From the NCBI GenBank assembly GCA_019358835.1, contig JAHHIH010000001.1, positions 124,001-188,000 on the forward strand: a DNA stretch of 64,000 nt. The letters run 5' to 3'. Below are positions 1 to 64,000 of this stretch, one piece after another. The translations under genes and the position numbers were made by a program. Numbering within the stretch: position 1 is the first letter of the stretch; every line of letters starts with the position of its first letter. Under the pieces are notes generated by a model. It was not told the DNA's origin, did no database searches, and saw only the letters and a list, made by a program, of their open reading frames with translations. The stretch comes from Tildeniella torsiva UHER 1998/13D. Its GTDB lineage: Bacteria > Cyanobacteriota > Cyanobacteriia > Phormidesmidales > Phormidesmidaceae.

Positions 1-1360
1 ACAGGCGAATGGCCGCCCGCATGTAGTCGGCAAATACCAGGAAGGTCGCACAGTAGGGAATCAGGCCCGAGTTGTGCAGGGCGATGCCGTTGCAGATCGC
101 GCCCATGCCGTGCTCGCGCACGCCAAAGCGCAGGTTGCGGTTTTCGTAGGCTCCCTTCTGGAAGCTGCCGGAGATCTTCAGCTCGGTCAGGTTCGAGTGG
201 GTGAGGTCGGCGGAGCCCCCGATCAGCTCAGGGATGGCCGGAGCTAGGGCGTTGAGGGTAACTTCGGAGTTCTTGCGGGTGGCCAGGGCCTTGTCGGCGG
301 GGGTGTAGGTGGGCAGCGCGTCGGCCCAGCCCTCGGGCAGCTGGCCCGAGAGCATGCGCTCAAACTCGGCGGCTTCAGCGGGGTACTTAGTGCGGTAGGC
401 AGCGAGGGTTTCTTCCCACTCGGCCTGGAGGCTGGCACCGCGATCCACAGCCTTGCGCATGTGGCTGAGGGCATCTTCGGGAATTTCAAAGCTGTCGTAG
501 CTCCAGCCCAGGTTTTCGCGGGTTAGCTTAATTTCATCCCCGCCTAGGGCCGCACCGTGAACGCCAGCAGTGTTTTGCTTGTTGGGGGAGCCGTAGCCGA
601 TGGTGGTGGTGACTTTGATCATCGAGGGGCGATCGCTAACAGATTTAGCCTCTTCGATCGCTTTGGCGATCGCATCCAAATCCGTATTGCCGTTCTCCAC
701 GTGCAACACGTGCCAGCCGTAAGCCTCAAACCGCTTGCTCACATCTTCGGTGAAGGAGATATCGGTGGAGCCGTCAATGGAAATGTGGTTGTCGTCGTAG
801 AGGGCAATCAGCTTACCCAGGCCCAGGTGTCCGCCCAGGGAGCAGGCTTCGCCAGAAACCCCTTCCATGTTGCAGCCGTCGCCCAAGATGACGTAGGTAT
901 AGTGGTCTACCAGAGTGGCGTCGGGCTTGTTGAACTTGGCGGCCAGGTGAGCCTCAGCCATGGCCAAACCAACAGCGTTGGCGATGCCCTGACCCAGGGG
1001 ACCAGTGGTGACTTCGATACCGGGGGTCTCAAAGTTCTCGGGGTGGCCGGGGGTGCGAGCGCCCCACTGACGAAACTCTTTAATGTCATCCAGCGTCACA
1101 CTGTCGAAGCCGCTCAGGTAGAGCAGGGCGTATTGCAGCATGCAGCCGTGGCCGGCGGAAAGGACAAAGCGATCGCGGTTAAACCACTGGGGGTTTTTGG
1201 GGTTGACCCGCAAAAATTTATCCCACAGCACGTAGGCCATGGGTGCCGCCCCCATGGGCAGACCGGGGTGGCCAGACTTGGCCTTTTCCACGGCATCAAT
1301 CGCTAAGAAGCGAATGGAATTAATACAGAGTTCTTCCAGGGATTGAGTTGCAACAGCCAT
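1..1360 (-). CDS. tkt: Transketolase, N-terminal 453 residues (cut by window edge)
   Basis: Transketolase transfers two-carbon units between sugar phosphates in the Calvin-Benson cycle and the pentose phosphate pathway, using thiamine diphosphate. The frame is open from an ATG at 1360 to the window edge. It shows the N-terminal substrate motif [13 protein letters not shown], the ThDP/Mg motif GDGCNMEG...DDNHI, the segment TTIGYGSPN, and the start of the pyrimidine-binding domain ([11 protein letters not shown], then DYMRAAIRL). About 450 of the usual ~670 residues are present. It lies downstream of acpP and fabF on the same strand, an order also known from Synechocystis. The 237 bp gap to fabF could hold its own promoter. 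Identification is secure; the C-terminus is not visible. Confidence 0.96.
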
Positions 1361-1597
1361 AGGTTCAACAGCTTAACGACGGTTTTTCGGAGCAGCAGCA
1401 CGCAGCACTAGGACTAGCCCAAGGGCTAACACGGTTATTGGCCTGAATCGATTAAGACCCCACACACAGCCTCGCCTTTCAGCAGACCCCGCAACCAGAC
1501 GATTGTCAATACCCCCTGGTTGGGCAAGGCACAAAGCTCAGATGCCAGACGACAATTCTTAGGTCATTATACCTAGCGATTGTTTCAATCCGTAGCT

Positions 1598-2851
1598 CTA
1601 GCTACGGTATTTCTTGAACACTAGGGTAACGTTGTGGCCCCCAAAGCCAAAGGAGTTGGAGATCGCCACCTCAATGGGCATCGGCCGACTCTGGTTGGGA
1701 ATATAGTCGAGGTCGCAGTCAGGGTCGGGGTCGTGGAGGTTGATGGTGGGCGGGGCAATATCGTTGGCGATCGCCAGACAGGTCGCCACCGCCTCAATGC
1801 CCCCAGAGCCGCCCAGCAGGTGCCCGGTCATCGACTTGGTCGAACTCACCGCCACCTTGTAGGCCACCTCCCCCAGGGCGGTTTTAATCGCCTGGGTTTC
1901 GGTGGGGTCGTTGGCCCCTGTGCTGGTGCCGTGGGCGTTGATATAGCTAATGTCGCTCGGCGCAAGCCCCGCATCCTTTAGCGCTAACTGAATACAGCGA
2001 GCCGCACCCACCCCGCCGGGCACGGGCGAGGTCATATGGTAAGCATCGCAGGTCATGCCATAGCCGACAATTTCACCGTAAATAGTCGCCCCCCGGCTCA
2101 GGGCGTGCTCTAGCTCCTCAAGAATGAGAATGCCGCAGCCCTCACCGATCACAAAGCCGTCGCGGGTTTTATCGAAGGGGCGGCTGGCGGTGGTGGGGTC
2201 ATCATTGCGGGTCGAGAGGGCGCGGGCCGAGGCAAAGCCTGCCACCGACAGGGGCGTCACCGCCGCCTCGGTGCCTCCGCAAATCATCGCCTGGGCGTAG
2301 CCATGCTGAATCAGCCGAAAGGCGTCGCCAATGGCATTAGACCCAGCGGCACAAGCGGTGACGGCACAGGTGCTCGGCCCCTTAGCCCCGGTATGAATGG
2401 CGGTTAAACCCGCCGCCATATTGGCGATCATCATCGGAATCATGAAGGGGCTACAGCGGCTAGGGCCCCGGTTGAGATAGATCTCCTGCTGGTCTTCTAA
2501 GACCTTGAGGCCGCCGATGCCTGAACCAATGCAGGTGCCAATTTGCTCGGCGTTGAGGTCGGTGATGGACAGACCCGAGTGCTGGAGGGCGCGCTGACCG
2601 GCGATCACCGCAAACTGGGAGAAGCGATCCATGCGCTTGACTTCTTTTTTGTCGAGAAAGTCGCCTGGATCAAACCCCTTGACCTCCGCCGCAATTTGCG
2701 ACGCGTGCTGGGACGGATCAAAATGGGTGATGCGGGCCGTGCCGCTGCGCCCGGCCACCAGCCCAGCCCAGTACTCCTCCAGGCTATTGCCAATGGGGGT
2801 AATGGCATCCATGCCAGTCACTACAACGCGCTTTGATTCAGAGTTTGCCAT
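1598..2851 (-). CDS. fabF: 3-oxoacyl-ACP synthase II (KAS II)
   Basis: This condensing enzyme elongates acyl-ACP with malonyl-ACP in type II fatty acid synthesis in the cytoplasm. The ketosynthase triad is visible in a 417-residue protein: Cys167 in TACAAG, His307 in NAHGTSTGAND and His344 in TGHLLGGSGG, with Lys339 just before the last His. The start is placed at 2851 (MANSESKRVVVTG), because the open frame upstream adds 35 residues unlike the family. It lies 156 bp downstream of acpP on the same strand, so the carrier and its elongating enzyme are probably co-transcribed. Confidence 0.96.
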   Translation of the reverse strand: MANSESKRVVVTGMDAITPIGNSLEEYWAGLVAGRSGTARITHFDPSQHASQIAAEVKGFDPGDFLDKKEVKRMDRFSQFAVIAGQRALQHSGLSITDLNAEQIGTCIGSGIGGLKVLEDQQEIYLNRGPSRCSPFMIPMMIANMAAGLTAIHTGAKGPSTCAVTACAAGSNAIGDAFRLIQHGYAQAMICGGTEAAVTPLSVAGFASARALSTRNDDPTTASRPFDKTRDGFVIGEGCGILILEELEHALSRGATIYGEIVGYGMTCDAYHMTSPVPGGVGAARCIQLALKDAGLAPSDISYINAHGTSTGANDPTETQAIKTALGEVAYKVAVSSTKSMTGHLLGGSGGIEAVATCLAIANDIAPPTINLHDPDPDCDLDYIPNQSRPMPIEVAISNSFGFGGHNVTLVFKKYRS

Positions 2852-3007
2852 AGCCAAATTTCGGGTAAACCAGATCGAAGGTGAGGGGAGAGCCGGGCAT
2901 ACAACCGTAAAACTAATAGCTTGCGGGGCACCCCTCGGCACCCCGCAAGCCCGCAAGCGCGAGCATTAACCTAATTCTCAGGGCCGATCCCCAGGATTGG
3001 GTAGAAC

Positions 3008-3247
3008 CTAGGCGGCTTTGTCTTCGATGAAGTTAACGGCATCCTGCACGGTGGCAATAGCCTCTGCCGCTTCGTCAGGAATTTCAATGCCGAATTCTTC
3101 TTCTAGAGCCATGACCAGCTCTACGGTATCGAGAGAATCGGCGCCAAGGTCGTTGGCGAAGCTAGCTTCGGGCTTAACGTCAGCCTCTTCAACCCCTAGC
3201 TGCTCGCTGACAATCTTTTTGACCTTTTCAAAAGTCTCTGCGCTCAT
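3008..3247 (-). CDS. acpP: Acyl carrier protein
   Basis: A 79-residue acidic carrier protein that holds growing acyl chains on a phosphopantetheine arm. The attachment site is Ser38 in [18 protein letters not shown], and the four-helix ACP pattern is complete ([11 protein letters not shown] near residue 14, then [14 protein letters not shown] near the C-terminus). Length is normal for the family. It is the first gene of the acpP-fabF pair and precedes tkt. The 243 bp upstream, to the end of the maf gene, should contain the promoter. Confidence 0.97.
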
Positions 3248-3490
3248 GGATCTCCAACGCCTCTTTGTACGGAATTAACAGAATTAATCGACAACAAAAA
3301 ACCTTATCACCCTGCGACCCCATCGAGACGAATATCTGACGTCAAGCCCCAGCATAAGGCACTCAATTTTGGCCATCATCCCCTGAGTGAAATCGGAGGG
3401 AAGACGTTACGGAAGGTGTGACCGAGACAGCGCCTAGCCAGCTACAGTTACCAATTTCGAGCCTTGATCCATAGTATCGGAAAAGGCACC

Positions 3491-4087
3491 CTACCAAAAC
3501 TCCGTCGCTCGGTAGCCAAGTTCCTCAAGCATAGAGCGCAGCAGCGGCAGACTCAGTCCGATGACATTGCTGTGGCATCCCTCGATTTTCTCAATCATCA
3601 GCGCCCCTTTGCCGTCGCTAGAAAAGGCTCCGGCGCAGTCTAGGGGTTCGCCAGTGCTGACGTAGGCGGCGATGGTGGCGTCGTCAATATTGGCAAAGTA
3701 GACTCGGGTAACGGCACTTTCCACCAAAATTCGACCACCGGGAGCGATCAGGGCATGGCCAGTGTGAATTTCGCCCATCTGACCCCGCATGGCCTGCCAA
3801 CGGGCGATCGCATCGTTTTTATCCGCCGGTTTGCCGTAGATCTGTCCCCCAAAGGCCATCACCGAATCGCACCCCATTACCAGGGAACTGGGAAACTGGG
3901 GCGCTACCACCTCCGCCTTGCAGCGGGCCAGCGTGGCCACATAGGTGGGCGGGTCAGAGACTTTCACCTGGTCTTCGTCAAAATTGCTGGGGTACACGAA
4001 GGGGTGAATGCCTGCGCCCACCAGCAAAACGCGGCGGGCCTTTGAAGCCGAAGCGAGAACGAACTGGGGTCGAGAAGAAGTAGGCAT
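3491..4087 (-). CDS. Maf-family nucleoside triphosphate pyrophosphatase
   Basis: Maf proteins hydrolyse non-canonical or modified NTPs to the monophosphate, a house-cleaning role sometimes linked to septum control. The 198-residue product opens with the Maf N-terminal pattern [12 protein letters not shown], a variant of the usual S-x-S-P-R-R. It has the catalytic-loop Asp in [17 protein letters not shown] and the later segment [19 protein letters not shown] typical of the family. The start at MPTSSRPQF gives normal length. Its neighbours (acpP below, psbP above) do not point to a specific partner. Confidence 0.9.
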
Positions 4088-4232
4088 AGCTAACGTTGAC
4101 GGCGGTTGGGATGAATTGCTTTGGTGCAGAGATTTTCATGCTAAGGGGTTTGCCGTCAAAATCCATCTGTTCCCTTAGCCAGGGAATGTACTCAGGGTGA
4201 ACTATCTACCGTCAGGGAGCGGAGATTCAGTG

Positions 4233-4263
4233 AGAAACCCCTGGCATCAGGCACCGGGTTTCT
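4233..4263. repeat. Hairpin with AGAAACCC/GGGTTTCT arms
   Basis: An 8 bp perfect inverted repeat with a 15 nt loop lies between psbP and maf, downstream of psbP. There is no T-tract on the minus side, so it is a weak terminator candidate. The AGAAACC...GGTTTCT type is, from general knowledge, a common dispersed palindrome in cyanobacteria. Confidence 0.5.
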
Positions 4264-4323
4264 TTGCCTGGTTCAGATTGACCTGAGCGTTCTCGAAGCA
4301 ACCCTGTGCCCAATCCGTATGGT

Positions 4324-4866
4324 CTAGGACACCTTGAACGAGGCTACCGACTGCTTCATCAGATCGCGGACTTTTTCCCAGCGGCCTTCGTCGGTGGAGG
4401 CATTGAAGGTGTAGAGTTTGCCCCGGCGCACGATGGCGCTGGCCAGGTTGTGGCGCGGCCCAGCGGGCAGGTCAGCCAAATATTCAAGAATGTAGTAGGT
4501 CTTGTCATCCACCGTGCCGATGCGCTGGGCGCTGAGCAGATCGACGCTGCTCTCATCCCCCGAGAGGGCGCTGAAGCTCTTGGAGAGCTTGTAGCCCACT
4601 TCGGTGGGGGTACCGAGCGCATCGAGGTCTTTGCCCTCGGGCACGTCGCTGATTACCACGCTGATGTTTTCGGTCTCGTGGATGATGTCGTGAAACACGA
4701 TGTCGGCAGCGCCGGGCACCTTCACCTCAACCCAGCCGGTGGGGTACATAAACTCGTAGCCCGAGTACTGGTCGGCGTAGGCCTGAAGACCACCGCCACC
4801 GCCCACACAGCCCTGGAGGGTGACAGCGAAAACAATCAAAAGCACTGTGGCCAGCCGCTTCAGCAT
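4324..4866 (-). CDS. psbP: CyanoP, PsbP-family lipoprotein of photosystem II
   Basis: CyanoP is a lumenal lipoprotein that assists photosystem II assembly or stability. The 180-residue product has a lipoprotein signal (about residues 1-20, lipobox LQGC with Cys20). A PsbP domain follows: YADQYSGYEFMYPTGWVEV near the start, FHDIIHETENISVVISDV in the middle and YYILEYLADLP then HNLASAIVRRGKLYTFNAS near the end. Length and lipidation match cyanobacterial PsbP rather than the longer plant protein. It stands alone between a methyltransferase gene and maf. Confidence 0.93.
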   Translation of the reverse strand: MLKRLATVLLIVFAVTLQGCVGGGGGLQAYADQYSGYEFMYPTGWVEVKVPGAADIVFHDIIHETENISVVISDVPEGKDLDALGTPTEVGYKLSKSFSALSGDESSVDLLSAQRIGTVDDKTYYILEYLADLPAGPRHNLASAIVRRGKLYTFNASTDEGRWEKVRDLMKQSVASFKVS

Positions 4867-4925
4867 GGGTCGATATCCTTGGATCTGTAATTATCAATAA
4901 TGGTTAATTGTCTCACACGGGCTGC

Positions 4926-5747
4926 TCAAGCCGACTTTTGAAAAAACAGCAGATGCTGCTCGGGCAGGCTGTCGTCGGTCTTAACCCAGTCCAGGCCCAC
5001 CTGGGCCATTTCGCGGCGCACCTGGGCCACGCTCATCTTGTGCAGCCGCTTGATCATAACCAGGGGGTTTTCGGCTTTGTACTCGGCTAGCACCACCCGC
5101 CCGCCGGGCTTGAGGGCCGCGACAACGCCCTCCATCACCTCGCGGGGGTTGGCAAACTCGTGGTAGGCATCGACCATCAGCGCCAGGTCAATGGAGCCCG
5201 GCGGCAAGTTGGGCCTGTCGGGCTGCCCCAGCACCAGCTCCACATTCTCAATGCCCTTGGCCTCTAGCTCGGCCTGGAGCATGGCTAGCATTTCGGGCTG
5301 AATATCCACGGCCAGCACCTTCCCTTGGGGCACAAGGGGCGCAATGCGGCGGGCGAAATAGCCGGTGCCAGCGCCAATGTCGGCCACGATATCGGTGGGG
5401 GAGAGGTCGAGGGCTGCGATCGCAATCTGAGGCCGCTCTTGCAGCGCTCGACTGGGGCGATCGAGCCAGCCAGCCCCCTGGTGGCCCATGGTTTGCGCAA
5501 TCTCCCGGCCTAGGTAGACCCGGCCAATGCCGTCGGCACTGGGGGTGACGGTTTGATACTCAGTACTGGCCTGGAGCGTCGCCGTTCCACAGGCAGTGAG
5601 CCCCCACAGCACGGCGACCAAGGCCAGGCCGCGCCAGAGCGGGGCGATTCCGGGACGGATACTCGTTCCGAGTCGGAGCCCGAACGCTTCGCGAATCGCA
5701 GCCCAAACGTTGTTTAGCTTCCGAAAATAGGAATCAGCGCCAGTCAT
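4926..5747 (-). CDS. Class I SAM-dependent methyltransferase, probable lipoprotein
   Basis: The 273-residue product has an N-terminal hydrophobic stretch ending in a lipobox-like LTAC (about residues 48-52). A Rossmann methyltransferase domain follows, with SAM motif I VADIGAGTGYFARRI, then LAVDIQPEML, and DLALMVDAYHEFANP plus LKPGGRVVLAEYK as later motifs. These are standard class I features; the substrate cannot be read from sequence. A membrane-anchored methyltransferase is unusual. The start at 5747 (MTGADSYF) is preferred, because the frame upstream is low-complexity repeat DNA. The next gene upstream, DUF2854, is on the same strand. Confidence 0.82.
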   Translation of the reverse strand: MTGADSYFRKLNNVWAAIREAFGLRLGTSIRPGIAPLWRGLALVAVLWGLTACGTATLQASTEYQTVTPSADGIGRVYLGREIAQTMGHQGAGWLDRPSRALQERPQIAIAALDLSPTDIVADIGAGTGYFARRIAPLVPQGKVLAVDIQPEMLAMLQAELEAKGIENVELVLGQPDRPNLPPGSIDLALMVDAYHEFANPREVMEGVVAALKPGGRVVLAEYKAENPLVMIKRLHKMSVAQVRREMAQVGLDWVKTDDSLPEQHLLFFQKSA

Positions 5748-5807
5748 AACGAAGTGTGTTCCCCAAGCAATTCCACCCATCCACCCACCTACACCATCCA
5801 CCCCAGC

Positions 5808-6395
5808 TCACGCCTCGACCGGGGCAGCCGTAGGCTCCAGCAGCGTCACCAATGCCAAATTCACCTGGTCTTCAGCGGGCTGGCTGAGTTCGGCACGCAC
5901 GCTGGGGCCAAAGAACGATTCAATTTTGGCTTTCTTCTCCACCCAGGTGGAGAAAGGCACCATCGACGAGTCAAATTCCAGCACCAGGGCATAGTTGCCG
6001 TCCACCTCGGCTTCGTGCAGGCCGCTGAGTTCAGGGCACTCTTGCCCCGAGGGGCTGAGCCCGAGCTTTTGCAGGGCGACATCGAGATGGGCTTCTTGAC
6101 CGTAGCGGTAGCGGGTAATATCTTGGCGCACCTGGTTTTGGGTGGGGGTAGCCTGCTCTTCGCGCAGCTTTAGCACCTCGGGCGAGGTGGGCTGAGTGTA
6201 TGGGGCTGGCTCTAGCTCAGCGGCCCGCAGCGCCAGCCCGCCCAGCAGCACCGGAATGCCGTAGAAAAACCCGACCAAATTGAGGGTGGAGTTGTCTTGA
6301 AAGTAGGCAATAAACCCAATGATAGTGAGCACCCCGCCCACCGCCAGCAGCACCAGACTCAGGTTGATTCGCCCTAACTTAATTCGCCCCAGCAT
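5808..6395 (-). CDS. DUF2854 thylakoid membrane protein
   Basis: A 195-residue protein of a family found in cyanobacteria and plastids. The first ~60 residues hold two membrane segments (LSLVLLAVGGVLTIIGFIAYF and LVGFFYGIPVLLGGLALRA). A soluble domain follows, with the signature RYRYGQEAHLDVALQKLGL. No enzymatic motif is visible and the molecular role is not known to me. The start at 6395 (MLGRIKLGRINLSL) gives the usual topology. It may be co-transcribed with the lipoprotein methyltransferase gene, across a short C/A-rich repetitive spacer. Confidence 0.85.
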   Translation of the reverse strand: MLGRIKLGRINLSLVLLAVGGVLTIIGFIAYFQDNSTLNLVGFFYGIPVLLGGLALRAAELEPAPYTQPTSPEVLKLREEQATPTQNQVRQDITRYRYGQEAHLDVALQKLGLSPSGQECPELSGLHEAEVDGNYALVLEFDSSMVPFSTWVEKKAKIESFFGPSVRAELSQPAEDQVNLALVTLLEPTAAPVEA

Positions 6396-6431
6396 TACGA
6401 CCCTCGGTGGAAAGATTACTTCTGACTATCA

Positions 6432-6545
6432 TGCCGTCTTGTGGGTGAGAAGGGTAGGGAGTGGGTGAGTAGGTGAGTAGGTGAGTGGATGGGTAGGTGA
6501 GTGGGTGGGTCACTGACACACCTACACCACCTACACACCCACTCT
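6432..6545. repeat. Degenerate short tandem repeat with complementary half
   Basis: The left part is a run of GTGAGTAG/GTGGGTGA-like units. The right part is C/A-rich (CACACCTACACC...CCCACTC) and roughly complementary to the left, so the whole could fold on itself. Related CCACCCATCC tracts occur at about 5767-5800 and inside cobN. It separates DUF2854 from the next gene on the opposite strand. Confidence 0.8.
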
Positions 6546-6605
6546 GCCCGATGCGCCTTGCCACAAAGTTGTCTATGCTGTCGGTGAAGAGTTTTAAGGC
6601 GGGCT

Positions 6606-6779
6606 ATGGAACTGCAAATGATTCGCGATCGCATTGCCACCATTCGCTCTAAGCGAGAGGCGCTGATTCAGCTGCTAGAGCAGCCTGACTTGGGCACCCT
6701 GCGCATTGATGTCAACCAGGCGATCGAGGAAATGGACGATCTGCTGGAAGAATTTGACCGCACTTTTCCGGTGGGATGA
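6606..6779 (+). CDS. Small acidic helical protein, 57 aa, unknown function
   Basis: ATG at 6606 and TGA at 6777-6779 encode 57 residues, preceded by an AAGGCGGG ribosome-binding-like stretch. The product is almost entirely predicted helix with heptad-like spacing (MIRDRIATIRSKREALIQLL, then VNQAIEEMDDLLEEFD), so it may form a coiled coil or bind a partner. I do not recognise the family. Codon use fits the neighbours, including a GCGATCGAG-type HIP1 relative. It starts a plus-strand run that includes the ferredoxin gene. Confidence 0.6.
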   Translation: MELQMIRDRIATIRSKREALIQLLEQPDLGTLRIDVNQAIEEMDDLLEEFDRTFPVG

Positions 6780-6910
6780 TAGGTTGAGATTTGGATTGCA
6801 ATCCACCCAATCCTAGTTCAGCGGCTGAGTTTTGCCGGTAGGAAAGCTCAAAGGTCTGAACTGGGCTGGCGATTCTTTAACTACATCACCTAAACTTCCG
6901 TCAACTCGCT

Positions 6911-7228
6911 ATGGCCACCAGCTACTCCGTCGAAATTCACCACCAGGGCACGACCCACACCATCACTGTTCCGGAAGACCAGACTATTCTGGCGGCGGCT
7001 CAGGCGGTAGGGCTCGATCTGCCGACCTCCTGCGGGGCGGGGGTGTGCACGACCTGCGCGGCTCTGGTGCTGGAGGGCGAGGTCGATCAGAGTGAGGGCA
7101 TGGGGGTGAGCACCGAGCTTCAGGCCGATGGCTACGCGCTGCTGTGTGTGGCTTTCCCGCGATCGGACATCAAGCTAGAAACCGAGAAGGAAGACATCGT
7201 CTACCAAAAGCAGTTCGGCCAGGGCTAA
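6911..7228 (+). CDS. Plant-type [2Fe-2S] ferredoxin with C-terminal extension
   Basis: A 105-residue soluble electron carrier. Cluster ligands are Cys41, Cys46, Cys49 (CGAGVCTTC) and Cys79 (GYALLCVAFP), the plant-type spacing. The body matches photosynthetic ferredoxins (VDQSEGMG, SDIKLETEKEDIVY). It continues about 10 residues past the usual end, resembling low-abundance paralogues such as FdC1 rather than the main PetF. The donor and acceptor cannot be assigned. It precedes a short conserved gene and a DUF3326 gene on the same strand, possibly an operon. Confidence 0.9.
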   Translation: MATSYSVEIHHQGTTHTITVPEDQTILAAAQAVGLDLPTSCGAGVCTTCAALVLEGEVDQSEGMGVSTELQADGYALLCVAFPRSDIKLETEKEDIVYQKQFGQG

Positions 7229-7268
7229 CCCCATACCGGAAAAGATTGATCTTTTTAGTGGGTAGATG

Positions 7269-7466
7269 ATGGCGCTGGCCACTCACTTTATTACTGTGGA
7301 TATCCATTTGGGAGAGGCTCAGGGAGATCTCGTTGGAGCGATCGAAGTGGCCCTGGCCGAGCGGGGCGAACCTCTGCGCTGGGCGATTACTCAGGTGAAT
7401 TCTGCCACCCAAACCGCCACGGTTGAAGCCGTGGTGACAACGCACTCTAATTCTGAGCTGCTATGA
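7269..7466 (+). CDS. Small conserved protein, unknown function
   Basis: The product is 65 residues (MALATHFITVDIHLGEAQGD...). One codon upstream gives an alternative ATG at 7266. The stop overlaps the next start as ATGA, so translation is coupled to the DUF3326 gene. The sequence looks like a single compact alpha/beta unit with no motif I can name. The overlap is the strongest evidence that it is real and works with its neighbour. Confidence 0.65.
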   Translation: MALATHFITVDIHLGEAQGDLVGAIEVALAERGEPLRWAITQVNSATQTATVEAVVTTHSNSELL

Positions 7467-8620
7467 ATTCTGCCAATCCGAGTCGTCGCCCCTATACGGC
7501 GGTGCTGGTGGTGCCGACGGGCATTGGGGCAGCGGTGGGGGGCTATGCGGGGGATGCGCTGCCGGTGGCGCGGGCGATCGCCTCAGTAGTCGATACTTTA
7601 ATTACCCACCCCAACGTGATGAATGGGGCGCAGCTCTACTGGCCGCTGCCCAATGCCTGCTACGTCGAGGGTTACGGGCTCGATCAGTTTGCGGCGGGGC
7701 GCTGGGGACTGAGCCCGGTGCACCGCAATCGCATTGGTCTGGTGCTAGATGCAGCGATCGAGGATGACCTGCGCTGGCGACACCTGCAAGCGGCGGATGC
7801 GGCTCGGGCCACCCTGGGCTTAGATTTAACCGACTATGTTGTTACCGATGCGCCCTTGGGGGTAGAGCTGAGGACGGCGGCCTCGGGGGCGACCTGGGGG
7901 ACGATTGGGCGGCCCGACAGTTTGCTGCGGGCGGCGGAGCGGGCGATCGCCGCCGGAGCCAATGCGATCGCCGTGGTGGCCCGCTTTCCTGAAGACACCG
8001 ATGCTGAAACCCTGCAAGACTATCGCCAGGGCCATGGGGTCGATCCCTTAGCGGGGGCCGAGGCGGTAATTAGTCATCTAGTAGTGCGCACTCTGCGGGT
8101 GCCCTGCGCTCACGCCCCTGCGCTGAGCCCGCTGCCGCTAGATCCGTCGATTTCGCCCAAGTCTGCCGCTGAGGAACTGGGCTACACGTTTTTGCCCTGC
8201 GTGCTGGCGGGGTTAAGCCGAGCGCCCCAATTCGTGACCGGGCCAGCGCTGGGCTACCCTGGGGGACCATCCAGCCCTACCCTCTGGGCCGACCAGGTTG
8301 ACGCTATTGTGGTGCCCGCCAGCGCCTGTGGGGGCAGCGCGCTGCTGAGTCTGGCGGGGCGATCGCTGGCGATCGCCGTCGAAGCCAATACCACTGCTCT
8401 AGAGGTCAGCCCCGAAGCCCTGGGGGTATCGGCGGTGCGGGTGGCCTCTTACCTAGAGGCCGTGGGCTTATTAGCGGCCCATCGAGCCGGGGTTCATCCC
8501 CAGGCGCTGACGGCGCAGATGCAGCAGCTCAAGGCCCTGGGCTCTCCCCTAGGCGATTCTTCCTTTGGGCAGATAGAAAACTCGCCCCAGATCTCTACGA
8601 TTGCACCTAGAGGAGGCTAA
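7463..8620 (+). CDS. DUF3326 family protein
   Basis: A 385-residue protein of a family common in cyanobacteria with no established role. Recognisable parts are the glycine-rich opening VVPTGIGAAVGGYAGDALP, the segment THPNVMNGAQLYWP, and a long C-terminal half rich in Ala, Leu and Val. No signal peptide or clear catalytic motif is seen. It is translationally coupled to the 65-residue gene before it, and the ferredoxin gene lies just upstream, which hints at a redox-linked function. That link is inference from position only. Confidence 0.78.
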   Translation: MNSANPSRRPYTAVLVVPTGIGAAVGGYAGDALPVARAIASVVDTLITHPNVMNGAQLYWPLPNACYVEGYGLDQFAAGRWGLSPVHRNRIGLVLDAAIEDDLRWRHLQAADAARATLGLDLTDYVVTDAPLGVELRTAASGATWGTIGRPDSLLRAAERAIAAGANAIAVVARFPEDTDAETLQDYRQGHGVDPLAGAEAVISHLVVRTLRVPCAHAPALSPLPLDPSISPKSAAEELGYTFLPCVLAGLSRAPQFVTGPALGYPGGPSSPTLWADQVDAIVVPASACGGSALLSLAGRSLAIAVEANTTALEVSPEALGVSAVRVASYLEAVGLLAAHRAGVHPQALTAQMQQLKALGSPLGDSSFGQIENSPQISTIAPRGG

Positions 8621-8809
8621 TGTCTGACACTGCCAGCCCCTAGGAAAATGCGAGACCGCAAACTAATCGCGATCGCATTACTCCTTCAATAGAGGCATGG
8701 CTAGAAGCAAGAGCGTCATCCCAATATCCCTTGATCTGTTCTGGCTACGAAGTTGACTCTTGGGTGAGGCCGATTGACCTAGCCTCCGCTGTTGTCACAG
8801 GAGCATGTT

Positions 8810-9241
8810 ATGAGCAAGCGTACCGTCAACGTTCTCCTCGTCGAAGACGATGAGGTCGATGTGATGAACGTTCAGCGGGCCTTTAAGCGCAACCGCATCG
8901 AGAACCCTTTATATGTCGCCAACGACGGTTTAACCGCGCTAGACATGCTGCGCGGCAACGACTATGAGCCACCGTCGGTGCCAGAGCATCGCCGTCTCGT
9001 GCTGCTCGACATCAATATGCCCAAGATGAATGGGCTAGAGTTTCTCCAAGCGCTCCGACAGGATGAATCGCTCAAATCTACGCCAGTGGTCGTCTTAACC
9101 ACCTCCGATGCCGACCAAGACCGCCTCGAAGCCTACCGATTGAACGTGGCAGGTTATATCCTAAAGCCAGTTACCTTTTCCATTTTTTCGGAGGTAGTGG
9201 CGTCCCTCAACCAGTACTGGACGCTGTGTGAAATTCCTTAA
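8810..9241 (+). CDS. Single-domain response regulator (Rcp1-like)
   Basis: A 143-residue CheY-like receiver with no output domain, of the Rcp1 type that pairs with phytochrome-class kinases in cyanobacteria. It has the acidic cluster VEDDEVD, phosphoacceptor Asp67 in LLDINMPKMNG, the Thr of VVLTTSDAD and the conserved Lys in YILKPVTF. The start at 8810 follows AGGAG by a normal distance; a TTG at 8792 in the same frame is less likely. It abuts a receiver-histidine kinase gene, so a phosphorelay between them is likely. Confidence 0.88.
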   Translation: MSKRTVNVLLVEDDEVDVMNVQRAFKRNRIENPLYVANDGLTALDMLRGNDYEPPSVPEHRRLVLLDINMPKMNGLEFLQALRQDESLKSTPVVVLTTSDADQDRLEAYRLNVAGYILKPVTFSIFSEVVASLNQYWTLCEIP

Positions 9242-9290
9242 TCAGACCCACTGGACGCCGCCGTGGGTAGCAGAAGCAGGGGCTGAGCGG

Positions 9291-10559
9291 ATGGGTGAAG
9301 CGCTAGAGATTCTGTTGGTAGATGACGATGCCGTCGATCGCATGGCCATCTGCCGCGCTCTCGATCGCGCAGATCTCCCCGTCAACGTAACTGAGGTGAC
9401 CAGCGCTGAGCAGGCAATCGCCAACCTCAACAGCCGCACCTACGACTGCGTTTTTTTAGACTACCGCCTGCCCGAGCAAGACGGCCTGTCGCTGATCCGT
9501 CAGTGGCGGGCCGAGGGCGTGACCATTCCGCTAGTGGTGCTGACCGGCCAGGGCGACGAGCAAATTGCCGTTGACCTGATGAAGGCCGGGGCCAGCGACT
9601 ATCTGGTCAAAACCCGCGTCTCGCCCGATCGCCTGGCGCTGCTGTTGCGCAACGCCCTGCGCATGTATGAAGTGGAGCGGCGCGAGGCCAAAGTTATGGC
9701 CCAGCTTCAGCAGACCAACAAACTGCTCACCCAGCAGAATGAAGAGCTAGAGCGCCAGCGTCGCTACATCGAAGACCAGAACCTCAAGCTACTAGAGGCC
9801 TACCGGGTGAAGTCGGAGTTTTTGGCCACGATGTCCCACGAGCTGCGGACGCCGCTCAATGCAATTTTGGGGTTTTCGCAGATTCTGGACAGCCAGTCGA
9901 AGGGGCCGTTGACCACCCACCAAGCGGAGATGATCAAGCGCATCTTCGCCAACGGCAAAAATTTGCTCAACCTGGTCAACGACATTCTTGATCTGTCTAA
10001 GCTAGAGGCCCAGCGGCTAACCCTGAGCCTGACCCAGGTGAATCTCCATGGTCTGGTGCGCTCTACGCTGTCAGACTTGCGATCGCTGGCCGACGGCAAA
10101 GCACTCACCCTAGAGAGCACCCTCCAGCTCGACGACCCGATAGTAGAAAACGACGAACATCGGCTGCGCCAGGTGCTCACCAATCTGGTGTCTAACGCCA
10201 TCAAATTTACCGATCGCGGCCAGGTGCACATCACCCTGGCCGAAGTCGCCCCCGATCGCATTTCCCTCACCGTGGCCGACACTGGCATTGGCATCGTCAA
10301 AGAGCAGCTGCCCCACATTTTTGAGGCCTTTCGCCAGGTTAATCAATCCATTCGCCGCCCACACCCCGGCACCGGCCTAGGGCTGGCCATCGTCTACTCG
10401 CTAGTGATGATTATGGATGGCACCATTGCCGTCAGCAGCGAACCGGGGCGGGGAACGACCTTTGTCGTGACGCTGCCCCGGCGGATTTCGCCGCTGCCGG
10501 AGACCCAGACCCCAGACCCTGATCTCAAGCCCAGGTTCAATGGCTTAGGCCCTGAGTAG
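9291..10559 (+). CDS. Receiver-histidine kinase (response regulator/HisKA/HATPase_c)
   Basis: A 422-residue cytoplasmic signalling protein with no membrane segment. Order of parts: receiver domain (about 5-125, VDDDAVD and Asp57 in VFLDYRLP), a coiled linker (130-172), HisKA with His183 in MSHELRTPLNAIL, and HATPase_c with N box VSNAIKFTD, G1 DTGIGI and G2 GTGLGLAI. The input is probably phosphotransfer to its own receiver. The start at 9291 is chosen; a GTG at 9228 would overlap the preceding regulator gene by 14 bp. The pair looks like one phosphorelay module. Confidence 0.87.
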   Translation: MGEALEILLVDDDAVDRMAICRALDRADLPVNVTEVTSAEQAIANLNSRTYDCVFLDYRLPEQDGLSLIRQWRAEGVTIPLVVLTGQGDEQIAVDLMKAGASDYLVKTRVSPDRLALLLRNALRMYEVERREAKVMAQLQQTNKLLTQQNEELERQRRYIEDQNLKLLEAYRVKSEFLATMSHELRTPLNAILGFSQILDSQSKGPLTTHQAEMIKRIFANGKNLLNLVNDILDLSKLEAQRLTLSLTQVNLHGLVRSTLSDLRSLADGKALTLESTLQLDDPIVENDEHRLRQVLTNLVSNAIKFTDRGQVHITLAEVAPDRISLTVADTGIGIVKEQLPHIFEAFRQVNQSIRRPHPGTGLGLAIVYSLVMIMDGTIAVSSEPGRGTTFVVTLPRRISPLPETQTPDPDLKPRFNGLGPE

Positions 10560-10679
10560 GCGGGGGCCAGCCCTGGCTTGAGGCGGTTCCAGCACCATCC
10601 TCGCTCCTCTGAACAAAGCCGCCATCTATTTGGGTTGGCAACGTGGGAAAATAAGGTTCGCATTTTTGGGAAATTGCCT

Positions 10680-11957
10680 GTGAAAGCTCTCGTGGTCGGC
10701 AGCGGTGGCCGTGAACATACCCTGGCCTGGTCGCTACTGCGATCGCCCAAAATTACCGAAGTGGTCTGCGTACCGGGCAACGGCGGCACCGCCACCCTGC
10801 CCCACTGCCGCAACCTGGCCATGGCCCCCACCGACTTTGAGGGCATCGCCCGCTTTGCCCTGGTTAACAACCTAGAGCTGGTGGTGATCGGCCCCGAGCA
10901 GCCCCTGGCCGAAGGCATTACCGACTACCTGCAAGAGCAGGGGCTCAAGGTGTTTGGCCCCTGCCAGGCGGGAGCGCAGATCGAAGCCAGCAAAGCCTGG
11001 GCCAAGGCGCTGATGGTCGAGGCGGGCATTCCCACTGCCCAAGCCGTCGTGTTTGAAGACGAAGCCGCCGCCCTGGCCTACCTAGAGCAGCAGGGTGCCC
11101 CCATTGTAGTGAAGGCCGACGGGCTGGCGGCGGGCAAGGGCGTCACCGTAGCCCACACCCTAGAGGAGGCCATTCAAGCGGTCAAAGATGCCTTTAGCGG
11201 CAAGTTTGGCGCGGCGGGCCACCAGGTAGTGATCGAAGAATTCATGACCGGCCAGGAGGCGTCGGTGCTGGCCATTACCGACGGCAAGACCATTCGCCCT
11301 CTGGTGCCAGCCCAAGACCACAAGGCCATTGGCGAGGGCGACACCGGCCCCAATACTGGCGGCATGGGAGCCTACGCCCCGACCCCCGTGGTCTCCCCTG
11401 AGATTATGGAACGGGTGCAGAAAGAGGTGCTAGAACCGGCGATCGCCACCCTACGCCGCCGGGGCATTGACTATCGCGGCATTCTCTACGCTGGGCTGAT
11501 GATTACCCCCGAGGGGGTGCCCAAGGTGGTGGAGTTCAACTGCCGCCTCGGCGACCCCGAAACCCAGGCCGTGCTGCCCCTGCTTGAAACCCCGCTGGAA
11601 GAGGTGATGCTGGCCTGCATTGAAGGGTGGCTCGACACCCTAGAGCTGAAATGGAAGCCGGAGGCCGCCGCCTGTGTGGTAGTAGCCGCCGAGGGCTACC
11701 CCGACAAATATCCCAAAGGCATGGAAATTGTCGGGTTCGAAGCGGCCGCCGCAACTGGGGCGCTGGTGTTCCACGCGGGCACCCGCCGCCGGGGCGACAC
11801 CATTGTGGCCGACGGCGGGCGGGTGCTGGGGGTGACGGGCCTGGGCGACACCTTTGAGGCGGCGATCGCCAATGCCTACGAGGCGATCGACAAAATTTGT
11901 TTTGAGGGCATGTACTATCGCCGCGACATCGGCTACCGGGTCAAGGGGCTCTCGTAA
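10680..11957 (+). CDS. purD: Phosphoribosylamine-glycine ligase (GAR synthetase)
   Basis: This enzyme joins glycine to 5-phosphoribosylamine using ATP, the second step of purine synthesis. A 425-residue ATP-grasp protein starts from GTG at 10680: [17 protein letters not shown] is the exact family N-terminus, whereas the 34 codons upstream look non-coding. Other motifs are [43 protein letters not shown] and [11 protein letters not shown]. The length is normal. It appears to be a single gene with no pur neighbours. Confidence 0.96.
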
Positions 11958-11994
11958 GTCGAGCTTTGCCACAGGGCGATCGCCATGCCAACAG

Positions 11995-12023
11995 GCTGTT
12001 TGGGCCAGTTCGGCCCCAACAGC
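11995..12023 (+). terminator. Hairpin after purD
   Basis: GCTGTTTGGGCC pairs with GGCCCCAACAGC around a 5 nt loop (one internal mismatch), 38 bp after the purD stop and before the convergent gene. No T-tract follows, so termination is plausible but not shown. Confidence 0.5.
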
Positions 12024-12057
12024 GACGAAGCCAAGTCCGTAGGCTCTTGGAAAGTAA

Positions 12058-13401
12058 CTAAACTGCGAAACCAGTCTTTTGCTTTGGTTTGCCCTTCGAC
12101 TTTTTCTTCGATGAGCTTTGCCCCACCTCTTGCAGCGCCTCTTGAAACAAGTCGTTCAGATGGATAGGCACGCTGGCAATCTCTGGCAGCGTCGGTTCCA
12201 ACGGCTTGCCCGCCTCGACTAACACATCGTCTAGATCGTCAGGAGTCAGCCCTGAGCGGTTAAGGCAGCGCTCCAAAGACGCCATCAGCGGCACGGCATT
12301 GTCTTCAGCAAAGCATCGCCAAACGTAGGCATTGACCGCATCTTCCTTGAGATATTTTTGAATTAGCTTGTCTACCTTCGCTACAGATTCCTCATCGGTA
12401 GCTTCAAACAACTGGGTTAAGCGCACGTAGTCTTTTAAGAACGTCTGGCCCCAGCGGGGATGCACAAAGACCGTAACCGCCTCTGCCCGACGCAGTTCAT
12501 CGGGCAGATTAAGGGGCGGCATGGCCATCTTAATCGCCTGATCGTCTTTGAGCAGACGGCTCACCTCGCGACCGTCTTCGCCAAACGACTCTACTGACTC
12601 AGCCACCTCTTCCTCAGAGAGGCCCGACTGAGCCACCAGTTCTTTCAACGACTTAGACCCATCCACCCCAATCTCTTCTAATCGACGCTGGGTCGTAATC
12701 TCTTGATACTCTTTGAGCTTTTTGTTCAGCTCGTACCCAGACAGCGTGACTCTGTCTCCACCAAAAAAATCGACAAAATCGTGGTGGTAGCGCTCTACAG
12801 ATTGCCAAGCTTCGGTTAGCAGCTCAGGGGCATCTCCATAGAGGTAGTTGGGAAACCAGTTTTTAAAGTTGCCAATGGCTACAGCTAATTTAGGCTTTCC
12901 CAGCTTTCCCAACAGCATCAGGGGACCTGAAAATGTCCAACTATCTCCTGCCTCGGGTGACAGGCGGGTGACGACAATTTCCCCTGGGCTTAGCCGAGAT
13001 AGTTCTGCTGCCGCCTGCGCCCCATCAGGTTCTACCCAATAGTGCTTTTCGGTTAGCCAATTCATTAATTCGTAGCGCTCTGCTTCTACCTGGAGCACTT
13101 TAAAGAGGCCATTAAAGGTGTTCTGCCAACCCTTAACTAGAGCCTGATCATCGGCAGCCAGGTCGGGCTGATGTTGCAAAAAAATATCCAATACCGATCG
13201 GCTAGAGACCTGGCCCTCGGTTAAAAACATATCAACGGCTAGATCGGATCGACTGATACCCTGAAGGTTAGTCGCTGACCAATGCTTTAGGCGATCGGCA
13301 CTGTAGGTTTCTAAAGCGGTTGCTAAATCGCCCTCGGCATCTAACACAAAGGCCCGTAGGGTTTGCTTTAAAGCATTGGACTGTTTGAGTTGTTCGTTCA
13401 C
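12058..13401 (-). CDS. Conserved protein of unknown function, basic C-terminal tail
   Basis: A 447-residue, mostly helical protein starting from GTG at 13401 (VNEQLKQSNALKQTL). The longer frame to a TTG at 13485 runs through a terminator hairpin and is rejected. I do not recognise the family. Visible features are an acidic middle (LSEEEVAESVESFGEDGREV), a region of alternating helices, and a Lys-rich tail (SSSKKKSKGKPKQK) that could bind nucleic acid or phospholipid. No signal peptide or membrane segment is seen. It is convergent with purD. Confidence 0.7.
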   Translation of the reverse strand: MNEQLKQSNALKQTLRAFVLDAEGDLATALETYSADRLKHWSATNLQGISRSDLAVDMFLTEGQVSSRSVLDIFLQHQPDLAADDQALVKGWQNTFNGLFKVLQVEAERYELMNWLTEKHYWVEPDGAQAAAELSRLSPGEIVVTRLSPEAGDSWTFSGPLMLLGKLGKPKLAVAIGNFKNWFPNYLYGDAPELLTEAWQSVERYHHDFVDFFGGDRVTLSGYELNKKLKEYQEITTQRRLEEIGVDGSKSLKELVAQSGLSEEEVAESVESFGEDGREVSRLLKDDQAIKMAMPPLNLPDELRRAEAVTVFVHPRWGQTFLKDYVRLTQLFEATDEESVAKVDKLIQKYLKEDAVNAYVWRCFAEDNAVPLMASLERCLNRSGLTPDDLDDVLVEAGKPLEPTLPEIASVPIHLNDLFQEALQEVGQSSSKKKSKGKPKQKTGFAV

Positions 13402-13464
13402 GCGTAGCCTTATTGACACAACCGAAAGAAAGCCGATCAAGCAGAATTTTACTAGAAAAAAGAA

Positions 13465-13496
13465 TTTAGGGCAACTTGCTGACAAGCTGCCCTAAA
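13465..13496 (-). terminator. Rho-independent terminator for the GlsB/YmgE-like gene
   Basis: TTTAGGGCA-A-CTTG pairs with CAAG-C-TGCCCTAAA (13 of 14 positions) around the loop CTGA. Read on the minus strand it is followed by TTCTTTTTT. It lies downstream of the gene at 13635-13904 and just before the start at 13401, so it ends that transcript or attenuates read-through. Confidence 0.85.
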
Positions 13497-13634
13497 TCAT
13501 CACTATTAGATAAGTTTGTCGCCGTAGAGCATCATAGTCCTAGGCGATGAACCAGAGTTTTAGTCCTTGGAAAACGCCGTCTCTAGTCTGGCTAATCTGT
13601 GCTTACCTGTTTTGCTAGCAGAGACCGATAGCGA

Positions 13635-13904
13635 TTAAACAGCCCGCTTAGACACTGCGTAGTAGATAAACAGAGCGACAATTGCGCCCAGAACCGCGAT
13701 CACTACACCACCAATGCTGAGACCCGTCGCCGCGAGGGTAAACGTTCCTGTGGTGAGCAAAGTGTAAAGGCTACCGCCAACGAATGCACCAATTACGCCT
13801 AAAATCAGCGTGCCCAAAAGACCACCGCTCTGATGCCCAGGATAGATGGCCTTAGCAATTGCGCCAGCAATCAAACCCAATACGATCCATGCCAGAATAT
13901 TCAT
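13635..13904 (-). CDS. GlsB/YeaQ/YmgE family membrane protein
   Basis: An 89-residue protein with about three membrane segments and the family's glycine-rich pattern: AWIVLGLIAGAIAKAIYPG, then GGLLGTLILGVIGAFVGG, then a C-terminal VVIAVLGAIVALFIYYAV. Members are stress-induced small inner-membrane proteins (transglycosylase-associated by name) with no proven activity. It is monocistronic, with its own terminator at 13465-13496. Confidence 0.9.
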   Translation of the reverse strand: MNILAWIVLGLIAGAIAKAIYPGHQSGGLLGTLILGVIGAFVGGSLYTLLTTGTFTLAATGLSIGGVVIAVLGAIVALFIYYAVSKRAV

Positions 13905-14521
13905 GCGTCCTCTCCAAAATGTTTAGTAGGCAATCGGTGCCTTTTCCTTACAATTAAACAATAGCGACTGGTTCCAGCTAGCGAGACCATCTAAAGATAT
14001 AGTTAGCCTTTGTCTAAAGGAATACCTGAGGTGTGGGCGGCTAAAATTGCTGGCGCTTGATTGGGCTTTGCCGCGTTTTACCTACTTATTCCCCAGGCGT
14101 TAATCGTCAAGCAGAGCTTAGATCGTCGGGCAGATGAACGATTCAATGCCAGCGCGGTGGGAAACCCCGCGAAGGTGTCTAGGCACCGGTTCCTCTGCCG
14201 CCTAGGCACTATTTCTAATTTAGGCAACAAACCGTTGGCTTCCCTGGCTTTGAGGCCAAACTCTAAAGCGGCTCGGTTGGGTTCATCGCGCTGGGGCAGC
14301 GGTGCTTTACTGGGCGAAGGGCTCACCTGACAAAAGGTTCAGGGCTGAGTCAATCAGGGCATCTTGAGACGATGCATCTCGTCAACATTTTTTGCTGGAT
14401 TGTTCTGCTTTGGCCACTGGCGCGTGCTGTCAGTGCCGAGATCGATTCACTTGCTATGGCGCAGCACCAGCGGGCCGTACAGGGCGGCAACTGACAGTCT
14501 TACGCTTAGAGGTCTAACCCC
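13905..14521. other. 617 bp intergenic region without a convincing gene
   Basis: It separates the divergent GlsB-like gene and the ketosynthase-fusion gene, so promoters for both should lie here. Short frames on both strands near 14061-14330 lack family resemblance and conflict with each other. Hairpin-like pairings are present around 14150-14215 (CTAGGC...GCCTAG, with GCGG...CCGC nearby). I see no tRNA or known ncRNA signature. Confidence 0.6.
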
Positions 14522-16444
14522 ATGCCGTCTTTCACCCCCTTTGACCGGGCTCAACCCCGAGCGGCTTACATTACCCACATTGGCAAATGTCTGCCGGGAG
14601 ACCCGATCGCCAACGATGAGATGGAAGCCTATCTGGGCCAGGTGGGCGATCGCCCCTCCCGAGTCAAGGCCCGCATTCTCAAAAGCAACGGTATTCAGCA
14701 GCGCTACTACGCCCTCGATCGCCAGCAGCAGACCACCCTCAGCAACAGCCAGATGGCGGCAGCGGCGGTGCGAGATGCACTGGCCCAGGCTGAGCTAGAC
14801 CCCAAGGCCATTGACCTGTTGGCCTGTGCCACCACCTGGGCCGACCTGCTGGTGCCGGGCTTTGCCAGCATGGTGCATGGCGAACTGCCGGAGCTGGCCC
14901 CGGTGGAGGCGACCTCTCACCAGGGGGTGTGCTGCGCTGGCGTGGCGGCGCTCAAATACGCGGCGGCCCAGGTGCAGCTGGGTCAAAAGCGGCGGGCGAT
15001 CGCGGTGGCCTCAGAACTGGCCTCGCGGTTGTTTAAACACACCCGGTTTGAGGCCGAAACCGCCGCCGGAACCGCCCTGCCCTTTGACACCGAGTTTCTG
15101 CGATGGATGCTGTCGGATGGCGCGGGGGCCTGCTTGGTCAGCGATTGCCCCAGTGCCAACGGCCTCAGCCTCAAAATTGAGTGGATTGAGTCGGTTTCCC
15201 ACGCCAATTCCCATCCGCTGTGCATGTACGCCGGGGTTGACAGCCCCACGGAGCTGACCAGCTGGATGGACTTTCCCGATCAGGGGGCGGCGGCAGCGGC
15301 GGGAGCGCTCAACCTGCGCCAAAACATTCGCCTGCTCGACCAGGTGGTGCAGCTGGGTGTAGAGGGCTGGATCAGGCTGATCGAAGCCGGTCGGGTGCAC
15401 CCCGACCAGGTGGACTGGCTGCTGTGCCACTACTCGTCGCATTTCTTTCGCAGTCAAATCATCAATTTGCTCGAACAGGCGGGCTGCATGATTCCTGAGG
15501 AGCGGTGGTTTACCAACCTCTACACCAGAGGCAACACCGGCTGCGCCTCGATCTACCTGATGCTGGAGGAGTTGTTTAACTCGGGCAAGCTGCGGCCAGG
15601 GCAGCAGATCTTTTGCTTCGTGCCCGAAAGTGGTCGGTTCACCACCGCCTACATGCTGCTAACGGTGGTGGAGGCAACCGGGCCAAGCCAGGGTTCTGAA
15701 GCCGGACCGCTGTTGGCCGCTACGGCGATCGCCCCTCCCGACCATCTCCCCTCGGCAACCGCTGCCCTGGAGGTTGAAACCTCCGAGTCTACGGTTTCTG
15801 AAGCGCTGCTGCGCCAGTTGATGCTGGTGTGGCTGACCTTTGAGCGAGAGCTGCGGTCTGTCCCCATCGTCAGGCGACTGCACCGGGGAGAGTTTACCCT
15901 CGCAGACTACCGGGCATTGCTGCGGGCCTTGCGCCCCCAGGTGGTCGATGGTGCCCGGTGGATTGCCCGAGCCGCGTCGAACATGACCGACTTTGAGCTG
16001 CGATCGCACCTGATTGGCCACGCCCGCGACGAGCACCGCGACTTTCAAATGCTGGAGCGCGACTACGTCTCGGTCGGGGGGCAGCTCGAGGAGATTCTGG
16101 CGGCTGAGCAAAACATTGGTTCAGAGGCTCTATCTGCCTTTATTTTTCAGCGCGCCTCCCGCGAAAACCCGATTGATCTACTGGGCAGCATCTTCATTGT
16201 GGAAGGGCTGGGCAACCGCATGGCAGGCCAGTGGGCCGCGCTCATTCAACAAAGCCTGGGGTTAGATAAGACCCAGATCTCCTTCCTCAGCTACCACGGC
16301 GAGAACGACGAGGCCCATGTGAAAAAGCTCGATGCCTTTCTCAACGCCGACTGGATGACAGCGGCGATCGCCGCCCGCATTGTCAAAACAGCCCAAGTCA
16401 CCGCCCGCCTGTACCGCCTACAACTGGAAGAGATTGACCTATGA
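14522..16444 (+). CDS. KASIII-like ketosynthase fused to a heme-oxygenase-like diiron (HDO-type) domain
   Basis: A 640-residue two-domain protein. Residues 1-385 form a thiolase-fold KASIII/OleA-like domain: Cys138 in VCCAGVAAL, His303 in LLCHYSSHFF and Asn338 in RGNTGCAS match the FabH Cys-His-Asn triad. A Pro/Ser/Thr/Ala linker follows (385-425). Residues 426-640 are helical with candidate metal ligands His500, Glu504, His505 (GHARDEHRDF), Glu561 (VEGLGNRM), and His592, Glu594, Glu597, His599 (YHGENDEAH). This resembles the TenA/heme-oxygenase-like diiron oxygenase superfamily that includes UndA. The fusion suggests an acyl chain is condensed and then oxidised. That activity is inference; the ketosynthase part is well supported and the HDO part moderately. 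The stop overlaps the next gene as ATGA. Confidence 0.82.
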   Translation: MPSFTPFDRAQPRAAYITHIGKCLPGDPIANDEMEAYLGQVGDRPSRVKARILKSNGIQQRYYALDRQQQTTLSNSQMAAAAVRDALAQAELDPKAIDLLACATTWADLLVPGFASMVHGELPELAPVEATSHQGVCCAGVAALKYAAAQVQLGQKRRAIAVASELASRLFKHTRFEAETAAGTALPFDTEFLRWMLSDGAGACLVSDCPSANGLSLKIEWIESVSHANSHPLCMYAGVDSPTELTSWMDFPDQGAAAAAGALNLRQNIRLLDQVVQLGVEGWIRLIEAGRVHPDQVDWLLCHYSSHFFRSQIINLLEQAGCMIPEERWFTNLYTRGNTGCASIYLMLEELFNSGKLRPGQQIFCFVPESGRFTTAYMLLTVVEATGPSQGSEAGPLLAATAIAPPDHLPSATAALEVETSESTVSEALLRQLMLVWLTFERELRSVPIVRRLHRGEFTLADYRALLRALRPQVVDGARWIARAASNMTDFELRSHLIGHARDEHRDFQMLERDYVSVGGQLEEILAAEQNIGSEALSAFIFQRASRENPIDLLGSIFIVEGLGNRMAGQWAALIQQSLGLDKTQISFLSYHGENDEAHVKKLDAFLNADWMTAAIAARIVKTAQVTARLYRLQLEEIDL

Positions 16445-17349
16445 CCCACATCCCCGTGCCCCACAACCGGCAAGACCCCAGCCATTGGGATGCCATCTAT
16501 GCCGACTGGGCCATTCCCCTCGACCCCACCGCCAAGGCCTACATGGTCAAAGACCTGCAAAGCTGGTCGCGCTGCTACCTGCTGCTGCCGATCAAGCTCT
16601 TTGCCAACCTGGCTATGGCCTTGATTATGACGCTCAAGCGGCTCTTGCCCTTTCAGTTTCGTAACTACTGGCTGATGCACCAGCTGGCGGTGTGGTTTCT
16701 CAACACCTTCACCACCCCCGAAGCCTGCTACCTGATCGTGCGCCACTTTGCCATTGGCTCTAATATTGTCAATTTTTTAATCGACAACGGCCCCGACCCG
16801 ACCCTGCCCCACGCCACTCTTTACCCTCGCCGGGTAGAGGATCTGGCCGCCAACGCTTTTTTAGAGCATGACATCAACCTCTACAACTTTGTGCTCGACT
16901 ACCACCGCGCCCAAGCGCAGCACCCCAACTGGCTAGAGCATGTGCGTCAGCGAGGGCTCAGCTATGGCGGCATTCGCCCGGTATCGGTCGAGATCGACAT
17001 CACCCGACGGGGTTGGCTCCAGGTGCTCGATATGGAGTCCTCCCTGGAGCTGTTCAAAATCTGCTATTCCCTCTGGGTCACCAGCGCCGAGTTTGAGCGG
17101 GCGGTGCTGTCCCTTCAGTTTGACGAAAGCTTTGCCCTGTACTTTAGCCGGGTAACGGGCGACTACGCCTGGAACCACACCGTGAGTAACCGCCATCCCC
17201 TAGCCCCCAACAGCGCCTTTGGGTCGGCTCGCAATCTGCTGCTGCACGGCCTGGCGTCGGAGTCGCTCCAGCGGTATCTGGAGCTAGCTATGGCGGATAG
17301 GCAAGAGCTGGTTGATGGGGCGATCGCCCAAAGTCATACGGTCTCCTAA
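16441..17349 (+). CDS. Unknown partner protein of the ketosynthase-HDO fusion
   Basis: A 302-residue protein whose start overlaps the preceding stop (ATGA), so the two are co-translated. It has no clear signal peptide. One moderately hydrophobic stretch (about 40-75, LLLPIKLFANLAMALIMTL) could sit on or in a membrane. Histidines and acids are clustered (HQLAVWFL, VRHFAIGSN, LEHDINLYNF, DYHRAQAQH), which could form a metal or substrate site. I do not recognise the family. From position, it probably works on the same lipid-like substrate as the fusion enzyme. It could be a membrane-associated reductase, acyltransferase or scaffold; nothing in the sequence decides this. Confidence 0.8.
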   Translation: MTHIPVPHNRQDPSHWDAIYADWAIPLDPTAKAYMVKDLQSWSRCYLLLPIKLFANLAMALIMTLKRLLPFQFRNYWLMHQLAVWFLNTFTTPEACYLIVRHFAIGSNIVNFLIDNGPDPTLPHATLYPRRVEDLAANAFLEHDINLYNFVLDYHRAQAQHPNWLEHVRQRGLSYGGIRPVSVEIDITRRGWLQVLDMESSLELFKICYSLWVTSAEFERAVLSLQFDESFALYFSRVTGDYAWNHTVSNRHPLAPNSAFGSARNLLLHGLASESLQRYLELAMADRQELVDGAIAQSHTVS

Positions 17350-17499
17350 ACAGACCGCTGCGCTATGCCGAATGCGGTGGGCAATGGATGGATGCGATCG
17401 CCCCTGCCGCCGCACCCCATCCTCTGGCCATCGCCAAAACCCTCGGAATCCATAGAACATTGGTTAAGCTAAGGGCACCCTCCTTAACCTCCCTCCCCA

Positions 17500-19314
17500 A
17501 TGCCCGTTTTACAACAAACCTGGGACAACAGCGCCTTCTTCAGCGGTAGTGACGATCCCCAAATTGCCGCCACTGTCGATCGCATCAGGGCCGAAATCGA
17601 CACTCTGGCCACCCTCTGCGCTCCCTTTGTCGAGCAGATCGAACCCGCAGAACCCCTGGTTCAAGCCCAATTCGAAGAATTGCTGGCCCAGGTCAGAACC
17701 GCCCACCAGCAGCGCACCGCCACCGCCAAACGCCTGGGCAACCTGCGCACCTTTATTTCCTCCATTCTCAGTGTTGACTCCCGCGACGCCAGCGCCAGCG
17801 AGTGGAAACCCACCCTGCAACAGCTCAGCGCCGAAATCAGCCAGGCCACCAAAGCCCTAGATATTTTTCTGCTGCGGGTCGATAACGCCTTTTTTCAGGC
17901 CATCATCGCCGATCCAGTCCTCGCAGAGCTGAGCTTCTCGCTGCGGCACCAGCGCCAGCTCAACGACCAGCTGCTCAGCCTGGCCGAAGAAAAGCTGATC
18001 ACCGGCCTGGCCGTGAACGGGCTCCAGGGCTGGGGTAACCTCTATACCGAGCTATCAGGCACGCTGAAATGCACCGTGGCGGGTGACACCGTGGGCTTGG
18101 CCAAAGCCTTTAACCTACTCAGTTCCCCCGATCGCACCATTCGCTCTGAGGCCTGGCACGGGGTCAACGCCGCCTGGGAGAGCCGGGCCGATACAGTGGC
18201 GGCCATTCTCAACGCCATCAACGGCTGGCGGCTAGAGGAAACCAAGCAGCGGGGGCACCACCGCCGCCTGCACTACCTCGACAAAAGCTGCCACCAGAGC
18301 CGCATCGATCGCACCACCCTCGACGCCATGATGGCGGCCACCTACGACCGGCGAGCCATTGGCCAGCGAGCCTTAACGGCCATGGGCAAAGTGCTCGACA
18401 TCCAGCCCGCCCCCTGGGATTTGTTTGCGCCACCCCCGGCAGCAGGCCAGACCGAGGGCTTTTCTTTTGAGGCGGCGATCGATCTCGTCGCCAATGCCTT
18501 TCGCCAGTTCACCCCCGCCATGGGCGACTTTGCCATGATGATGGCCGAAAAGGGGTGGATTGACGCCCAGCCCACCTCCAACCGAGCCACCGGGGCCTAC
18601 TGCACCAGCTTTGCCGAGCCCAAAGAACCCCGCATTTTTATGACCTTTGAGGGCAGCATGAACAACGTGCTCACCCTGGCCCACGAACTGGGCCACGCCT
18701 GGCACAACTGGGTGATGCAAGATCTGCCCCGCTACAAGACCTTCTACCCCATGACCCTGGCTGAAACCGCCAGCATCTTTGCCGAAACCCTGGTGCGCGA
18801 CGCTCTGTTTGAGCAGGCCAGCACCCCCGAGCAAAAGCTCAAAATTGCATGGGAAGAAGGGGCCGCCGCCATCACGTTCTTGCTCAACATTCCCGCGCGG
18901 TTTACCTTTGAGCAAAAATTGGTTGAGGCTCGCCAGCAGGGGTTTGTGATTGCCGACAGTCTCAAGGGGCTGATGCGCGACAGCTGGCAGCACTGGTACG
19001 AAGACAGCCTGACCAGCTACGACGAGATGTTTTGGGCCAGCAAGCTGCACTTCTCGATCGCAGGGCTGGGTTTCTACAACTATCCCTACCTGTTTGGCTA
19101 TTTGTTTAGCCTGGGCATCTACGCCCAAAAAGACCACTACGGCGCTCAGTTCAATGACCTCTACACCAAGCTGCTGCGCGACACCGGCAGCATGACGGCG
19201 GAAGATGTGGTGCTGCGCCACCTCCAGCAAGACATTCGCCAGCCCAAGTTTTGGCAGGCCAGTTTAGACATCGTCGATCGCGCCGTCAGCCGACTAGAAA
19301 GCCTGGTGGTGTAG
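17500..19314 (+). CDS. M3-family oligoendopeptidase (PepF-like)
   Basis: A 604-residue cytoplasmic zinc metallopeptidase that degrades oligopeptides. The zinc site is HELGH with His395, Glu396 and His399, and the third ligand is Glu422 in LAETASIFAETL, with the family spacing. The long helical N-terminal half and the C-terminal segment GLGFYNYPYLFGYLFSLGIY match oligoendopeptidase F rather than thimet peptidase. The ATG at 17500 gives full length. It stands alone; 150 bp separate it from the preceding unit. Confidence 0.94.
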   Translation: MPVLQQTWDNSAFFSGSDDPQIAATVDRIRAEIDTLATLCAPFVEQIEPAEPLVQAQFEELLAQVRTAHQQRTATAKRLGNLRTFISSILSVDSRDASASEWKPTLQQLSAEISQATKALDIFLLRVDNAFFQAIIADPVLAELSFSLRHQRQLNDQLLSLAEEKLITGLAVNGLQGWGNLYTELSGTLKCTVAGDTVGLAKAFNLLSSPDRTIRSEAWHGVNAAWESRADTVAAILNAINGWRLEETKQRGHHRRLHYLDKSCHQSRIDRTTLDAMMAATYDRRAIGQRALTAMGKVLDIQPAPWDLFAPPPAAGQTEGFSFEAAIDLVANAFRQFTPAMGDFAMMMAEKGWIDAQPTSNRATGAYCTSFAEPKEPRIFMTFEGSMNNVLTLAHELGHAWHNWVMQDLPRYKTFYPMTLAETASIFAETLVRDALFEQASTPEQKLKIAWEEGAAAITFLLNIPARFTFEQKLVEARQQGFVIADSLKGLMRDSWQHWYEDSLTSYDEMFWASKLHFSIAGLGFYNYPYLFGYLFSLGIYAQKDHYGAQFNDLYTKLLRDTGSMTAEDVVLRHLQQDIRQPKFWQASLDIVDRAVSRLESLVV

Positions 19315-19460
19315 GCGCAGACATTCCACAGCATCGTTACATTAGGCACTTGCTGATCTCCCCGAACCCATTAGCCAGCGAAGTCTGGGTTAGGACAGCT
19401 CACTATGCCAGAATTCAAACCCATTAAGCGTTTTTGGCGTTGCTGATTGCAGGTATGATT

Positions 19461-19548
19461 TCCCCTCATCCCCAACCCTTCTCCTTTGGGAGAAGGGAGC
19501 TAAACCTCTGGTTCTCTCGCCCTTTGGGAGAGGGCTAGGGTGAGGGGC
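19461..19548. repeat. Dispersed palindromic repeat, family A (intergenic copy)
   Basis: Two head-to-head stretches of the type CCTCATCCCCAACCCTTCTCC...GGGAGAAGGG and CTCTCGCCCTTTGGGAGAGGGCTAGGGTGAGGGG. The same family recurs at about 30722-30808 and 51082-51128 between genes, and inside genes at 36503-36537, 61718-61755 and 63675-63767. Within the 328 bp gap 19315-19642 I see no gene. Confidence 0.85.
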
Positions 19549-19589
19549 AAAGGCTGGCAATTCATACGCCAATTCAGCAACGCTGCGGT

Positions 19590-19623
19590 TTTTCGCTTTT
19601 CGCTTTTCGCTTTTCGCTTTTCT
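19590..19623. repeat. Heptamer tandem repeat TTTTCGC
   Basis: About five copies of the 7 bp unit TTTTCGC lie just upstream of the DUF421 gene. This is the short tandem heptamer type common in filamentous cyanobacteria. Its distance of about 20 bp from the start codon means it lies in the 5' untranslated region. Confidence 0.8.
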
Positions 19624-19642
19624 CTCTTCGTTCTTTTGCCCT

Positions 19643-20200
19643 ATGACTATCGCTCACGATCTGTGGATACCCGATATATCCATTTTCGAAAAAATTGTTC
19701 GGCCCATCTTGGTCTACGGCTTTTTGCTCGTGGCCCTGCGGCTGGGGGGCAAGCGAGAGCTAGGCCAGCTAACCGGCTTTGACCTGGTCGTGCTGCTCAT
19801 GCTCTCTAACGCCGTACAAAACGCTATCATTGGCGACGACAACTCGGTCTCCGGGGGGCTAATTGGGGCCACAACCCTGCTGATCACCAACTACCTGGTG
19901 GTGCGTCTGGCCTATCGGTATCCCCGCATTCAGCAGGTGGTCGAAGGCCGATCGACACCGCTGCTTGTAGACGGGCAGATGATTACAAAAAATCTGGCCA
20001 AAGAACTGATCAGCGAAAAAGAGCTGCATACGGTGCTGCGCCGCCAGGGGTTTGAAGACCTGGCGGAAATTAGGGCGGCGATTTTAGAAACCAGCGGCAG
20101 CATTACCGTTGAGCGCGCCACCGATTTGCCCACCCCTGTTGAAGCAGAGCTGCTGCACCGACTCGATCGCATCGAGCAGCGGCTCCAGCGGCTTAGTTGA
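19643..20200 (+). CDS. DUF421 (YetF-like) membrane protein
   Basis: A 185-residue protein with an N-terminal membrane part of about three helices (ILVYGFLLVALRLGGKREL, DLVVLLMLSNAVQNAII and ATTLLITNYLVVRLAY). A cytoplasmic DUF421 domain follows, with the signature GRSTPLLVDGQMITKNLAKELIS and RRQGFEDLAEIRAAILETSG. Relatives include YetF/YdfS of Bacillus, whose role is linked to spore or stress membrane functions; the cyanobacterial role is unknown. Its 3' end overlaps the convergent lepB by 8 bp. Confidence 0.88.
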   Translation: MTIAHDLWIPDISIFEKIVRPILVYGFLLVALRLGGKRELGQLTGFDLVVLLMLSNAVQNAIIGDDNSVSGGLIGATTLLITNYLVVRLAYRYPRIQQVVEGRSTPLLVDGQMITKNLAKELISEKELHTVLRRQGFEDLAEIRAAILETSGSITVERATDLPTPVEAELLHRLDRIEQRLQRLS

Positions 20201-20750
20201 GATCGCCAAGGCGATCGGGGGGCCAAAACCGAAAGACAGCGCGGCCAATCAGGTGGTCGGCGGGCAAAAAGCCCCAGTAGTGGGAATCAAAGCTCTTATT
20301 GCGGTTATCGCCCAGCACTAGGTAAGCATCGTCGGGCACCGTCACTGGCCCGTACTGGTAATCGGGCTTAGCCGCAATGTAGGGTTCTGTTTGGGGTTCG
20401 TTGTTGACGTAGAGCTGTCCATTTTTGACCTCAATTACGTCCCCCGGCAGGCCAATCAGCCGCTTGATGAAAGCCTCATCTTGGCCGAGGGCGTCGGGCG
20501 GGCGAAACACCACAATGTCGCCCCGCTGAGGATCGCCAAAGTCGTAGCTCACCTTGTCGATGATCAGGCGATCGTTGATCTCCAGGGTGGGCAGCATGGA
20601 GCCTGAGGGAATGTAGCGGGCCTCGGCCACAAAAGTGCGAATGCCCAGGGCCAGCAGCACGCTGAGGCCCAGGGTCTCAACGGTTTCACGCAAAATGCCT
20701 TTGCCTCTGGGGGCCGAGGGTGGGGGCGGGGTAGAGCTGGACTCGATCAT
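20193..20750 (-). CDS. lepB: Signal peptidase I
   Basis: This enzyme cleaves signal peptides from exported proteins at the cytoplasmic or thylakoid membrane. It is a 185-residue S26 serine peptidase with an N-terminal cytoplasmic Pro/Ser stretch and one membrane helix (about 26-40). The catalytic Ser51 is in PSGSMLPTL and Lys96 in FIKRLIGLPGD, and GDNRNKSFDSHYWG marks box E. Small size and one membrane anchor are typical of cyanobacterial and Gram-positive enzymes. Convergent overlap with the DUF421 gene suggests antisense interference is possible. Confidence 0.95.
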   Translation of the reverse strand: MIESSSTPPPPSAPRGKGILRETVETLGLSVLLALGIRTFVAEARYIPSGSMLPTLEINDRLIIDKVSYDFGDPQRGDIVVFRPPDALGQDEAFIKRLIGLPGDVIEVKNGQLYVNNEPQTEPYIAAKPDYQYGPVTVPDDAYLVLGDNRNKSFDSHYWGFLPADHLIGRAVFRFWPPDRLGDLN

Positions 20751-21269
20751 GGCTGACTCACTTGCAGGGGCTGAAAGCTATTTCTGGCTAGGGCAGGGTC
20801 ATTGTCAACATCGACCAAGCTAAATCACGCCATCGTCGCTGCCACAATGCTAGCGGTAAACAATCCGGTGAGCATAAGTGACCTCAAGAATACCCTGGGG
20901 GTAACTGGCGATCGCAACGCGTCGCGGCTGTGGTCGGGCCAATTATAGACGACGGCGCTAGGGGCTTAGCGCCGTCGTCTAGTTTATTGTTCTTGGCCCA
21001 TCAAACCGGGCCATCAAGCCGGTTAGACCCATACCGTCGATACCGTTGATGTCTAACCCTAGGTCTAGGTTAGGCGCTGGGGATGTCGTTACAGTGGCAT
21101 GACTGTGACAACGCGATCGACTGGCCAATGCAACTGGGCTGCAACGTTAGCGACACAGTATTGTCACAACCGCTGTTTAGGCTTTGCCTTCAAATCAACC
21201 TGTTCTGGCGAGCCCACTGCGGCTACTACCAGGCAACACTAACGCTCCCTCACATCAGGAAACTTTGCT
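20751..21269. other. 519 bp intergenic region with an isolated strong hairpin
   Basis: The region separates divergent lepB and the DUF2949 gene and should contain both promoters. Its main feature is the 14 bp perfect stem at 20947-20980. Smaller inverted repeats lie at 21052-21072 (CTAACCCTAG...CTAGGTTAG) and near 21089-21105 (ACAGT...ACTGT). No convincing reading frame is seen. Confidence 0.6.
20947..20980. terminator. 14 bp perfect hairpin, possible terminator of an unannotated RNA
   Basis: AGACGACGGCGCTA pairs perfectly with TAGCGCCGTCGTCT around the loop GGGGCT. Downstream on the plus strand is AGTTTATTGTTCTT, only partly T-rich. No plus-strand gene ends just upstream (DUF421 ends about 750 bp away), so it may close a small RNA transcribed from 20751-20946. 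It could equally be a bidirectional barrier. Confidence 0.55.
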
Positions 21270-21509
21270 ATGACCTCACCACTGCTCAGCCGGTTGGTTA
21301 GCTTCGTGCAAACCGAATTTGGGGTATCTAACGAAGAAGTGGCGACCGCCTTTCACCACCATGACTCGGCCACTCAGCTGCCGATGATTCTGTGGCAGTA
21401 TGGCTTTATTACTACCGCCCAGCTCGACACGCTGTTTGCTTGGCTAGAACGGGCCAGATTCCGCTCTATCAAAGGGGGACGGGCAATGAGGGACGGGCTG
21501 GGCAGCTAG
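21270..21509 (+). CDS. DUF2949 family protein
   Basis: A 79-residue protein of a small cyanobacterial family. It shows the pattern LVSFVQTEFGVSNEEVATAF, then QLPMILWQYGFITTAQLDTLFAWLE. This is a helical domain resembling a winged-helix-like fold, with no known function. The C-terminal ~15 residues after AWLERARFRS look like a non-conserved tail. It is monocistronic and divergent from lepB. Confidence 0.82.
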   Translation: MTSPLLSRLVSFVQTEFGVSNEEVATAFHHHDSATQLPMILWQYGFITTAQLDTLFAWLERARFRSIKGGRAMRDGLGS

Positions 21510-21552
21510 GGTTGGAGACAGCTAGCGACCGCAAGCCTTCCAAACCGACAAA

Positions 21553-22614
21553 TCAGCCGACTTGATTGACACCAGAAGATTGCTCAGAAGGGTGATACAC
21601 CTCCTCAAAAATCCGTTTGAGAGACCCCGCCAGCGGCACGGCCAACAGCAACCCTAAAACCCCCGCAAGCTGGGAGCCAATTAACAGCAGCACCAAAATC
21701 CACACGGGGTTTAGCCCGATTAGATCGCCCAGAATTTTGGGAGCAACAGCGTTGTCAATCACCTGATCGACTACCAGGGCCACTACCACTAGCTCGCCCC
21801 CCAGCAGAACGCTGTTAAAGCTCACAACAATGGCAGCCGTGAGGATGCCCACAATGTCGCCAAAGGGAATCAGCGCCAGCAGGCCAATGCCAATGCCAAA
21901 CACCAGCCAGTAAGGAATCTTCAGCAGAAAGAAAACGGTGGTGAGACTGGTGGCCATGAGCAGGGCGATCGTGGCCTGCCCCACAAAGTAGTTCTTAAAC
22001 TTTTCCTGAAACGCCAGCCGAATCTGGCCGCCAAAGTTGCCCGGCAGCCAGCGCAGCAGCCCACCCCAAAACTCATGGCCGTGGAGCAGCAGGTAAAGGG
22101 TTAGCACAGCCGTAATCAGCACCTCTAGCAGGCTGTCGGCCACGCCAACGATGACTTCTAACAGCTGGTCGGGCAGCTGAGCCACCTCATCGGGCAGCAT
22201 TTGGGCCAGCTGGGTCGCCAGCGCGGTCACATTTAGGGGAATGCGCCTGACCTCCAGCCAGGCATCCAGCACCTGAAACTGCTCGCTACCCGACTCCAGC
22301 CAGTTGGGCAGGCGATTGCCCAAATCTCCGAGCTGCAGCAGCAGGGCCGGTACCAGGGTAAAGCCCAAAACCCCCACTAGCCCAACGGTCAAGAGCAAAA
22401 TCAGCGCGATACTGATGCCGGGTTTAATGCCCCGCTTTTCGAGCAGCTCGATTGGATAGCTGAGCAAAAACGACAGCAGCGTGGCGGCAATCAGCATGGT
22501 AAAGGCTGCTTGAAAGGTCTGAAAGACTTTGTAAAGCAGCCAAACATTCAGAATGGTCAAGGGCAGGGCAATTTCCCACACCAGCCAACGGGGCAGCTTG
22601 TCGAATGCTTGCAT
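21553..22614 (-). CDS. AI-2E family transporter
   Basis: A 353-residue polytopic membrane protein (about eight helices) of the AI-2 exporter family, whose members export small solutes or act as Na+/H+ antiporters. Family features are the N-terminal hydrophobic helices (TILNVWLLYKVFQTFQAAF) and GISIALILLLTVGLVGVLGF. A central soluble region with helix pairs follows, then the C-terminal FGIGIGLLALIPFGDIVG and VDQVIDNAVAPKILGDLIGLNPVWILVLLLIGSQ-type blocks. The ATG at 22614 is preferred to a TTG 18 bp upstream. The substrate is not predictable. Confidence 0.88.
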   Translation of the reverse strand: MQAFDKLPRWLVWEIALPLTILNVWLLYKVFQTFQAAFTMLIAATLLSFLLSYPIELLEKRGIKPGISIALILLLTVGLVGVLGFTLVPALLLQLGDLGNRLPNWLESGSEQFQVLDAWLEVRRIPLNVTALATQLAQMLPDEVAQLPDQLLEVIVGVADSLLEVLITAVLTLYLLLHGHEFWGGLLRWLPGNFGGQIRLAFQEKFKNYFVGQATIALLMATSLTTVFFLLKIPYWLVFGIGIGLLALIPFGDIVGILTAAIVVSFNSVLLGGELVVVALVVDQVIDNAVAPKILGDLIGLNPVWILVLLLIGSQLAGVLGLLLAVPLAGSLKRIFEEVYHPSEQSSGVNQVG

Positions 22615-22632
22615 GGTTAAAGGCGGAGCCAA

Positions 22633-23121
22633 ACGGGGTTCTCTATAAGACTTTAAGGTAGCGTCTTGCCGTTGAGGAAAGGGGCGCGCTGGGGTAGAGA
22701 TTGGTTGGCAGCGGTTGCGTTAAAGGGTCTGCGCTAGATCACAGCCTGTTGGAGATCCCCCCAAATGCGCCTCATAGCCGTCGCCAAATCGGTTAGGACA
22801 TTCTGCACAATCCCTTGGAGCGATGGCTATACGCCAGTGCGCTGCCCCAGTTTTTGCCCATGGGAGTGACTTATGTCTTAAGCGCAGTGGCAAACGCTAT
22901 AAAAGGGAGACTTCAAAACTTGGATACCCCTCGTCTTATAGAGGCTGCTGGCTATCCACAATGTATGGAGACAGGGGAGAGCATCCGGGGATAAAGCTAT
23001 AGCAGATGCAGATTCAAACAGTTTCTAGCGGTTTTTTAAAGCAATGCAATATTAGTGCCCTGAGCTGCGCTCGCTGGGGGCGGTGGGGGAATGCTTAAGG
23101 AGCCATTCCTCAAGGTCAGAC
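22633..23121. other. 489 bp intergenic region
   Basis: It lies between the divergent AI-2E transporter and the C1 peptidase. It should carry both promoters and a long 5' leader for the peptidase. No gene, repeat family or clear hairpin with a T-tract was found. An AT-richer stretch around 23005-23050 contains a run of Ts. Confidence 0.5.
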
Positions 23122-24408
23122 ATGTTTACGCAGAACCGTAAGTTTCGCATTGGCGGTTATCAGCCGGGGCAAAAGCCGGACGACGTTAAGCATCACCAGA
23201 TTGGTCGGTTTCAGAAAGAGGAACTGCCGCCCCGAGTCGATCTGCGTCACCACATGACCGAGGTAGAGGCGCAGGTGGGCAACAGCTGTGTGGCCAATGC
23301 CTTTGTGGGGGCCTACGAATACCTGGCCAAGCGCGACCTGGGCGATGCCGGTGACGTGAGTCGGTTGTTTGTCTACTACAACGCCCGATCGCAGACCGGC
23401 AGCCACAACGAAGACGCTGGCACCCAGATGTACTGCGCGATCGAAACCCTGATGCAGCACGGGGCCTGCTCCGAAGACCTCTGGCCCAACGACGAAGAGC
23501 TGATCTTCACCGAGCCCGACACCGGAGCCTACGACCACGCTTCCAACTTCAAAATCATCGAAGCCGAGACCATCGACACCGATCTAGACCTCTGGCGGCA
23601 TACATTAGCTGAGGGCTACCCGATCGCCTTTGCCCTCAACACCTTCGAGTCGTTTGACGAGGCTACCCGCAACAAAGGCCGCGTGCCCCAGCCCAAACGC
23701 TCCGACAACGTGCGCGAAACCCACGGCTGGCACGCCATGCTCTGCGTCGGCTACTCCGACAAAGACCGCTTTTTTATTGTGCGCAACTCCTGGGGGCCAG
23801 AGTGGGGCGATCGCGGCTACTGCTACATTCCCTACGACTACGTCATCCACGACGACTACAACGGCCACGATTCGTGGATCATCAAATCCCTCAGCGAACT
23901 CGACTTTAGCGCCGAAGTTTGGGAAGAGGACGAGTCATTCTTTGCCGACGATTGCTCGCTGCTACTCTACGACTTCTATATTCACACCGAAGACCCTGAG
24001 GGCTTTACCGACGCCCTCGCCGCCCTCTGCCTCACCTACGTTGAAACCGAAGACGACTACTACTTCGACTACGACTATAACGAAGACGACGGCAGCCCCT
24101 ACCTGCTCAATATTCTCAACTTTGACCTCAGCGTCGAAGACGGCACCGAATTTGTTGCCGAGCTAGACGCCCTCTGCCAAGAATACGCCGTCGATGAATC
24201 CTACGGTTTTGGCTACGGCAGCAGCGACGAAGCAGAAGCTGAGGAATCCGAGGAAGAGGAGGAATCTGAAGAGGAATCGTCTGACGAAGACTATTCCGAA
24301 GAAGAATCCGCAGACGAAGAATCAGAGGAGGAAGAGTCCGAAGAAGCGGAAGAGGAATACTCTGAGGAAGACGAGGAGTCTGAGGAAGAGTACACCGAAG
24401 AAGAATAG
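23122..24408 (+). CDS. Papain-like (C1A) cysteine protease with acidic Glu/Ser tail
   Basis: A 428-residue protein. The papain tetrad is present: Gln51 and Cys56 in QVGNSCVANAF, His204 in HGWHAMLCVGY, and Asn222 in VRNSWGPEWGDRGYCYIP. The catalytic Cys lies near the N-terminus, so there is no long inhibitory prodomain and no signal peptide. After the protease (to about 255) comes a duplicated acidic module with YDFYIHTEDPEGFTDAL and YLLNILNFDLSVEDGTEF segments. Residues 367-428 are almost only Glu, Ser and Asp. The start at ATG 23122 is preferred to an upstream start at 23083 that adds 13 residues. The tail could bind cations or a basic partner. Confidence 0.88.
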   Translation: MFTQNRKFRIGGYQPGQKPDDVKHHQIGRFQKEELPPRVDLRHHMTEVEAQVGNSCVANAFVGAYEYLAKRDLGDAGDVSRLFVYYNARSQTGSHNEDAGTQMYCAIETLMQHGACSEDLWPNDEELIFTEPDTGAYDHASNFKIIEAETIDTDLDLWRHTLAEGYPIAFALNTFESFDEATRNKGRVPQPKRSDNVRETHGWHAMLCVGYSDKDRFFIVRNSWGPEWGDRGYCYIPYDYVIHDDYNGHDSWIIKSLSELDFSAEVWEEDESFFADDCSLLLYDFYIHTEDPEGFTDALAALCLTYVETEDDYYFDYDYNEDDGSPYLLNILNFDLSVEDGTEFVAELDALCQEYAVDESYGFGYGSSDEAEAEESEEEEESEEESSDEDYSEEESADEESEEEESEEAEEEYSEEDEESEEEYTEEE

Positions 24409-24434
24409 CCGACTGGCGGCACTTTGGATTTCGA

Positions 24435-24481
24435 TGAGCATGGCTTCCGTCAATAGGATTTGCTGATTCCAGCCATGCTCA
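24435..24481 (+). terminator. Hairpin after the C1 peptidase gene
   Basis: TGAGCATGGCT pairs with AGCCATGCTCA (11 bp, perfect) around a 25 nt loop, 27 bp after the stop. No T-tract follows, so this is a moderate candidate for a terminator or 3' stabiliser. Confidence 0.5.
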
Positions 24482-24538
24482 CGAGGTCTGAGGAGGGCTG
24501 GCACAGTTACCAACCTGTGCCGCGTCACTCTGGGCAGT

Positions 24539-25654
24539 ATGATAAGAGCCACTCAGGCAGATGCTACTCCCCAGAAGCTGATTACGTCTCGAAAGCTACA
24601 CACATGGATGGATGCTGATTACGTCTCCGAGTTGCAACAACGGGTCAGCCGGCTTGCTGTAGAACTTCAGCAGACTAGGGCCCAGCTAAAACTGGAGCAG
24701 CAAGATCGCATCCAGGTAGAACTGGCGCTGCGCGAATGTAACGAACAGCTGCGCCAAATTCTCGACTCCACCGATGCGGGTATTGCGTTTGTTGACGCCG
24801 AGCGGCGCTACCAGTTTGTCAATCGGTTTTATGAAGTGCGCTTCAACCGATCCCGAGACAGCATTCTCGGCAAATATGTGTGGGATGTAATTGGCGACAA
24901 CGCCTACGCCATTGTAAAAAACTATATCGATCGCGCCCTAGCGGGAAAACCCCAAAGCTTTGAATTTGGCATGACCTACCTGAATGGGGATTATGCCTAT
25001 CTCACCAGCTGTTTGACGCCATCTTTAAACAGTGACCAAGCCGTAATTGGCTACTACCTATTTGTTTTTGACAGCACAGAACGCCGTCGTCTAGAGCTAT
25101 CTCTCCAGGCCGCCAATGCTGAACTAGAACAGTTGGCTACGCTAGATGGCCTCACCCACGTTGCCAATCGACGGAAATTTGATGACTATTTAGCGCAGGA
25201 GTGGCAGCGGGCTGTACGCAGTCAGCAGCCGCTCTCGCTGATTTTGTTTGATATTGATGCGTTCAAATGCTACAACGACACCTATGGCCACCCAACCGGT
25301 GACGCCTGCCTGATCCAAATTGCCCAGACCGTTGAAGCTACGGTTGAACGAGCGACGGATGTGGTGGCCCGCTACGGAGGCGAAGAGTTTGTGGTCGTGT
25401 TGCCCAATACCAGTTTGCCCGGCGCAGTGGCGATCGCCGAGCAGATTCACCAGGCCATTAGAGCCTTGGCCATCCCCCATGAGTCATCAGCGGTCAGCTC
25501 AATTGTCACTATCAGTTCGGGCATTGCCAGTCTGGTGCCCACCGCCACTGGGTCGCCCGAGGAGCTAGTGGCCAGTGCCGATCGGGCACTCTATGCGGCC
25601 AAGCAGCAGGGGCGCGATCGCTACGTTATCGACGGTGCCCTGGAGCAGAAATAG
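24539..25654 (+). CDS. PAS-GGDEF diguanylate cyclase
   Basis: A 371-residue cytoplasmic enzyme making cyclic di-GMP from two GTP. After a short coiled segment (about 28-75, QQRVSRLAVELQQTRAQL), a PAS domain runs from about 75 to 185 (ILDSTDAGIAFVDAERRYQFVN). A GGDEF domain follows with LDGLTHVANRRKFDDYL, FDIDAFKCYNDTYGH and the active site RYGGEEF. The inhibitory I-site RATD sits five residues before GGEEF, so product inhibition is expected. No EAL domain is present. The start could be ATG 24539 or ATG 24608. The PAS ligand is unknown. Confidence 0.92.
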   Translation: MIRATQADATPQKLITSRKLHTWMDADYVSELQQRVSRLAVELQQTRAQLKLEQQDRIQVELALRECNEQLRQILDSTDAGIAFVDAERRYQFVNRFYEVRFNRSRDSILGKYVWDVIGDNAYAIVKNYIDRALAGKPQSFEFGMTYLNGDYAYLTSCLTPSLNSDQAVIGYYLFVFDSTERRRLELSLQAANAELEQLATLDGLTHVANRRKFDDYLAQEWQRAVRSQQPLSLILFDIDAFKCYNDTYGHPTGDACLIQIAQTVEATVERATDVVARYGGEEFVVVLPNTSLPGAVAIAEQIHQAIRALAIPHESSAVSSIVTISSGIASLVPTATGSPEELVASADRALYAAKQQGRDRYVIDGALEQK

Positions 25655-25706
25655 GGCTGATTCCTTGAGTTCAGCAGTTGACCGATTAATTTCGTCTAGC
25701 TAATGT

Positions 25707-26018
25707 TTAACTAACGAAGAATGAAATCAAGACTAAGCTAGCAACCAACAAAATAGCTCCTGCACCCCAAACAAGATAGCGTTTCTGCTGCTGGGGCGAA
25801 GGATAGGACGCTGGATACACCTTTGGTTCGGTAGCAAAGTTGTTGATTATGCCTTCATCGTCTACAGTCGTGCCCGGAATCGCAACGTCTTTAGTGGGCT
25901 GATCGTCATCATGGTGTCTGGCATTGACCTGAACTTCAGCCGGGATTAGCTCACTACCGTCACTGGCATTTTTTCGACCTGAATTGCTGTCTTGCGACTG
26001 AATTTTGTCATTACTCAT
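25707..26018 (-). CDS. Tail-anchored small protein, unknown function
   Basis: The 103-residue product has a hydrophilic, low-complexity first three quarters (NDKIQSQDSNSGRKNASDGS, then HHDDDQPTKDV). A single C-terminal membrane helix follows (YLVWGAGAILLVASLVLISFF). That layout suggests a tail-anchored cytoplasmic protein. I do not recognise the family. It is the lowest-coordinate member of the minus-strand series of small accessory genes. Confidence 0.68.
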   Translation of the reverse strand: MSNDKIQSQDSNSGRKNASDGSELIPAEVQVNARHHDDDQPTKDVAIPGTTVDDEGIINNFATEPKVYPASYPSPQQQKRYLVWGAGAILLVASLVLISFFVS

Positions 26019-26093
26019 GGTGTCCTCTGATTAGATAGTGGGAATGTCTGCTTTTGTCTAAAATTATTGAGATTTAGATGCTTGCGATCGCGG

Positions 26094-26384
26094 CTATCTG
26101 TCTACAGCAGCCTCCTCTTTTTCATAAACCTGAAACGACTTGCAGTCGGCTCTAGCCAGTTGAGCACCGCCTAGCAGAGTCGAATATATTTCCATATAAG
26201 AATCTGACAATGCCTCAAATATAATGCGTTCTTTTGCATAAACAATTCGCTCAAAGTCGCAAATAGCTGCATTCATAACTCGAATGATCTGAGTGTTAGC
26301 TGTATGGTTAATGTAGTAACAAAGAATGAGCGGCAAATCTTGAATTGGCGATTCTGGTGTTAAAAGGGAAAGCATATAGCGCAT
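26094..26384 (-). CDS. DUF1830 family protein
   Basis: A 96-residue protein. The core ILCYYINHTANTQIIRVMN...FERIVYAKERIIFEA matches the cyanobacterial DUF1830 pattern, a small beta-rich domain of unknown function. The C-terminal EKEEAAVDR tail is hydrophilic. No signal peptide or membrane segment is seen. It sits in a set of small minus-strand genes that includes a degenerate receiver and an ApcA-like subunit. Confidence 0.8.
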   Translation of the reverse strand: MRYMLSLLTPESPIQDLPLILCYYINHTANTQIIRVMNAAICDFERIVYAKERIIFEALSDSYMEIYSTLLGGAQLARADCKSFQVYEKEEAAVDR

Positions 26385-26524
26385 ATTTTTTGCGAATGTA
26401 GGTTCGCAGGTGAGAATTTTGCGTTTAAAAACTGCCTATGACCATCTCATGGAATTGTTTAAATAGACGTTTAATTTGTATGAACTGCATGAAAATGTAT
26501 AGAAAATTAGAGACTGCATCTAGA

Positions 26525-26734
26525 TCACACCGCGCGTAAATCGGCTTCGTTGAGCAGCACGGTGGTTTCTCCGCCAAGTCGGCCAAAATTGGGCTCTGGC
26601 CCCAGAGTCATCTCAATAATATAGGTCCAGGTCTCGGATTCATACTTAAAGCTTTTTATAGAGCCTTCGCCACCCAAAAAGCGTACATATTGAGCATGGC
26701 AAAACTTAGGGGATTTGACAAATATCTCAGCCAT
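26525..26734 (-). CDS. Small protein, unknown function, 69 aa
   Basis: MAEIFVKSPKFCHAQYVRFLGGEG... is a compact beta-rich sequence ending TVLLNEADLRAV. Start 26734 is chosen because GGGAG lies 8-9 nt upstream on the minus strand; an in-frame ATG at 26749 would contain that site inside its own coding region. The pattern YVRFLGGEGSIKSF...TWTYIIEM...GGETTVLLNEADL suggests a small conserved cyanobacterial family, but I cannot name it. Confidence 0.68.
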   Translation of the reverse strand: MAEIFVKSPKFCHAQYVRFLGGEGSIKSFKYESETWTYIIEMTLGPEPNFGRLGGETTVLLNEADLRAV

Positions 26735-26804
26735 GGGGATTGCTCCCATAATTTTTCTATATGGTCACACTAGATAGTTTATAGGGCAGCACAGTATCTA
26801 GACT

Positions 26805-27308
26805 CTAGACTAAGCTCATTTCAGGAGCCTCGTGGTTTTTCCAATTTTCATGATTGGCCACCCAATCTTGAATGTGCGGCTGAAGGGAAGTTTTGGATAG
26901 ATGAACTAAATTCCAGACTTCATCAACTAAAGATTCGACATCAAAGGGTTTTAGCAGATAGGCTTCTGCATTTGCGATTAAATCTTGGGCAAAATTAGCT
27001 AGGCAGTAGGCAGAAGCTATCAAAATAGGGATGATCTGATCGCGGCTAAGGGAAACAGCCCTAATTCGACGAATTAAGGGCCAAATATCCTCATCCATAA
27101 ATCTGATTTCACAGATTAAAATATCGGGAGTGAAGCGCTCTATAAGCGCGATCGCATCGTTAATAAACTCGGTGGTCGTCACCGTTGCACCGTAGCTTTC
27201 AAATAAAACTGTGCAGAGATATCGGCTATCGGCATCGTTATCTACGACAAGAATCTGCACATCTTTAAGTATGCTAGGGTTAGGCAGAAGCTGATTTACA
27301 TTTGACAT
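26805..27308 (-). CDS. Orphan receiver-domain protein with Glu at the phosphorylation site
   Basis: A 167-residue CheY-like protein with no DNA-binding domain. The acidic pocket is present (VVDNDADSR, residues 21-29) and so is the conserved Lys (YLLKPFDVES). The phosphoacceptor position is Glu67 in PDILICEIRF instead of Asp; the codon is GAA. In other receivers an Asp-to-Glu change can mimic the phosphorylated state, so this may be constitutively active or act as a non-phosphorylated adaptor. A C-terminal helix (about 140-167) extends past the domain. It lies near the ApcA-like gene on the same strand. Confidence 0.83.
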   Translation of the reverse strand: MSNVNQLLPNPSILKDVQILVVDNDADSRYLCTVLFESYGATVTTTEFINDAIALIERFTPDILICEIRFMDEDIWPLIRRIRAVSLSRDQIIPILIASAYCLANFAQDLIANAEAYLLKPFDVESLVDEVWNLVHLSKTSLQPHIQDWVANHENWKNHEAPEMSLV

Positions 27309-27339
27309 AGTAATGGCCCCGCTGAAATACCTGTCTATT

Positions 27340-27440
27340 CTGCAAAAACGTAACCGCCCCCTGAGCGGAGTCGAAGGGATTATTTCGGGTAGGTTTTGGC
27401 TTTCTCCCTTCGGGAGACGTTTCGCGAACGACTTCGCCCA
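27340..27440. repeat. Dispersed short repeats (CCTGAGCGGAGTCGAAGG and CTTCGGGAGACGTTTCGCGAACG)
   Basis: The gap upstream of the receiver gene contains two sequences I know as widespread cyanobacterial dispersed repeats: CCCTGAGCGGAGTCGAAGGG near 27360 and CTCCCTTCGGGAGACGTTTCGCGAACG near 27403. The second is related to TCCGGAGACGCTACGCGAAC found inside cobN at about 62670. No gene is seen here. Confidence 0.6.
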
Positions 27441-27494
27441 CTAGCATAAAACCAGGGATACTTACGCAAAAACCGCCCTTAGACTCTGTCTAGA

Positions 27495-27680
27495 TTAGGT
27501 CGTAAACGTAACGCTACCCTCCAAAATAGGAATAGTTTGATAGCAATGGCCACAGCGCCAGTACAGCTGGTTTGCCTGTATATGGCGCAGTAAAATATGC
27601 GAGCAGCAGGAGCATAACTGTCTGCCCCCTGCGACTCGCTTCTGATCGATTGAGCCGGGTTGCCAGCATTGTTGAAGCAT
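27495..27680 (-). CDS. Small zinc-ribbon-like protein
   Basis: A 61-residue protein (MLQQCWQPGSIDQKRV...) with two paired cysteine knuckles, CSCCSH and CGHC, separated by ~19 residues (HILLRHIQANQLYWR). This resembles short cyanobacterial proteins with a WQPGSI start and a C-x2-C...YW-x-C-x2-C core. It likely binds zinc. The function is unknown. The ATG at 27680 is preferred to one 33 bp upstream. It lies just downstream of the ApcA-like gene. Confidence 0.7.
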   Translation of the reverse strand: MLQQCWQPGSIDQKRVAGGRQLCSCCSHILLRHIQANQLYWRCGHCYQTIPILEGSVTFTT

Positions 27681-27745
27681 AGAAAAAGCTGGCCATACCG
27701 CTATAAAAATCATAAAATCACAGGTGTAAACAGCCTATAGATGGC

Positions 27746-28231
27746 TTACTGCAATACCTGAATCAGGTAATCAAAATAAGTGGCTACGTCACTGGCATCT
27801 TCTGCTGAGAGCAGCGCCATGGTGACAGACTTCATGGCACGCACGCTTTCGGCTACGGCCTCTAGGGGAGTGCCTAGGGAACTGTACATTTGGCGCACCC
27901 CAATGACGCCGATATTTTCAATGGGGGTTGTTTCTCCAGCCGCTACGCCGTAGGTAACGAGGCGGAGGTAATAGTCCATATCGCGCAGGCACGTGGCGGT
28001 CATTTCGGTGCCGTGGGCGTTGCCGCCCGGCGCGACTAAGCTGGGGCGAGTTTTAAACAGCTGATTAGCAGCCTGTTTAATGATGCGATCGCGCCCTTCC
28101 CCCAGTGCCTTAACCAGTTGCAGGCGGCGATCGCCGCTAGCCACAAAGAGTTTGATCTGATCCACCTCTCCAGGGGTGAGGTAGCGGCAATCGGCATCGG
28201 CATTGATAATTAGCGTCTGGATAATGCTCAT
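27746..28231 (-). CDS. Allophycocyanin alpha-type subunit (ApcA paralogue)
   Basis: A 161-residue phycobiliprotein subunit. Chromophore-attachment Cys81 lies in [17 protein letters not shown], with Arg83 and Asp84 in their expected places. [13 protein letters not shown] and [16 protein letters not shown] are typical of ApcA. The start ([21 protein letters not shown]) is ApcA-like, closer to ApcA than to ApcD. It differs from typical ApcA by an extra Cys15 and several substitutions, and no apcB, apcC or apcE gene is nearby. It is probably a divergent paralogue for particular light or stress conditions; that is inference. Confidence 0.88.
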
Positions 28232-28439
28232 TTGAATAATTAGCTATTGCTAAACGGCGGAAAACTGCTGTTTAAAGAGGGATCAAAGCCTCGTTGCCTA
28301 GGGTTATCTATCGATGTCCCTAGCTTCACCTTAGAAAGCCGCTGGGTTACTTTCTGAATGAATTGATGAAGTAAGATACAAAATGCAAATCAGCTTAGGG
28401 AAAAGACAGCGCGAGCGCAAGCCATTTTTTGAGTCTAGG

Positions 28440-28895
28440 CTAGCTGCCCTGACTGCTGATGCCATCGGTTGTCCGCCCCGTCATTTCGTCAGGGTGAATG
28501 CGGTAAAGGGCCATTTCCTCTGCTCGGCCCCAGGCGTCGATCCAGGTGCGGTTAATGGCAGGCGACAGATCTGGATTTCGTGTTTTAACAAATTCCATGA
28601 CGCGATCGATATCGCCCTGTTCAGTGATGTGCTCGGCCCGGCCCGTCACCGTAACGCTGCGCCAGTGCTGAAGATTCTTAACATCTTCAACCTGTAAGCA
28701 CACCTCTGGATTGACATCCATATATTTAGTTTTCATCCCCACCGTGGTGAAAATGTAGAGGTTTGGCTCATCAAAATAGTAGTGCATGGGCACCACGTAG
28801 GGATGTCCCCCAAGGGCACAGCCCAGATGACCATGGCCAACCTGCTGAAGCAGATCGGTCATCTCTTTCGCACTCATCTCATCGATATCTAACAC
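28440..28895 (-). CDS. Pyridoxamine 5'-phosphate oxidase-like flavin-binding protein
   Basis: A 151-residue split-barrel protein of the PNPOx-like group that binds FMN, F420 or heme. The pattern LLQQVGHGHLGCALGGHPYVVPMHYYF, then LYIFTTVGMKTKYMDVNPEVCLQVEDV, then WRSVTVTGRAEHI is typical. True PdxH sequences are longer, so this is not vitamin B6 synthesis in the usual sense. It is cytoplasmic, with no signal. It is on the same strand as the PRC-barrel gene downstream, and a redox or stress role is likely. Confidence 0.86.
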   Translation of the reverse strand: MLDIDEMSAKEMTDLLQQVGHGHLGCALGGHPYVVPMHYYFDEPNLYIFTTVGMKTKYMDVNPEVCLQVEDVKNLQHWRSVTVTGRAEHITEQGDIDRVMEFVKTRNPDLSPAINRTWIDAWGRAEEMALYRIHPDEMTGRTTDGISSQGS

Positions 28896-29049
28896 AGGTT
28901 TTCTCCTTAATTGTCAAAAGGTTGGAGTCGGTACTTTATTTAGAAAGCGTCAACCAAAGGGCCAGATTAATCGCTGCTTTAAGCGACGAAGTGGGTTAGA
29001 AAAGCAAAGGAAAACTGCCGATTGTTCAAACTGGTTCAGTTATGAACCA

Positions 29050-30606
29050 TTACAGTGCAGCGGTACCCGCTTGGGGTGCTCGTATATTCTCCAAAGAGAG
29101 CTGCGGTCTGCCCGTGTAAACCGAGTTGAGCAGCACATCGAGCACCAGGGCCTGGCGAGCGCTGGCAATGGCTTGGTGGGTAATCAACTCGCCCACATTG
29201 AGAATGACCTCATCCTGCTGACCCAAAATAACGCGGGTGGCGGGCCGCCCCAGGGCACGTTTGATCTGTTGGTCTTCGATCGCTCGGGTGCTGCGGTGCT
29301 GAAGGGCAATGGTGGTCTCTTGCACCTGGCTCCAAAGGCTTCTAGCTCCAGATTGGAACTGACCGGCAGCGGTGGCGGTGGTGCTCTGAAGGCGATCGCT
29401 CGCGGCGGTCAGAGTGCTATCGGTGTGCTGGGCTACACCGGCAGACAGACCAACGGCCTCTAGCAGCAGGCGATCGCGGTGGTGGGCCTTGGCCCGGTCA
29501 ATCACCTGGGGGGTGACAATTTGGCCCGGTGCCGCCAAGATGGAGCCCGCTTCGGTACGCACCAGGTGCCGCACCCGCCTGCCCTGGGCCTGGTCAACGG
29601 TTAACCCAGCCACCGCTTGCTCGACCCGCGCCCCGAGGGGCACTGACCAACTGCCCCCGGCGGCTCGGTAGAGATCATCTAAAATGCCCAGGGCTTCGGC
29701 GGCCTCGGCGATTTCATGGGTGATGGGTTGCCCCTGCAGGGCCAGCAGACTGCCGGTGGGGGTAATCACATCGCGCTCCAGGGTGCCACCCGTGACGTAG
29801 GCCTTTTGACCCGCCGGGTCGATAATGGCGTTGGTCAGAGTGTGGCTGGTGGCGCGGCTGAGGCCGTGGAGCTGAGTTTCGGCGATCACGGCGGTTGCTA
29901 AGGCTTTTTCGCTGGCGTAGTGACCCAGATTTTGGAAGTGCTCGTTGGTGAGCTGGGCCGTCACTTGGACGCGATCGCCCACGGTTTGACCCAGTTCTTG
30001 CAGGCGATCGCCCGTCGCCTGAGCGCTGGCTTGGACGCGATCGCTCACCGTCTGCATAGCCCCCCGCAGCCCGCCCACCTGCTCTTCCATCAGCTGGGCC
30101 GTCTGGCTGGGCACAAAGGCCACATCTCGGCCAATCTTGAGGGTTTGAATGGCGGGCACAAAAGAGCGCCCCGAGTAGGCATCGGCAAACAGCCCTCCCG
30201 ACACCTCGTAGCCCTCCACCTGACCGGTAGTCTCATCAAAATAGAGGTCAACAATCACCCCCAGATTGCGGCCATCCAGGGTCAAAATGCGGGTGCCCCT
30301 GAGAATCGTGTTGCGATCGAGAATCTGTCTAACGGCGGGGAGACGGCTATCCGGCCCGTTGGCCTCCCTACGCCAGTTTTTGACGATCGCCCCCTGGGAG
30401 GCAATAATCACCGCATCAAGGCCGATCGCCTGCACATCGCTGAGCAGCAGCACCTGGGCAGGCCTAAACCAGCCTGCCTCTTTCACCAAAAACCCCAGCA
30501 GCTGATGGCTCTCTTGGTCAAAAATTAAGTCTTCAACCACGTCAAACTTTTTGCCATCGTCGTAGGAGACAACGGGCTTGCCGATAACGTCTCTACCTTT
30601 AAACAT
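29050..30606 (-). CDS. PRC-barrel protein with long helical repeat region
   Basis: A 518-residue protein. Two PRC-barrel domains occupy about residues 2-80 (GRDVIGKPVVSYDDGKKFDVVEDLIFD) and 95-172 (LRGTRILTLDGRNLGVIVDLYFDE). A helical stretch with repeated DRxQxxxQ units follows (DRVQASAQATGDRLQELGQTVGDRVQVTAQ). Two similar C-terminal modules each contain VITPTGSLLALQGQPIT- or APGQIVTPQVIDRA-like segments. PRC-barrels mediate protein assembly. No signal peptide or membrane segment is seen, and the target is unknown. Confidence 0.82.
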   Translation of the reverse strand: MFKGRDVIGKPVVSYDDGKKFDVVEDLIFDQESHQLLGFLVKEAGWFRPAQVLLLSDVQAIGLDAVIIASQGAIVKNWRREANGPDSRLPAVRQILDRNTILRGTRILTLDGRNLGVIVDLYFDETTGQVEGYEVSGGLFADAYSGRSFVPAIQTLKIGRDVAFVPSQTAQLMEEQVGGLRGAMQTVSDRVQASAQATGDRLQELGQTVGDRVQVTAQLTNEHFQNLGHYASEKALATAVIAETQLHGLSRATSHTLTNAIIDPAGQKAYVTGGTLERDVITPTGSLLALQGQPITHEIAEAAEALGILDDLYRAAGGSWSVPLGARVEQAVAGLTVDQAQGRRVRHLVRTEAGSILAAPGQIVTPQVIDRAKAHHRDRLLLEAVGLSAGVAQHTDSTLTAASDRLQSTTATAAGQFQSGARSLWSQVQETTIALQHRSTRAIEDQQIKRALGRPATRVILGQQDEVILNVGELITHQAIASARQALVLDVLLNSVYTGRPQLSLENIRAPQAGTAAL

Positions 30607-30721
30607 GATCTAAAAAGTCCTTTATTAAACGAACTATCTTTCCTCTGTTTGAAGAAGTGAGACTTTAAACCAGATGCATCCCAGTTTTGTAAGTTGGCCC
30701 ACTCTGCGGGAAGCAAGCTAC

Positions 30722-30872
30722 ATCCCCCAACCCCTCTCCCAAAAAGGAAGAAGGGGGGCCGAATTCAAAGTCCCTCTCCCGCCCTGGGAAAGGGATTTAG
30801 GGTGAGGGCTACGAAAGTGGGTTGCACCCGTTAAACGTCCCCCTTTTTAAAAGGAATTGAGGGGGATCTTCA
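30722..30872. repeat. Dispersed palindromic repeats, families A and B side by side
   Basis: About 30722-30808 is family A (CCCCCAACCCCTCTCCC...AAAGGGATTTAGGGTGAGGG). About 30838-30872 is family B (TCCCCCTTTTTAAAAGGAATTGAGGGGGATCTT). The two are intergenic here, in the 308 bp gap upstream of the PRC-barrel gene. The same pair occurs in one stretch inside the fused ABC ATPase gene at 36503-36620. Confidence 0.85.
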
Positions 30873-30914
30873 TTTTTGCTACAAGAATGAGAACTTTTCA
30901 AATATCCTCTGAGG

Positions 30915-31100
30915 CTAGTCGATCCAGGCATCATTCAGCGGTAGAGAAGACCGCTCATTTAGCGATCGCTCCCCGCCAAAAACGGGGATGACGTTGATCA
31001 CACCGAGGTATTCGAGCGATCCGGCAGCGGCGATCGCGGCGATCAAAACCAGCGTCACATACCAGCTATTATTTGACTGTTTCCCAATGAGGCGCGGCAT
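30915..31100 (-). CDS. Small single-span membrane protein, 61 aa
   Basis: ATG at 31100 follows GAGAGGA at good spacing. The product has a membrane helix (SWYVTLVLIAAIAAAGSLEYLG, about 10-31) followed by a polar tail (GGERSLNERSSLPLNDAWID). I do not recognise the family. The upstream open frame to 31304 overlaps the NACHT gene and lacks similarity, so it is rejected. It may be in the same transcript as the NACHT gene, which ends 143 bp upstream. Confidence 0.62.
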   Translation of the reverse strand: MPRLIGKQSNNSWYVTLVLIAAIAAAGSLEYLGVINVIPVFGGERSLNERSSLPLNDAWID

Positions 31101-31242
31101 GATTTCCTCTCCATCAGCAGGGTCGCGGTTGACGAATTTACTGATTGTGGTTACTAGATAAATCATGCCGCAGCGGCGATTGAACTGCGGTCTAAGCCAG
31201 GGTTTGAATAGCTTGATTTGTCTAAGAACGTAGCAATTTCCT

Positions 31243-33561
31243 TTAATTACCCTGCCATTCTCGGTCTTCCAGTTCGGTTTGGGGCAGCAGCAGGGTGGCC
31301 TCAATTTCTTGGCGAATGCTTGTCGTAACTTCGCAGTTGCTATTCAAACAATCGACCAGCAGCTGATTGGCGTCGTAGTAGCGCTTGAGCACCTGCTCTT
31401 GCTCAGGGCTAAACTGCCAGGGATGATGAATGTTGCGGTACTGGACAATGGAACCTTTGAGTTGGTTAACCCAGGCTGGGTAGTTGTCTTGCCACCAGCT
31501 TTGCAGCCGCTCTTGGCCCTGGTGAGAGGCAGGCAATTGGTCTTTGAGCTGTTGCAGCGATTTATAAAATCCAGCATCGAGCACCATCACCAAAATGTTG
31601 TTGAGCGCCTCGCTACAGGCATTGGCGTAGGCAAAATCTTGGCTGTGGTCAATGGCAAACTCTAGCAGTAGGTTTTCTAGGGCCGTATCTAAAAAGACGC
31701 CCTGATCTAAGGTGCTGGCCAGGGCAAATTGGTCGGCGGTCTGGGGGCTTTGGGCCAGGGCTAAATAAAACGCTCGGGTTGTAGCCAGCTTAGGCTCAGC
31801 GGGAATAGTCTGAGATTTTTGGCTGGCCCACATTAAAAAGTCTTGCAGGTGGGGGTCTTGGGCCACCAGGGCATCAATTTCCTGCTTCATGAGCTGCACC
31901 AGGGAGTCGGCGCTGCGCAGCATAGCGGCGGTGAGCAAAAACACCTCGTGCCAGTGGGGGTCGGTAATGTGGCTGACTAGCCCGCCCAGGGCCTGCTCTA
32001 AGGCGCTCAGATTGTGGGTAGCGACGATTTTTCGCGCCGTCAGATATTCTTGAAACGCCAGATAAGAAAAGGAAAAAATGCCTCGGGCGCGCTCGATCAG
32101 CAGCCCATGCTGGGCTTCGATCGCCTTGAGCATGGCCTCACTTTCCAGCTGAAGCTCTTCGGGTTCTAGGGTCGCCCCCGGCAAATTTTGTAGGTAATCT
32201 TCAATGTATTGCTCAATGATGCGCTGCTCAAAAAAGTATTGCCCCTGCTCAAAGGTGACGGCGGCTAGCTGACTCAGCAGCTTCATTTTTTGGGGCAGCA
32301 AAAACCCGCGATAGACATCGTCGCGCTCTACGCCTTTGGTTTCATCCCACTTGCCCAGCAGCAGGTCTAGCCCCTGCTTATAAAACGCCGTGCGCTTGCT
32401 GGGAAACCGCCCTTCCCCCTGAAACACCCAGCAGGCGAGATGGAGGAAAAGCGGCGTGACTACTAGCTGGCGAAACTGCCAGTTTTCGGGTAGATCGAGT
32501 TTGGTGACAAACTCGGCGGCCTGGGTCTGGCCCAGGGGTCTTGCGGTTCTGCCCAGGGCCACAAACCACTTTTGGGCAAAGGTGGCAATTTGAGCCTGGC
32601 TAAAGGGGGCAATTTCAACATCGGTGAAGCCCCGCAGCGCCAGCTTTTGGGCGGCGGTGCGGCAAGACACCACAAACCGGTTGCGGTGATATTTGTCTGA
32701 AAAGGAACGAATTTCGCGAATGACAGCGTTGATGTCCTGGTTGAGCACTTCATCCATGCCGTCCATCAGCACCAGCATGCGCCCCTCGTTCAGCAGGGTT
32801 TCAAGCTGGGCGGGGCTGGTGAGGCCAGCGGGGATCAGGCTCTGGTGAATGGTGTTAAACAGGCTGAAGTCATTTTGATGGCGGCAGGCTTCGGCAAACT
32901 CTCGCAGCACGATAAAGATGGGCACTTGCTCAGGGGCAAATTCGCCGCTGTTGCACTGCACGGCCAGGTGCTGCAAGAAGGTGGTCTTGCCCACCCCCGG
33001 CTTGCCCAACACCCGCAGCTTGCCGTGAATTTTGACTGCCTCAATGCCGGGTATTTGCGGGTAGTCAATCTGCCCTAGCCCAACTCGGTCAAACTCGGCG
33101 GGGGCGAGGTTATTGAGGTCGGCCACCTCTAGCCACTGCTGATTGGCCACGGCTTCTAAAATGTTGACATCCACATAGATGTCGTCAATCTTGACGGGGT
33201 GGCTGATGTCGAGCAGCTGCAAAATGCCGCACTGGTGCTGAATGGTGTCTCGGTGCTGCGATCGCACCTCCTCCACCAGTTCATCCACGGTCATGGGGTG
33301 GGGGGCAAGGCTGTCGCCGGGGTCTAAAAAGTCGGCGGGCGGATCTTTGGCAACCTCGCGCCACTCAATATCGAGCACCTGACAAATTTCCATAAAAATT
33401 TGCCGGTCTACGGGCTGGCCGGTAAACAGCCGCCAGATGGGCTGTCGGGTCTTGAGGTTGACCTCGGCGGCCAGGTTGTCTTGGGTCCACCCCTTGAGGG
33501 CGAACGCGCGCTTAGCCCGCTGAATACCAGCGGGGGAAGCCCGAAGTGATCGCTTGACCAT
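31243..33561 (-). CDS. HTH-NACHT NTPase (bacterial NLR-like)
   Basis: A 772-residue STAND-type NTPase. The N-terminal ~70 residues are an HTH-like domain (GIQRAKRAFALKGWTQDNLAAEV, then RLFTGQPVDRQIFMEICQVL). The NACHT domain has Walker A LGKPGVGKTTFL (about 185-195) and Walker B MLVLMDGMDEV (262-272), and FVVSCRTAAQ is the sensor-like strand. The C-terminal ~400 residues are helical (FSYLAFQEYLTARKIV is a NACHT-family helix) and probably sense the ligand. Some bacterial NACHT proteins defend against phage. No effector such as a nuclease, protease or TM domain is recognised at the N-terminus. Confidence 0.87.
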   Translation of the reverse strand: MVKRSLRASPAGIQRAKRAFALKGWTQDNLAAEVNLKTRQPIWRLFTGQPVDRQIFMEICQVLDIEWREVAKDPPADFLDPGDSLAPHPMTVDELVEEVRSQHRDTIQHQCGILQLLDISHPVKIDDIYVDVNILEAVANQQWLEVADLNNLAPAEFDRVGLGQIDYPQIPGIEAVKIHGKLRVLGKPGVGKTTFLQHLAVQCNSGEFAPEQVPIFIVLREFAEACRHQNDFSLFNTIHQSLIPAGLTSPAQLETLLNEGRMLVLMDGMDEVLNQDINAVIREIRSFSDKYHRNRFVVSCRTAAQKLALRGFTDVEIAPFSQAQIATFAQKWFVALGRTARPLGQTQAAEFVTKLDLPENWQFRQLVVTPLFLHLACWVFQGEGRFPSKRTAFYKQGLDLLLGKWDETKGVERDDVYRGFLLPQKMKLLSQLAAVTFEQGQYFFEQRIIEQYIEDYLQNLPGATLEPEELQLESEAMLKAIEAQHGLLIERARGIFSFSYLAFQEYLTARKIVATHNLSALEQALGGLVSHITDPHWHEVFLLTAAMLRSADSLVQLMKQEIDALVAQDPHLQDFLMWASQKSQTIPAEPKLATTRAFYLALAQSPQTADQFALASTLDQGVFLDTALENLLLEFAIDHSQDFAYANACSEALNNILVMVLDAGFYKSLQQLKDQLPASHQGQERLQSWWQDNYPAWVNQLKGSIVQYRNIHHPWQFSPEQEQVLKRYYDANQLLVDCLNSNCEVTTSIRQEIEATLLLPQTELEDREWQGN

Positions 33562-33770
33562 GAAATAAACGGATTATCTTAAACGGCGGATTAAAAAGCA
33601 GGCATTTTATATGGGCACTATACTAGCGCCTTTTATTCGAATACAAGGAGTGCCAGATGACAAAGGCGGCTTCACCGAAAAAATGATGCCGTTCTCGGCT
33701 GGGGCATCCCCAGCAGTCAAACCAGACTCCGCAAAACGGCTGCGGTTGGGAGCCGCGCCAGGGCTAGGGA

Positions 33771-34364
33771 CTAGCCGGTAATGGTGTCTACTAGGCAGTC
33801 AACCATCAGGTCTTGGCCCATGGGCGCGATCGCATCGCCGTGGAGAATGTGCTGAGTCATGACGTAGCCCATCAGCGCCCCCATAAAGATGCGCGCGGTG
33901 GCCTCAGGGTGCTGCGGGTGCAGCCCAGGGTGCGCCGCAAAATAATTGCTCAGCAGCGCCCAAACCCGCTGGGGCAACGCCTGCACAAACAGCTGGGCCA
34001 GGGCCGGAAACCGCCCCGACTCGCCAATAATCAGCCGCAGAAAGGCAATGTATTCGTCATCGGTGGCCATCATCGTCAGCAGGGTGTGGGCCAGCTGGCG
34101 CAGCACCAGGGCCGGCGCTTCGGTAAAGGATAGGTGGCCAAACACCAGCTCAAACCGCTGGGCCGTGACCTGGGTAATCAGCGCGGTAAAGACCCCTTCT
34201 TTGTCCTGAAAGTGCTTGTAAATCGTGATTTTAGACACCCCGGCCGCCGCCGCCACCCGATCCATGCTGGTGCCTTCGTAGCCCTCCTGCAAAAAAACAT
34301 GCAGCGCCCCCTGCAAAATCTGCTCACGCTTGCGCTGGGTTGGGGTCATAGGAGCCGAGGTCAT
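33771..34364 (-). CDS. TetR-family transcriptional repressor
   Basis: A 197-residue regulator with a TetR HTH at about residues 15-60 (REQILQGALHVFLQEGYEGTSMDRVAAAAGVSKITIYKHFQDKE, read in parts) and a C-terminal ligand-binding helical domain. It is divergent from the HlyD-ABC export operon. A 9+6+9 bp palindrome lies between the two, so it most likely represses both directions. The start at ATG 34364 is preferred to a TTG at 34370. The inducer is unknown. Confidence 0.9.
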   Translation of the reverse strand: MTSAPMTPTQRKREQILQGALHVFLQEGYEGTSMDRVAAAAGVSKITIYKHFQDKEGVFTALITQVTAQRFELVFGHLSFTEAPALVLRQLAHTLLTMMATDDEYIAFLRLIIGESGRFPALAQLFVQALPQRVWALLSNYFAAHPGLHPQHPEATARIFMGALMGYVMTQHILHGDAIAPMGQDLMVDCLVDTITG

Positions 34365-34422
34365 CGCCAAACCTGACGTTTTGAAACACTTTAGGACAAT
34401 GCGTTGTTAACGCTTGGCCCTG

Positions 34423-34446
34423 AAACTATACTACACCGTATAGTTT
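34423..34446. promoter_or_regulatory. Probable TetR operator
   Basis: AAACTATAC-TACACC-GTATAGTTT is a perfect 9 bp inverted repeat with a 6 bp spacer. It lies 58 bp upstream of the TetR start and 25 bp upstream of the HlyD start. ACTATAC/GTATAGT half-sites are typical of TetR-family operators. Position and symmetry support dual repression. Confidence 0.82.
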
Positions 34447-34471
34447 ATGCAGCTGTCAGAGGACATTCCCG

Positions 34472-35746
34472 ATGGCTCAAGCATCTTCCCCAACCGCCGA
34501 AGCGGATGGTTCCCATGCCGAGCGCCCGGCGAAACGTCGATTTAAGCCAAAGCTGGCGATCGCGCTGCCCCTGTTGCTCGTTCTCGTGGGCGGGGCGGTG
34601 GGGCTACGGCACTGGCTCACCACCCCAGACGACAGTGCGATCGCCCTCAGCGGCCGCATTGAGGGCTACGAGACCAACCTTGGAGCTAAGGTAGGGGGCC
34701 GCATTGCCGAGATCACGGTGCGGGAGGGCGATGCGGTGCAGGTGGGTCAGGTGGTCGCCCGCCTCGACGATGCCGAGCTACAGGCCCAGCTCGCCGCCAC
34801 CGAGGCTCAGGTGGCCGCCGCCCGGCAGCAGGTGAACCAGGCCCAGCTTCAGGTGGCGGTGGTCGAAAGCCAAATTCAGGAGGCCCAGCTCACCCTCCAG
34901 CAGTCCCAGGGGGAGACGGCGGGCCGAGTCAGCCAGTCAGAAGCCTCGGTAGCGGCGGCTCAGGCGCAGCTGGCCGAAGCGCGGGCCAGAGCCCAGGAGA
35001 CCCTGGCGGCCCTGGCGCTAGCCCAGGGCGATCGCGATCGCTTTGCCACCCTGGCCGCCCAGGGAGCCGTGCCGCAGCAGCAGCTTGACCAGGCCCAAAC
35101 CCAGGTTGAGACCACCCAGGCCACGCTGAGCGCGCGGCAGTCGGCGGTGGCGGCGGCGCAGCAGCAGGTCAGTGCCGCCCAGGGGTCTTTAACCCAGGCC
35201 CAAACCACCGAGTTCAACCCAGAGATTCGCACGGCCCAGGTGCAGCGGCTGCAAACCCAGCAAGACCAGGCCCGCGCCCAGCTGGCGGGGGCCGAGGCCA
35301 ACCTCAAACAGGCCCAGGCCGCCCAGGCCGAGGCCGAAGCGCGACGCGACGATTTGGCGATTAAGAGCCCGATCGCCGGGGTGGTCGTCACCCGCACGGC
35401 AGAGCCGGGGGAAGTGCTGGCAGCCGGTGCGACGGTGCTCACCCTGGTGAATCTAGATCAGGTATATCTGCGGGGCTACATTCCCCAGGGCGAGGTGGGG
35501 CGCGTGCGGGTTGGCCAGACCGCCCACATCTTTTTAGACTCGGCCCCCGATCAGCCCCTGGCGGCGACGGTGGCGGCGGTGGATGCCGAGGCGTCGTTTA
35601 CCCCCGAAAATATCTATTTCAAAGACGACCGGGTGACCCAGGTGGTTGGGCTCAAGCTCGCCCTCGAAAATCCGGGGGGATACGCCAAGCCGGGGATGCC
35701 CGCCGATGGCGAGATTTTGCTCGATGAGGCGGAGGCGGCGCGATGA
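34472..35746 (+). CDS. HlyD-family membrane fusion (adaptor) protein
   Basis: A 424-residue periplasmic adaptor linking an inner-membrane ABC exporter to an outer-membrane channel. It has a cytoplasmic N-terminus, a single membrane anchor (about 32-48, LAIALPLLLVLVGGAVGL) and a lipoyl half (IEGYETNLGAKVGGRIAEI...GQVVARLDDAEL). A long Ala/Gln coiled hairpin follows (about 100-290), then the second lipoyl half (DLAIKSPIAGVVVTRTAEPGE) and a beta-barrel region. It begins the operon; its stop overlaps the next start as ATGA. Confidence 0.92.
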   Translation: MAQASSPTAEADGSHAERPAKRRFKPKLAIALPLLLVLVGGAVGLRHWLTTPDDSAIALSGRIEGYETNLGAKVGGRIAEITVREGDAVQVGQVVARLDDAELQAQLAATEAQVAAARQQVNQAQLQVAVVESQIQEAQLTLQQSQGETAGRVSQSEASVAAAQAQLAEARARAQETLAALALAQGDRDRFATLAAQGAVPQQQLDQAQTQVETTQATLSARQSAVAAAQQQVSAAQGSLTQAQTTEFNPEIRTAQVQRLQTQQDQARAQLAGAEANLKQAQAAQAEAEARRDDLAIKSPIAGVVVTRTAEPGEVLAAGATVLTLVNLDQVYLRGYIPQGEVGRVRVGQTAHIFLDSAPDQPLAATVAAVDAEASFTPENIYFKDDRVTQVVGLKLALENPGGYAKPGMPADGEILLDEAEAAR

Positions 35747-37818
35747 CGGCGGCGGTTCTTCCCCAGACTGAGATAGCGATCGCCGTGCAATCCCTACGCA
35801 AACGCTACGGATCGGTAGAGGCGCTCAAGGGCATTGACTTTGCGGTGCAGACTGGCGAAATTTTTGGCCTAATTGGCCCCGACGGGGCGGGCAAAACCAC
35901 CACTTTTCAAATTCTCGCCGGGGTGATGCAGGCCACTGCCGGGGAGGTGAGCGTGCTGGGCACCGAGCCTCGCCATGCCCGGCTGAACCTGGGCTACGTG
36001 ACCCAAAAGTTTTCGCTCTACCCCGACCTCAGCATTCTCAAAAATATGCGCTACAGCGCCGGTCTGCGGCGGGTGCCCGAGGCGCGGTTTGAGACGCGGG
36101 CGAGCGAGCTGCTGGGGCGAGTGGGGCTGGATCGGTTTCGCGATCGCCTGGCCGGGCAGCTCTCGGGCGGCATGAAGCAAAAGCTGGCCCTCTGCTGTGC
36201 CCTGGTGTCGGGGCCAAAGATTTTGCTGCTGGATGAGCCCACCACGGGGGTTGACCCCGTCTCGCGGCGGGAGTTTTGGGATTTGCTGGCGGCGGTGGCC
36301 GCCGAGGGCGTCACGGTCGTCGCCGCTACCCCCTACCTGGATGAGGCCGAGCGCTGCCACCGCATCGCCCTGATCTACGCGGGCGAAATCCAGCAGATTG
36401 GCACCCTGCAAGAGCTGCGGAACCGTCTGGGGCTGCGGCGCATTGAGGTGCGGGCTGAGCCGTTGGATCAGGCGGAGGTGGCGCTGAACCAGAGCCGTGG
36501 AGGCCCTCTCCCTAGCCCTCTCCCTGGGGGAGAGGGGACTGGAAAGATCCCCCCTGCCCTCCTTAAAAAGGGGGGTAGCGCAGACAGTGGTACTGAGAGC
36601 CCCCTTTTCAAGGGGGCAGCGACAGCGGGGGATCCAACCCAAGCCATTGTCGATATTCAGACCTTTGGCGATCGCCTGGATGTAATGGTGAGTGACGCCG
36701 AGCGGGGCAGCGAGCAGATTCGCGCCGTGCTGGCCGATCGCGGTATTCACCTCAGCGACCTGCGCCAGGATGAACCCACCCTAGAAAACGTCTTCGTCAA
36801 CCGCCTGCGCCAGCAGGGGCTAGACCCGGCCTATCTAGACTTCCCGGCCTATCGCTCGGGCAAGGAGCCGGGGGGCATCGCCTTAGAAACCCGCCAGCTG
36901 CAGAAGACTTTTGGCGACTTTCATGCGGTGCGGGGGGTCGATATTACCGTTCACTACGGCGAAATTTACGGTCTGCTGGGGGCCAACGGGGCGGGTAAAA
37001 CCACGGTGATTAAAATGCTGTGCGGGCTGCTGCCCCCTAGCGGCGGCGAGGTTGAGCTAGCCGGAGAAACCAGCCGTTTGGATCGCTCGGAGGTGCGATC
37101 GCGCATTGGCTACATGAGCCAAAAATTTACCCTCTACGACGACCTCACCATTCGCCAAAACCTGGAATTTTACTGCGGCGTCTACGGGGTGCCCCAGCCC
37201 CTCCAGCGCGAAAAGATCGACTGGGTGCTCGAAACCTGCGGCCTGGTGGGTCAAGATCATCTGCTCACCGGCAGCCTGCCGGGGGGCTGGAAACAGCGGG
37301 TCTCCTTTGGGGCTTCGGTGATGCACGAGCCCGATATTCTGTTTCTCGACGAGCCTACCTCGGGGGTTGACCCCCTGGCGCGGCGGCAGTTTTGGCGGCT
37401 GATTCGCGACTTTGCCCGGCGGGGCACCGCCATTTTGGTCACCACCCACTATCTCGAAGAGGCCGAAAACTGCAACACTATGGCCTTTATGGTGGCGGGA
37501 GACATTGTGGCCCAGGGGTCACCGAGCCAGATCAAGGCCGGGCAGCCGGGGCAGCTGATCGAGCTGGTGTCGGCCCAAACCCAGGCGGCCTCAAATCTGC
37601 TCAAGCAGCGGCTGGCCTCCTGGCGGGTGTCGATTTTTGGCGATCGCCTTCACCTGGTGCTCGACGACCCCGATCGCGACCTGGCCGCCGTACAGCAGTG
37701 GCTCCAGGAGGCCCAGATCGCCGTGCAGTCTACCCGGCCTATCCCCTTTTCCCTAGAGGATGCGTTTATCGGCATTGTGCAGCGGGCGGAAACGACCCAG
37801 CGGGCCAAGGCACCATGA
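35743..37818 (+). CDS. Fused double ABC ATPase with repeat-derived insert
   Basis: The 691-residue product has two nucleotide-binding domains in tandem, like YbhF. The first has Walker A GPDGAGKTT, signature LSGGMKQKLALC and Walker B ILLLDEPTTG. The second has GANGAGKTT, SLPGGWKQRVSFG and DILFLDEPTSG. The second signature reads LPGGW instead of LSGGQ. Between them, about residues 252-292 are encoded by dispersed repeats (PLPSPLPGGEGTG, IPPALLKKGGS, SPLFKGAATAGDP), replacing or extending the linker. The frame is intact, so the gene is probably functional. It powers export with the two permeases. Confidence 0.9.
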   Translation: MTAAVLPQTEIAIAVQSLRKRYGSVEALKGIDFAVQTGEIFGLIGPDGAGKTTTFQILAGVMQATAGEVSVLGTEPRHARLNLGYVTQKFSLYPDLSILKNMRYSAGLRRVPEARFETRASELLGRVGLDRFRDRLAGQLSGGMKQKLALCCALVSGPKILLLDEPTTGVDPVSRREFWDLLAAVAAEGVTVVAATPYLDEAERCHRIALIYAGEIQQIGTLQELRNRLGLRRIEVRAEPLDQAEVALNQSRGGPLPSPLPGGEGTGKIPPALLKKGGSADSGTESPLFKGAATAGDPTQAIVDIQTFGDRLDVMVSDAERGSEQIRAVLADRGIHLSDLRQDEPTLENVFVNRLRQQGLDPAYLDFPAYRSGKEPGGIALETRQLQKTFGDFHAVRGVDITVHYGEIYGLLGANGAGKTTVIKMLCGLLPPSGGEVELAGETSRLDRSEVRSRIGYMSQKFTLYDDLTIRQNLEFYCGVYGVPQPLQREKIDWVLETCGLVGQDHLLTGSLPGGWKQRVSFGASVMHEPDILFLDEPTSGVDPLARRQFWRLIRDFARRGTAILVTTHYLEEAENCNTMAFMVAGDIVAQGSPSQIKAGQPGQLIELVSAQTQAASNLLKQRLASWRVSIFGDRLHLVLDDPDRDLAAVQQWLQEAQIAVQSTRPIPFSLEDAFIGIVQRAETTQRAKAP
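36503..36620. repeat. In-frame copies of repeat families A and B inside the ABC ATPase gene
   Basis: 36503-36537 is the family A palindrome (CCCTCTCCCTAGCCC...GGGGGAGAGGGG). 36544-36620 is family B (AAGATCCCCCC...CCTTAAAAAGGGGGG, then GAGCCCCCTTTTCAAGGGGGC). Both match intergenic copies at 30722-30872. The length keeps the frame. Confidence 0.88.
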
Positions 37819-38924
37819 AGCGCGTTTTTTCCCAGGCGCTAAAGGAACTCAACCAGTTTCGCCGCGATCGCCTCACTATGGCCCTGGCCTTTGTGCTGCC
37901 CCTGGCCGTGCTGCTGATCTACGGCTACGCCATCCGCCTGGAGGCCAAAAATATTCCCCTCAGCATTCAGGATTTTGACGACAGCTTTCTCAGCCGCACT
38001 TACGTTGAGCGCCTGTTTGCCACCAACCAGTTTGTGTTCACCCCCACGGTGGGGCGAGACCCCACCTCGGCGTTGGATCAAGGCATCGCCAAGGCAACGG
38101 TGATCATTCCCCCCGATTTTGAGCGTCAGATTAAGCTGCACCAGCCGGTAACGGTGCAGACGCTGATCGACGGCACCGACGTCAACAACGCCCGCGTCAT
38201 TCAAAACAGCCTGCGGGCCACCACCCAGTTCTTTCTGCGCAGCAGCAATCTGGTGCCCGAGCAGGCGCGATCGCCCATCCGCCCCCAGGTGCGCCTCTGG
38301 TTCAACCCCGGTCGCCGCGAAGCGCTCTACATTGTGCCCGGCATTTTTGGCGTCATTCTCTGGGTGTTTCCGTCGATGCTAGCCGCCATTGCCCTAGTAC
38401 GCGAAAAGGAGCAGGGCACCCTGGTGCAGGTCTACGCCTCTGACCTCAGCGCCGTGGAATGGCTGCTGGGCAAAGAGCTGGCCTACCTGCTGGTGGGGCT
38501 GGGCGAAGCTCTGGTGGTGATGACTGTGGCCACCGTGCTGTTTGGCCTGCGCCTGCGGGGCGACCCCACCCCGCTGCTGGTGGGGCTGGTGATCTATCTG
38601 GCGGCGGCGGTGGCCTTTGGGCTGCTAGTGGGGGCGCGGGCTGGCAACCAAACTGGAGCCGTGCAGGGCACCGCGATCGCCGGTTTTCTCACCGCCCTAC
38701 TGCTCTCGGGCTTTATCTATCGCCTAGAGAATATCCCCTTCCCCCTATCTCTGCTGTCGAATGTGATTCCAGCTCGCTACTTTATCGTCATTACCCGCGA
38801 TGCCTTTGTGCGCGGCACCGGCTGGGTCGGTGTTTGGTATGCCCCCCTGGCGATCGCCCTGATCGGCGGCTTTTTCTTCCGCACCGCCACCCGCATCCTC
38901 CACCGCATGCAGTTTGCAGACTAG
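37815..38924 (+). CDS. ABC-2 type exporter permease (YbhS/YbhR-like), first copy
   Basis: A 369-residue permease with the ABC-2 layout. There is one N-terminal helix (DRLTMALAFVLPLAVLLIYGYAI), a large periplasmic region of about 150 residues, then five or so C-terminal helices (YIVPGIFGVILWVFPSMLAAIALV...REKEQGTLVQ...). The ATG at 37815 overlaps the ATPase stop. The start codon belongs to MKRVFSQALKEL, as upstream frame extension runs inside the ATPase gene. With the permease at 39823 it should form a heterodimeric channel. Confidence 0.9.
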   Translation: MKRVFSQALKELNQFRRDRLTMALAFVLPLAVLLIYGYAIRLEAKNIPLSIQDFDDSFLSRTYVERLFATNQFVFTPTVGRDPTSALDQGIAKATVIIPPDFERQIKLHQPVTVQTLIDGTDVNNARVIQNSLRATTQFFLRSSNLVPEQARSPIRPQVRLWFNPGRREALYIVPGIFGVILWVFPSMLAAIALVREKEQGTLVQVYASDLSAVEWLLGKELAYLLVGLGEALVVMTVATVLFGLRLRGDPTPLLVGLVIYLAAAVAFGLLVGARAGNQTGAVQGTAIAGFLTALLLSGFIYRLENIPFPLSLLSNVIPARYFIVITRDAFVRGTGWVGVWYAPLAIALIGGFFFRTATRILHRMQFAD

Positions 38925-39021
38925 CCCGATCGAGTGCCTTTGCCAGGGTTCGGATGCTTCAGCTGACGGCAAGGGCAAAGGCTACACCCACAAAAGCACC
39001 CTGCCTCTAGGCTAAATCAGC

Positions 39022-39426
39022 CTAGTCAGCGGTAGTGAAGGGGTTCAGGATCATAACGGCGCAGTCTTCAAAATCGCGGGTATTGCGGGTTACCAGGGTT
39101 AGCTGATGGACTTGGGCTGTAGCCGCAATCAGCATATCGGCCTGGGTTCGAGTCATGCCTGTGGCTCTTAGACTGCCGCGCAATATCCCTGAGCGCTGGG
39201 CAATTTCGGGTGTAATCGGCAAAATTTGGCAAGACGTACCGAGAAAACCTTGAAACCAATCTTGAATACGGGCATTTGGCTTAGCTCTAAGCCCGTAGGT
39301 GATTTCTTCGAGGGTAATGACGCTTAAAGCGATCTCCGTAACTCCCAAGCTCCACTGCACCACGCCAGGATTGGGCTGGGGTCGAGCCAGCTCACTGATG
39401 ATGTTAGTGTCGCAAAGAAAGGTCAT
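39022..39426 (-). CDS. VapC-like PIN-domain toxin
   Basis: A 134-residue PIN-domain ribonuclease. Acidic active-site residues are Asp6 (FLCDTNIISELARP), Glu40 or Glu41 (ITLEEITYG), Asp97 (TQADMLIAATA) and Asp118 (TRNTRDFEDC). VapC toxins cleave tRNA or rRNA and are held inactive by their antitoxin. Its start overlaps the antitoxin stop by 4 bp. The module is on the minus strand, between two permease genes of a plus-strand export operon. Confidence 0.92.
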   Translation of the reverse strand: MTFLCDTNIISELARPQPNPGVVQWSLGVTEIALSVITLEEITYGLRAKPNARIQDWFQGFLGTSCQILPITPEIAQRSGILRGSLRATGMTRTQADMLIAATAQVHQLTLVTRNTRDFEDCAVMILNPFTTAD

Positions 39427-39704
39427 AAGCGGTTGGAATCAAACGCATTAGGCCGATCTTGGCGCGGGGGAATCTCAAGCATGTAGTCTTCTTCAAGACA
39501 AATTTGGCGTAGCTCGGTAAACGCACTGGCCAGAGAAAGATGTTGCTGGCGGTGCTGCTGCCAAGCCAGAAATTCGTGGAATAGATCGGCCTTAATTACA
39601 GCAGCAACTAAAAAGTTGTGTTGATAAATAAGCTGAGGCTCTTGATCTGCGGCATTGATTACCTCAGAAAACTGCTGCTGCGCGTCTTCAACATTCCAGG
39701 TCAT
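39423..39704 (-). CDS. Phd/YefM-like antitoxin
   Basis: A 93-residue antitoxin with the Phd/YefM N-terminal DNA-binding pattern (WNVEDAQQQFSEVINAADQEPQLI, then HNFLVAAVIKADLFHEFL) and a flexible acidic/Pro tail that would wrap the toxin. It precedes the toxin, as usual, and probably autorepresses the pair. Confidence 0.85.
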   Translation of the reverse strand: MTWNVEDAQQQFSEVINAADQEPQLIYQHNFLVAAVIKADLFHEFLAWQQHRQQHLSLASAFTELRQICLEEDYMLEIPPRQDRPNAFDSNRL

Positions 39705-39822
39705 AGGCGTTACAACTTAGACAAGTCCCCGTTCAATTCTAGACAACCCCTACTCTACAGAGAGGCACTGCTTGAGCAAAAGACCTCAGGGTTGAATTGT
39801 CCACCTTCCCTACCCTTCTCCC

Positions 39823-40926
39823 ATGCCCTTCCCCCGCCTCTGGTCACTGATGCTCAAAGAAGTCCGGCAGATTTTCAAGAATCGGCAGATTATCTTTTTG
39901 CTGCTGTTTCCGCCGACGGTGCAGCTGCTGGTGTTTGGGCTGGCCCTCAACCCCGCCGTCAACCACCTCAGCCTGGGGGTAGTGGACTACAACAACAGCC
40001 CCGCCAGCCGCGATTTTGTCGCCGCTCTGGTGGCCAATGATGTGTTTGAAATTCAGTCGGTTCAGCCCAGCGCCGCCGCCCTGGGGCAGCAGGTACGCAG
40101 GGGCAACATTTCCACTGGGCTGGTGATTCCGCCGGAGTTTGCCGAGCGGCTGGCCACCGATCGCTCGGTGGATGTGCAAGTGCTAATCGACGGGGTCGAT
40201 GCCAACACGGCGGGCATTGCTAACGGCTATATGCAGCAGCTGATCAACCGCTACGGGCAGAGCCTGGGGCCGATCGCAGAGCCGCCCGTACAGACGGCGG
40301 TGCGATTTTTGTACAATCCGGGGCTGCTGAGCAGCTGGTTTTTTGTGCCGGGGGTGATTGGCGTGGTGCTTACCCTGACCGGGTCGCTGGTGTCGTCTAC
40401 CACGGTGATTCGCGAAAAAGACATGGGCACCCTGGAGCAGCTTTTGATGACCCCGGCCCAGGGCTGGGAAATTTTGGCGGCCAAGATTGCGCCGCTGTTT
40501 GTGCTGCTAATGGGGGATGTGCTGCTAGCTTCGGCGATCGCCCGCATTGTCTTTGGTCTGCCCTTTCGCGGCAGCTACCCGCTATTTTTGGCGCTGTCGG
40601 GAATGTACGTGTTTGTGGCGATTAGCATTGGCATTTTGCTGGCCACCCTGGCCCGCACCCAGCAGCAGGTGGTGCTGATGTCGTTTTTCTTTAACGTGCC
40701 GCTGATTCAGCTATCGGGGGCGATCGCCCCCATCGAGAGTATGCCGACCTTTTTTCGGGTGCTGTCGTTTTTTGACCCGCTGCGCCACTACGTCACCATC
40801 GCCCGCAGCCTGATTCTCAAGGGCGTGGGCCTGCAAATATTGCTGCCGGAGGTCTTGACGCTGCTGGGCTTTGCGGTTCTGCTAATGGGGTTGAGCATCA
40901 GCCGATTTCGGGCGCAGCTCAACTGA
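39823..40926 (+). CDS. ABC-2 type exporter permease, second copy
   Basis: A 367-residue permease with the same topology as the gene at 37815. It has an N-terminal helix (IIFLLLFPPTVQLLVFGLAL), a periplasmic domain with VQVLIDGVDANTAGIANGY, and five C-terminal helices (FFVPGVIGVVLTLTGSLVSSTTVIREKDMGTLEQLLMTP). Pairs of such permeases normally sit adjacent, as in ybhSR. Here ~900 bp and a reversed toxin-antitoxin module intervene, so it may need its own promoter in 39705-39822. Confidence 0.9.
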   Translation: MPFPRLWSLMLKEVRQIFKNRQIIFLLLFPPTVQLLVFGLALNPAVNHLSLGVVDYNNSPASRDFVAALVANDVFEIQSVQPSAAALGQQVRRGNISTGLVIPPEFAERLATDRSVDVQVLIDGVDANTAGIANGYMQQLINRYGQSLGPIAEPPVQTAVRFLYNPGLLSSWFFVPGVIGVVLTLTGSLVSSTTVIREKDMGTLEQLLMTPAQGWEILAAKIAPLFVLLMGDVLLASAIARIVFGLPFRGSYPLFLALSGMYVFVAISIGILLATLARTQQQVVLMSFFFNVPLIQLSGAIAPIESMPTFFRVLSFFDPLRHYVTIARSLILKGVGLQILLPEVLTLLGFAVLLMGLSISRFRAQLN

Positions 40927-41514
40927 GTTTGCCCCTGACCACGCGCAGGCCCAGGCAATCTCCACACAGCTATGGATTGCTCAAGCGCAGCGATCGCCGG
41001 ACTTGCACCAGCGATCGGAGTTAACGAGGCAAAAGCGCCCCTCAACGCCGGTTCGACCAATGTTAGCGCGGTGTGAGAAAAATCCCAGTCAAGCGGTATT
41101 TCAGGGCAAGCCAGCGTCGTTTGGCAAAGATTAGATCGTGAGGCTGACAACACTTTAGGTCGGCCTTGGCTCAACCATGCATGCAAATAGATGCAGCGAT
41201 GGCATTAATCAAATCTATAGAGATATCCACCAGCAATAAGCTTGACCTATTGGTTGAATTAAAAATTGCATTCCAAACCTACCCGCCAAGGGGGATCGTT
41301 TGCCTAAAAATGGCTATAGACTTATTTTCATGCAAAAAGAATGTGCAATTGATTCAAGTCAATACATATTCTAGTCATTCTCCTCGACTGCAACCTTGCC
41401 GTCACAGGCTATAGGCCTTGCTGTCTAGTGCGATCGCCCACAGCTTTTCCACCACCCATAGTCCATTTAGCTAACCAGCGCTCCCAACTGCGGAGGCCGC
41501 TGTAAGGAGGTTCT
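40927..41514. other. 588 bp upstream region of the uptake operon
   Basis: It separates the exporter operon from the NrtA/CmpA-like gene. No gene is convincing. AT-rich stretches near 41205-41360 are the likely promoter area. I found no clear GTA-N8-TAC (NtcA) site by eye. The ribosome-binding site AAGGAGG ends about 5 bp before the ATG at 41515. Confidence 0.5.
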
Positions 41515-42864
41515 ATGTCCAATTTTTCGCGCCGCAAATTTTTGGCCACCGCTGGTGTATCGGCGGCCAGTTCACTGCTACTCAAGGGTTGTTTAGGGAA
41601 TCCCCCTTCGGCCACCGTCTCCACCGCCCCGGTAGCCGCGGCCCCAGGCCCCGTAGCTGCCGGTGACACTCCCGAAACCACTACAGTCAAGCTGGGCTAC
41701 CTTCCCATTGTGGAAGCCTCCCCGCTGATCGTGGCCCAGGAAAAGGGATTTTTTGCCAAGTATGGGATGACCGGGGTAGAAGTGGCCAAACAGGCGAGCT
41801 GGGCCGCCGCTCGCGATAACGTCACCATTGGCTCTGCCGGGGGCGGCATTGACGGTGGCCAGTGGCAAATGCCCATGCCCCATCTGCTCAGCGAGGGCAT
41901 TATCACCGACGGCAACAAAGTGCCGATGTACGTGTTGGCAATGCTGAATACCCAGGGCAACGGCATTGCTATTGCTGGTGCCCACGCCGGTAAAGGCTTG
42001 GGGTTAGATGTCTCGGGAGCGGCAGACTACATCAAGGGCTTCTCCGCTAACCAGGGCCGCAAGTTTAAGGCGGCATTCACCTTCCCCAACGCCAACCAAG
42101 ACTTTTGGATTCGCTACTGGTTCGCCGCTGGCGGCATTGACCCCGACCAAGACATTGAACTGTTGACGGTGCCCGCCGCCGAAACAGTGCAGGGCATGCG
42201 CAACGGCACCATGGATGCCTTTAGTACCGGCGACCCCTGGCCCTACCGCATTGTGACCGACGACATTGGGTTCTTAGGGGCACTGACTCAGGAAATGTGG
42301 GCCTTCCACCCCGAAGAATATCTAGCCCTGCGGGCCGACTGGGTAGATGCCCATCCCAAGGCCACCAAAGCCTTACTCAAGGCCGTAATGGAAGCTCAAC
42401 AGTGGGCCGATAAACCCGAAAATCGGGCTGAGCTGGTGCAAATTACCGCCGGTCGTAACTACTTCAACATTCCCCCCGAGGTGCTGAAGGCCCCCTTTGA
42501 CGGCAATTACAAAATGGGCGATGGCAAGGCCGACATCAACAGCTTTGACGCTGGCCCCCTGTACTGGAAAGACCCCAAAGGCAGTGTGTCTTACCCCTAC
42601 AAGAGCCACGACACCTGGTTTCTCACCGAAAGCATGCGCTGGGGCTTCCACAAAGACCAGCTCACCGACTTCGACACCGTGAAGCGCATTGTCGATGCCG
42701 TCAACCGCGAAGACCTCTGGCGCGAAGCCGCTACCGAAGCAGGCTTTACCGACGCCATTCCCAAAGACACCTCGCGCGGCATCGAGACCTTCTTCGACGG
42801 CATAAAGTTTGACCCCGCAAACCCTGAGGCATACCTCAACAGCCTTCAGATCAAGCGGGTCTAG
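41515..42864 (+). CDS. NrtA/CmpA-family substrate-binding lipoprotein
   Basis: A 449-residue periplasmic binding protein of the nitrate/bicarbonate ABC importers. It has a twin-arginine start ([12 protein letters not shown]) and a lipobox (LLKGC, Cys26), so it is Tat-exported and lipid-anchored. The core motifs include [36 protein letters not shown] and [16 protein letters not shown]. At the position of NrtA His196 (by my alignment from memory) this protein has Phe188 ([13 protein letters not shown]), so nitrate as substrate is not assured. No nirA or narB gene is nearby. It could import nitrate, bicarbonate or another small anion. Confidence 0.85.
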
Positions 42865-42872
42865 GAGGAGAG

Positions 42873-42968
42873 GAAAAGTAGAAAAGTTTTGAGTTTTGAG
42901 TTTTGATTTTTGCTATCTCCACCAAAAACTCAACACTCAACATTAAGAACTCAAAATTCTTCTAAAAC
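42873..42968. repeat. Imperfect inverted repeat of TTTTGAGTT units
   Basis: GTTTTGAGTTTTGAGTTTTGATTTTTG is followed, after a short loop, by CAAAAACTCAACACTCAAC...GAACTCAAAATTC, its approximate complement. It is the AACTCAAAATTCAAAATTC type of dispersed cyanobacterial palindrome, a relative of which lies inside cobN near 62650-62710. It fills part of the 303 bp gap between the A and B genes. Confidence 0.78.
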
Positions 42969-43010
42969 CCTCTTCCCCCCAGCACTGGTTCAGAGAGAGA
43001 TGACCAGAGG

Positions 43011-43115
43011 CGAACCCGTGGGGTCTCCATCGACCACAGCAGCCCCACGTCCGTTCGCTTCGGTGCCTGAACCAGCCTGCCTCGGTCAGTCTCCCCAAAG
43101 AATGGCCGAGGTAGG
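43011..43115 (+). promoter_or_regulatory. Candidate structured RNA leader before the B permease
   Basis: Two helices can be drawn. The first has CGAAC (43011-43015) with GTTCG (43053-43057), enclosing GTGGGG (43018-43023) with CCCCAC (43043-43048). The second has CCTGCCTCGG (43076-43085) with CCGAGGTAGG (43106-43115), including one G-U pair. Together they lie 53 to 157 bases before the start codon at 43168. No known riboswitch motif is recognised; it could be a processing or stability element. Confidence 0.45.
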
Positions 43116-43167
43116 TTTCCTCCTCAAATGAATCCCTAGCAACCATTAGCACTTTAGGAAAACACCC

Positions 43168-44019
43168 ATGGTTACTCAAGCCCCTTCGCGAACTCAGCCC
43201 CGTTCTAACCGAGTTCTTGTGTCCGTTCAGCAGTTTTGGCAAAAACGCGCCCCTGACTTGATTCCGCCCATAATTGGCATCGCCGTGTTTTTGACAGTGT
43301 GGCAGCTGTTCTCGTGGTCGGGGGCCACCCGACTGCCGGGGCCGCTCAGTTTGTGGACTGACACCCGCACCCGTGAGCTATTGCTGTATCCATTCTTTGA
43401 TTTAGGCGGTTTGAATAAGGGGCTGTTTTGGCAAACCCTGGCCAGCCTGGGGCGAGTGGCCCAGGGCTATACCGCTGCCGCTATAGTTGGCATTGCCGCA
43501 GGGGTTTTGGTGGGCACCAGCCCCTGGCTCAATAAGGCTACTTACCCAATCTTTCAGTTTTTGCGCATGGTGGCTCCCCTGGCCTGGGTACCGATCGCCC
43601 TGGTGGCCCTGCAACAAAACCAGCCCGCCGCCATCTTCGTAATTTTCATCACCGCCGTGTGGCCAATTTTGATCAACACCATTGAGGGGGTGCGCCAAAT
43701 TCCTGAAGATTACGACAACGTGGCTAAGGTGCTGCAACTGTCGCGCAAAGACTATTACCTGAATATTTTGTTTCCCTCAGCGCTGCCCTATATTTTTACC
43801 GGGCTGCGGATTGCGATCGGCCTGGCCTGGCTGGCGATTATTGCGGCAGAGATCGTGATGTCAGGGATTGTGGGCATCGGCTTTTTTATCTGGGATGCGT
43901 ACCAGCAGAACTACATCAGCGAAATTATTTTGGCAGTGTTTTACATCGGCTTTGTGGGGCTGCTGCTCGATCGCCTGATTGCCCTATTGCAAATGAAGAT
44001 CGCACCGACACGGAAGTAA
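43168..44019 (+). CDS. NrtB/CmpB-type ABC permease
   Basis: A 283-residue inner-membrane permease with six or so helices (LIPPIIGIAVFLTVWQLFSW at the start, and FIWDAYQQNYISEIILAVFYIGFVG near the end) and the binding-protein-dependent transport motif in the region NVAKVLQLSRKDYYLNILFPSALPYIFTGLR. It makes the membrane channel as a homodimer, energised by the C and D ATPases. Spacing from the A gene is unusually large for an operon. Confidence 0.92.
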   Translation: MVTQAPSRTQPRSNRVLVSVQQFWQKRAPDLIPPIIGIAVFLTVWQLFSWSGATRLPGPLSLWTDTRTRELLLYPFFDLGGLNKGLFWQTLASLGRVAQGYTAAAIVGIAAGVLVGTSPWLNKATYPIFQFLRMVAPLAWVPIALVALQQNQPAAIFVIFITAVWPILINTIEGVRQIPEDYDNVAKVLQLSRKDYYLNILFPSALPYIFTGLRIAIGLAWLAIIAAEIVMSGIVGIGFFIWDAYQQNYISEIILAVFYIGFVGLLLDRLIALLQMKIAPTRK

Positions 44020-44030
44020 GAAAGAAATCT

Positions 44031-44140
44031 GTAGGGTGCATTCGCGGTTCCCAATTCTCTGCTAAATAACTCAATTTATGGGCCGCAATGCACCGTGACT
44101 AGACTCATGCGATGGTGCATTGCTTCGCGAATGCACCTAC
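44031..44140. repeat. Nested palindromic repeat between the B and C genes
   Basis: Outer arms GTAGGGTGCATTCGC (44031-44045) and GCGAATGCACCTAC (44127-44140) pair with one bulge. Inner arms GCAATGCACC (44085-44094) and GGTGCATTGC (44114-44123) pair perfectly. A third small palindrome, GTGGG-TGGTG-CCCAC, follows near 44171-44185. GTAGGGTGCATT...AATGCACC is, from general knowledge, a widespread cyanobacterial dispersed repeat. Confidence 0.85.
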
Positions 44141-44224
44141 GGATAATTCAATTTTCGCAAATTTGGACAGTGGGTGGTGCCCACCCTACACATTCAATCT
44201 CACAACGATCGCGAGGATGGAACT

Positions 44225-46231
44225 ATGAGCTTATTGGTGGCAGTTGACCAAGTGGATAAGGTCTTTTCCCTATCCGACGGTGGTGAATATATTGCCCTCA
44301 AAGGCATTGATCTGACGATTAAAACCGGAGAATTTGTCTCCTTTATTGGCCACTCGGGCTGTGGCAAATCGACCCTTTTAAACATGATCGCGGGGCTATC
44401 GCTGCCTAGCTCGGGAGTACTAACCCTGGAGGGAAAAAAAATTACGGAACCTGGCCCCGATCGCATGGTCGTCTTTCAAAACTATTCCCTGTTGCCCTGG
44501 CGCAGCGTGCGGGAGAACATTGCCCTGGCGGTGAACTCGGTCTATGGCGACCTGCCCAAGGGCGATCGCCGCAGCATTGTCGAAGAGCACATCAACCTCG
44601 TGGGCTTGCAGCAGGCCGCCGACAAAATGCCCGACCAGCTCTCAGGGGGCATGAAGCAGCGGGTGGCGATCGCCCGCGCCCTGGCCATTCGCCCCAAATT
44701 GCTCTTGCTGGATGAACCCTTTGGGGCGCTGGATGCCTTGACGCGGGGAAATTTGCAAACCCAGCTGATGCGCATCTGCGATGAGAACAACGTCACCGCC
44801 GTGATGGTCACCCACGATGTGGATGAGGCGGTGCTGCTGAGCGATCGCATTGTCATGCTCACCAACGGCCCCGGTGCCGAAATCGGCAACATTCTCGATG
44901 TGGATATTCCCCGCCCCCGCCAGCGCATGGAGGTGGTCGAGCACCCCAGCTACTACAGCCTGCGCAGCGAAATTATCTATTTCCTCAACCAGCAAAAGCG
45001 GATTAAGAAGCTGCGGGCCAGAAAAACTACAGCGGTGGCTCGCCACGGCCTAGAGAAGGTGAATCTGGAGCTGGGCTTTGTGCCGCTGACCGCCTGTGCC
45101 CCGGTGGCGATCGCTAAGGAAAAAGGCTTCTTTGCCAAACACGGCCTCGATGAAGTCAACCTGGTGCGCGAAACCAGCTGGCGCGGCATTGTCGATGGCA
45201 TCGCCGGGGGCTATTTGGATGCCGCCCAAATGCCCTCGGGTATGCCCCTGTGGTTTTCGCTAGGCGGCCACAACAATCGTCCCCTGCCGGTGGTCTCGGC
45301 GCTGACCATGACCCGCAACGGCAACGCCATTACCCTGGCCCGCCGCTTTTACGACCAGGGGGTTCACAGCCTCGATAGCTTCCGCGCCATGCTGCACCGC
45401 ACCCCCGACACCCAGCGCCGCATGGGCATGGTGCACCCCTCGTCGATGCACAACCTGCTGCTGCGCTACTGGCTGGCGGCGGGCGGCATCGACCCCGACA
45501 AGGATCTGGCTTTACAAACCATTCCCCCCGCCCAGATGGTGGTGGATTTGAAAAACAATGCGATCGACGGCTTCTGCGTCGGCGAACCCTGGAACCTGCG
45601 CGCCGCCATGGATGAGGTGGGCTTCACCATCGCCACCGATCGCGAAATCTACGACGGCCACCCCGGCAAAGTGCTCGGCGTGCGCGAAGACTGGGCCGTC
45701 GCCTACCCCAACACCCACATCGCCCTCACCAAGGCCCTGCTCGATGCCTGCCGCTACTGCGCCGACCCCGAAAACGAGCCAGAGATTCGCCAGATTCTCT
45801 CCCAGCGAGCCTATCTGGGCACCCCCATCGACTACATCCATCTGGGCAACCCTACCACCAAGGTCTGCACCCTCGACAAGCCCATGCGCGAGTACGCCCA
45901 CCACCTGTTCTTCGGCGACGGTGCGAATCGGCCCAGCCGCACCGAACCCCTTTGGCACATGGCCCAGCTCGCCCGCTGGGGCGACGTGCCCTTCCCCCGA
46001 AACTGGCTCGAAATTCTGGAACGTATCGTACGGGTCGATGTCTACAGCACCGCCGCCCGCGAACTGGGCCTGCTCGACACCAAGTTTACCCGAGGCCACA
46101 TCCACCTATTCGACGGCACCGACTTCGACGCCGAAGACCCGATCGGCTACCTCAACGGCCTCGCCATCAAGCGCGACATCACCATCGCCGAGGTGGTGCT
46201 GGATGGGCGAATGGCAGCCTTGGCGGCGTAG
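44225..46231 (+). CDS. NrtC-type ATPase fused to a substrate-binding domain
   Basis: The 668-residue product has an ABC ATPase in the first ~260 residues (Walker A GHSGCGKSTLL, signature LSGGMKQRVAIA, Walker [14 protein letters not shown]). It is joined to a C-terminal NrtA-like domain of ~380 residues (LGFVPLTACAPVAIAKEKGFF, then NNAIDGFCVGEPWNLRAAMDE). In NrtC this cytoplasmic domain senses substrate and nitrogen status and inhibits transport. The ATG at 44225 has a GAGGATGG site upstream. The fusion supports the nrtABCD/cmpABCD assignment. Confidence 0.94.
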   Translation: MSLLVAVDQVDKVFSLSDGGEYIALKGIDLTIKTGEFVSFIGHSGCGKSTLLNMIAGLSLPSSGVLTLEGKKITEPGPDRMVVFQNYSLLPWRSVRENIALAVNSVYGDLPKGDRRSIVEEHINLVGLQQAADKMPDQLSGGMKQRVAIARALAIRPKLLLLDEPFGALDALTRGNLQTQLMRICDENNVTAVMVTHDVDEAVLLSDRIVMLTNGPGAEIGNILDVDIPRPRQRMEVVEHPSYYSLRSEIIYFLNQQKRIKKLRARKTTAVARHGLEKVNLELGFVPLTACAPVAIAKEKGFFAKHGLDEVNLVRETSWRGIVDGIAGGYLDAAQMPSGMPLWFSLGGHNNRPLPVVSALTMTRNGNAITLARRFYDQGVHSLDSFRAMLHRTPDTQRRMGMVHPSSMHNLLLRYWLAAGGIDPDKDLALQTIPPAQMVVDLKNNAIDGFCVGEPWNLRAAMDEVGFTIATDREIYDGHPGKVLGVREDWAVAYPNTHIALTKALLDACRYCADPENEPEIRQILSQRAYLGTPIDYIHLGNPTTKVCTLDKPMREYAHHLFFGDGANRPSRTEPLWHMAQLARWGDVPFPRNWLEILERIVRVDVYSTAARELGLLDTKFTRGHIHLFDGTDFDAEDPIGYLNGLAIKRDITIAEVVLDGRMAALAA

Positions 46232-46242
46232 GGAGTAAGGGG

Positions 46243-46305
46243 TAGGGGGTAGGGGGTAGGGGGTAGGGGGTAGGGGGTAGGGGGTAGGGGGTAGGGGGTA
46301 GGGGG
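46243..46305. repeat. Heptamer tandem repeat TAGGGGG, nine copies
   Basis: Nine exact 7 bp units TAGGGGG start 12 bp after the C-gene stop; the next unit mutates to TGG. The G-rich strand lies in the transcribed direction, so the RNA could form G-quadruplex-like structures and influence termination between the C and D genes. Copy number is likely to vary between strains. Confidence 0.92.
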
Positions 46306-46493
46306 TGGATGGATGAAGCTTATTTCTCCATTCATCCAAGCCAGAGCTTGGAACTTCTTATCCAAGTCGGGGTTTGAAACTCCAAAGTTTAGTGCCCACA
46401 ACATCTCCATTGGCAGAACAGAGGTTTAAACCGATGATCGGCCAGTCCTTTCCGTTGGGTCCAGGGCGGCGGAACGGTCCTGGTCGAGGGGGT

Positions 46494-46518
46494 CTGGGGA
46501 CAATCGAAATGTCCCCAG
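46494..46518 (+). terminator. 9 bp hairpin in the C-D gap
   Basis: CTGGGGACA pairs perfectly with TGTCCCCAG around ATCGAAA. It lies about 120 bp upstream of the D start, with no T-tract. It may be a stability or attenuation element; the type is uncertain. Confidence 0.5.
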
Positions 46519-46640
46519 CAGTACATCCGGCTTCCCAACCCCCATCCTCGTCAGCCATGCAACTTACGTCCTAGGCAATCACTTCCTCAATAATCAACAG
46601 CTCAACGCTTAGAACATCTCAATCTTCAAGGAGTATCCCC

Positions 46641-47504
46641 ATGCAGCCCACCCCTCTCAATCTCAAGTCCCGCCGCCCCGCCCATCTCGAATTGGTAGAA
46701 TCCCCAACCTCCCCCGACCAAGGCTTCCTAGTTTTCGATCGCGTCTCTAAAAGCTACCCCACCGCCAAAGGCGTATTCCCCGTCCTCGAAAACGTCAACC
46801 TGACCATCCAGCAGGGCGAATTCGTCTGCTTCATCGGCCACTCCGGCTGCGGCAAATCGACCCTGCTCAGCCTGGTCTCTGGCTTTCAGCAGGCCACAGG
46901 CGGTTCCGTCACCCTCGACGGCCAACCCATCCTCAAACCCGGCCCCGATCGCATGGTCGTCTTCCAAAACTACGCCCTGCTCCCCTGGCGCACCGTCTTT
47001 GAAAACGTCTACCTGGCGGTGAAAACGGTATGGCCCCACAAACCCGAGGCCCAAAAACGCGCGATCGTGCGCGACCACCTCGCCATGGTGGGGCTCACCG
47101 AAGCCGCCGACAAGCGCCCCGACCAGATCTCCGGCGGTATGCGCCAGCGGGTCTCCATCGCCCGCGCCCTGGCCATTCGCCCCGAAGTGCTAATTCTCGA
47201 CGAACCCTTTGGGGCCCTCGATGCGATCACCAAAGAAGAACTCCAGGAGGAACTGCTGAAGATCTGGAACGACCACCGCTGCACCGTGCTGATGATCACC
47301 CACGACATCGACGAGGCCCTGTTTTTGGCCGATCGCCTGGTGATGATGACCAACGGCCCCGCCGCCACCATCGGCGAGGTGATGGAGATCCCCTTTGAGC
47401 GGCCCCGCGATCGCGACCAAATTATGGAAGACCCGCAATACTACCAGCTGCGCAACCACGCCCTCGACTTCCTCTACAACCGCTTTGCCCACGACGCAGG
47501 GTAG
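46641..47504 (+). CDS. NrtD-type ABC ATPase
   Basis: A 287-residue ATPase without a binding-protein domain, forming a heterodimer with the fused C subunit. It has Walker A GHSGCGKSTLL, Q loop VVFQNYALLPW, signature ISGGMRQRVSIA and Walker [13 protein letters not shown]. The segment LMITHDIDEALFLADRLVMMTNGPAATIGEVMEIPF is typical of NrtD. The preceding 409 bp gap holds the TAGGGGG array and a hairpin, so expression relative to the C subunit may be tuned. Confidence 0.93.
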   Translation: MQPTPLNLKSRRPAHLELVESPTSPDQGFLVFDRVSKSYPTAKGVFPVLENVNLTIQQGEFVCFIGHSGCGKSTLLSLVSGFQQATGGSVTLDGQPILKPGPDRMVVFQNYALLPWRTVFENVYLAVKTVWPHKPEAQKRAIVRDHLAMVGLTEAADKRPDQISGGMRQRVSIARALAIRPEVLILDEPFGALDAITKEELQEELLKIWNDHRCTVLMITHDIDEALFLADRLVMMTNGPAATIGEVMEIPFERPRDRDQIMEDPQYYQLRNHALDFLYNRFAHDAG

Positions 47505-47529
47505 GAGAAGTCCAGGCGTTTTGCAGCTG

Positions 47530-47994
47530 CTACTGGGAACCTTGAGTCGGCCCAGCCCTAACCGCGACGGGCTGGGCGGGCTTGACCAGGTATTTAGGCG
47601 ACTCACCATAGCCCTGCCGGTAGTAAAACCGATGGGCCTGCTCCCGGCGGCTGTGGCAGTGCACCTCAATGCGATCGCACCCCCGCGCCCAAGCCAGCTC
47701 ACTGGCCGCTTTTTCCAGCGCCGTCCCCACCCCCTGACCCCGAGCCTTGGGGTCAACGCAAAAATAGCTGATGCGGCAAAAGTCCCCCTCCAAAGCCAGC
47801 TGCGGAATAAAGTGCAGCGAGATTAACCCAAGGACGGCCTCCTCCTCCACGGCGACCAGCAGTGCCGCATCGGCATGGGTGAGCTGCCGCTGAAGGCTTT
47901 CGGTAACAAACTCGGGGGTGACGGGGTAGTCGAGGGCGGTTAGTAGAGCTGCGATCGCCACGCTGTCTGTCACCTCACCGGGTCTAATCTGCAT
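47530..47994 (-). CDS. GNAT-family N-acetyltransferase
   Basis: A 154-residue acetyl-CoA-dependent acetyltransferase. The A motif is VDPKARGQGVGTALEKAASELA, and CDRIEVHCHSRREQAHRFYYRQGY is the C-terminal motif. The substrate is unknown. It is convergent with the D ATPase gene, with only 25 bp between stops. It lies downstream of the CysR-like regulator on the same strand, so it may be in the sulfur locus transcript. Confidence 0.88.
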   Translation of the reverse strand: MQIRPGEVTDSVAIAALLTALDYPVTPEFVTESLQRQLTHADAALLVAVEEEAVLGLISLHFIPQLALEGDFCRISYFCVDPKARGQGVGTALEKAASELAWARGCDRIEVHCHSRREQAHRFYYRQGYGESPKYLVKPAQPVAVRAGPTQGSQ

Positions 47995-48024
47995 AGGCGA
48001 TTAAGTCCAGCGCAACGCAAGGAT

Positions 48025-48825
48025 TTACTTGAGAGGCCACCACGACACCTTATCGCGGGTGGCCCCGTACACTTCCTTTAGCCCCTCGGGGTCAACCACC
48101 TGCACCTGGTCATTGGCCGACTCGGCAGTTTTGCTGCTCTTGATATAGCCCGCCTTCGTCAGCCCCTTTAAAACCTGCTCAACAGTGCGGTGGTTGAGCT
48201 GGCAGGCGCGGGCGATGAGATCGATGGGTAAGTCAAAACAGTAGCTGGGGTTGCTACCTTGGCTCGGCTGACTGCCCAGGCTGCGCTCTTGGTAGATCAG
48301 CGCCCGCAGCAGCGCCGCCACCGCCTGGGGGGGGTAGGTGCTGCAATTGAGCAGGTGATACTGAAACTTTTCGCGCAGCTCAAATAAAAGCGAGTAGCGA
48401 TCGCGAAAGGTTTCATTCTGGTCGTACAGCGATTGCACCACCGCCATCGGCACTTTAATCACGTCGGTGGTTTTGTAGGCCTCCACCAGGCTAGGAAACG
48501 CCCGCACCACCGGCCCAAACCCCACCGGCAAATTGCGCATGCCAAAACAGGCCCCCGGATAGGTCATGGCAATCACCCGGTCGAGGGGAGTGCTGCGCAT
48601 GATCACCGGGCCACCGTCTACCACCACGTAAAGGTGTTCTAACCAGGTCTGCGGGCGAAAAGCCGTATACACCGGACGGTTAGAGTACAGCTTTTCCACG
48701 ACCAAGACACTGGGGTCTAACCCGTTGAGCAAGTCTTTGCCCTCCAGACCCTGAAACAGAAAACTCTTCGTGGTCAGGGTTGCGACGGCATCAGTCGCCG
48801 CAACCAGGCCTTTTTGCCTTGCCAT
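48025..48825 (-). CDS. Crp/Fnr-family regulator, CysR-like
   Basis: A 266-residue regulator with an N-terminal cyclic-nucleotide-type barrel (LYVVVDGGPVIMRS...PGACFGMRNLPVG) and a C-terminal winged HTH (LPIDLIARACQLNHRTVEQVLKGLTKAGYI, about 200-230). CysR of Synechococcus, a Crp-like activator of sulfate uptake genes, lies in its sulfate permease region in the same way. Here it is on the same strand as the NIL gene, cysW, cysT and sbpA. The assignment rests on position and family. Confidence 0.8.
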   Translation of the reverse strand: MARQKGLVAATDAVATLTTKSFLFQGLEGKDLLNGLDPSVLVVEKLYSNRPVYTAFRPQTWLEHLYVVVDGGPVIMRSTPLDRVIAMTYPGACFGMRNLPVGFGPVVRAFPSLVEAYKTTDVIKVPMAVVQSLYDQNETFRDRYSLLFELREKFQYHLLNCSTYPPQAVAALLRALIYQERSLGSQPSQGSNPSYCFDLPIDLIARACQLNHRTVEQVLKGLTKAGYIKSSKTAESANDQVQVVDPEGLKEVYGATRDKVSWWPLK

Positions 48826-49005
48826 ACTGCACTACAGGTTCGTTACCCCGCCATTGTCCCTCGAAAACCACGCTTGCTCAAGAATTTTTGACTTCGATCT
48901 TGAACAAAGTGCAATCGAAATGAACGTTGCAGCTATGGCCTGACGAAACTAACCGTGGCCCGTAGCACGGTGAGCGGCAATTTCCACCATTTACGACAGC
49001 AAACT

Positions 49006-49317
49006 TCAGTAGCCGTCGTCGGCCTCGGTGTTGAACCACAGATCGGCGTCTAGCTCCACCAGATCGAGCAGCGCCTCGTGAATCGTGCCCGCCTGGCCCT
49101 CAATGGCCAAATCAAACCAGCCATCCTCCTGGCCGTTAGTGCCCAGCAGAGCACCAAGAATATTCACCTTCAGCCCGTAGCGGTTAATCAGGTTTGAAAT
49201 CACCGGGTCGGGGTGCCGAGCCTTAGGAATGCGGATTTTGACCTGAGTTTGCACCAGACTTTCCGGTTCCTTGAGGTGCAGCGCCTCAAGACCGTAGTCG
49301 GGAGAGATAGACGCCAT
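49006..49317 (-). CDS. NIL domain protein
   Basis: A 103-residue protein. The core VKIRIPKARHPDPVISNLINRYGLKVNILGALLG is the NIL domain, a small ferredoxin-like ligand-binding fold first described in methionine-uptake ATPases. Free-standing NIL proteins next to cys genes in cyanobacteria suggest a regulatory or sulfur-compound-sensing role. It ends the sbpA-cysT-cysW set, 10 bp after cysW. No membrane or signal sequence. Confidence 0.85.
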   Translation of the reverse strand: MASISPDYGLEALHLKEPESLVQTQVKIRIPKARHPDPVISNLINRYGLKVNILGALLGTNGQEDGWFDLAIEGQAGTIHEALLDLVELDADLWFNTEADDGY

Positions 49318-49327
49318 AACAGACCTC

Positions 49328-50206
49328 CTAGTGACCTTTGCTCTTGATGCCAGCGCTGCGTTCTAGCAGATACTTCAACACCAGTGTGACCACAGCCAAA
49401 CAGGCCAGCAGCAGGGCGGCAGTGTAGGCCCCTTGGCTGTTGTACTGAGTATGAGCCTCTTCAATAAAGAGGGGCAGGGTTTGAGTTTTGCCGACAATGT
49501 TGCCCGAAACCACGGTCACCGCCCCAAACTCACCCATGGTTCGCGCGTTAGTCAAAATTAGGCCGTAGAGCAAACTCCACTTAATCGACGGCAGCGTGAC
49601 CCGCCAAAAGGTCTGCCACTGGGTCGCCCCCAGGGTGGCAGCGGCCTCTTCTTGCTGGGTGCCCGCTTCTTCGAGGGCGGGGAGCACCTCGCGGGCAATA
49701 AAAGGCATGGTGATAAAGATACTGGCCATGACAATGCCCGGCAGCGCAAAGATGATCTTGATGCCGTTGGCATCGAGCAGTGGACCAAACCAGCCCCGGT
49801 TGCCAAACAGCAGCACCAGCATTAGACCTGCAACGACGGGCGAGATCGAGAAAGGTAGGTCGATGATGCTGATTAGCAGCGATCGCCCCGGAAAATTCTT
49901 GTTGGCCAACGACAGCGCCGCACAGAGCCCAAACACCGTGTTCAGCGGCACCGTAATCGCTGCCGTAATCACCGTCAGCTTCACCGCATGCAAAAAGAAC
50001 TTGCTGGTAAACGTGTCGAGCAATCCGGGCAGACCACCCTTAAATGCCTGAACAAACACGTTGAGAGCCGGCACCAGCAAAATTAGCCCCAGGAAGCCAA
50101 AGACAAAGGCCACCAGTAGCCACTTACCCCACTGAAACCCTGAGGTTGCCCCCCGAGGCTTGGGTGCAGTGGCGGCAATGGGTTGCTTGAAAGATGAATC
50201 AGCCAT
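49328..50206 (-). CDS. cysW: Sulfate ABC transporter permease CysW
   Basis: One of the two membrane subunits of the sulfate/thiosulfate importer, 292 residues. The N-terminal ~30 residues are soluble, followed by six helices. Motif GEFGAVTVVSGNIVGKTQTLPLFIEEAHTQYN marks the CysW subtype, and the coupling segment is EEAAATLGATQWQTFWRVTLPSIKW. The start at ATG 50206 (GGGAGG upstream) overlaps the cysT stop by 8 bp, so the two are coupled. Works with CysT, CysA and SbpA. Confidence 0.95.
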   Translation of the reverse strand: MADSSFKQPIAATAPKPRGATSGFQWGKWLLVAFVFGFLGLILLVPALNVFVQAFKGGLPGLLDTFTSKFFLHAVKLTVITAAITVPLNTVFGLCAALSLANKNFPGRSLLISIIDLPFSISPVVAGLMLVLLFGNRGWFGPLLDANGIKIIFALPGIVMASIFITMPFIAREVLPALEEAGTQQEEAAATLGATQWQTFWRVTLPSIKWSLLYGLILTNARTMGEFGAVTVVSGNIVGKTQTLPLFIEEAHTQYNSQGAYTAALLLACLAVVTLVLKYLLERSAGIKSKGH

Positions 50207-51044
50207 AGAAGCGCCTCCCACGGGCCTGAATGAGGTTGATCACCAGCAGTGCCGACAGCGAAATCAGCAGCAGCACCGTGCCAATTACCGTGGCCCCGGC
50301 GTAGTCAAACTGCTCCAAACGCTGAATGATCAGCACTGGCGCAATTAAGTCTTGAAAGGGAATATTGCCCGCAATAATCACCACTGAGCCGTACTCGCCC
50401 ACCGCTCGCGAAAAGCCCATGGCCACGCCCGTGAGAATGGCAGGCATCAGCGGCGGCAAAATTACCCGCAAAAAGGTCTGCCACTGGGAAGCCCCCATAG
50501 ACCAAGCCGCCTCTTCCATTTCCGACTCCATGTCTTGCAGCACCGGCTGCACCGTCCGCACCGAAAAGGGCAGTGCGATGAAGATCATCGCCACCAGAAC
50601 CCCTAGACGGGTGAACGACACTTTAATGCCGAAGGGATCTAGAAAACTGCCAATCAAGCCGTTGGAGCTGTAGATGGTCGACAGGGTTAAACCAGCTACT
50701 GCCGTGGGTAGAGCAAAGGGCAAGTCGATGATGGCATCTAAAAATCGCTTCCCCGGAAACTCGTAGCGCACCAGCACCCAGGCAATAATTAGCCCGGCAA
50801 AGCCGTTGATAATGCTAGCCACCAGCGCCGTAAAAAAGGTGACGTTGTAGGTCGAAATCGCCACCGGATCGGTAGCAATGCGCCAAATCTCTGCCGGGTT
50901 TAGGGTTAGCGCCTTGAGCACGAGCGCCGCCATCGGCAAAAACAAAAACAGGGTCAGATAGAACCAGGTGACCCGCCAAGTCCAGGGGGCGTGGAGAATC
51001 TGGTGCCAGAAACCCGGCGATGAAGACGGTGGAGATGAAGTCAT
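50199..51044 (-). CDS. cysT: Sulfate ABC transporter permease CysT
   Basis: Second membrane subunit of the sulfate importer, 281 residues with about six helices. The family motif is GEYGSVVIIAGNIPFQDLIAPVLIIQRLEQFDY, and the coupling helix is EEAAWSMGASQWQTFLRVILPPLMPAIL. It lies between sbpA and cysW on the same strand. Between sbpA and cysT (51045-51137) is a family A repeat. Confidence 0.95.
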   Translation of the reverse strand: MTSSPPSSSPGFWHQILHAPWTWRVTWFYLTLFLFLPMAALVLKALTLNPAEIWRIATDPVAISTYNVTFFTALVASIINGFAGLIIAWVLVRYEFPGKRFLDAIIDLPFALPTAVAGLTLSTIYSSNGLIGSFLDPFGIKVSFTRLGVLVAMIFIALPFSVRTVQPVLQDMESEMEEAAWSMGASQWQTFLRVILPPLMPAILTGVAMGFSRAVGEYGSVVIIAGNIPFQDLIAPVLIIQRLEQFDYAGATVIGTVLLLISLSALLVINLIQARGRRFYG

Positions 51045-51081
51045 GGGTGCAGAGAAAACGAGTTGATTTGCCCGGATTGAA

Positions 51082-51128
51082 AGTCCCTCCCCCTACCTGC
51101 CCTCCAACGGAGAGAGTTTAGGGGGAGG
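51082..51128. repeat. Family A repeat copy between cysT and sbpA
   Basis: AGTCCCTCCCCCTACCTGCCCTCC...AGAGAGTTTAGGGGGAGGA is a degenerate member of the family seen at 19461 and 30722. It forms an imperfect hairpin between two genes of one transcript and could affect mRNA stability. Confidence 0.7.
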
Positions 51129-51137
51129 ACTCTCTAC

Positions 51138-52214
51138 CTACTTACCGACCTTGGATTGAATCTGGTCAAAGATCGCCCCGTCGGCAAAGAACTTTTTGTC
51201 GATTTCTTCCCAACCGCCCAAGTCAGCCACCGTAAACAGGGTGGTAACTTTGGGGAATTGATCGGCAAATTTCTCACCCACCGACGGATCAGAGGGGCGG
51301 AAGCCCACTTTGGCAAACTCTTCCTGGGCTTCTGGGGTAAACAAAAACTCCACAAAGGCTTCGGCAACGTCCCGTGTGCCGTGCTTGTCCACGTTGGCAT
51401 CGACGACCGCAACGGGGTTATCGATAGAAATATTGACTTCCGGAACTACAAAGGGCAGCTCTTCACCGTTTTGGGCGGCCAGCAGCACCTCGTTTTCGTA
51501 GTTAATCAGCACATCGCCCTGGCCTCGGGTGAAAAACACGTCGGTGGATTCTCGCGCATCTTTGGGCAGCACCGGCACGTTTTGATAGACCTTGGTGACA
51601 AAGTCTAGGGCAGCGGCATCATCGCCACCGGTTTGGGTCTGAAAACCCCAGGCTCCTAAAAAGTTCCACTTGGCACCGCCGGAGGTTTTGGGGTTGGCGG
51701 TCACCACTTGCACATCGTCGCGGGCCAGATCTTCCCAACCTTGAATATTTTTGGGGTTACCCTCCCGGGTGACGAGCGCCGCCACAGACGAGTGCACAAT
51801 GGCGTTGTTGGGAGATTCGCCTTCCCAGCCGGGTTCGATCAGTCCACCCTCTTCAATTTTTTTGGTATCTCCGGCCAGCGCTAGGGCCACAATATCGGCC
51901 TCTAAACCATCTAATACGGCACGGGTTTGAGAACCTGAGCCCCCGTAGCTCTGGTTGAAGGTGACCTCTTGACCGGTTTCGGCCTTCCACTTCTCGGCAA
52001 ATTTAGGAATGATTTGCTCGTAGGCGGCCTGGGTTACAGCATAGGAGACCAGGGTGAGCTCTACAGGGCCAGCGGCGGCGGTGGTCGGTTCGCCCGTGCT
52101 GGCCTCGGGGGTGGAGGTGGTGCTACCGCAGGCGGCTAGGGTGCCCGCTAGCCCCAGGCCAGCCATAAATAAAACTGCCGATCGCCGCGAAATATAGCGT
52201 TGAGGTGATGTCAT
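51138..52214 (-). CDS. sbpA: Sulfate-binding lipoprotein of the sulfate ABC importer
   Basis: A 358-residue periplasmic sulfate-binding protein. It has a signal with lipobox LAACG (about Cys29) after ISRRSAVLF. Family blocks are VELTLVSYAVTQAAYEQIIPKFA, SYGGSGSQTRAVLDGLEADIV and DLARDDVQVVTANPKTSGGAKWNFL. The sulfate-site segment SYGGSGSQTR is present. It is the first gene of the minus-strand sbpA-cysT-cysW-NIL set and is divergent from cysA. Confidence 0.95.
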   Translation of the reverse strand: MTSPQRYISRRSAVLFMAGLGLAGTLAACGSTTSTPEASTGEPTTAAAGPVELTLVSYAVTQAAYEQIIPKFAEKWKAETGQEVTFNQSYGGSGSQTRAVLDGLEADIVALALAGDTKKIEEGGLIEPGWEGESPNNAIVHSSVAALVTREGNPKNIQGWEDLARDDVQVVTANPKTSGGAKWNFLGAWGFQTQTGGDDAAALDFVTKVYQNVPVLPKDARESTDVFFTRGQGDVLINYENEVLLAAQNGEELPFVVPEVNISIDNPVAVVDANVDKHGTRDVAEAFVEFLFTPEAQEEFAKVGFRPSDPSVGEKFADQFPKVTTLFTVADLGGWEEIDKKFFADGAIFDQIQSKVGK

Positions 52215-52551
52215 GGGTAGCTCTCCAAAGAATCTCCGGTATCTCGATAGGGTTTTCGAGGATTACGTTTATGGACTTTATCATAAAATTCTCGGATAAA
52301 TTTGAAATTCATTCGAGATCGATATGAACATTTTCTAGATCTCGTCTGCATCTTGTTTTGGAGTGGCTTGCATTCAAGCTGCGAGTACGGTAGGTTTGTT
52401 TCACATCGCGGCAGCTGCCTGGACGGCAGGTTTGGATTTGTGGATGCCGCATGGCGCTTTGACTGGCGCTGATGTAGGTCTGACTGAGTTGGATTGAGCA
52501 CCCCTTGAGGCATGCCCCCTAAGGCGCACCCTAGAGTTTTGGAGATTACCC
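52215..52551. promoter_or_regulatory. 337 bp divergent promoter region sbpA/cysA
   Basis: This region should carry both promoters for the sulfate locus. It contains the inverted repeat CGAGATC (52314-52320) and GATCTCG (52338-52344) with a 17 bp spacer, a possible regulator site. It also has an A/T-rich segment (52275-52310) and CTGCC...GGCAG near 52417-52432. The ribosome-binding site TTGGAG precedes the GTG of cysA. Confidence 0.5.
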
Positions 52552-53583
52552 GTGGGAATTCGAGTCGAAAACGTGTCTAAGCGGTTTGGGGAATTTCAGG
52601 CCCTGGAGCCGATTAACCTCGACATTAAGAGCGGTTCACTGGTGGCGCTGCTGGGGCCGTCTGGGTCGGGCAAGTCCACCCTGCTGCGGGTGATTGCGGG
52701 GCTAGAGCAGCCCGACACCGGCAGAATTTACATCTCGGCCCAAGATGCCACCACCAAGTCGGTGCAGGATCGCCAGGTGGGCTTTGTGTTTCAGCATTAC
52801 GCACTGTTTAAGCACCTGACGGTGCGCAAAAATGTGGCCTTTGCCCTGGAGCTGCAAAAGTGGCCAAAAGATCGCATTAAGAACCGCGTCGATACGCTGC
52901 TCGACTTGGTGCAGCTAAATGGGTTGGGCGATCGCTACCCCTCCCAACTCTCCGGTGGGCAACGCCAGCGGGTGGCTCTGGCACGCGCCCTCGCGATCGA
53001 GCCTCAGGTTCTCTTGTTGGATGAGCCCTTTGGTGCGCTGGACGCCAAGGTGCGCAAAGACCTGCGCGACTGGCTGCGTCACCTCCACGATGAGGTGAAT
53101 GTCACCACCGTCTTTGTCACCCACGACCAGGAGGAGGCGATGGAAATCTCCGATGAGATCGTGGTGATGAGCAATGGTCGAGTTGAGCAGGTGGGGTCGT
53201 CGGCTGAAATCTACGAAAACCCGGCCAGCCCCTTTGTGATGAGTTTCATCGGTGCGGTCAATGTACTGTCGCCCGATAACACCTGGAAGTCGCTTCACCG
53301 CGATGCCCCTACCCATGGGGAGGTGTTTCTGCGGCCCCACGACATTGAGATCTTCACCACCCACTACGATGGCAGTGTGGCGGCCACGGTGAACCACATC
53401 ATTCACCTGGGCTGGACGATTCGCATCGAGCTGACTCTCGACAATGGTCATCCCATTACCGCCCACATCAACCGCGAGCAGTTCCGCGACCTGGGCCTTG
53501 AAACGGGGCAAACGGTGTATCTGCGCGCCAAGCTCATTCGCAGCTTTGCCACTGCGCCGGGCTATGCGCCGTCGGTGGCGTAA
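52552..53583 (+). CDS. cysA: Sulfate ABC transporter ATPase
   Basis: A 343-residue ATPase energising sulfate import. It has Walker [12 protein letters not shown], signature [12 protein letters not shown] and Walker [14 protein letters not shown], then the C-terminal regulatory barrel (about 240-343). [14 protein letters not shown] and FIGAVNVL are CysA-type. It starts with GTG (GGAG 9 nt upstream) and is divergent from sbpA. Followed by a strong terminator. Confidence 0.95.
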
Positions 53584-53645
53584 CACCGCAAAGACCTTAT
53601 TCAAGCTGGGGTTAAAGCCACGAGGCAGCGAAATTCACTCGTTTG

Positions 53646-53689
53646 GTTGGCAGGTTGAACGGATTAAGCGTTCAACCTGCCAACTTTTT
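53646..53689 (+). terminator. Rho-independent terminator after cysA
   Basis: A perfect 15 bp stem, GTTGGCAGGTTGAAC with GTTCAACCTGCCAAC around a 9 nt loop, is followed by TTTTT. It lies 63 bp after the cysA stop. Confidence 0.95.
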
Positions 53690-53824
53690 AGCGAGCATAT
53701 AGCCTCTGAATCGGCGTTCAGCCCGTTCAGCTCAACGGTTGCGAGCCGGGGAGCCGCAATATAATGTCATAGTGGTTTTGGCGCTTCCAATCCGGGGGCC
53801 AAGACGTAAGCAGGTAGGCAGGCG

Positions 53825-54688
53825 ATGGGGTTAGCAGGTATAGATTTGGGGCTGGCAGTCAGCGGGTTGGCGCAGCTGGCGTCGCCAGGGCCAATAATCT
53901 TTCAGCTGGGGCCATTGGCCATTCGCTGGTACGGGCTGCTGATTGCGATCGCCCTGGCAATTGGCATCACCCTGGCGCAGCGGCTGGCCCAGCGGCGCGG
54001 ACTTGACCCCGAGGCGGTTGCCGACCTCTCGATCTGGTTGGTGCTGGGGGCCTTGCCCGCCGCCCGTCTTTACTACGTCGCCTTTGAGTGGGATCGCTAC
54101 GCCGACAACCCGCTGAGTGCCTTCGCCATCTGGCAAGGGGGAATTGCCATTCACGGGGCGATCTTGGGCGGTATGCTGGCGGCGCTGTTGTTTGCTCGCA
54201 TCAATCGACTGTCGTTTTGGGCACTGGCGGATGTGGTGGCCCCAGCTCTGGTGCTGGGCCAAGCTATTGGTCGCTGGGGCAATTTCTTTAACTCCGAGGC
54301 CTTTGGTGGCCCGACCAACCTGCCCTGGCGGGTTTACATTCCCCCCGCCCAGCGCCCGCCGGGGCTGGGGGCTGTGGAGTACTATCACCCCACCTTTCTC
54401 TACGAATCGCTGTGGAATTTGGGGGTGTTTGCCCTGGTGATGTGGCTGTTTTTTTGGGGGCTACGCCATCCCAATCGGCTGAAGACCGGCACGCTCTTTT
54501 TGGTCTACTTCGCCACCTACAGCCTGGGCCGCTTTTGGATTGAGGGGCTACGCCTCGATAGCCTAATGCTTGGGCCATTGAGAATCGCCCAAGTGGTGAG
54601 CCTGACGGGGATTGTCTTGGGGGTAGCTGGGCTACTGTGGCTGTACGTGGGGCGGCGATCGCTGCCCGATGTGGTCAAAGGCGGCTAA
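53825..54688 (+). CDS. lgt: Prolipoprotein diacylglyceryl transferase
   Basis: Transfers diacylglycerol to the lipobox Cys of prelipoproteins at the membrane. The 287-residue protein has about seven helices. Conserved signatures are [13 protein letters not shown], the block [14 protein letters not shown] with its His, and the Lgt signature [47 protein letters not shown] is also typical. It will act on the lipoproteins encoded in this window (CyanoP, SbpA, the NrtA-like protein). Confidence 0.96.
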
Positions 54689-54712
54689 GCCCCGATCGAC
54701 TCCCGGAAAAAA

Positions 54713-54745
54713 CGCCCTGGAATTCTCAACGAGAATTCCAGGGCG
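54713..54745. terminator. Bidirectional terminator between lgt and the repeat-protein gene
   Basis: A perfect 15 bp stem with CGCCCTGGAATTCTC and GAGAATTCCAGGGCG and loop AAC lies between two convergent genes. On the minus strand it is followed by TTTTTTCC, so it ends the minus gene, and it can also close lgt. Confidence 0.92.
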
Positions 54746-54780
54746 CAGTAGGGGAAGTGACGATTGACTATGGCCAGGAA

Positions 54781-55341
54781 CTACTGCGGCGGGGCACTGC
54801 CTTCGGAAGCGCAGTCTCCACCCCCTCGGCCCCTGCCCATGTTGCTGCGCAGAGCCTCCTGCAACTCAGTTTCGCTAACGCCCAGTTCGGCGGCGGCAGC
54901 GGTCAGGTCAGGCCGGGCGGGCGGTTCCGCTGGCAGGCCCAGGGCTTCTTTTAAGGCGGCTTCACTGACGCCTAGCTGCGTGGCGGCGGTGGCCAGTCTT
55001 TGGCCGCGATCGCCGTCTCTGCCGCTGCGCAGGGCCTCCTGTAGCTCAGTTTCGCTCACCCCCAGCTCAGTGGCGGCGGCGGCCAGGTCAGGGCGCGGCG
55101 GCGGTTCGGCAGGCAGCCCTAGAGCTTCTTTCAAAGCGGCTTCACTAACGCCTAGCTCAGCGGCGGCATTGGCCAGCCCTTCACCATGCCCCCGGCCCTC
55201 GGGCCGCTGAGCGGGCTCAGTCGGAGCGGCTTCGGGGGTTGTGGGCTGACTTTGGGTAGTTTGGCTAAAGGCGGCCAGGCTCAGGCCGCCCACCAGGGCC
55301 GCCGCCAGGCCAGCAGTCATGAGGGAACGATGCATTACCAT
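54781..55341 (-). CDS. Exported protein with tandem duplicated helical repeats
   Basis: A 186-residue protein with a signal peptide (MVMHRSLMTAGLAAALVGGLSLAAFSQ), then a Thr/Pro/Gln linker. Two tandem ~60-residue modules follow, each with two copies of a unit LA-x-AA-x-ELGVSE-x-x-L-x-EAL. Copy 1 reads LGVSEAALKEALGLP and copy 2 reads LGVSETELQEALRS. The C-terminus has GRGRGGGDCASEGSAPPQ with a single Cys. It is divergent from an OmpR/HisK pair, a common place for a target or a periplasmic accessory protein. Function unknown. Start could also be 55335. Confidence 0.8.
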   Translation of the reverse strand: MVMHRSLMTAGLAAALVGGLSLAAFSQTTQSQPTTPEAAPTEPAQRPEGRGHGEGLANAAAELGVSEAALKEALGLPAEPPPRPDLAAAATELGVSETELQEALRSGRDGDRGQRLATAATQLGVSEAALKEALGLPAEPPARPDLTAAAAELGVSETELQEALRSNMGRGRGGGDCASEGSAPPQ

Positions 55342-55470
55342 GGATGATTTGCTCCGGTGGTTTAGGTTAACAATTCCTATTAAGCCTGGGCACTGTGGCA
55401 AAACCATGGCCGCCGGATTACAACTTTGTCATTTTTGCGGCCTGCTGGCGGTGCTAGGCTGTGAGCGCCT

Positions 55471-56181
55471 ATGAACGTTTTATTAGTCGAAGACGAGGCC
55501 AAAATTGCCAGTTTTGTGGCCCAGGGGCTGCAAGAACAGGGCTTTGTGGTGGATACCTGCCCCAACGGCACTGAAGGCTATGCCCTGGCCACCGATCGCA
55601 CCTACGATGTGGTACTGCTCGACATCATGGTGCCGGGCATGGATGGGCTGGCCATTCTCAAGGCGCTGCGGGGGGCGGGCTACGCCGTGCCGGTAATTTT
55701 AATCACCGCCCGCAACGAGCTAGACGATCGCCTGGCCGGGCTGAATCTGGGGGCCGACGACTACATCGCCAAGCCCTTCTATGTCGAAGAACTGGTGGCC
55801 CGCATGCACGCGGTGGTGCGGCGCAGCGGCGGCGAACGGCAGAACTTTTTGGCCGCTGGCCCCCTACGCCTCGATCGCATCACCCGCGAAGTCACCTGCG
55901 GCGGGCAGCAGGTTGAGCTGACGGCGCGGGAGTTTAACCTGCTGGAATATCTGATGCGATCGCCCGGTCGAGTGCTGACCCGCACCCAAATTTTGGAGCA
56001 TGTCTGGGGTTACGACTTCAACCCCAGCACCAACGTCGTCGATGTGGCGATTCAGCGACTGCGCAAAAAGCTCGACCCCCTAGACGCCGCCCAGTGGATT
56101 GAGAGCGTGCGCGGGGTGGGCTACCGCTTTCGCCCCCCAGAAGAAAGCGCCCAGGAACGTCTCCGAGGGGAAAGCTTGTGA
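55471..56181 (+). CDS. OmpR-family response regulator
   Basis: A 236-residue DNA-binding regulator with receiver domain (acidic pocket VEDEAK, phosphoacceptor Asp51 in LLDIMVPGMDG, Lys in DDYIAKPF) and C-terminal winged helix (about 130-230, ending VVDVAIQRLRKKLD...VRGVGYRF). The stop overlaps the kinase start as GTGA. The pair resembles RppA/RppB-type systems. The neighbour on the other strand, 130 bp away, encodes a secreted repeat protein that is a plausible target. Confidence 0.92.
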   Translation: MNVLLVEDEAKIASFVAQGLQEQGFVVDTCPNGTEGYALATDRTYDVVLLDIMVPGMDGLAILKALRGAGYAVPVILITARNELDDRLAGLNLGADDYIAKPFYVEELVARMHAVVRRSGGERQNFLAAGPLRLDRITREVTCGGQQVELTAREFNLLEYLMRSPGRVLTRTQILEHVWGYDFNPSTNVVDVAIQRLRKKLDPLDAAQWIESVRGVGYRFRPPEESAQERLRGESL

Positions 56182-57605
56182 CGCGATCGCCGCTGCCCCG
56201 ACTTTCCCTACGGCTGCGGCTGGCGCTATGGTCTGCGGCTTTAGCTGGGGGGGCGCTGCTGGGGTTTGCCCTGCTGTCGAGCTGGCTGATCTACCAGGCC
56301 AAACTCGACAGCCTCGATGCCCGGTTAGAGCGCACTGCTCCACTGGGTCGTCCCGGCGATCGCGGTGAACGGCCCGATCGCCCCGCCATACCCCCCAATC
56401 CAGAATCAGCCCTGGCCCAAGACCTGGGCCTGCCCGCCGATGCGGAAGTAGGGCTGTTGCTGGTGGGCCGCACGGGGGAGGTGGTTTACCAGTCGCCCCA
56501 GTGGCCCAGCGCGATCGCCCAAATTTCCCCTGTGCCTGACCCAACCCAGGGGCGGCGGAGGTCGCGTCGATTGATGACGGTGCGCACGCCTAGCGGGCCT
56601 TGGCGAGTGGTGGTGCGGGCTACGCCTGTGGGTCAGCTGGCGATCGCAGCCAACCTCAATGCCCTCCGCCAGGAGATGACGACCCTGCGACGCATCTACG
56701 CCCTGACCATTCCCGGCCTGCTGCTGGTGATTGGGGGCGGAGCCTGGGCGATCGCCGGTCAGGCTCTGCGGCCCGTGCGCCAGCTCAGCCAGAGCGTTAA
56801 CCAGGTGACGGCCCAGGGGCTGCACCAGCGGGTGCCCGCCGACCCCGACCCCGAGTTTGCGCCCTTAATCAACGCCTTCAACGCCATGCTAGAGCGGCTT
56901 GAACGCAGCTTTCAGCAGGCCTCCCGATTCAGCGGCGACGCCGCCCACGAGCTGAAGACGCCCCTCACCATTCTTCAGGGTGAGCTAGAGCGGGCCATTC
57001 AGCAGGTCGAAACCGGCTCAGCAGCCCAGCAAACCCTCAGCCAATTGCTCGACCAGGTGCGCCACCTGAGCGGCATTGTGCGCAAACTGCTGCTGCTGTC
57101 GCTGGCCGATGCCGGGCAGATGAGCATTCAGCGCCAGCCGGTTGATTTCAGCACTTTAGTGCAAGATCAGCTGGAGGATCTCTCGCTGCTGGCCCCCGAT
57201 CTGGAGGTGACCGCTGAGATTGAGCCGGGGCTAGAGGTAATGGGCGATCGCGATCTGCTGGCCCAGCTGATTCAAAACCTGATCACCAACGCGGCCAAAT
57301 ACAACCTGCCCCAGGGCTGGGTACAAATCCAAGCCCGCCGCGCTCAATCCCAGGTGCAGCTCACATTGACCAACGCCACCACACCCCTTACCCCTGTCGA
57401 GGCCAGCCGCCTGTTCGAGCGCTTTTATCGCGGTGAGCCTGCCCGCGATCGCCAAACCGAAGGGCTGGGCTTGGGCCTTAGTCTTGCCCGCGAGATCGCC
57501 CGCGCCCACGGCGGCGATCTGGTGCTGACCCCCAGCCCCGTTGGTGAGGCCCGGTTTGATCTGCACCTGCCCGATACCAAGTCCGTTGCCAAGCTTAAAA
57601 ACTAG
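56178..57605 (+). CDS. Membrane sensor histidine kinase
   Basis: A 475-residue kinase starting with GTG at 56178. It has two membrane helices (about 15-33 and 173-192) flanking a ~140-residue periplasmic sensor with no Cys pair, then HAMP (196-248), HisKA (SGDAAHELKTPLTILQGEL with the phospho-His), and HATPase_c (NLITNAAKYN, and GLGLGLSLAREIARAHGG). Coupled to the response regulator before it. The signal is unknown. Confidence 0.92.
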   Translation: MTRSPLPRLSLRLRLALWSAALAGGALLGFALLSSWLIYQAKLDSLDARLERTAPLGRPGDRGERPDRPAIPPNPESALAQDLGLPADAEVGLLLVGRTGEVVYQSPQWPSAIAQISPVPDPTQGRRRSRRLMTVRTPSGPWRVVVRATPVGQLAIAANLNALRQEMTTLRRIYALTIPGLLLVIGGGAWAIAGQALRPVRQLSQSVNQVTAQGLHQRVPADPDPEFAPLINAFNAMLERLERSFQQASRFSGDAAHELKTPLTILQGELERAIQQVETGSAAQQTLSQLLDQVRHLSGIVRKLLLLSLADAGQMSIQRQPVDFSTLVQDQLEDLSLLAPDLEVTAEIEPGLEVMGDRDLLAQLIQNLITNAAKYNLPQGWVQIQARRAQSQVQLTLTNATTPLTPVEASRLFERFYRGEPARDRQTEGLGLGLSLAREIARAHGGDLVLTPSPVGEARFDLHLPDTKSVAKLKN

Positions 57606-57883
57606 GGCTCCGGTAAGTTGAGTGAAACGCAATGCAACCCAACATTGATGGGCCTGCCTGGGTTCTGCCAGCGCTCCATCCAGCCCACAAAGCTGCAAGT
57701 CTAGGTCTAGCCAAGGTGAGTGGTAGTCTTGCCCTAAGGGAAGAGAAATATTAGAGTTGTGTAAACAACTGTTAACAAAGGTATAGACTAAATTAAGGAA
57801 AATACTCCACTATTGGCTTTACCTTGGGCCAGCGGTGGGCCGCCTTCGTCGTTGTCAGTTCCATGTTTTTACGGCAAGTCAGT

Positions 57884-58675
57884 ATGAGACACGCGCTAAA
57901 CATTTTGGTCATCTGTGTAGTAAGCCTCTGCGCCTGGCTGCCGATGGCACCGGCTCTGGCCTACGACAACCCCGAACTCCTGCCCGACACCCAAACCGCC
58001 ATTATCGACCTGGCCAAGTCGCTCAGCGCCCGCCAAGAAGAGAGCCTCGACTCTAAGCTCAACGACTTTGAAGCCGAAACCGGCTGGAAGCTGCGGGTGC
58101 TGACCCAGTACGACCAAACCCCAGGCCGCGCCGTCAAAGACTTTTGGGGCCTCGACGATCGCAGCATTATGTTAGTGGCCGACCCTCGCGGGGGCAATCT
58201 ACTCAACTTTAGCGTGGGTGATGCCGTCTACGATCTGCTGCCCCGCACCTTCTGGATTGAGCTGCAAACCCGCTACGGCAACCAGTTCTTTGTGCGCGAA
58301 AACGGCGAGGACAACTCCATTCTCAGCGCCCTCGAGTCGATTCAGGGCTGCCTGCTCCAGGGGGGCTGCAACGTAGTGCCCGGTCTGCCCCAAGAGCAGT
58401 GGGTGCTGACGCTGATTACCTCCATCGTCGGCGGCGTGATCTGCGGGTTCGCGGCCCATCCCCGCAAGCCGGGACAGATTTTTGCCTGGCAATGGGTGCT
58501 GATTTTTTCGCCGCTGTGGGGGATTCTGTTCTTTGCCTTTGGCATCGGCCCAGTGGTGACCCGCACCAGCGACTGGCTACCTCTGACGCGCAACATCGCA
58601 GGCTTTCTAATTGGTGCGTTGGTGGCCTTCCTCACACCCATCCTCGGCAATCAGCCCTCCAATTCTGAGACCTAA
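57884..58675 (+). CDS. TPM-domain (Psb32-like) membrane protein
   Basis: A 263-residue protein with an N-terminal signal (MRHALNILVICVVSLCAWLPMAPALAYDN), a lumenal TPM domain (NPELLPDTQTAIIDLAKSLSARQEESLDSKL, then WKLRVLTQYDQTPGRAVKDFWGLDDRSIMLVADP), and C-terminal helices. Psb32 is involved in photosystem II protection and repair. Two Cys in GCLLQGGC could form a disulfide. Start at ATG 57884 is chosen because it gives a clean signal peptide; upstream starts at 57824 and 57863 also exist. Confidence 0.86.
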   Translation: MRHALNILVICVVSLCAWLPMAPALAYDNPELLPDTQTAIIDLAKSLSARQEESLDSKLNDFEAETGWKLRVLTQYDQTPGRAVKDFWGLDDRSIMLVADPRGGNLLNFSVGDAVYDLLPRTFWIELQTRYGNQFFVRENGEDNSILSALESIQGCLLQGGCNVVPGLPQEQWVLTLITSIVGGVICGFAAHPRKPGQIFAWQWVLIFSPLWGILFFAFGIGPVVTRTSDWLPLTRNIAGFLIGALVAFLTPILGNQPSNSET

Positions 58676-58702
58676 AGCGGGCGGCTTAACCCGCCGGTCT
58701 GT

Positions 58703-58742
58703 GCAAAGTGGGCATTGTTCTGAGGAATGATGCCCACTTTGC
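58703..58742. terminator. 13 bp perfect hairpin between convergent genes
   Basis: GCAAAGTGGGCAT pairs with ATGCCCACTTTGC around a 14 nt loop, between the Psb32-like gene and the convergent hybrid kinase. It ends both transcripts. A smaller GCGGG...CCCGC hairpin precedes it at about 58678-58694. Confidence 0.82.
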
Positions 58743-58747
58743 CTGAA

Positions 58748-60946
58748 TTACACCGGCTGGGCTGCCATGACGGCATTGACCGTTGACAGCAGCAGTCGGG
58801 GGTCAATGGGTTTGCTAACGCAGTCGTTGGCCCCAGCCTTAAAGGCCTGGGCCATCTGGGCCGGATTGTCTAGATCGACTAGAGCCAGTATTTTTGGCCC
58901 CGACGCGCCTGTCCCCTGGCGGAGCGTGGCAATGATGTCGCGGCCATCGGCGCTGGCGAGGCTGAGGCTGGTGATCATGGCGGCGGGCTGAAGCAGTTCC
59001 ACCTGGTCGAGCACCCGCGAACCGTCCACAATCCAGATCACCTGGTAGCCAGCGGCGGTGAGCATGTCGCAGATGACGCTGGCGGTTTCTTCGTTGTCTT
59101 CAACCAGCACAATGCGCCCGACAATGGGTTCGGCGGTTACAGACTGCTCTGGCTCTGGAGGGTTGGTCAGCCGCTGCAGCGGAATTCTGACCGTAAAGAC
59201 GGAGCCCTTGCCAACCTCTGAACTCACCTTAATCGAGCCGCCGTGGAGCTCGACCAGCTGCTTGGTGAGGGCTAGCCCCAGTCCGGTGCCGGGGTGCTCA
59301 CGCTGAAGCACGTTTTCCAGCTGCTGAAATTTTCCAAACAGCAGAGACTGGGCGGCGGCGGAAATGCCAATGCCGGTGTCTTTAATTTGAAAGACGGCGT
59401 CATTTTGCTCGCGCCGCACGTGCAGAACGACCTTGCCGCCAGCATCGGTAAACTTGACAGCGTTGCTGAGTAGATTGGCGAGAATTTGCCGCACCCGCCG
59501 GGGGTCGGCCACAAAGGTGTCTTGGCCGTTGGGCAGCTTGAGGTCGAGGGCGATGTCGATATCGTTTTGGGTCGCCTCGTTGCGAAAGGCATCGACGCTC
59601 TGGCGACAGAGGGAGGTGAGGGAAAACTGCCGCACGTCTAGAACAGTGCGCCCAGCCTCAATTTTTGACACGTCAAGAATGTCGTTGATGACCCGCAGCA
59701 GCTGCTCGCCGCTGGTCTGAATGGTGGAGAGGTAGTCGCGCTGACGGGGGGTAAGATCGCCCAACGACCAGCGCAGCAGGGTGGCCGACATGCCAATGAT
59801 GTAGGTGAGGGGGGTGCGCAGCTCGTGGCTCATGGTGGCCAGAAACTCGGTTTTGGCGCGGTTTGCGGCTTCGGCAGCCACCAGGGCATCCCTTAAGTCT
59901 TGGGTACGTTCGACCACGCAAACTTCGAGGTTTTGGGTCTGCTGCTGAAGCTGGTGGTAGAGCTGGGCCTGGTTGATGGCGATCGCCAGGTGTTCGGCAA
60001 TGTGCTGCAAAAACTCGGTTTCCCAGGGCTGCCACTGGCGCAGGTCGTCGCACTGGTGCACAATCAGCAGTCCCCACAGCGTTTGCCCCACCAGAATGGG
60101 GGCCACGGCCTTAGACTTCACCTGCATCTGCTTTAGAAAGGTTGCCATGCAGGGGGCTTGGGGGTAGGCTTGGGCCACATCGTCGATGACGAGGGGACGA
60201 CCGTGGCGGTAGCGGCGCTCCTGATGGGGGTAGTCGGGGTGGTCGTGAAAGCAGAGGTCTTCGGTGTAGTTGAGCACCGAGGCGAGGCGATCGCTCGATC
60301 GCGCCTCGTAGGTGATGTAACCCCTGGTGCCCGCCCCCTTAGCTTGACTTGGGGCAGCGCTATCCATCGACTTTGTTGGGACGCTCACGGCTGGGTCAAA
60401 TTGGTAGATCAGCAGCCGGTCGGCCTGGAGAAACTGGCGAACCTCGGCCACGGTGGTCTCTAAGATTTCGTCCAGCTCCAGGCTGCCCTGAATTTTAGCG
60501 ATCACCTGGTTCAGCAGCAGGCGACGCTCTTGCTGCCGGTCGATGACCGTTTGGGCCGGTACCTCGGCGTTAGCATCGGTGTAGGCCTGGAGCCAGGCCA
60601 GCATAAACTGGCTGAGGGCATTCAAACTGGTGGGGGCCAGAGTTGGAACCAGATCCCGCTGGCTCAAAAAGGCCTCAACGGCTGCGGCCTCGGCAACTAG
60701 GCTGACCAAGGTGCGATCACCCTCCTGAGGGTGCGCGGTCACCAAAACCGAAAGCTCTGGCCCCAGCAGGCACCAAAAACTACTGCCGTCAGCGGTGTCG
60801 GCAGACAGGTTGTCTTCGGTGAGCAGAGTCAGCTGGTGCCGCTGGCCGTACTGACGCAAAAATTGCCCTAGCAAAACCAGAGCCGCCTTGGGCATGACCT
60901 GCTCAGTGCCAAGGTTTTTAGGGCCACGGTCTATAAAGTCAGACAT
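58748..60946 (-). CDS. GAF-hybrid histidine kinase with degenerate receiver
   Basis: A 732-residue cytoplasmic kinase. After an N-terminal region (about 1-145), a GAF domain follows (ILETTVAEVRQFLQADRLLIYQFD, and PQAPCMATFLKQMQVKSKAVAPILV), then HisKA with MSHELRTPLTYIIG, and HATPase_c with LSNAVKFTD, DTGIGI and GTGLGLALTKQL. The C-terminal receiver has VLVEDNEE and VSKPIDP but Ser at the phosphorylatable position (AAMITSLSLASADG). The GAF lacks a clear bilin Cys by eye, though it carries CMATFLKQ. The receiver cannot be phosphorylated in the usual way. Confidence 0.88.
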   Translation of the reverse strand: MSDFIDRGPKNLGTEQVMPKAALVLLGQFLRQYGQRHQLTLLTEDNLSADTADGSSFWCLLGPELSVLVTAHPQEGDRTLVSLVAEAAAVEAFLSQRDLVPTLAPTSLNALSQFMLAWLQAYTDANAEVPAQTVIDRQQERRLLLNQVIAKIQGSLELDEILETTVAEVRQFLQADRLLIYQFDPAVSVPTKSMDSAAPSQAKGAGTRGYITYEARSSDRLASVLNYTEDLCFHDHPDYPHQERRYRHGRPLVIDDVAQAYPQAPCMATFLKQMQVKSKAVAPILVGQTLWGLLIVHQCDDLRQWQPWETEFLQHIAEHLAIAINQAQLYHQLQQQTQNLEVCVVERTQDLRDALVAAEAANRAKTEFLATMSHELRTPLTYIIGMSATLLRWSLGDLTPRQRDYLSTIQTSGEQLLRVINDILDVSKIEAGRTVLDVRQFSLTSLCRQSVDAFRNEATQNDIDIALDLKLPNGQDTFVADPRRVRQILANLLSNAVKFTDAGGKVVLHVRREQNDAVFQIKDTGIGISAAAQSLLFGKFQQLENVLQREHPGTGLGLALTKQLVELHGGSIKVSSEVGKGSVFTVRIPLQRLTNPPEPEQSVTAEPIVGRIVLVEDNEETASVICDMLTAAGYQVIWIVDGSRVLDQVELLQPAAMITSLSLASADGRDIIATLRQGTGASGPKILALVDLDNPAQMAQAFKAGANDCVSKPIDPRLLLSTVNAVMAAQPV

Positions 60947-61138
60947 CTCTACATTCTGAGGCCGAGGGCGCCCACTGCGGTGGTTTAAAACGGGGCATTG
61001 CCAAAGAAAGCCTTAAGGTTTGAAGCGTCGCCATGCTAGGGAGTCCCCATGGTAGCTTTCGTTTTGGGCCTACCCTGACTTACGCTAGAGTTCCTTCAGA
61101 TTTGATGTTTGTCCTAATTGTTGCCCTAGGGATTGCCC

Positions 61139-64000
61139 ATGCATCGCTTAGCCGCTACCCCCGGCGGCTGGACGCCGGATACCAAGGGCGTCATTTTTGT
61201 CGAGCAGACCCCGGCACCGCTGGTGTTTCTCACCGCCGCCGATACCGAAATTCAAAGTCTGACTCGGGCCAGTTTTCCCGCCGATTTTCCGGCCCTACGG
61301 GTGGCCAACCTGCTTCAGCTTCAGCAGCAGTTGGCGATCGACACCTACGCCGACGATGTGCTGCGCCACGCCCAGCTCATTGTGGTGCGGCTGCTGGGGG
61401 GCCGCGCCTACTGGCCCTACGGACTGGAAGTCGTTCGGGATGTGGCCGCCGAAACCGGGGCTGCCCTGATTGTGCTGCCCGGCGACGATCACCCCGCCCC
61501 CGACCTGATCAGCCATTCCACCGTGCCGCTGACGGTGGCCAACCAGCTCTGGCGCTACCTCAATGAAGGCGGCGTCGAGAATATGGCGCATGGGTTGATG
61601 TGGGTGTGCGATCGCCTTCTCCACACCGCTTACCATCCCCCCGAACCGCAGGAAATTCCTAAAGTTGGCATCTATCCCCTTTGGGCGTCTACTGTTCAAC
61701 CGCCGACAGTCCCTGGCTCCCTCTCCCCTAGCCCCTCTCCCATGGGGAGAGGGGGACTGGAGTGTGAAACTGCCAAAGTGGGTCTGATTTTCTATCGCGC
61801 TCACTATCTGGCGGGCAATACTGCGCCCATTGACGCGCTGTGTGCGGCGCTGGCAGAACGACAGCTCCACCCGGTACCCGTATTTGTATCGTCGCTGCAA
61901 GATCCTGAGGTGCAGGAGGAGTTGATCACTCTGCTGAAGCCCAAAGAGGGTCAGGGCATTGATGTGCTGCTGAATACCACCAGCTTTTCGGTGGCGAAGC
62001 TGGACGGTGCCACGCCCAATTTAGATCTGTGGGAAACCCTGGATGTGCCGGTGCTGCAAGTGATTCTCAGCGGCGGCACCAAAGCCGCTTGGGAAAGCCA
62101 AAGTCTAGGCCTCTCGCCCCGCGACATTGCCATGAATGTGGCTCTGCCCGAGGTGGATGGGCGCATTATCACCCGTGCGGTTTCGTTTAAATCGGTCAAT
62201 CAGCGCAGCGAGACGCTAGAAACCGATGTGGTCACCTACGAGCCGGTGGGCGATCGCATCACCTTCGTCGCCGACCTAGCCGCCCATTGGGCCAGCCTGC
62301 GCCGTACCCCCGTGAGCGATCGCCGCATCGCCTTAATTCTCGCCAACTACCCCAACCGCGACGGTCGCTTGGCAAATGGAGTTGGTTTAGACACGCCCCA
62401 GAGTGCGATCGAAGTTCTCCACGCCCTCAAAGATGCTGGCTACACCCTGGGCGACATTCCCACCGATGGCGATGACCTGATTCGCCAGCTCACCGCCGGG
62501 GTGACCAATGACCCCGAAGGCAAGGATTTTCGCCAAATCCACCAGTCCCTTGCCCTCGCAGACTACTGCCAGCATTTTGAGACTCTGCCGGAAGCGGTGC
62601 GTGTTGGTATGAGCGATCGGTGGGGCATGCCTGGGGAAGATGGGGAAGAAATTCAAAATTTCTCCTCCGGAGACGCTACGCGAACAAAATTCAAAATTCA
62701 AAACTCCCTACCCCCTACTCCCCACCCCACTATCACCTCACCTGCCCCCTTCCCGATCTCTGGCATCCAACTCGGCAACGTCTTCATCGGCGTTCAGCCC
62801 AGCCGGGGCTACGACCTCGACCCCTCGCTCAACTACCACTCGCCCGACCTGGAACCAACCCACGACTACCTGGCCTTCTATCTTTGGCTGAGGCATACCT
62901 TTGGGGCGCAGGCGATCGTTCACCTGGGCAAGCACGGCAATTTGGAGTGGCTGCCCGGCAAAGGCGTCGGCCTGTCGCAGGACTGCTACCCCGAGGCGAT
63001 GTTTGGCCCCATGCCGCACCTGTACCCGTTTATTGTCAATGACCCCGGCGAAGGCTCCCAGGCGAAGCGCCGCGCCCAGGCGGTAATTCTCGACCACCTC
63101 ACTCCACCGCTCACCCGCGCCGAACTCTACGGCCCCCTCGAAAAGCTTGAAGGGCTGGTAGATGAATACTACGAAGCCCAGAGTTTAGATCCAAGCCGGT
63201 TGGCCTTGATTGGCGATCGCATCCTCACCCTCCTCACCGAAACCAGCCTGCTTGCTGAAATTTCCACCAACCCAGGGCAGACACGTGGGTCTGCCCATAC
63301 ACCCACCCATCCACCCACCGACCCATCCACTCCCCCACTCCCCACCCTCGACACCTACCTCTGCGACCTCAAGGAAGCCCAGATTCGCGACGGCCTCCAC
63401 ATCTTTGGCCAGTGCCCCGATGGCCGCCAGCTGCGAGATTTGATCGTGGCGATCGCCCGCCACCCCAACCCTGGCCGCCAGGGATTAACGCGCGCGATCG
63501 CAGAATCTTGGGGTCTAGACCTCGACCCTCTCACTATCGATCTCGGCGAATCCTTCACCCCCTCACTCCCTCACCTCTCCACCTGTCGCATCGCCGGAGA
63601 CGTTGTTGAAGCCTTAGAAGAGGAAGCGTCGCGTCTGGTGGAAGGGTTATTGATGAAAACTACTGCCCCGAGCCGCCCTCTCCCTAGCCCTCTCCCAGGG
63701 GGAGAGGGAACCGGAATTGGCTCCAGCCCCCCTCTCCCTGAGGGAGAGGGGCTGGGGGTGAGGGGGACAACCCTCGCCGCCGAACTCCACTGGATTCAGC
63801 ACACCCTCATCCCCGCCCTGACCCGCACCACCGACGAGATCGCCAACCTACTGTCGGGCCTCGACGGGCGCTACGTGCCCAGCGGCCCCGCCGGAGCCCC
63901 CACCCGCAATCGCCCTGATGTGCTGCCCACAGGGCGCAATTTCTTCTCGGTAGATATTCGCGCTATCCCCACCGAGAGCGCCTGGGATGTGGGGAGGCGA
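61139..64000 (+). CDS. cobN: Cobaltochelatase subunit CobN, cut by window edge
   Basis: The large subunit of the aerobic cobaltochelatase, inserting Co2+ into hydrogenobyrinic acid diamide in B12 synthesis. 954 codons are open from ATG 61139 (MHRLAATPGGWTPDTKGVIFVEQTPAP) to the window edge; a stop in frame lies just upstream. Family blocks are IVVRLLGGRAYWPYG, VFIGVQPSRGYD and IVHLGKHGNLEWLPGKGVGLS. Four in-frame repeat-derived stretches occur at about residues 193-206, 500-535, 711-737 and 845-876. The C-terminal part, usually another 250-400 residues, is outside. Confidence 0.93.
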   Translation, partial: MHRLAATPGGWTPDTKGVIFVEQTPAPLVFLTAADTEIQSLTRASFPADFPALRVANLLQLQQQLAIDTYADDVLRHAQLIVVRLLGGRAYWPYGLEVVRDVAAETGAALIVLPGDDHPAPDLISHSTVPLTVANQLWRYLNEGGVENMAHGLMWVCDRLLHTAYHPPEPQEIPKVGIYPLWASTVQPPTVPGSLSPSPSPMGRGGLECETAKVGLIFYRAHYLAGNTAPIDALCAALAERQLHPVPVFVSSLQDPEVQEELITLLKPKEGQGIDVLLNTTSFSVAKLDGATPNLDLWETLDVPVLQVILSGGTKAAWESQSLGLSPRDIAMNVALPEVDGRIITRAVSFKSVNQRSETLETDVVTYEPVGDRITFVADLAAHWASLRRTPVSDRRIALILANYPNRDGRLANGVGLDTPQSAIEVLHALKDAGYTLGDIPTDGDDLIRQLTAGVTNDPEGKDFRQIHQSLALADYCQHFETLPEAVRVGMSDRWGMPGEDGEEIQNFSSGDATRTKFKIQNSLPPTPHPTITSPAPFPISGIQLGNVFIGVQPSRGYDLDPSLNYHSPDLEPTHDYLAFYLWLRHTFGAQAIVHLGKHGNLEWLPGKGVGLSQDCYPEAMFGPMPHLYPFIVNDPGEGSQAKRRAQAVILDHLTPPLTRAELYGPLEKLEGLVDEYYEAQSLDPSRLALIGDRILTLLTETSLLAEISTNPGQTRGSAHTPTHPPTDPSTPPLPTLDTYLCDLKEAQIRDGLHIFGQCPDGRQLRDLIVAIARHPNPGRQGLTRAIAESWGLDLDPLTIDLGESFTPSLPHLSTCRIAGDVVEALEEEASRLVEGLLMKTTAPSRPLPSPLPGGEGTGIGSSPPLPEGEGLGVRGTTLAAELHWIQHTLIPALTRTTDEIANLLSGLDGRYVPSGPAGAPTRNRPDVLPTGRNFFSVDIRAIPTESAWDVGRR
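61718..61755. repeat. Family A repeat inside cobN, copy 1
   Basis: TCCCTCTCCCCTAGCCCCTCTCCCATGGGGAGAGGGGG encodes GSLSPSPSPMGRGG in frame. The palindrome CTCTCCCATGGGGAGAG is intact, so the insertion is probably recent. It interrupts the N-terminal domain of CobN. Confidence 0.85.
62640..62745. repeat. Mixed dispersed repeats inside cobN, copy 2
   Basis: This contains CAAAATTCAAAATTC-type sequence, TCCGGAGACGCTACGCGAAC, and a CCCCTACTCCCCACCCC stretch, read in frame as NFSSGDATRTKFKIQNSLPP and on. Relatives lie at 27403 and 42873-42968. It precedes the conserved VFIGVQPSRGYD block. Confidence 0.82.
63271..63351. repeat. CCACCCATC tandem-like repeat inside cobN, copy 3
   Basis: ACACCCACCCATCCACCCACCGACCCATCCACTCCCCC encodes THPPTDPSTPPLP. 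Relatives are at 5767-5800 and 6432-6545. The frame is kept. Confidence 0.8.
63675..63767. repeat. Family A repeat inside cobN, double copy 4
   Basis: Two family A palindromes in tandem: CCCTCTCCCTAGCCCTCTCCCAGGGGGAGAGGG and CCCCCTCTCCCTGAGGGAGAGGGGCTGGGGGTGAGGGGG. They encode PLPSPLPGGEGTG and SPPLPEGEGLGVRG in frame. The first is nearly identical to that in the ABC ATPase. Confidence 0.87.

Follow-up and report, generated by a model that had tools for sequence, protein, structure and literature searches.

A ketosynthase fused to a heme-oxygenase-like domain, with a DUF6999 partner, as a candidate ring-lipid module in cyanobacteria and other bacteria

The window analysed here, a stretch of 64,000 nucleotides from Tildeniella torsiva UHER 1998/13D (assembly GCA_019358835.1, contig JAHHIH010000001.1, positions 124,001 to 188,000), contains two tightly coupled genes on the plus strand, which encode proteins of 640 and 302 aa joined by an ATGA overlap, exactly as an initial annotation made from the sequence alone had read them. 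The features on which the argument draws are the following.

14522..16444, plus strand: fusion gene, 640 aa, with a StlD/DarB-like ketosynthase, a linker and a heme-oxygenase-like domain (open reading frame and translation; Pfam, NCBIfam and PDB matches)
14522..15685, plus strand: ketosynthase domain, residues 1-388 (NF005293 over residues 15-383; StlD 5gk0 over residues 13-383)
14930..14932, plus strand: Cys137, nucleophile of the Cys/His/Asn triad (C in 85/85 aligned ketosynthases)
15428..15430, plus strand: His303 of the triad (invariant, 84/84)
15533..15535, plus strand: Asn338 of the triad (invariant, 84/84)
15686..15796, plus strand: Pro/Ala-rich linker, residues 389-425, variable in both sequence and length (alignment of relatives, A2)
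15797..16441, plus strand: heme-oxygenase-like oxidase domain, residues 426-640 (AF2, Foldseek, VIA)
16019..16042, plus strand: helix with invariant H500, E504, H505 and D507, putative first metal-ligand cluster (85/85 each)
16202..16204, plus strand: Glu561, putative helix-2 metal ligand (85/85)
16292..16318, plus strand: Y591 and H592-x3-D596-x2-H599, the HDO helix-3 motif (Y591, H592, D596 and H599 each 85/85)
16441..16444, plus strand: ATGA stop/start overlap of the two genes (open reading frame coordinates)
16441..17349, plus strand: DUF6999 protein, 302 aa, helical, with a single hydrophobic stretch at about residues 45-65 (PF22523, AF2, hydropathy)
16741..16746, plus strand: invariant Arg101-His102 of DUF6999 (87/87)
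16867..16872, plus strand: invariant His143-Asp144 of DUF6999 (86/86)
17245..17262, plus strand: invariant His269 and Glu274 of DUF6999 (85/85)

The unit is not a product of chance, since its gene order is found again in Cyanobacteria, Actinomycetota, Acidobacteria and one gammaproteobacterium. A literature search confined mainly to open-access papers found none naming DUF6999 and, among the titles and abstracts listed, none on a fusion of a ketosynthase with a heme-oxygenase-like dimetal oxidase (HDO) domain.

The N-terminal part of the fusion is a ketosynthase of the KASIII/FabH superfamily (Pfam ACP_syn_III_C, 1.1e-9) whose closest subfamily is StlD/DarB, the makers of cyclohexanediones and resorcinols; NF005293 matches it at 439.9 bits, just below the curated cut-off of 450, and the nearest solved structure is StlD (PDB 5gk0, E 1.8e-83). 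Relatives score lower against the same cut-off (L073 415.1, L097 372.1 and L071 290.1 bits), and a cyanobacterial DarB devoid of the oxidase domain clears it at 557.8 bits. The catalytic triad of StlD/DarB-type ketosynthases is present; the initial annotation had identified its His303 and Asn338 correctly but had taken Cys138 as the nucleophile, a role that falls to the invariant Cys137, position 138 being variable (C in 63, A in 20 and S in 2 of the 85 aligned sequences) and StlD reading GACAAG at this site. Assignments to OleA, PqsD or type III PKS were ruled out on score, the PDB chains 5vxd and 3row, which we take to be OleA, matching only weakly (E 0.00013 and 0.00022), while the stretch RWFTNL, common to the window protein and StlD, was dropped as a marker because it occurs in only 17/85 sequences. 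In the ketosynthase tree the fusion proteins do not form one clade (3 changes are needed) and the Streptomyces rows group with the acidobacterial L138 (87/74), which leaves a single origin of the fusion without support from this tree. Three Bacteroidetes plasmid ketosynthases of the StlD/DarB type have neither partner annotated within the 3-8 kb inspected.

The C-terminal part of the fusion matches Pfam Haem_oxygenas_2 over residues 474-631 (2.8e-7), and the AF2 model of residues 426-640 (pLDDT 90.1, pTM 0.87) is predicted to adopt the seven-helix heme-oxygenase fold of HDOs, with CADD, UndA and HrmI among its matches. Foldseek aligned this model with 3dde (E 1.0e-7), CtCADD 8vag (5.6e-7) and UndA 4wx0 (2.5e-5), VIA gave Z scores of 26.1 for 3dde and 23.9 for 8vag, and the TenA and PqqC structures aligned well too (VIA Z 21-22); the structural check proposed with the initial annotation thus returned a heme-oxygenase-like domain with both UndA and TenA among the matches. 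A sequence profile of the domain (A4) retrieved 3dde alone under E 0.001 from the PDB; when the limit was relaxed to E 10, 5 sequences were listed, and UndA was not one of them.

The His/Glu clusters highlighted in the initial annotation (GHARDEHRDF, VEGLGNRM and YHGENDEAH) contain residues that are invariant in all 85 sequences, and among these E561 and H592, D596 and H599 correspond to the helix-2 Glu and the helix-3 H-x3-D/E-x2-H motif of HDOs, as in AetD. Helix 1 departs from the pattern: where AetD has carboxylate-x2-His (D76/H79), all 85 sequences have E504-x2-D507 together with the equally invariant H500 and H505, the mapping of E504 and D507 to the helix-1 site resting on sequence spacing and an alignment with 3dde rather than on coordinates. 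The metal site proposed earlier is therefore borne out as far as compatible invariant residues are concerned, but its helix-1 set is non-canonical. Read from the sequence, the site looks unusual, with Asp507 in place of the usual helix-1 His and H500 and H505 nearby, and the domain would bind a dimetal cofactor, probably of iron.

The 302-aa partner, which the initial annotation had been unable to place, can now be assigned to Pfam PF22523, DUF6999 (E 1.7e-101, 339.3 bits against a cut-off of 27 bits), a family without a described function; other members score 321.9 (L097), 244.4 (L071) and 230.3 bits (L073). Its AF2 model (pLDDT 85.5, pTM 0.84) had no Foldseek match in the PDB under E 0.001 (best 1.0) and reached in VIA a best Z of only 3.6, on receptors, while the DUF6999 profile gave no meaningful match among PDB sequences (best E 0.56) and none in PHROGs. 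The absence of a match to this predicted model does not show the fold to be new.

In the genomes sampled, ketosynthase, oxidase domain and DUF6999 are nearly always found together. Among 386 cyanobacterial genomes DUF6999 occurs in nine, adjoining the fusion in each, and the oxidase domain in ten, namely these nine and one with a decayed locus. Ketosynthase and oxidase domain lie on the same stretch as DUF6999 in 60/66 named loci; of the remaining six, two are cut off by a contig end that falls within DUF6999 or shortly ahead of it, in three the oxidase domain sits at another place in the genome, and one has no oxidase domain (66 loci do not equal 66 genomes, as L067 and L072 are contigs of a single MAG and look like halves of one locus). 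Carriers of the unit include the cultured strains Nodosilinea nodulosa PCC 7104 (L014) and Leptolyngbya sp. PCC 6406 (L039). The gap between fusion and DUF6999 exceeds 150 bases in 12 of the 60. Of 80 Micromonosporaceae genomes, 14 have a strong oxidase-domain match; DUF6999 is found in all of these 14 and is absent from the other 66, and all three parts occur in order in 20/20 fetched regions of this family when DUF6999 is sought by tblastn. The trio is also present in Acidobacteria, and in Pseudoalteromonas it takes the form of three separate consecutive genes, the split oxidase having no Pfam match at E 0.01 but being found by the family profile. Distance matrices of ketosynthase and DUF6999 agree, with a Mantel r of 0.86 for 57 cyanobacterial rows and 0.905 for 25 other rows. 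Non-cyanobacterial counts refer to two samples, 149 genomes from the phylum to which the acidobacterial G387 belongs and 150 from Micromonosporaceae, the family of G386 (Longispora albida), other phyla having been sampled through plasmid records and a pattern-based scan that finds only relatives sharing one of two peptide patterns.

The survey proposed with the initial annotation accordingly finds no partner family living mostly apart from the ketosynthase (60/66 named loci, 9/9 cyanobacteria, 14/14 Micromonosporaceae), and the claim that a condensing enzyme carries an HDO-fold domain and is served by a dedicated partner agrees with the Pfam and PDB matches, the predicted fold and the co-occurrence alike. 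No third gene common across phyla emerged from open reading frame clustering of the 66 named loci, nor from 24 actinobacterial, acidobacterial and Pseudoalteromonas regions, where the negative result weighs little because the gene picker overlooked known genes in GC-rich DNA (DUF6999 in 8 regions, against 20/20 by tblastn). Microcoleus-type loci are flanked by a family seen in 12 loci and by another that resembles MsrA by eye; as members of the unit they were rejected, their presence looking like plain synteny among close relatives.

A reciprocal pattern concerns DarA. The two other StlD/DarB-type ketosynthases among the 386 cyanobacteria, which have no oxidase-domain or DUF6999 match, follow a gene for a 311-aa DarA-like protein, and a Streptomyces ketosynthase without the oxidase domain is likewise followed by a homologue of this protein (31%, 3e-46). 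The 311-aa protein has no Pfam or NCBIfam match, and we presume it to be DarA from its position and the Streptomyces homology. Such a gene was detected in only one of the 24 fusion genomes tested, G654, where it lies unlinked, 2.5 Mb from the fusion; it was found in none of the nine fusion cyanobacteria of the phylum sample and not in 23/24 fusion genomes overall. Since oxidase-free DarB-type ketosynthases adjoin the DarA-like gene and fusion genomes mostly do without it, we read the oxidase domain and DUF6999 as DarA's replacement. As to the chemistry of the known system, CHDs are intermediates of the DAR pathway, with CHDs and DARs both arising from the DarABC operon (PMC4414361), and heterologous expression of darB with darA yields a DAR (PMC3992019).

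We thus propose, with a probability of roughly 0.48, that the unit is a three-part biosynthetic module of the cyclohexanedione/dialkylresorcinol type in which the oxidase domain and DUF6999 take the place of DarA. Judging by its subfamily, the ketosynthase would join two fatty-acyl-derived thioesters and close the chain to a ring of the 2,5-dialkyl-1,3-cyclohexanedione type; the fused domain, using a dimetal site (probably iron) and O2, would oxidise the nascent ring as DarA does for DarB, a role suggested by the swap of partners and amounting to aromatisation, possibly also to ring hydroxylation. DUF6999, placed in the same pathway by co-occurrence, might be a further ring enzyme or a membrane-side acceptor of the product, and where a Coq4-like gene lies nearby, oxidative decarboxylation would probably turn the ring into a lipid of the quinone type. 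The trio probably makes an oxidised ring-lipid not yet described. Against the replacement of DarA stand the sub-cut-off NF005293 scores, the tree in which the fusions are not a clade, the DarA-like gene of G654 and the Bacteroidetes plasmid ketosynthases; we also know of no HDO that acts as an aromatase.

The chemistry favoured in the initial annotation was of the OleA/UndA type, whereby the ketosynthase would deliver a beta-keto acyl product that the HDO cleaves or oxidises, leaving an olefin, a ketone or an oxidised fatty lipid. In its favour, the structural matches include UndA, and characterised HDOs mostly use fatty or amino-acid substrates (PMC13108848); the proposal is nonetheless unlikely, as the ketosynthase is closest to StlD and only weakly similar to the presumed OleA chains, the helix-1 motif is not carboxylate-x2-His, UndA lies out of reach of the oxidase-domain profile and the reciprocal presence of the DarA-like gene would be left unexplained.

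A further possibility is that the ring becomes aromatic on its own or through DUF6999 and that the HDO acts as a ring hydroxylase, giving a dialkyl hydroquinone or benzoquinone redox lipid that a Coq4-like protein finishes where present. A Coq4-like gene with the motif HDxxHx11E occurs in the fetched flanks of 17/66 loci (12 upstream and divergent, 4 downstream on the same strand, 1 upstream on the same strand), hinting at a quinone-type product, and strong genome-wide matches are confined to 2/386 cyanobacteria, both of them fusion carriers (Fisher p 4.8e-4, kinship ignored); COQ4 itself decarboxylates C1 oxidatively during the synthesis of CoQ (PMC11495197). On the other hand, no such gene was found in the window's own genome or in 49/66 named loci, and a Coq4-like profile, run separately in view of the weak gene picker, had no match in the 21 regions searched from actinobacteria, Acidobacteria and Pseudoalteromonas; three further genomes of the 386 have weak matches and lack the fusion, and three of the 17 proteins, whose core spans about 160-170 aa, scored 17.6, 15.7 and nothing against Pfam PF05019 (Coq4), below its cut-off of 22.9 bits. 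We regard this route as quite unlikely.

It is improbable that the HDO-fold domain is a non-redox, TenA-like hydrolase, or else a scaffold or binding domain, and gives the ketosynthase product its shape while the actual tailoring enzyme is DUF6999: TenA and PqqC, which are not known to need a dimetal site, align well with the model and the usual helix-1 His is an Asp, yet the HDO-type ligands of helices 2 and 3 are invariant, as are H500, E504, H505 and D507. That the linked genes merely share a conserved neighbourhood and serve no common pathway is already largely refuted, for although DUF6999 lies away from the fusion in three genomes and wide gaps occur, those three still carry the oxidase domain elsewhere, and the exact co-occurrence in Micromonosporaceae, the lack of any other gene common across phyla (one gene picker being weak) and the agreement of the distance matrices all argue against it.

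A bolder reading, which we consider doubtful, would see in the trio an undescribed lipid pathway common to Cyanobacteria, Micromonosporaceae, Acidobacteria and a gammaproteobacterium. Here a dimetal domain that uses O2 and has rearranged ligands would act directly on the ring as soon as the ketosynthase fused to it has made it, DUF6999 would be a helical enzyme of a new kind, either a metalloenzyme or one that modifies the ring, and the product would be a membrane redox lipid of the dialkyl hydroquinone/quinone type. These findings give DUF6999, an unstudied Pfam family, a well-defined biochemical context in each of the lineages examined and suggest that resorcinol-type ketosynthases have a second partner system besides DarA, probably dependent on O2 and metal; should the ring indeed become a quinone, this would be a new cyanobacterial route to a redox lipid.

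Among known systems, the unit resembles DarA/DarB dialkylresorcinol synthesis, for which StlC/StlD is the counterpart and which includes the bartoloside-type cyanobacterial clusters, in its ketosynthase subfamily, its Cys/His/Asn triad and the tight coupling of a condensing enzyme to a partner gene, and differs from it in that no DarA-like gene was found in 23/24 fusion genomes, which have a fused heme-oxygenase-like domain and DUF6999 instead. With Coq4, the neighbour seen in 17/66 loci shares HDxxHx11E, but its core of about 160-170 aa falls under the Pfam cut-off and no such gene was found in the window's genome. With the HDOs UndA, CADD, BesC, AetD and SznF the oxidase domain shares its predicted fold, the helix-2 Glu and the helix-3 H-x3-D-x2-H, whereas its helix 1 reads H-x3-E-H-x-D rather than carboxylate-x2-His and it is fused to a ketosynthase; with the olefin-forming decarboxylase UndA in particular, the fold is matched (4wx0, E 2.5e-5) while the sequence is not.

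The unit under study is encoded by two overlapping genes of the window, which is cyanobacterial DNA:

14522-16444: gene for the 640-aa fusion of a StlD/DarB-like ketosynthase (KS) with a heme-oxygenase-like, putative dimetal oxidase domain (HDO)
16441-17349: gene for the 302-aa partner, DUF6999, overlapping the 640-aa gene by ATGA

The flanking genes on either side appear, from translations read by eye without a family search, to be unrelated housekeeping or regulatory genes, and the unit therefore comprises two genes only. The window's DUF6999 protein is 91-94% identical to the DUF6999 proteins of four genomes (two Nodosilinea, one Leptolyngbya and one Phormidium tenue). Elsewhere in the window, 23083-24408 encodes a protein that by eye is papain-like, with a long acidic, Glu/Ser-rich C-terminal tail.

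Residues 1-388 of the fusion belong to the KASIII superfamily (Pfam), and the nearest NCBIfam family is StlD/DarB, at 439.9 bits, under its cut-off of 450 (384.5 bits for the DarB-resorcinol model, cut-off 550); the best PDB match is StlD (5gk0, 1.8e-83), and the best chain titled 3-oxoacyl-ACP synthase 3 reaches 6.5e-16. Gaps aside, C137, H303 and N338 do not vary across the 85 aligned sequences, so that His303 and Asn338 of the catalytic triad read in the initial annotation hold, and Cys138, which is variable, gives way to C137.

The same annotation had assigned an HDO-type domain to residues 426-640, and the structure predicted with 14 aligned sequences as input (pLDDT 90.1, pTM 0.87) agrees: the predicted fold is clearly heme-oxygenase-like, with 3dde (1.0e-7) and CtCADD (5.6e-7) as top Foldseek matches, UndA lower down (2.5e-5), and VIA Z values of 26.1 for 3dde and 23.9 for CADD. 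Since TenA, PqqC and heme oxygenases also align (Z 20-22), the predicted fold alone cannot separate an oxidase from a TenA-like function. Conserved residues nevertheless speak for a metal at a putative site: E561 and H592-x3-D596-x2-H599 are invariant in 85/85 sequences, including the split Pseudoalteromonas protein, for which Pfam gives no hit at E 0.01. Their counterparts on helices 2 and 3 are metal ligands in AetD, whose helix 1 contributes D76-x2-H79 according to PMC11611611, whereas the HDO domain has, at the same spacing, E504-x2-D507, with Asp replacing the usual His. This helix-1 mapping is made at the sequence level, from residue spacing and alignment with 3dde; H500 and H505, near the same site, are likewise invariant. 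We know of no HDO with such a helix-1 residue set. PDB 3bjd (Pseudomonas aeruginosa), titled putative 3-oxoacyl-ACP synthase, has a heme-oxygenase fold (VIA Z 20.3), which suggests that the title is an error or derives from the annotation of a related fusion. In another biosynthetic context, a plasmid of Pseudoalteromonas sp. HL-AS1 carries a distant member of the HDO family (24% identity; L141:4947-5636) beside genes annotated as AMP-binding, SDR and thermostable hemolysin.

The 302-aa partner matches DUF6999 (Pfam PF22523) at 1.7e-101, and searches of known structures with its predicted model (from 26 sequences, pLDDT 85.5) and by profile found no resembling solved structure. R44, R101, H102, N116, H143, D144, D197, D228, H269 and E274 are invariant (scope: the 85-87 rows with a letter at the position; a separate alignment of 26) and look like a putative active or metal site, and a hydrophobic stretch near residues 40-65 (hydropathy >1.6 in 6/8 rows tested) hints at membrane contact.

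The dedicated partnership first proposed is consistent with our survey, in which DUF6999 is present in 9/386 cyanobacterial genomes, with KS and HDO adjoining or within ~0.7 kb in every one. The HDO profile matches ten, namely these nine and G099, where the unit has decayed (G099:C1:5339891-5341501, loci L085 and L151; KS with two in-frame stops, HDO shortened) and DUF6999 was not found. A DUF6999 scan of named genomes yielded 66 loci. In 60 of them KS and HDO share the stretch with DUF6999, and 59 of these have no in-frame stop from KS end to HDO end; the exception, from a MAG (L019:7850-9994), has two in-frame stops in a long, repetitive linker, and its two domains may be separate proteins. 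Among the other six, two start at a contig end (L061 and L067, of which the latter is probably the missing half of L072), L033, L056 and L062 have the HDO domain elsewhere in the same genome, and none was found in the genome of L070, a MAG. In the family of Longispora albida (Micromonosporaceae, 150 genomes), the HDO match is strong in 34 genomes and weak in one; DUF6999 was sought in 80 of the 150 (14 with the strong match, one with the weak match, 65 with none), and exactly the 14 strong ones carry it. The acidobacterial phylum gave three hits among 149 genomes, and KS, HDO and DUF6999 stand in order in 20/20 regions, 19 from those 34 Micromonosporaceae and one acidobacterial. Between-genome distances are concordant for KS, HDO and DUF6999, with Mantel r of 0.86-0.89 over 57 cyanobacterial rows and 0.85-0.94 over the 25 other rows. 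Fisher values disregard kinship. In Pseudoalteromonas sp. THAF3 the three are separate consecutive genes, and the fusion is therefore dispensable while the grouping is retained. The KS tree requires three changes for the fusion state, placing Streptomyces rows next to L138 of the Acidobacteria, with moderate support (87/74), and cyanobacterial DarB and Bacteroidetes rows in their own clade (97/99).

On the THAF3 plasmid (L097) the three genes are flanked by those of a 185-aa His-rich protein, membrane-bound by eye (11439-11996), and a 634-aa lipoprotein-like protein (14643-16547), in the same direction, neither with a Pfam family above cut-off. A DUF922 gene (5.4e-47; L025:9261-9872) lies between fusion and DUF6999 in one locus, and L021 and L028 have ORFs of comparable size there. 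L075, labelled a Euryarchaeota MAG, is by eye nearly the same as acidobacterial L074 and is therefore probably a binning error, not archaeal.

StlD/DarB-type KS occur in 12/386 cyanobacteria, ten with HDO (one decayed) and two without (G076, G093); in these two the gene directly before the KS, on the same strand, encodes a 311-aa protein that is flavodoxin-like by eye (in L155), matches no Pfam or NCBIfam model and, judged by position, would be DarA. In Azoarcus darA, named DAR-aromatase, adjoins darB (PMC3949708), and cyanobacterial DarA/DarB clusters, bartoloside-like ones included, are described in PMC8406957. A homologue of the 311-aa gene (31%, 3e-46) also follows a KS that lacks HDO on a Streptomyces plasmid, and only one of 24 fusion genomes (G654) has this DarA-like gene, 2.5 Mb from the fusion; thus, where a partner was found, StlD/DarB-type KS were accompanied by a DarA-like gene or, alternatively, by HDO and DUF6999. 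Three Bacteroidetes plasmid KS have neither annotated within 3-8 kb in incomplete plasmid gene tables, and their darA may lie elsewhere. The G093 cluster (L155:5224-16220) contains, by eye, genes for DarA-like and DarB-like proteins, a glycosyltransferase and ABC export, besides a 418-aa protein that no Pfam family matches; bartoloside clusters are similar. L154 (G076) has genes of similar length.

The DarABC operon products are cyclohexanediones and dialkylresorcinols (DARs), with cyclohexanediones as intermediates on the way to DARs (PMC4414361), and expression of darB with darA in a heterologous host is described as giving DAR (PMC3992019). As to the unit's product, metal and reaction, all of which we infer, we consider it most likely that the fusion would make the ring and oxidise it with O2, with DUF6999 acting in the same pathway. 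In 17/66 loci the unit has a Coq4-like neighbour with HDxxHx11E, in three arrangements, and COQ4 is described as carrying out C1 oxidative decarboxylation in CoQ synthesis (PMC11495197); for strains that have this neighbour, a quinone-type end product is thereby hinted at. It was not found in the window's genome or in any of 21 regions from other phyla, and therefore counts as an accessory gene in some cyanobacteria and not as part of the core.

We class the unit as a DarB-like system whose set of partners differs, and not as a member of DarAB or of UndA.
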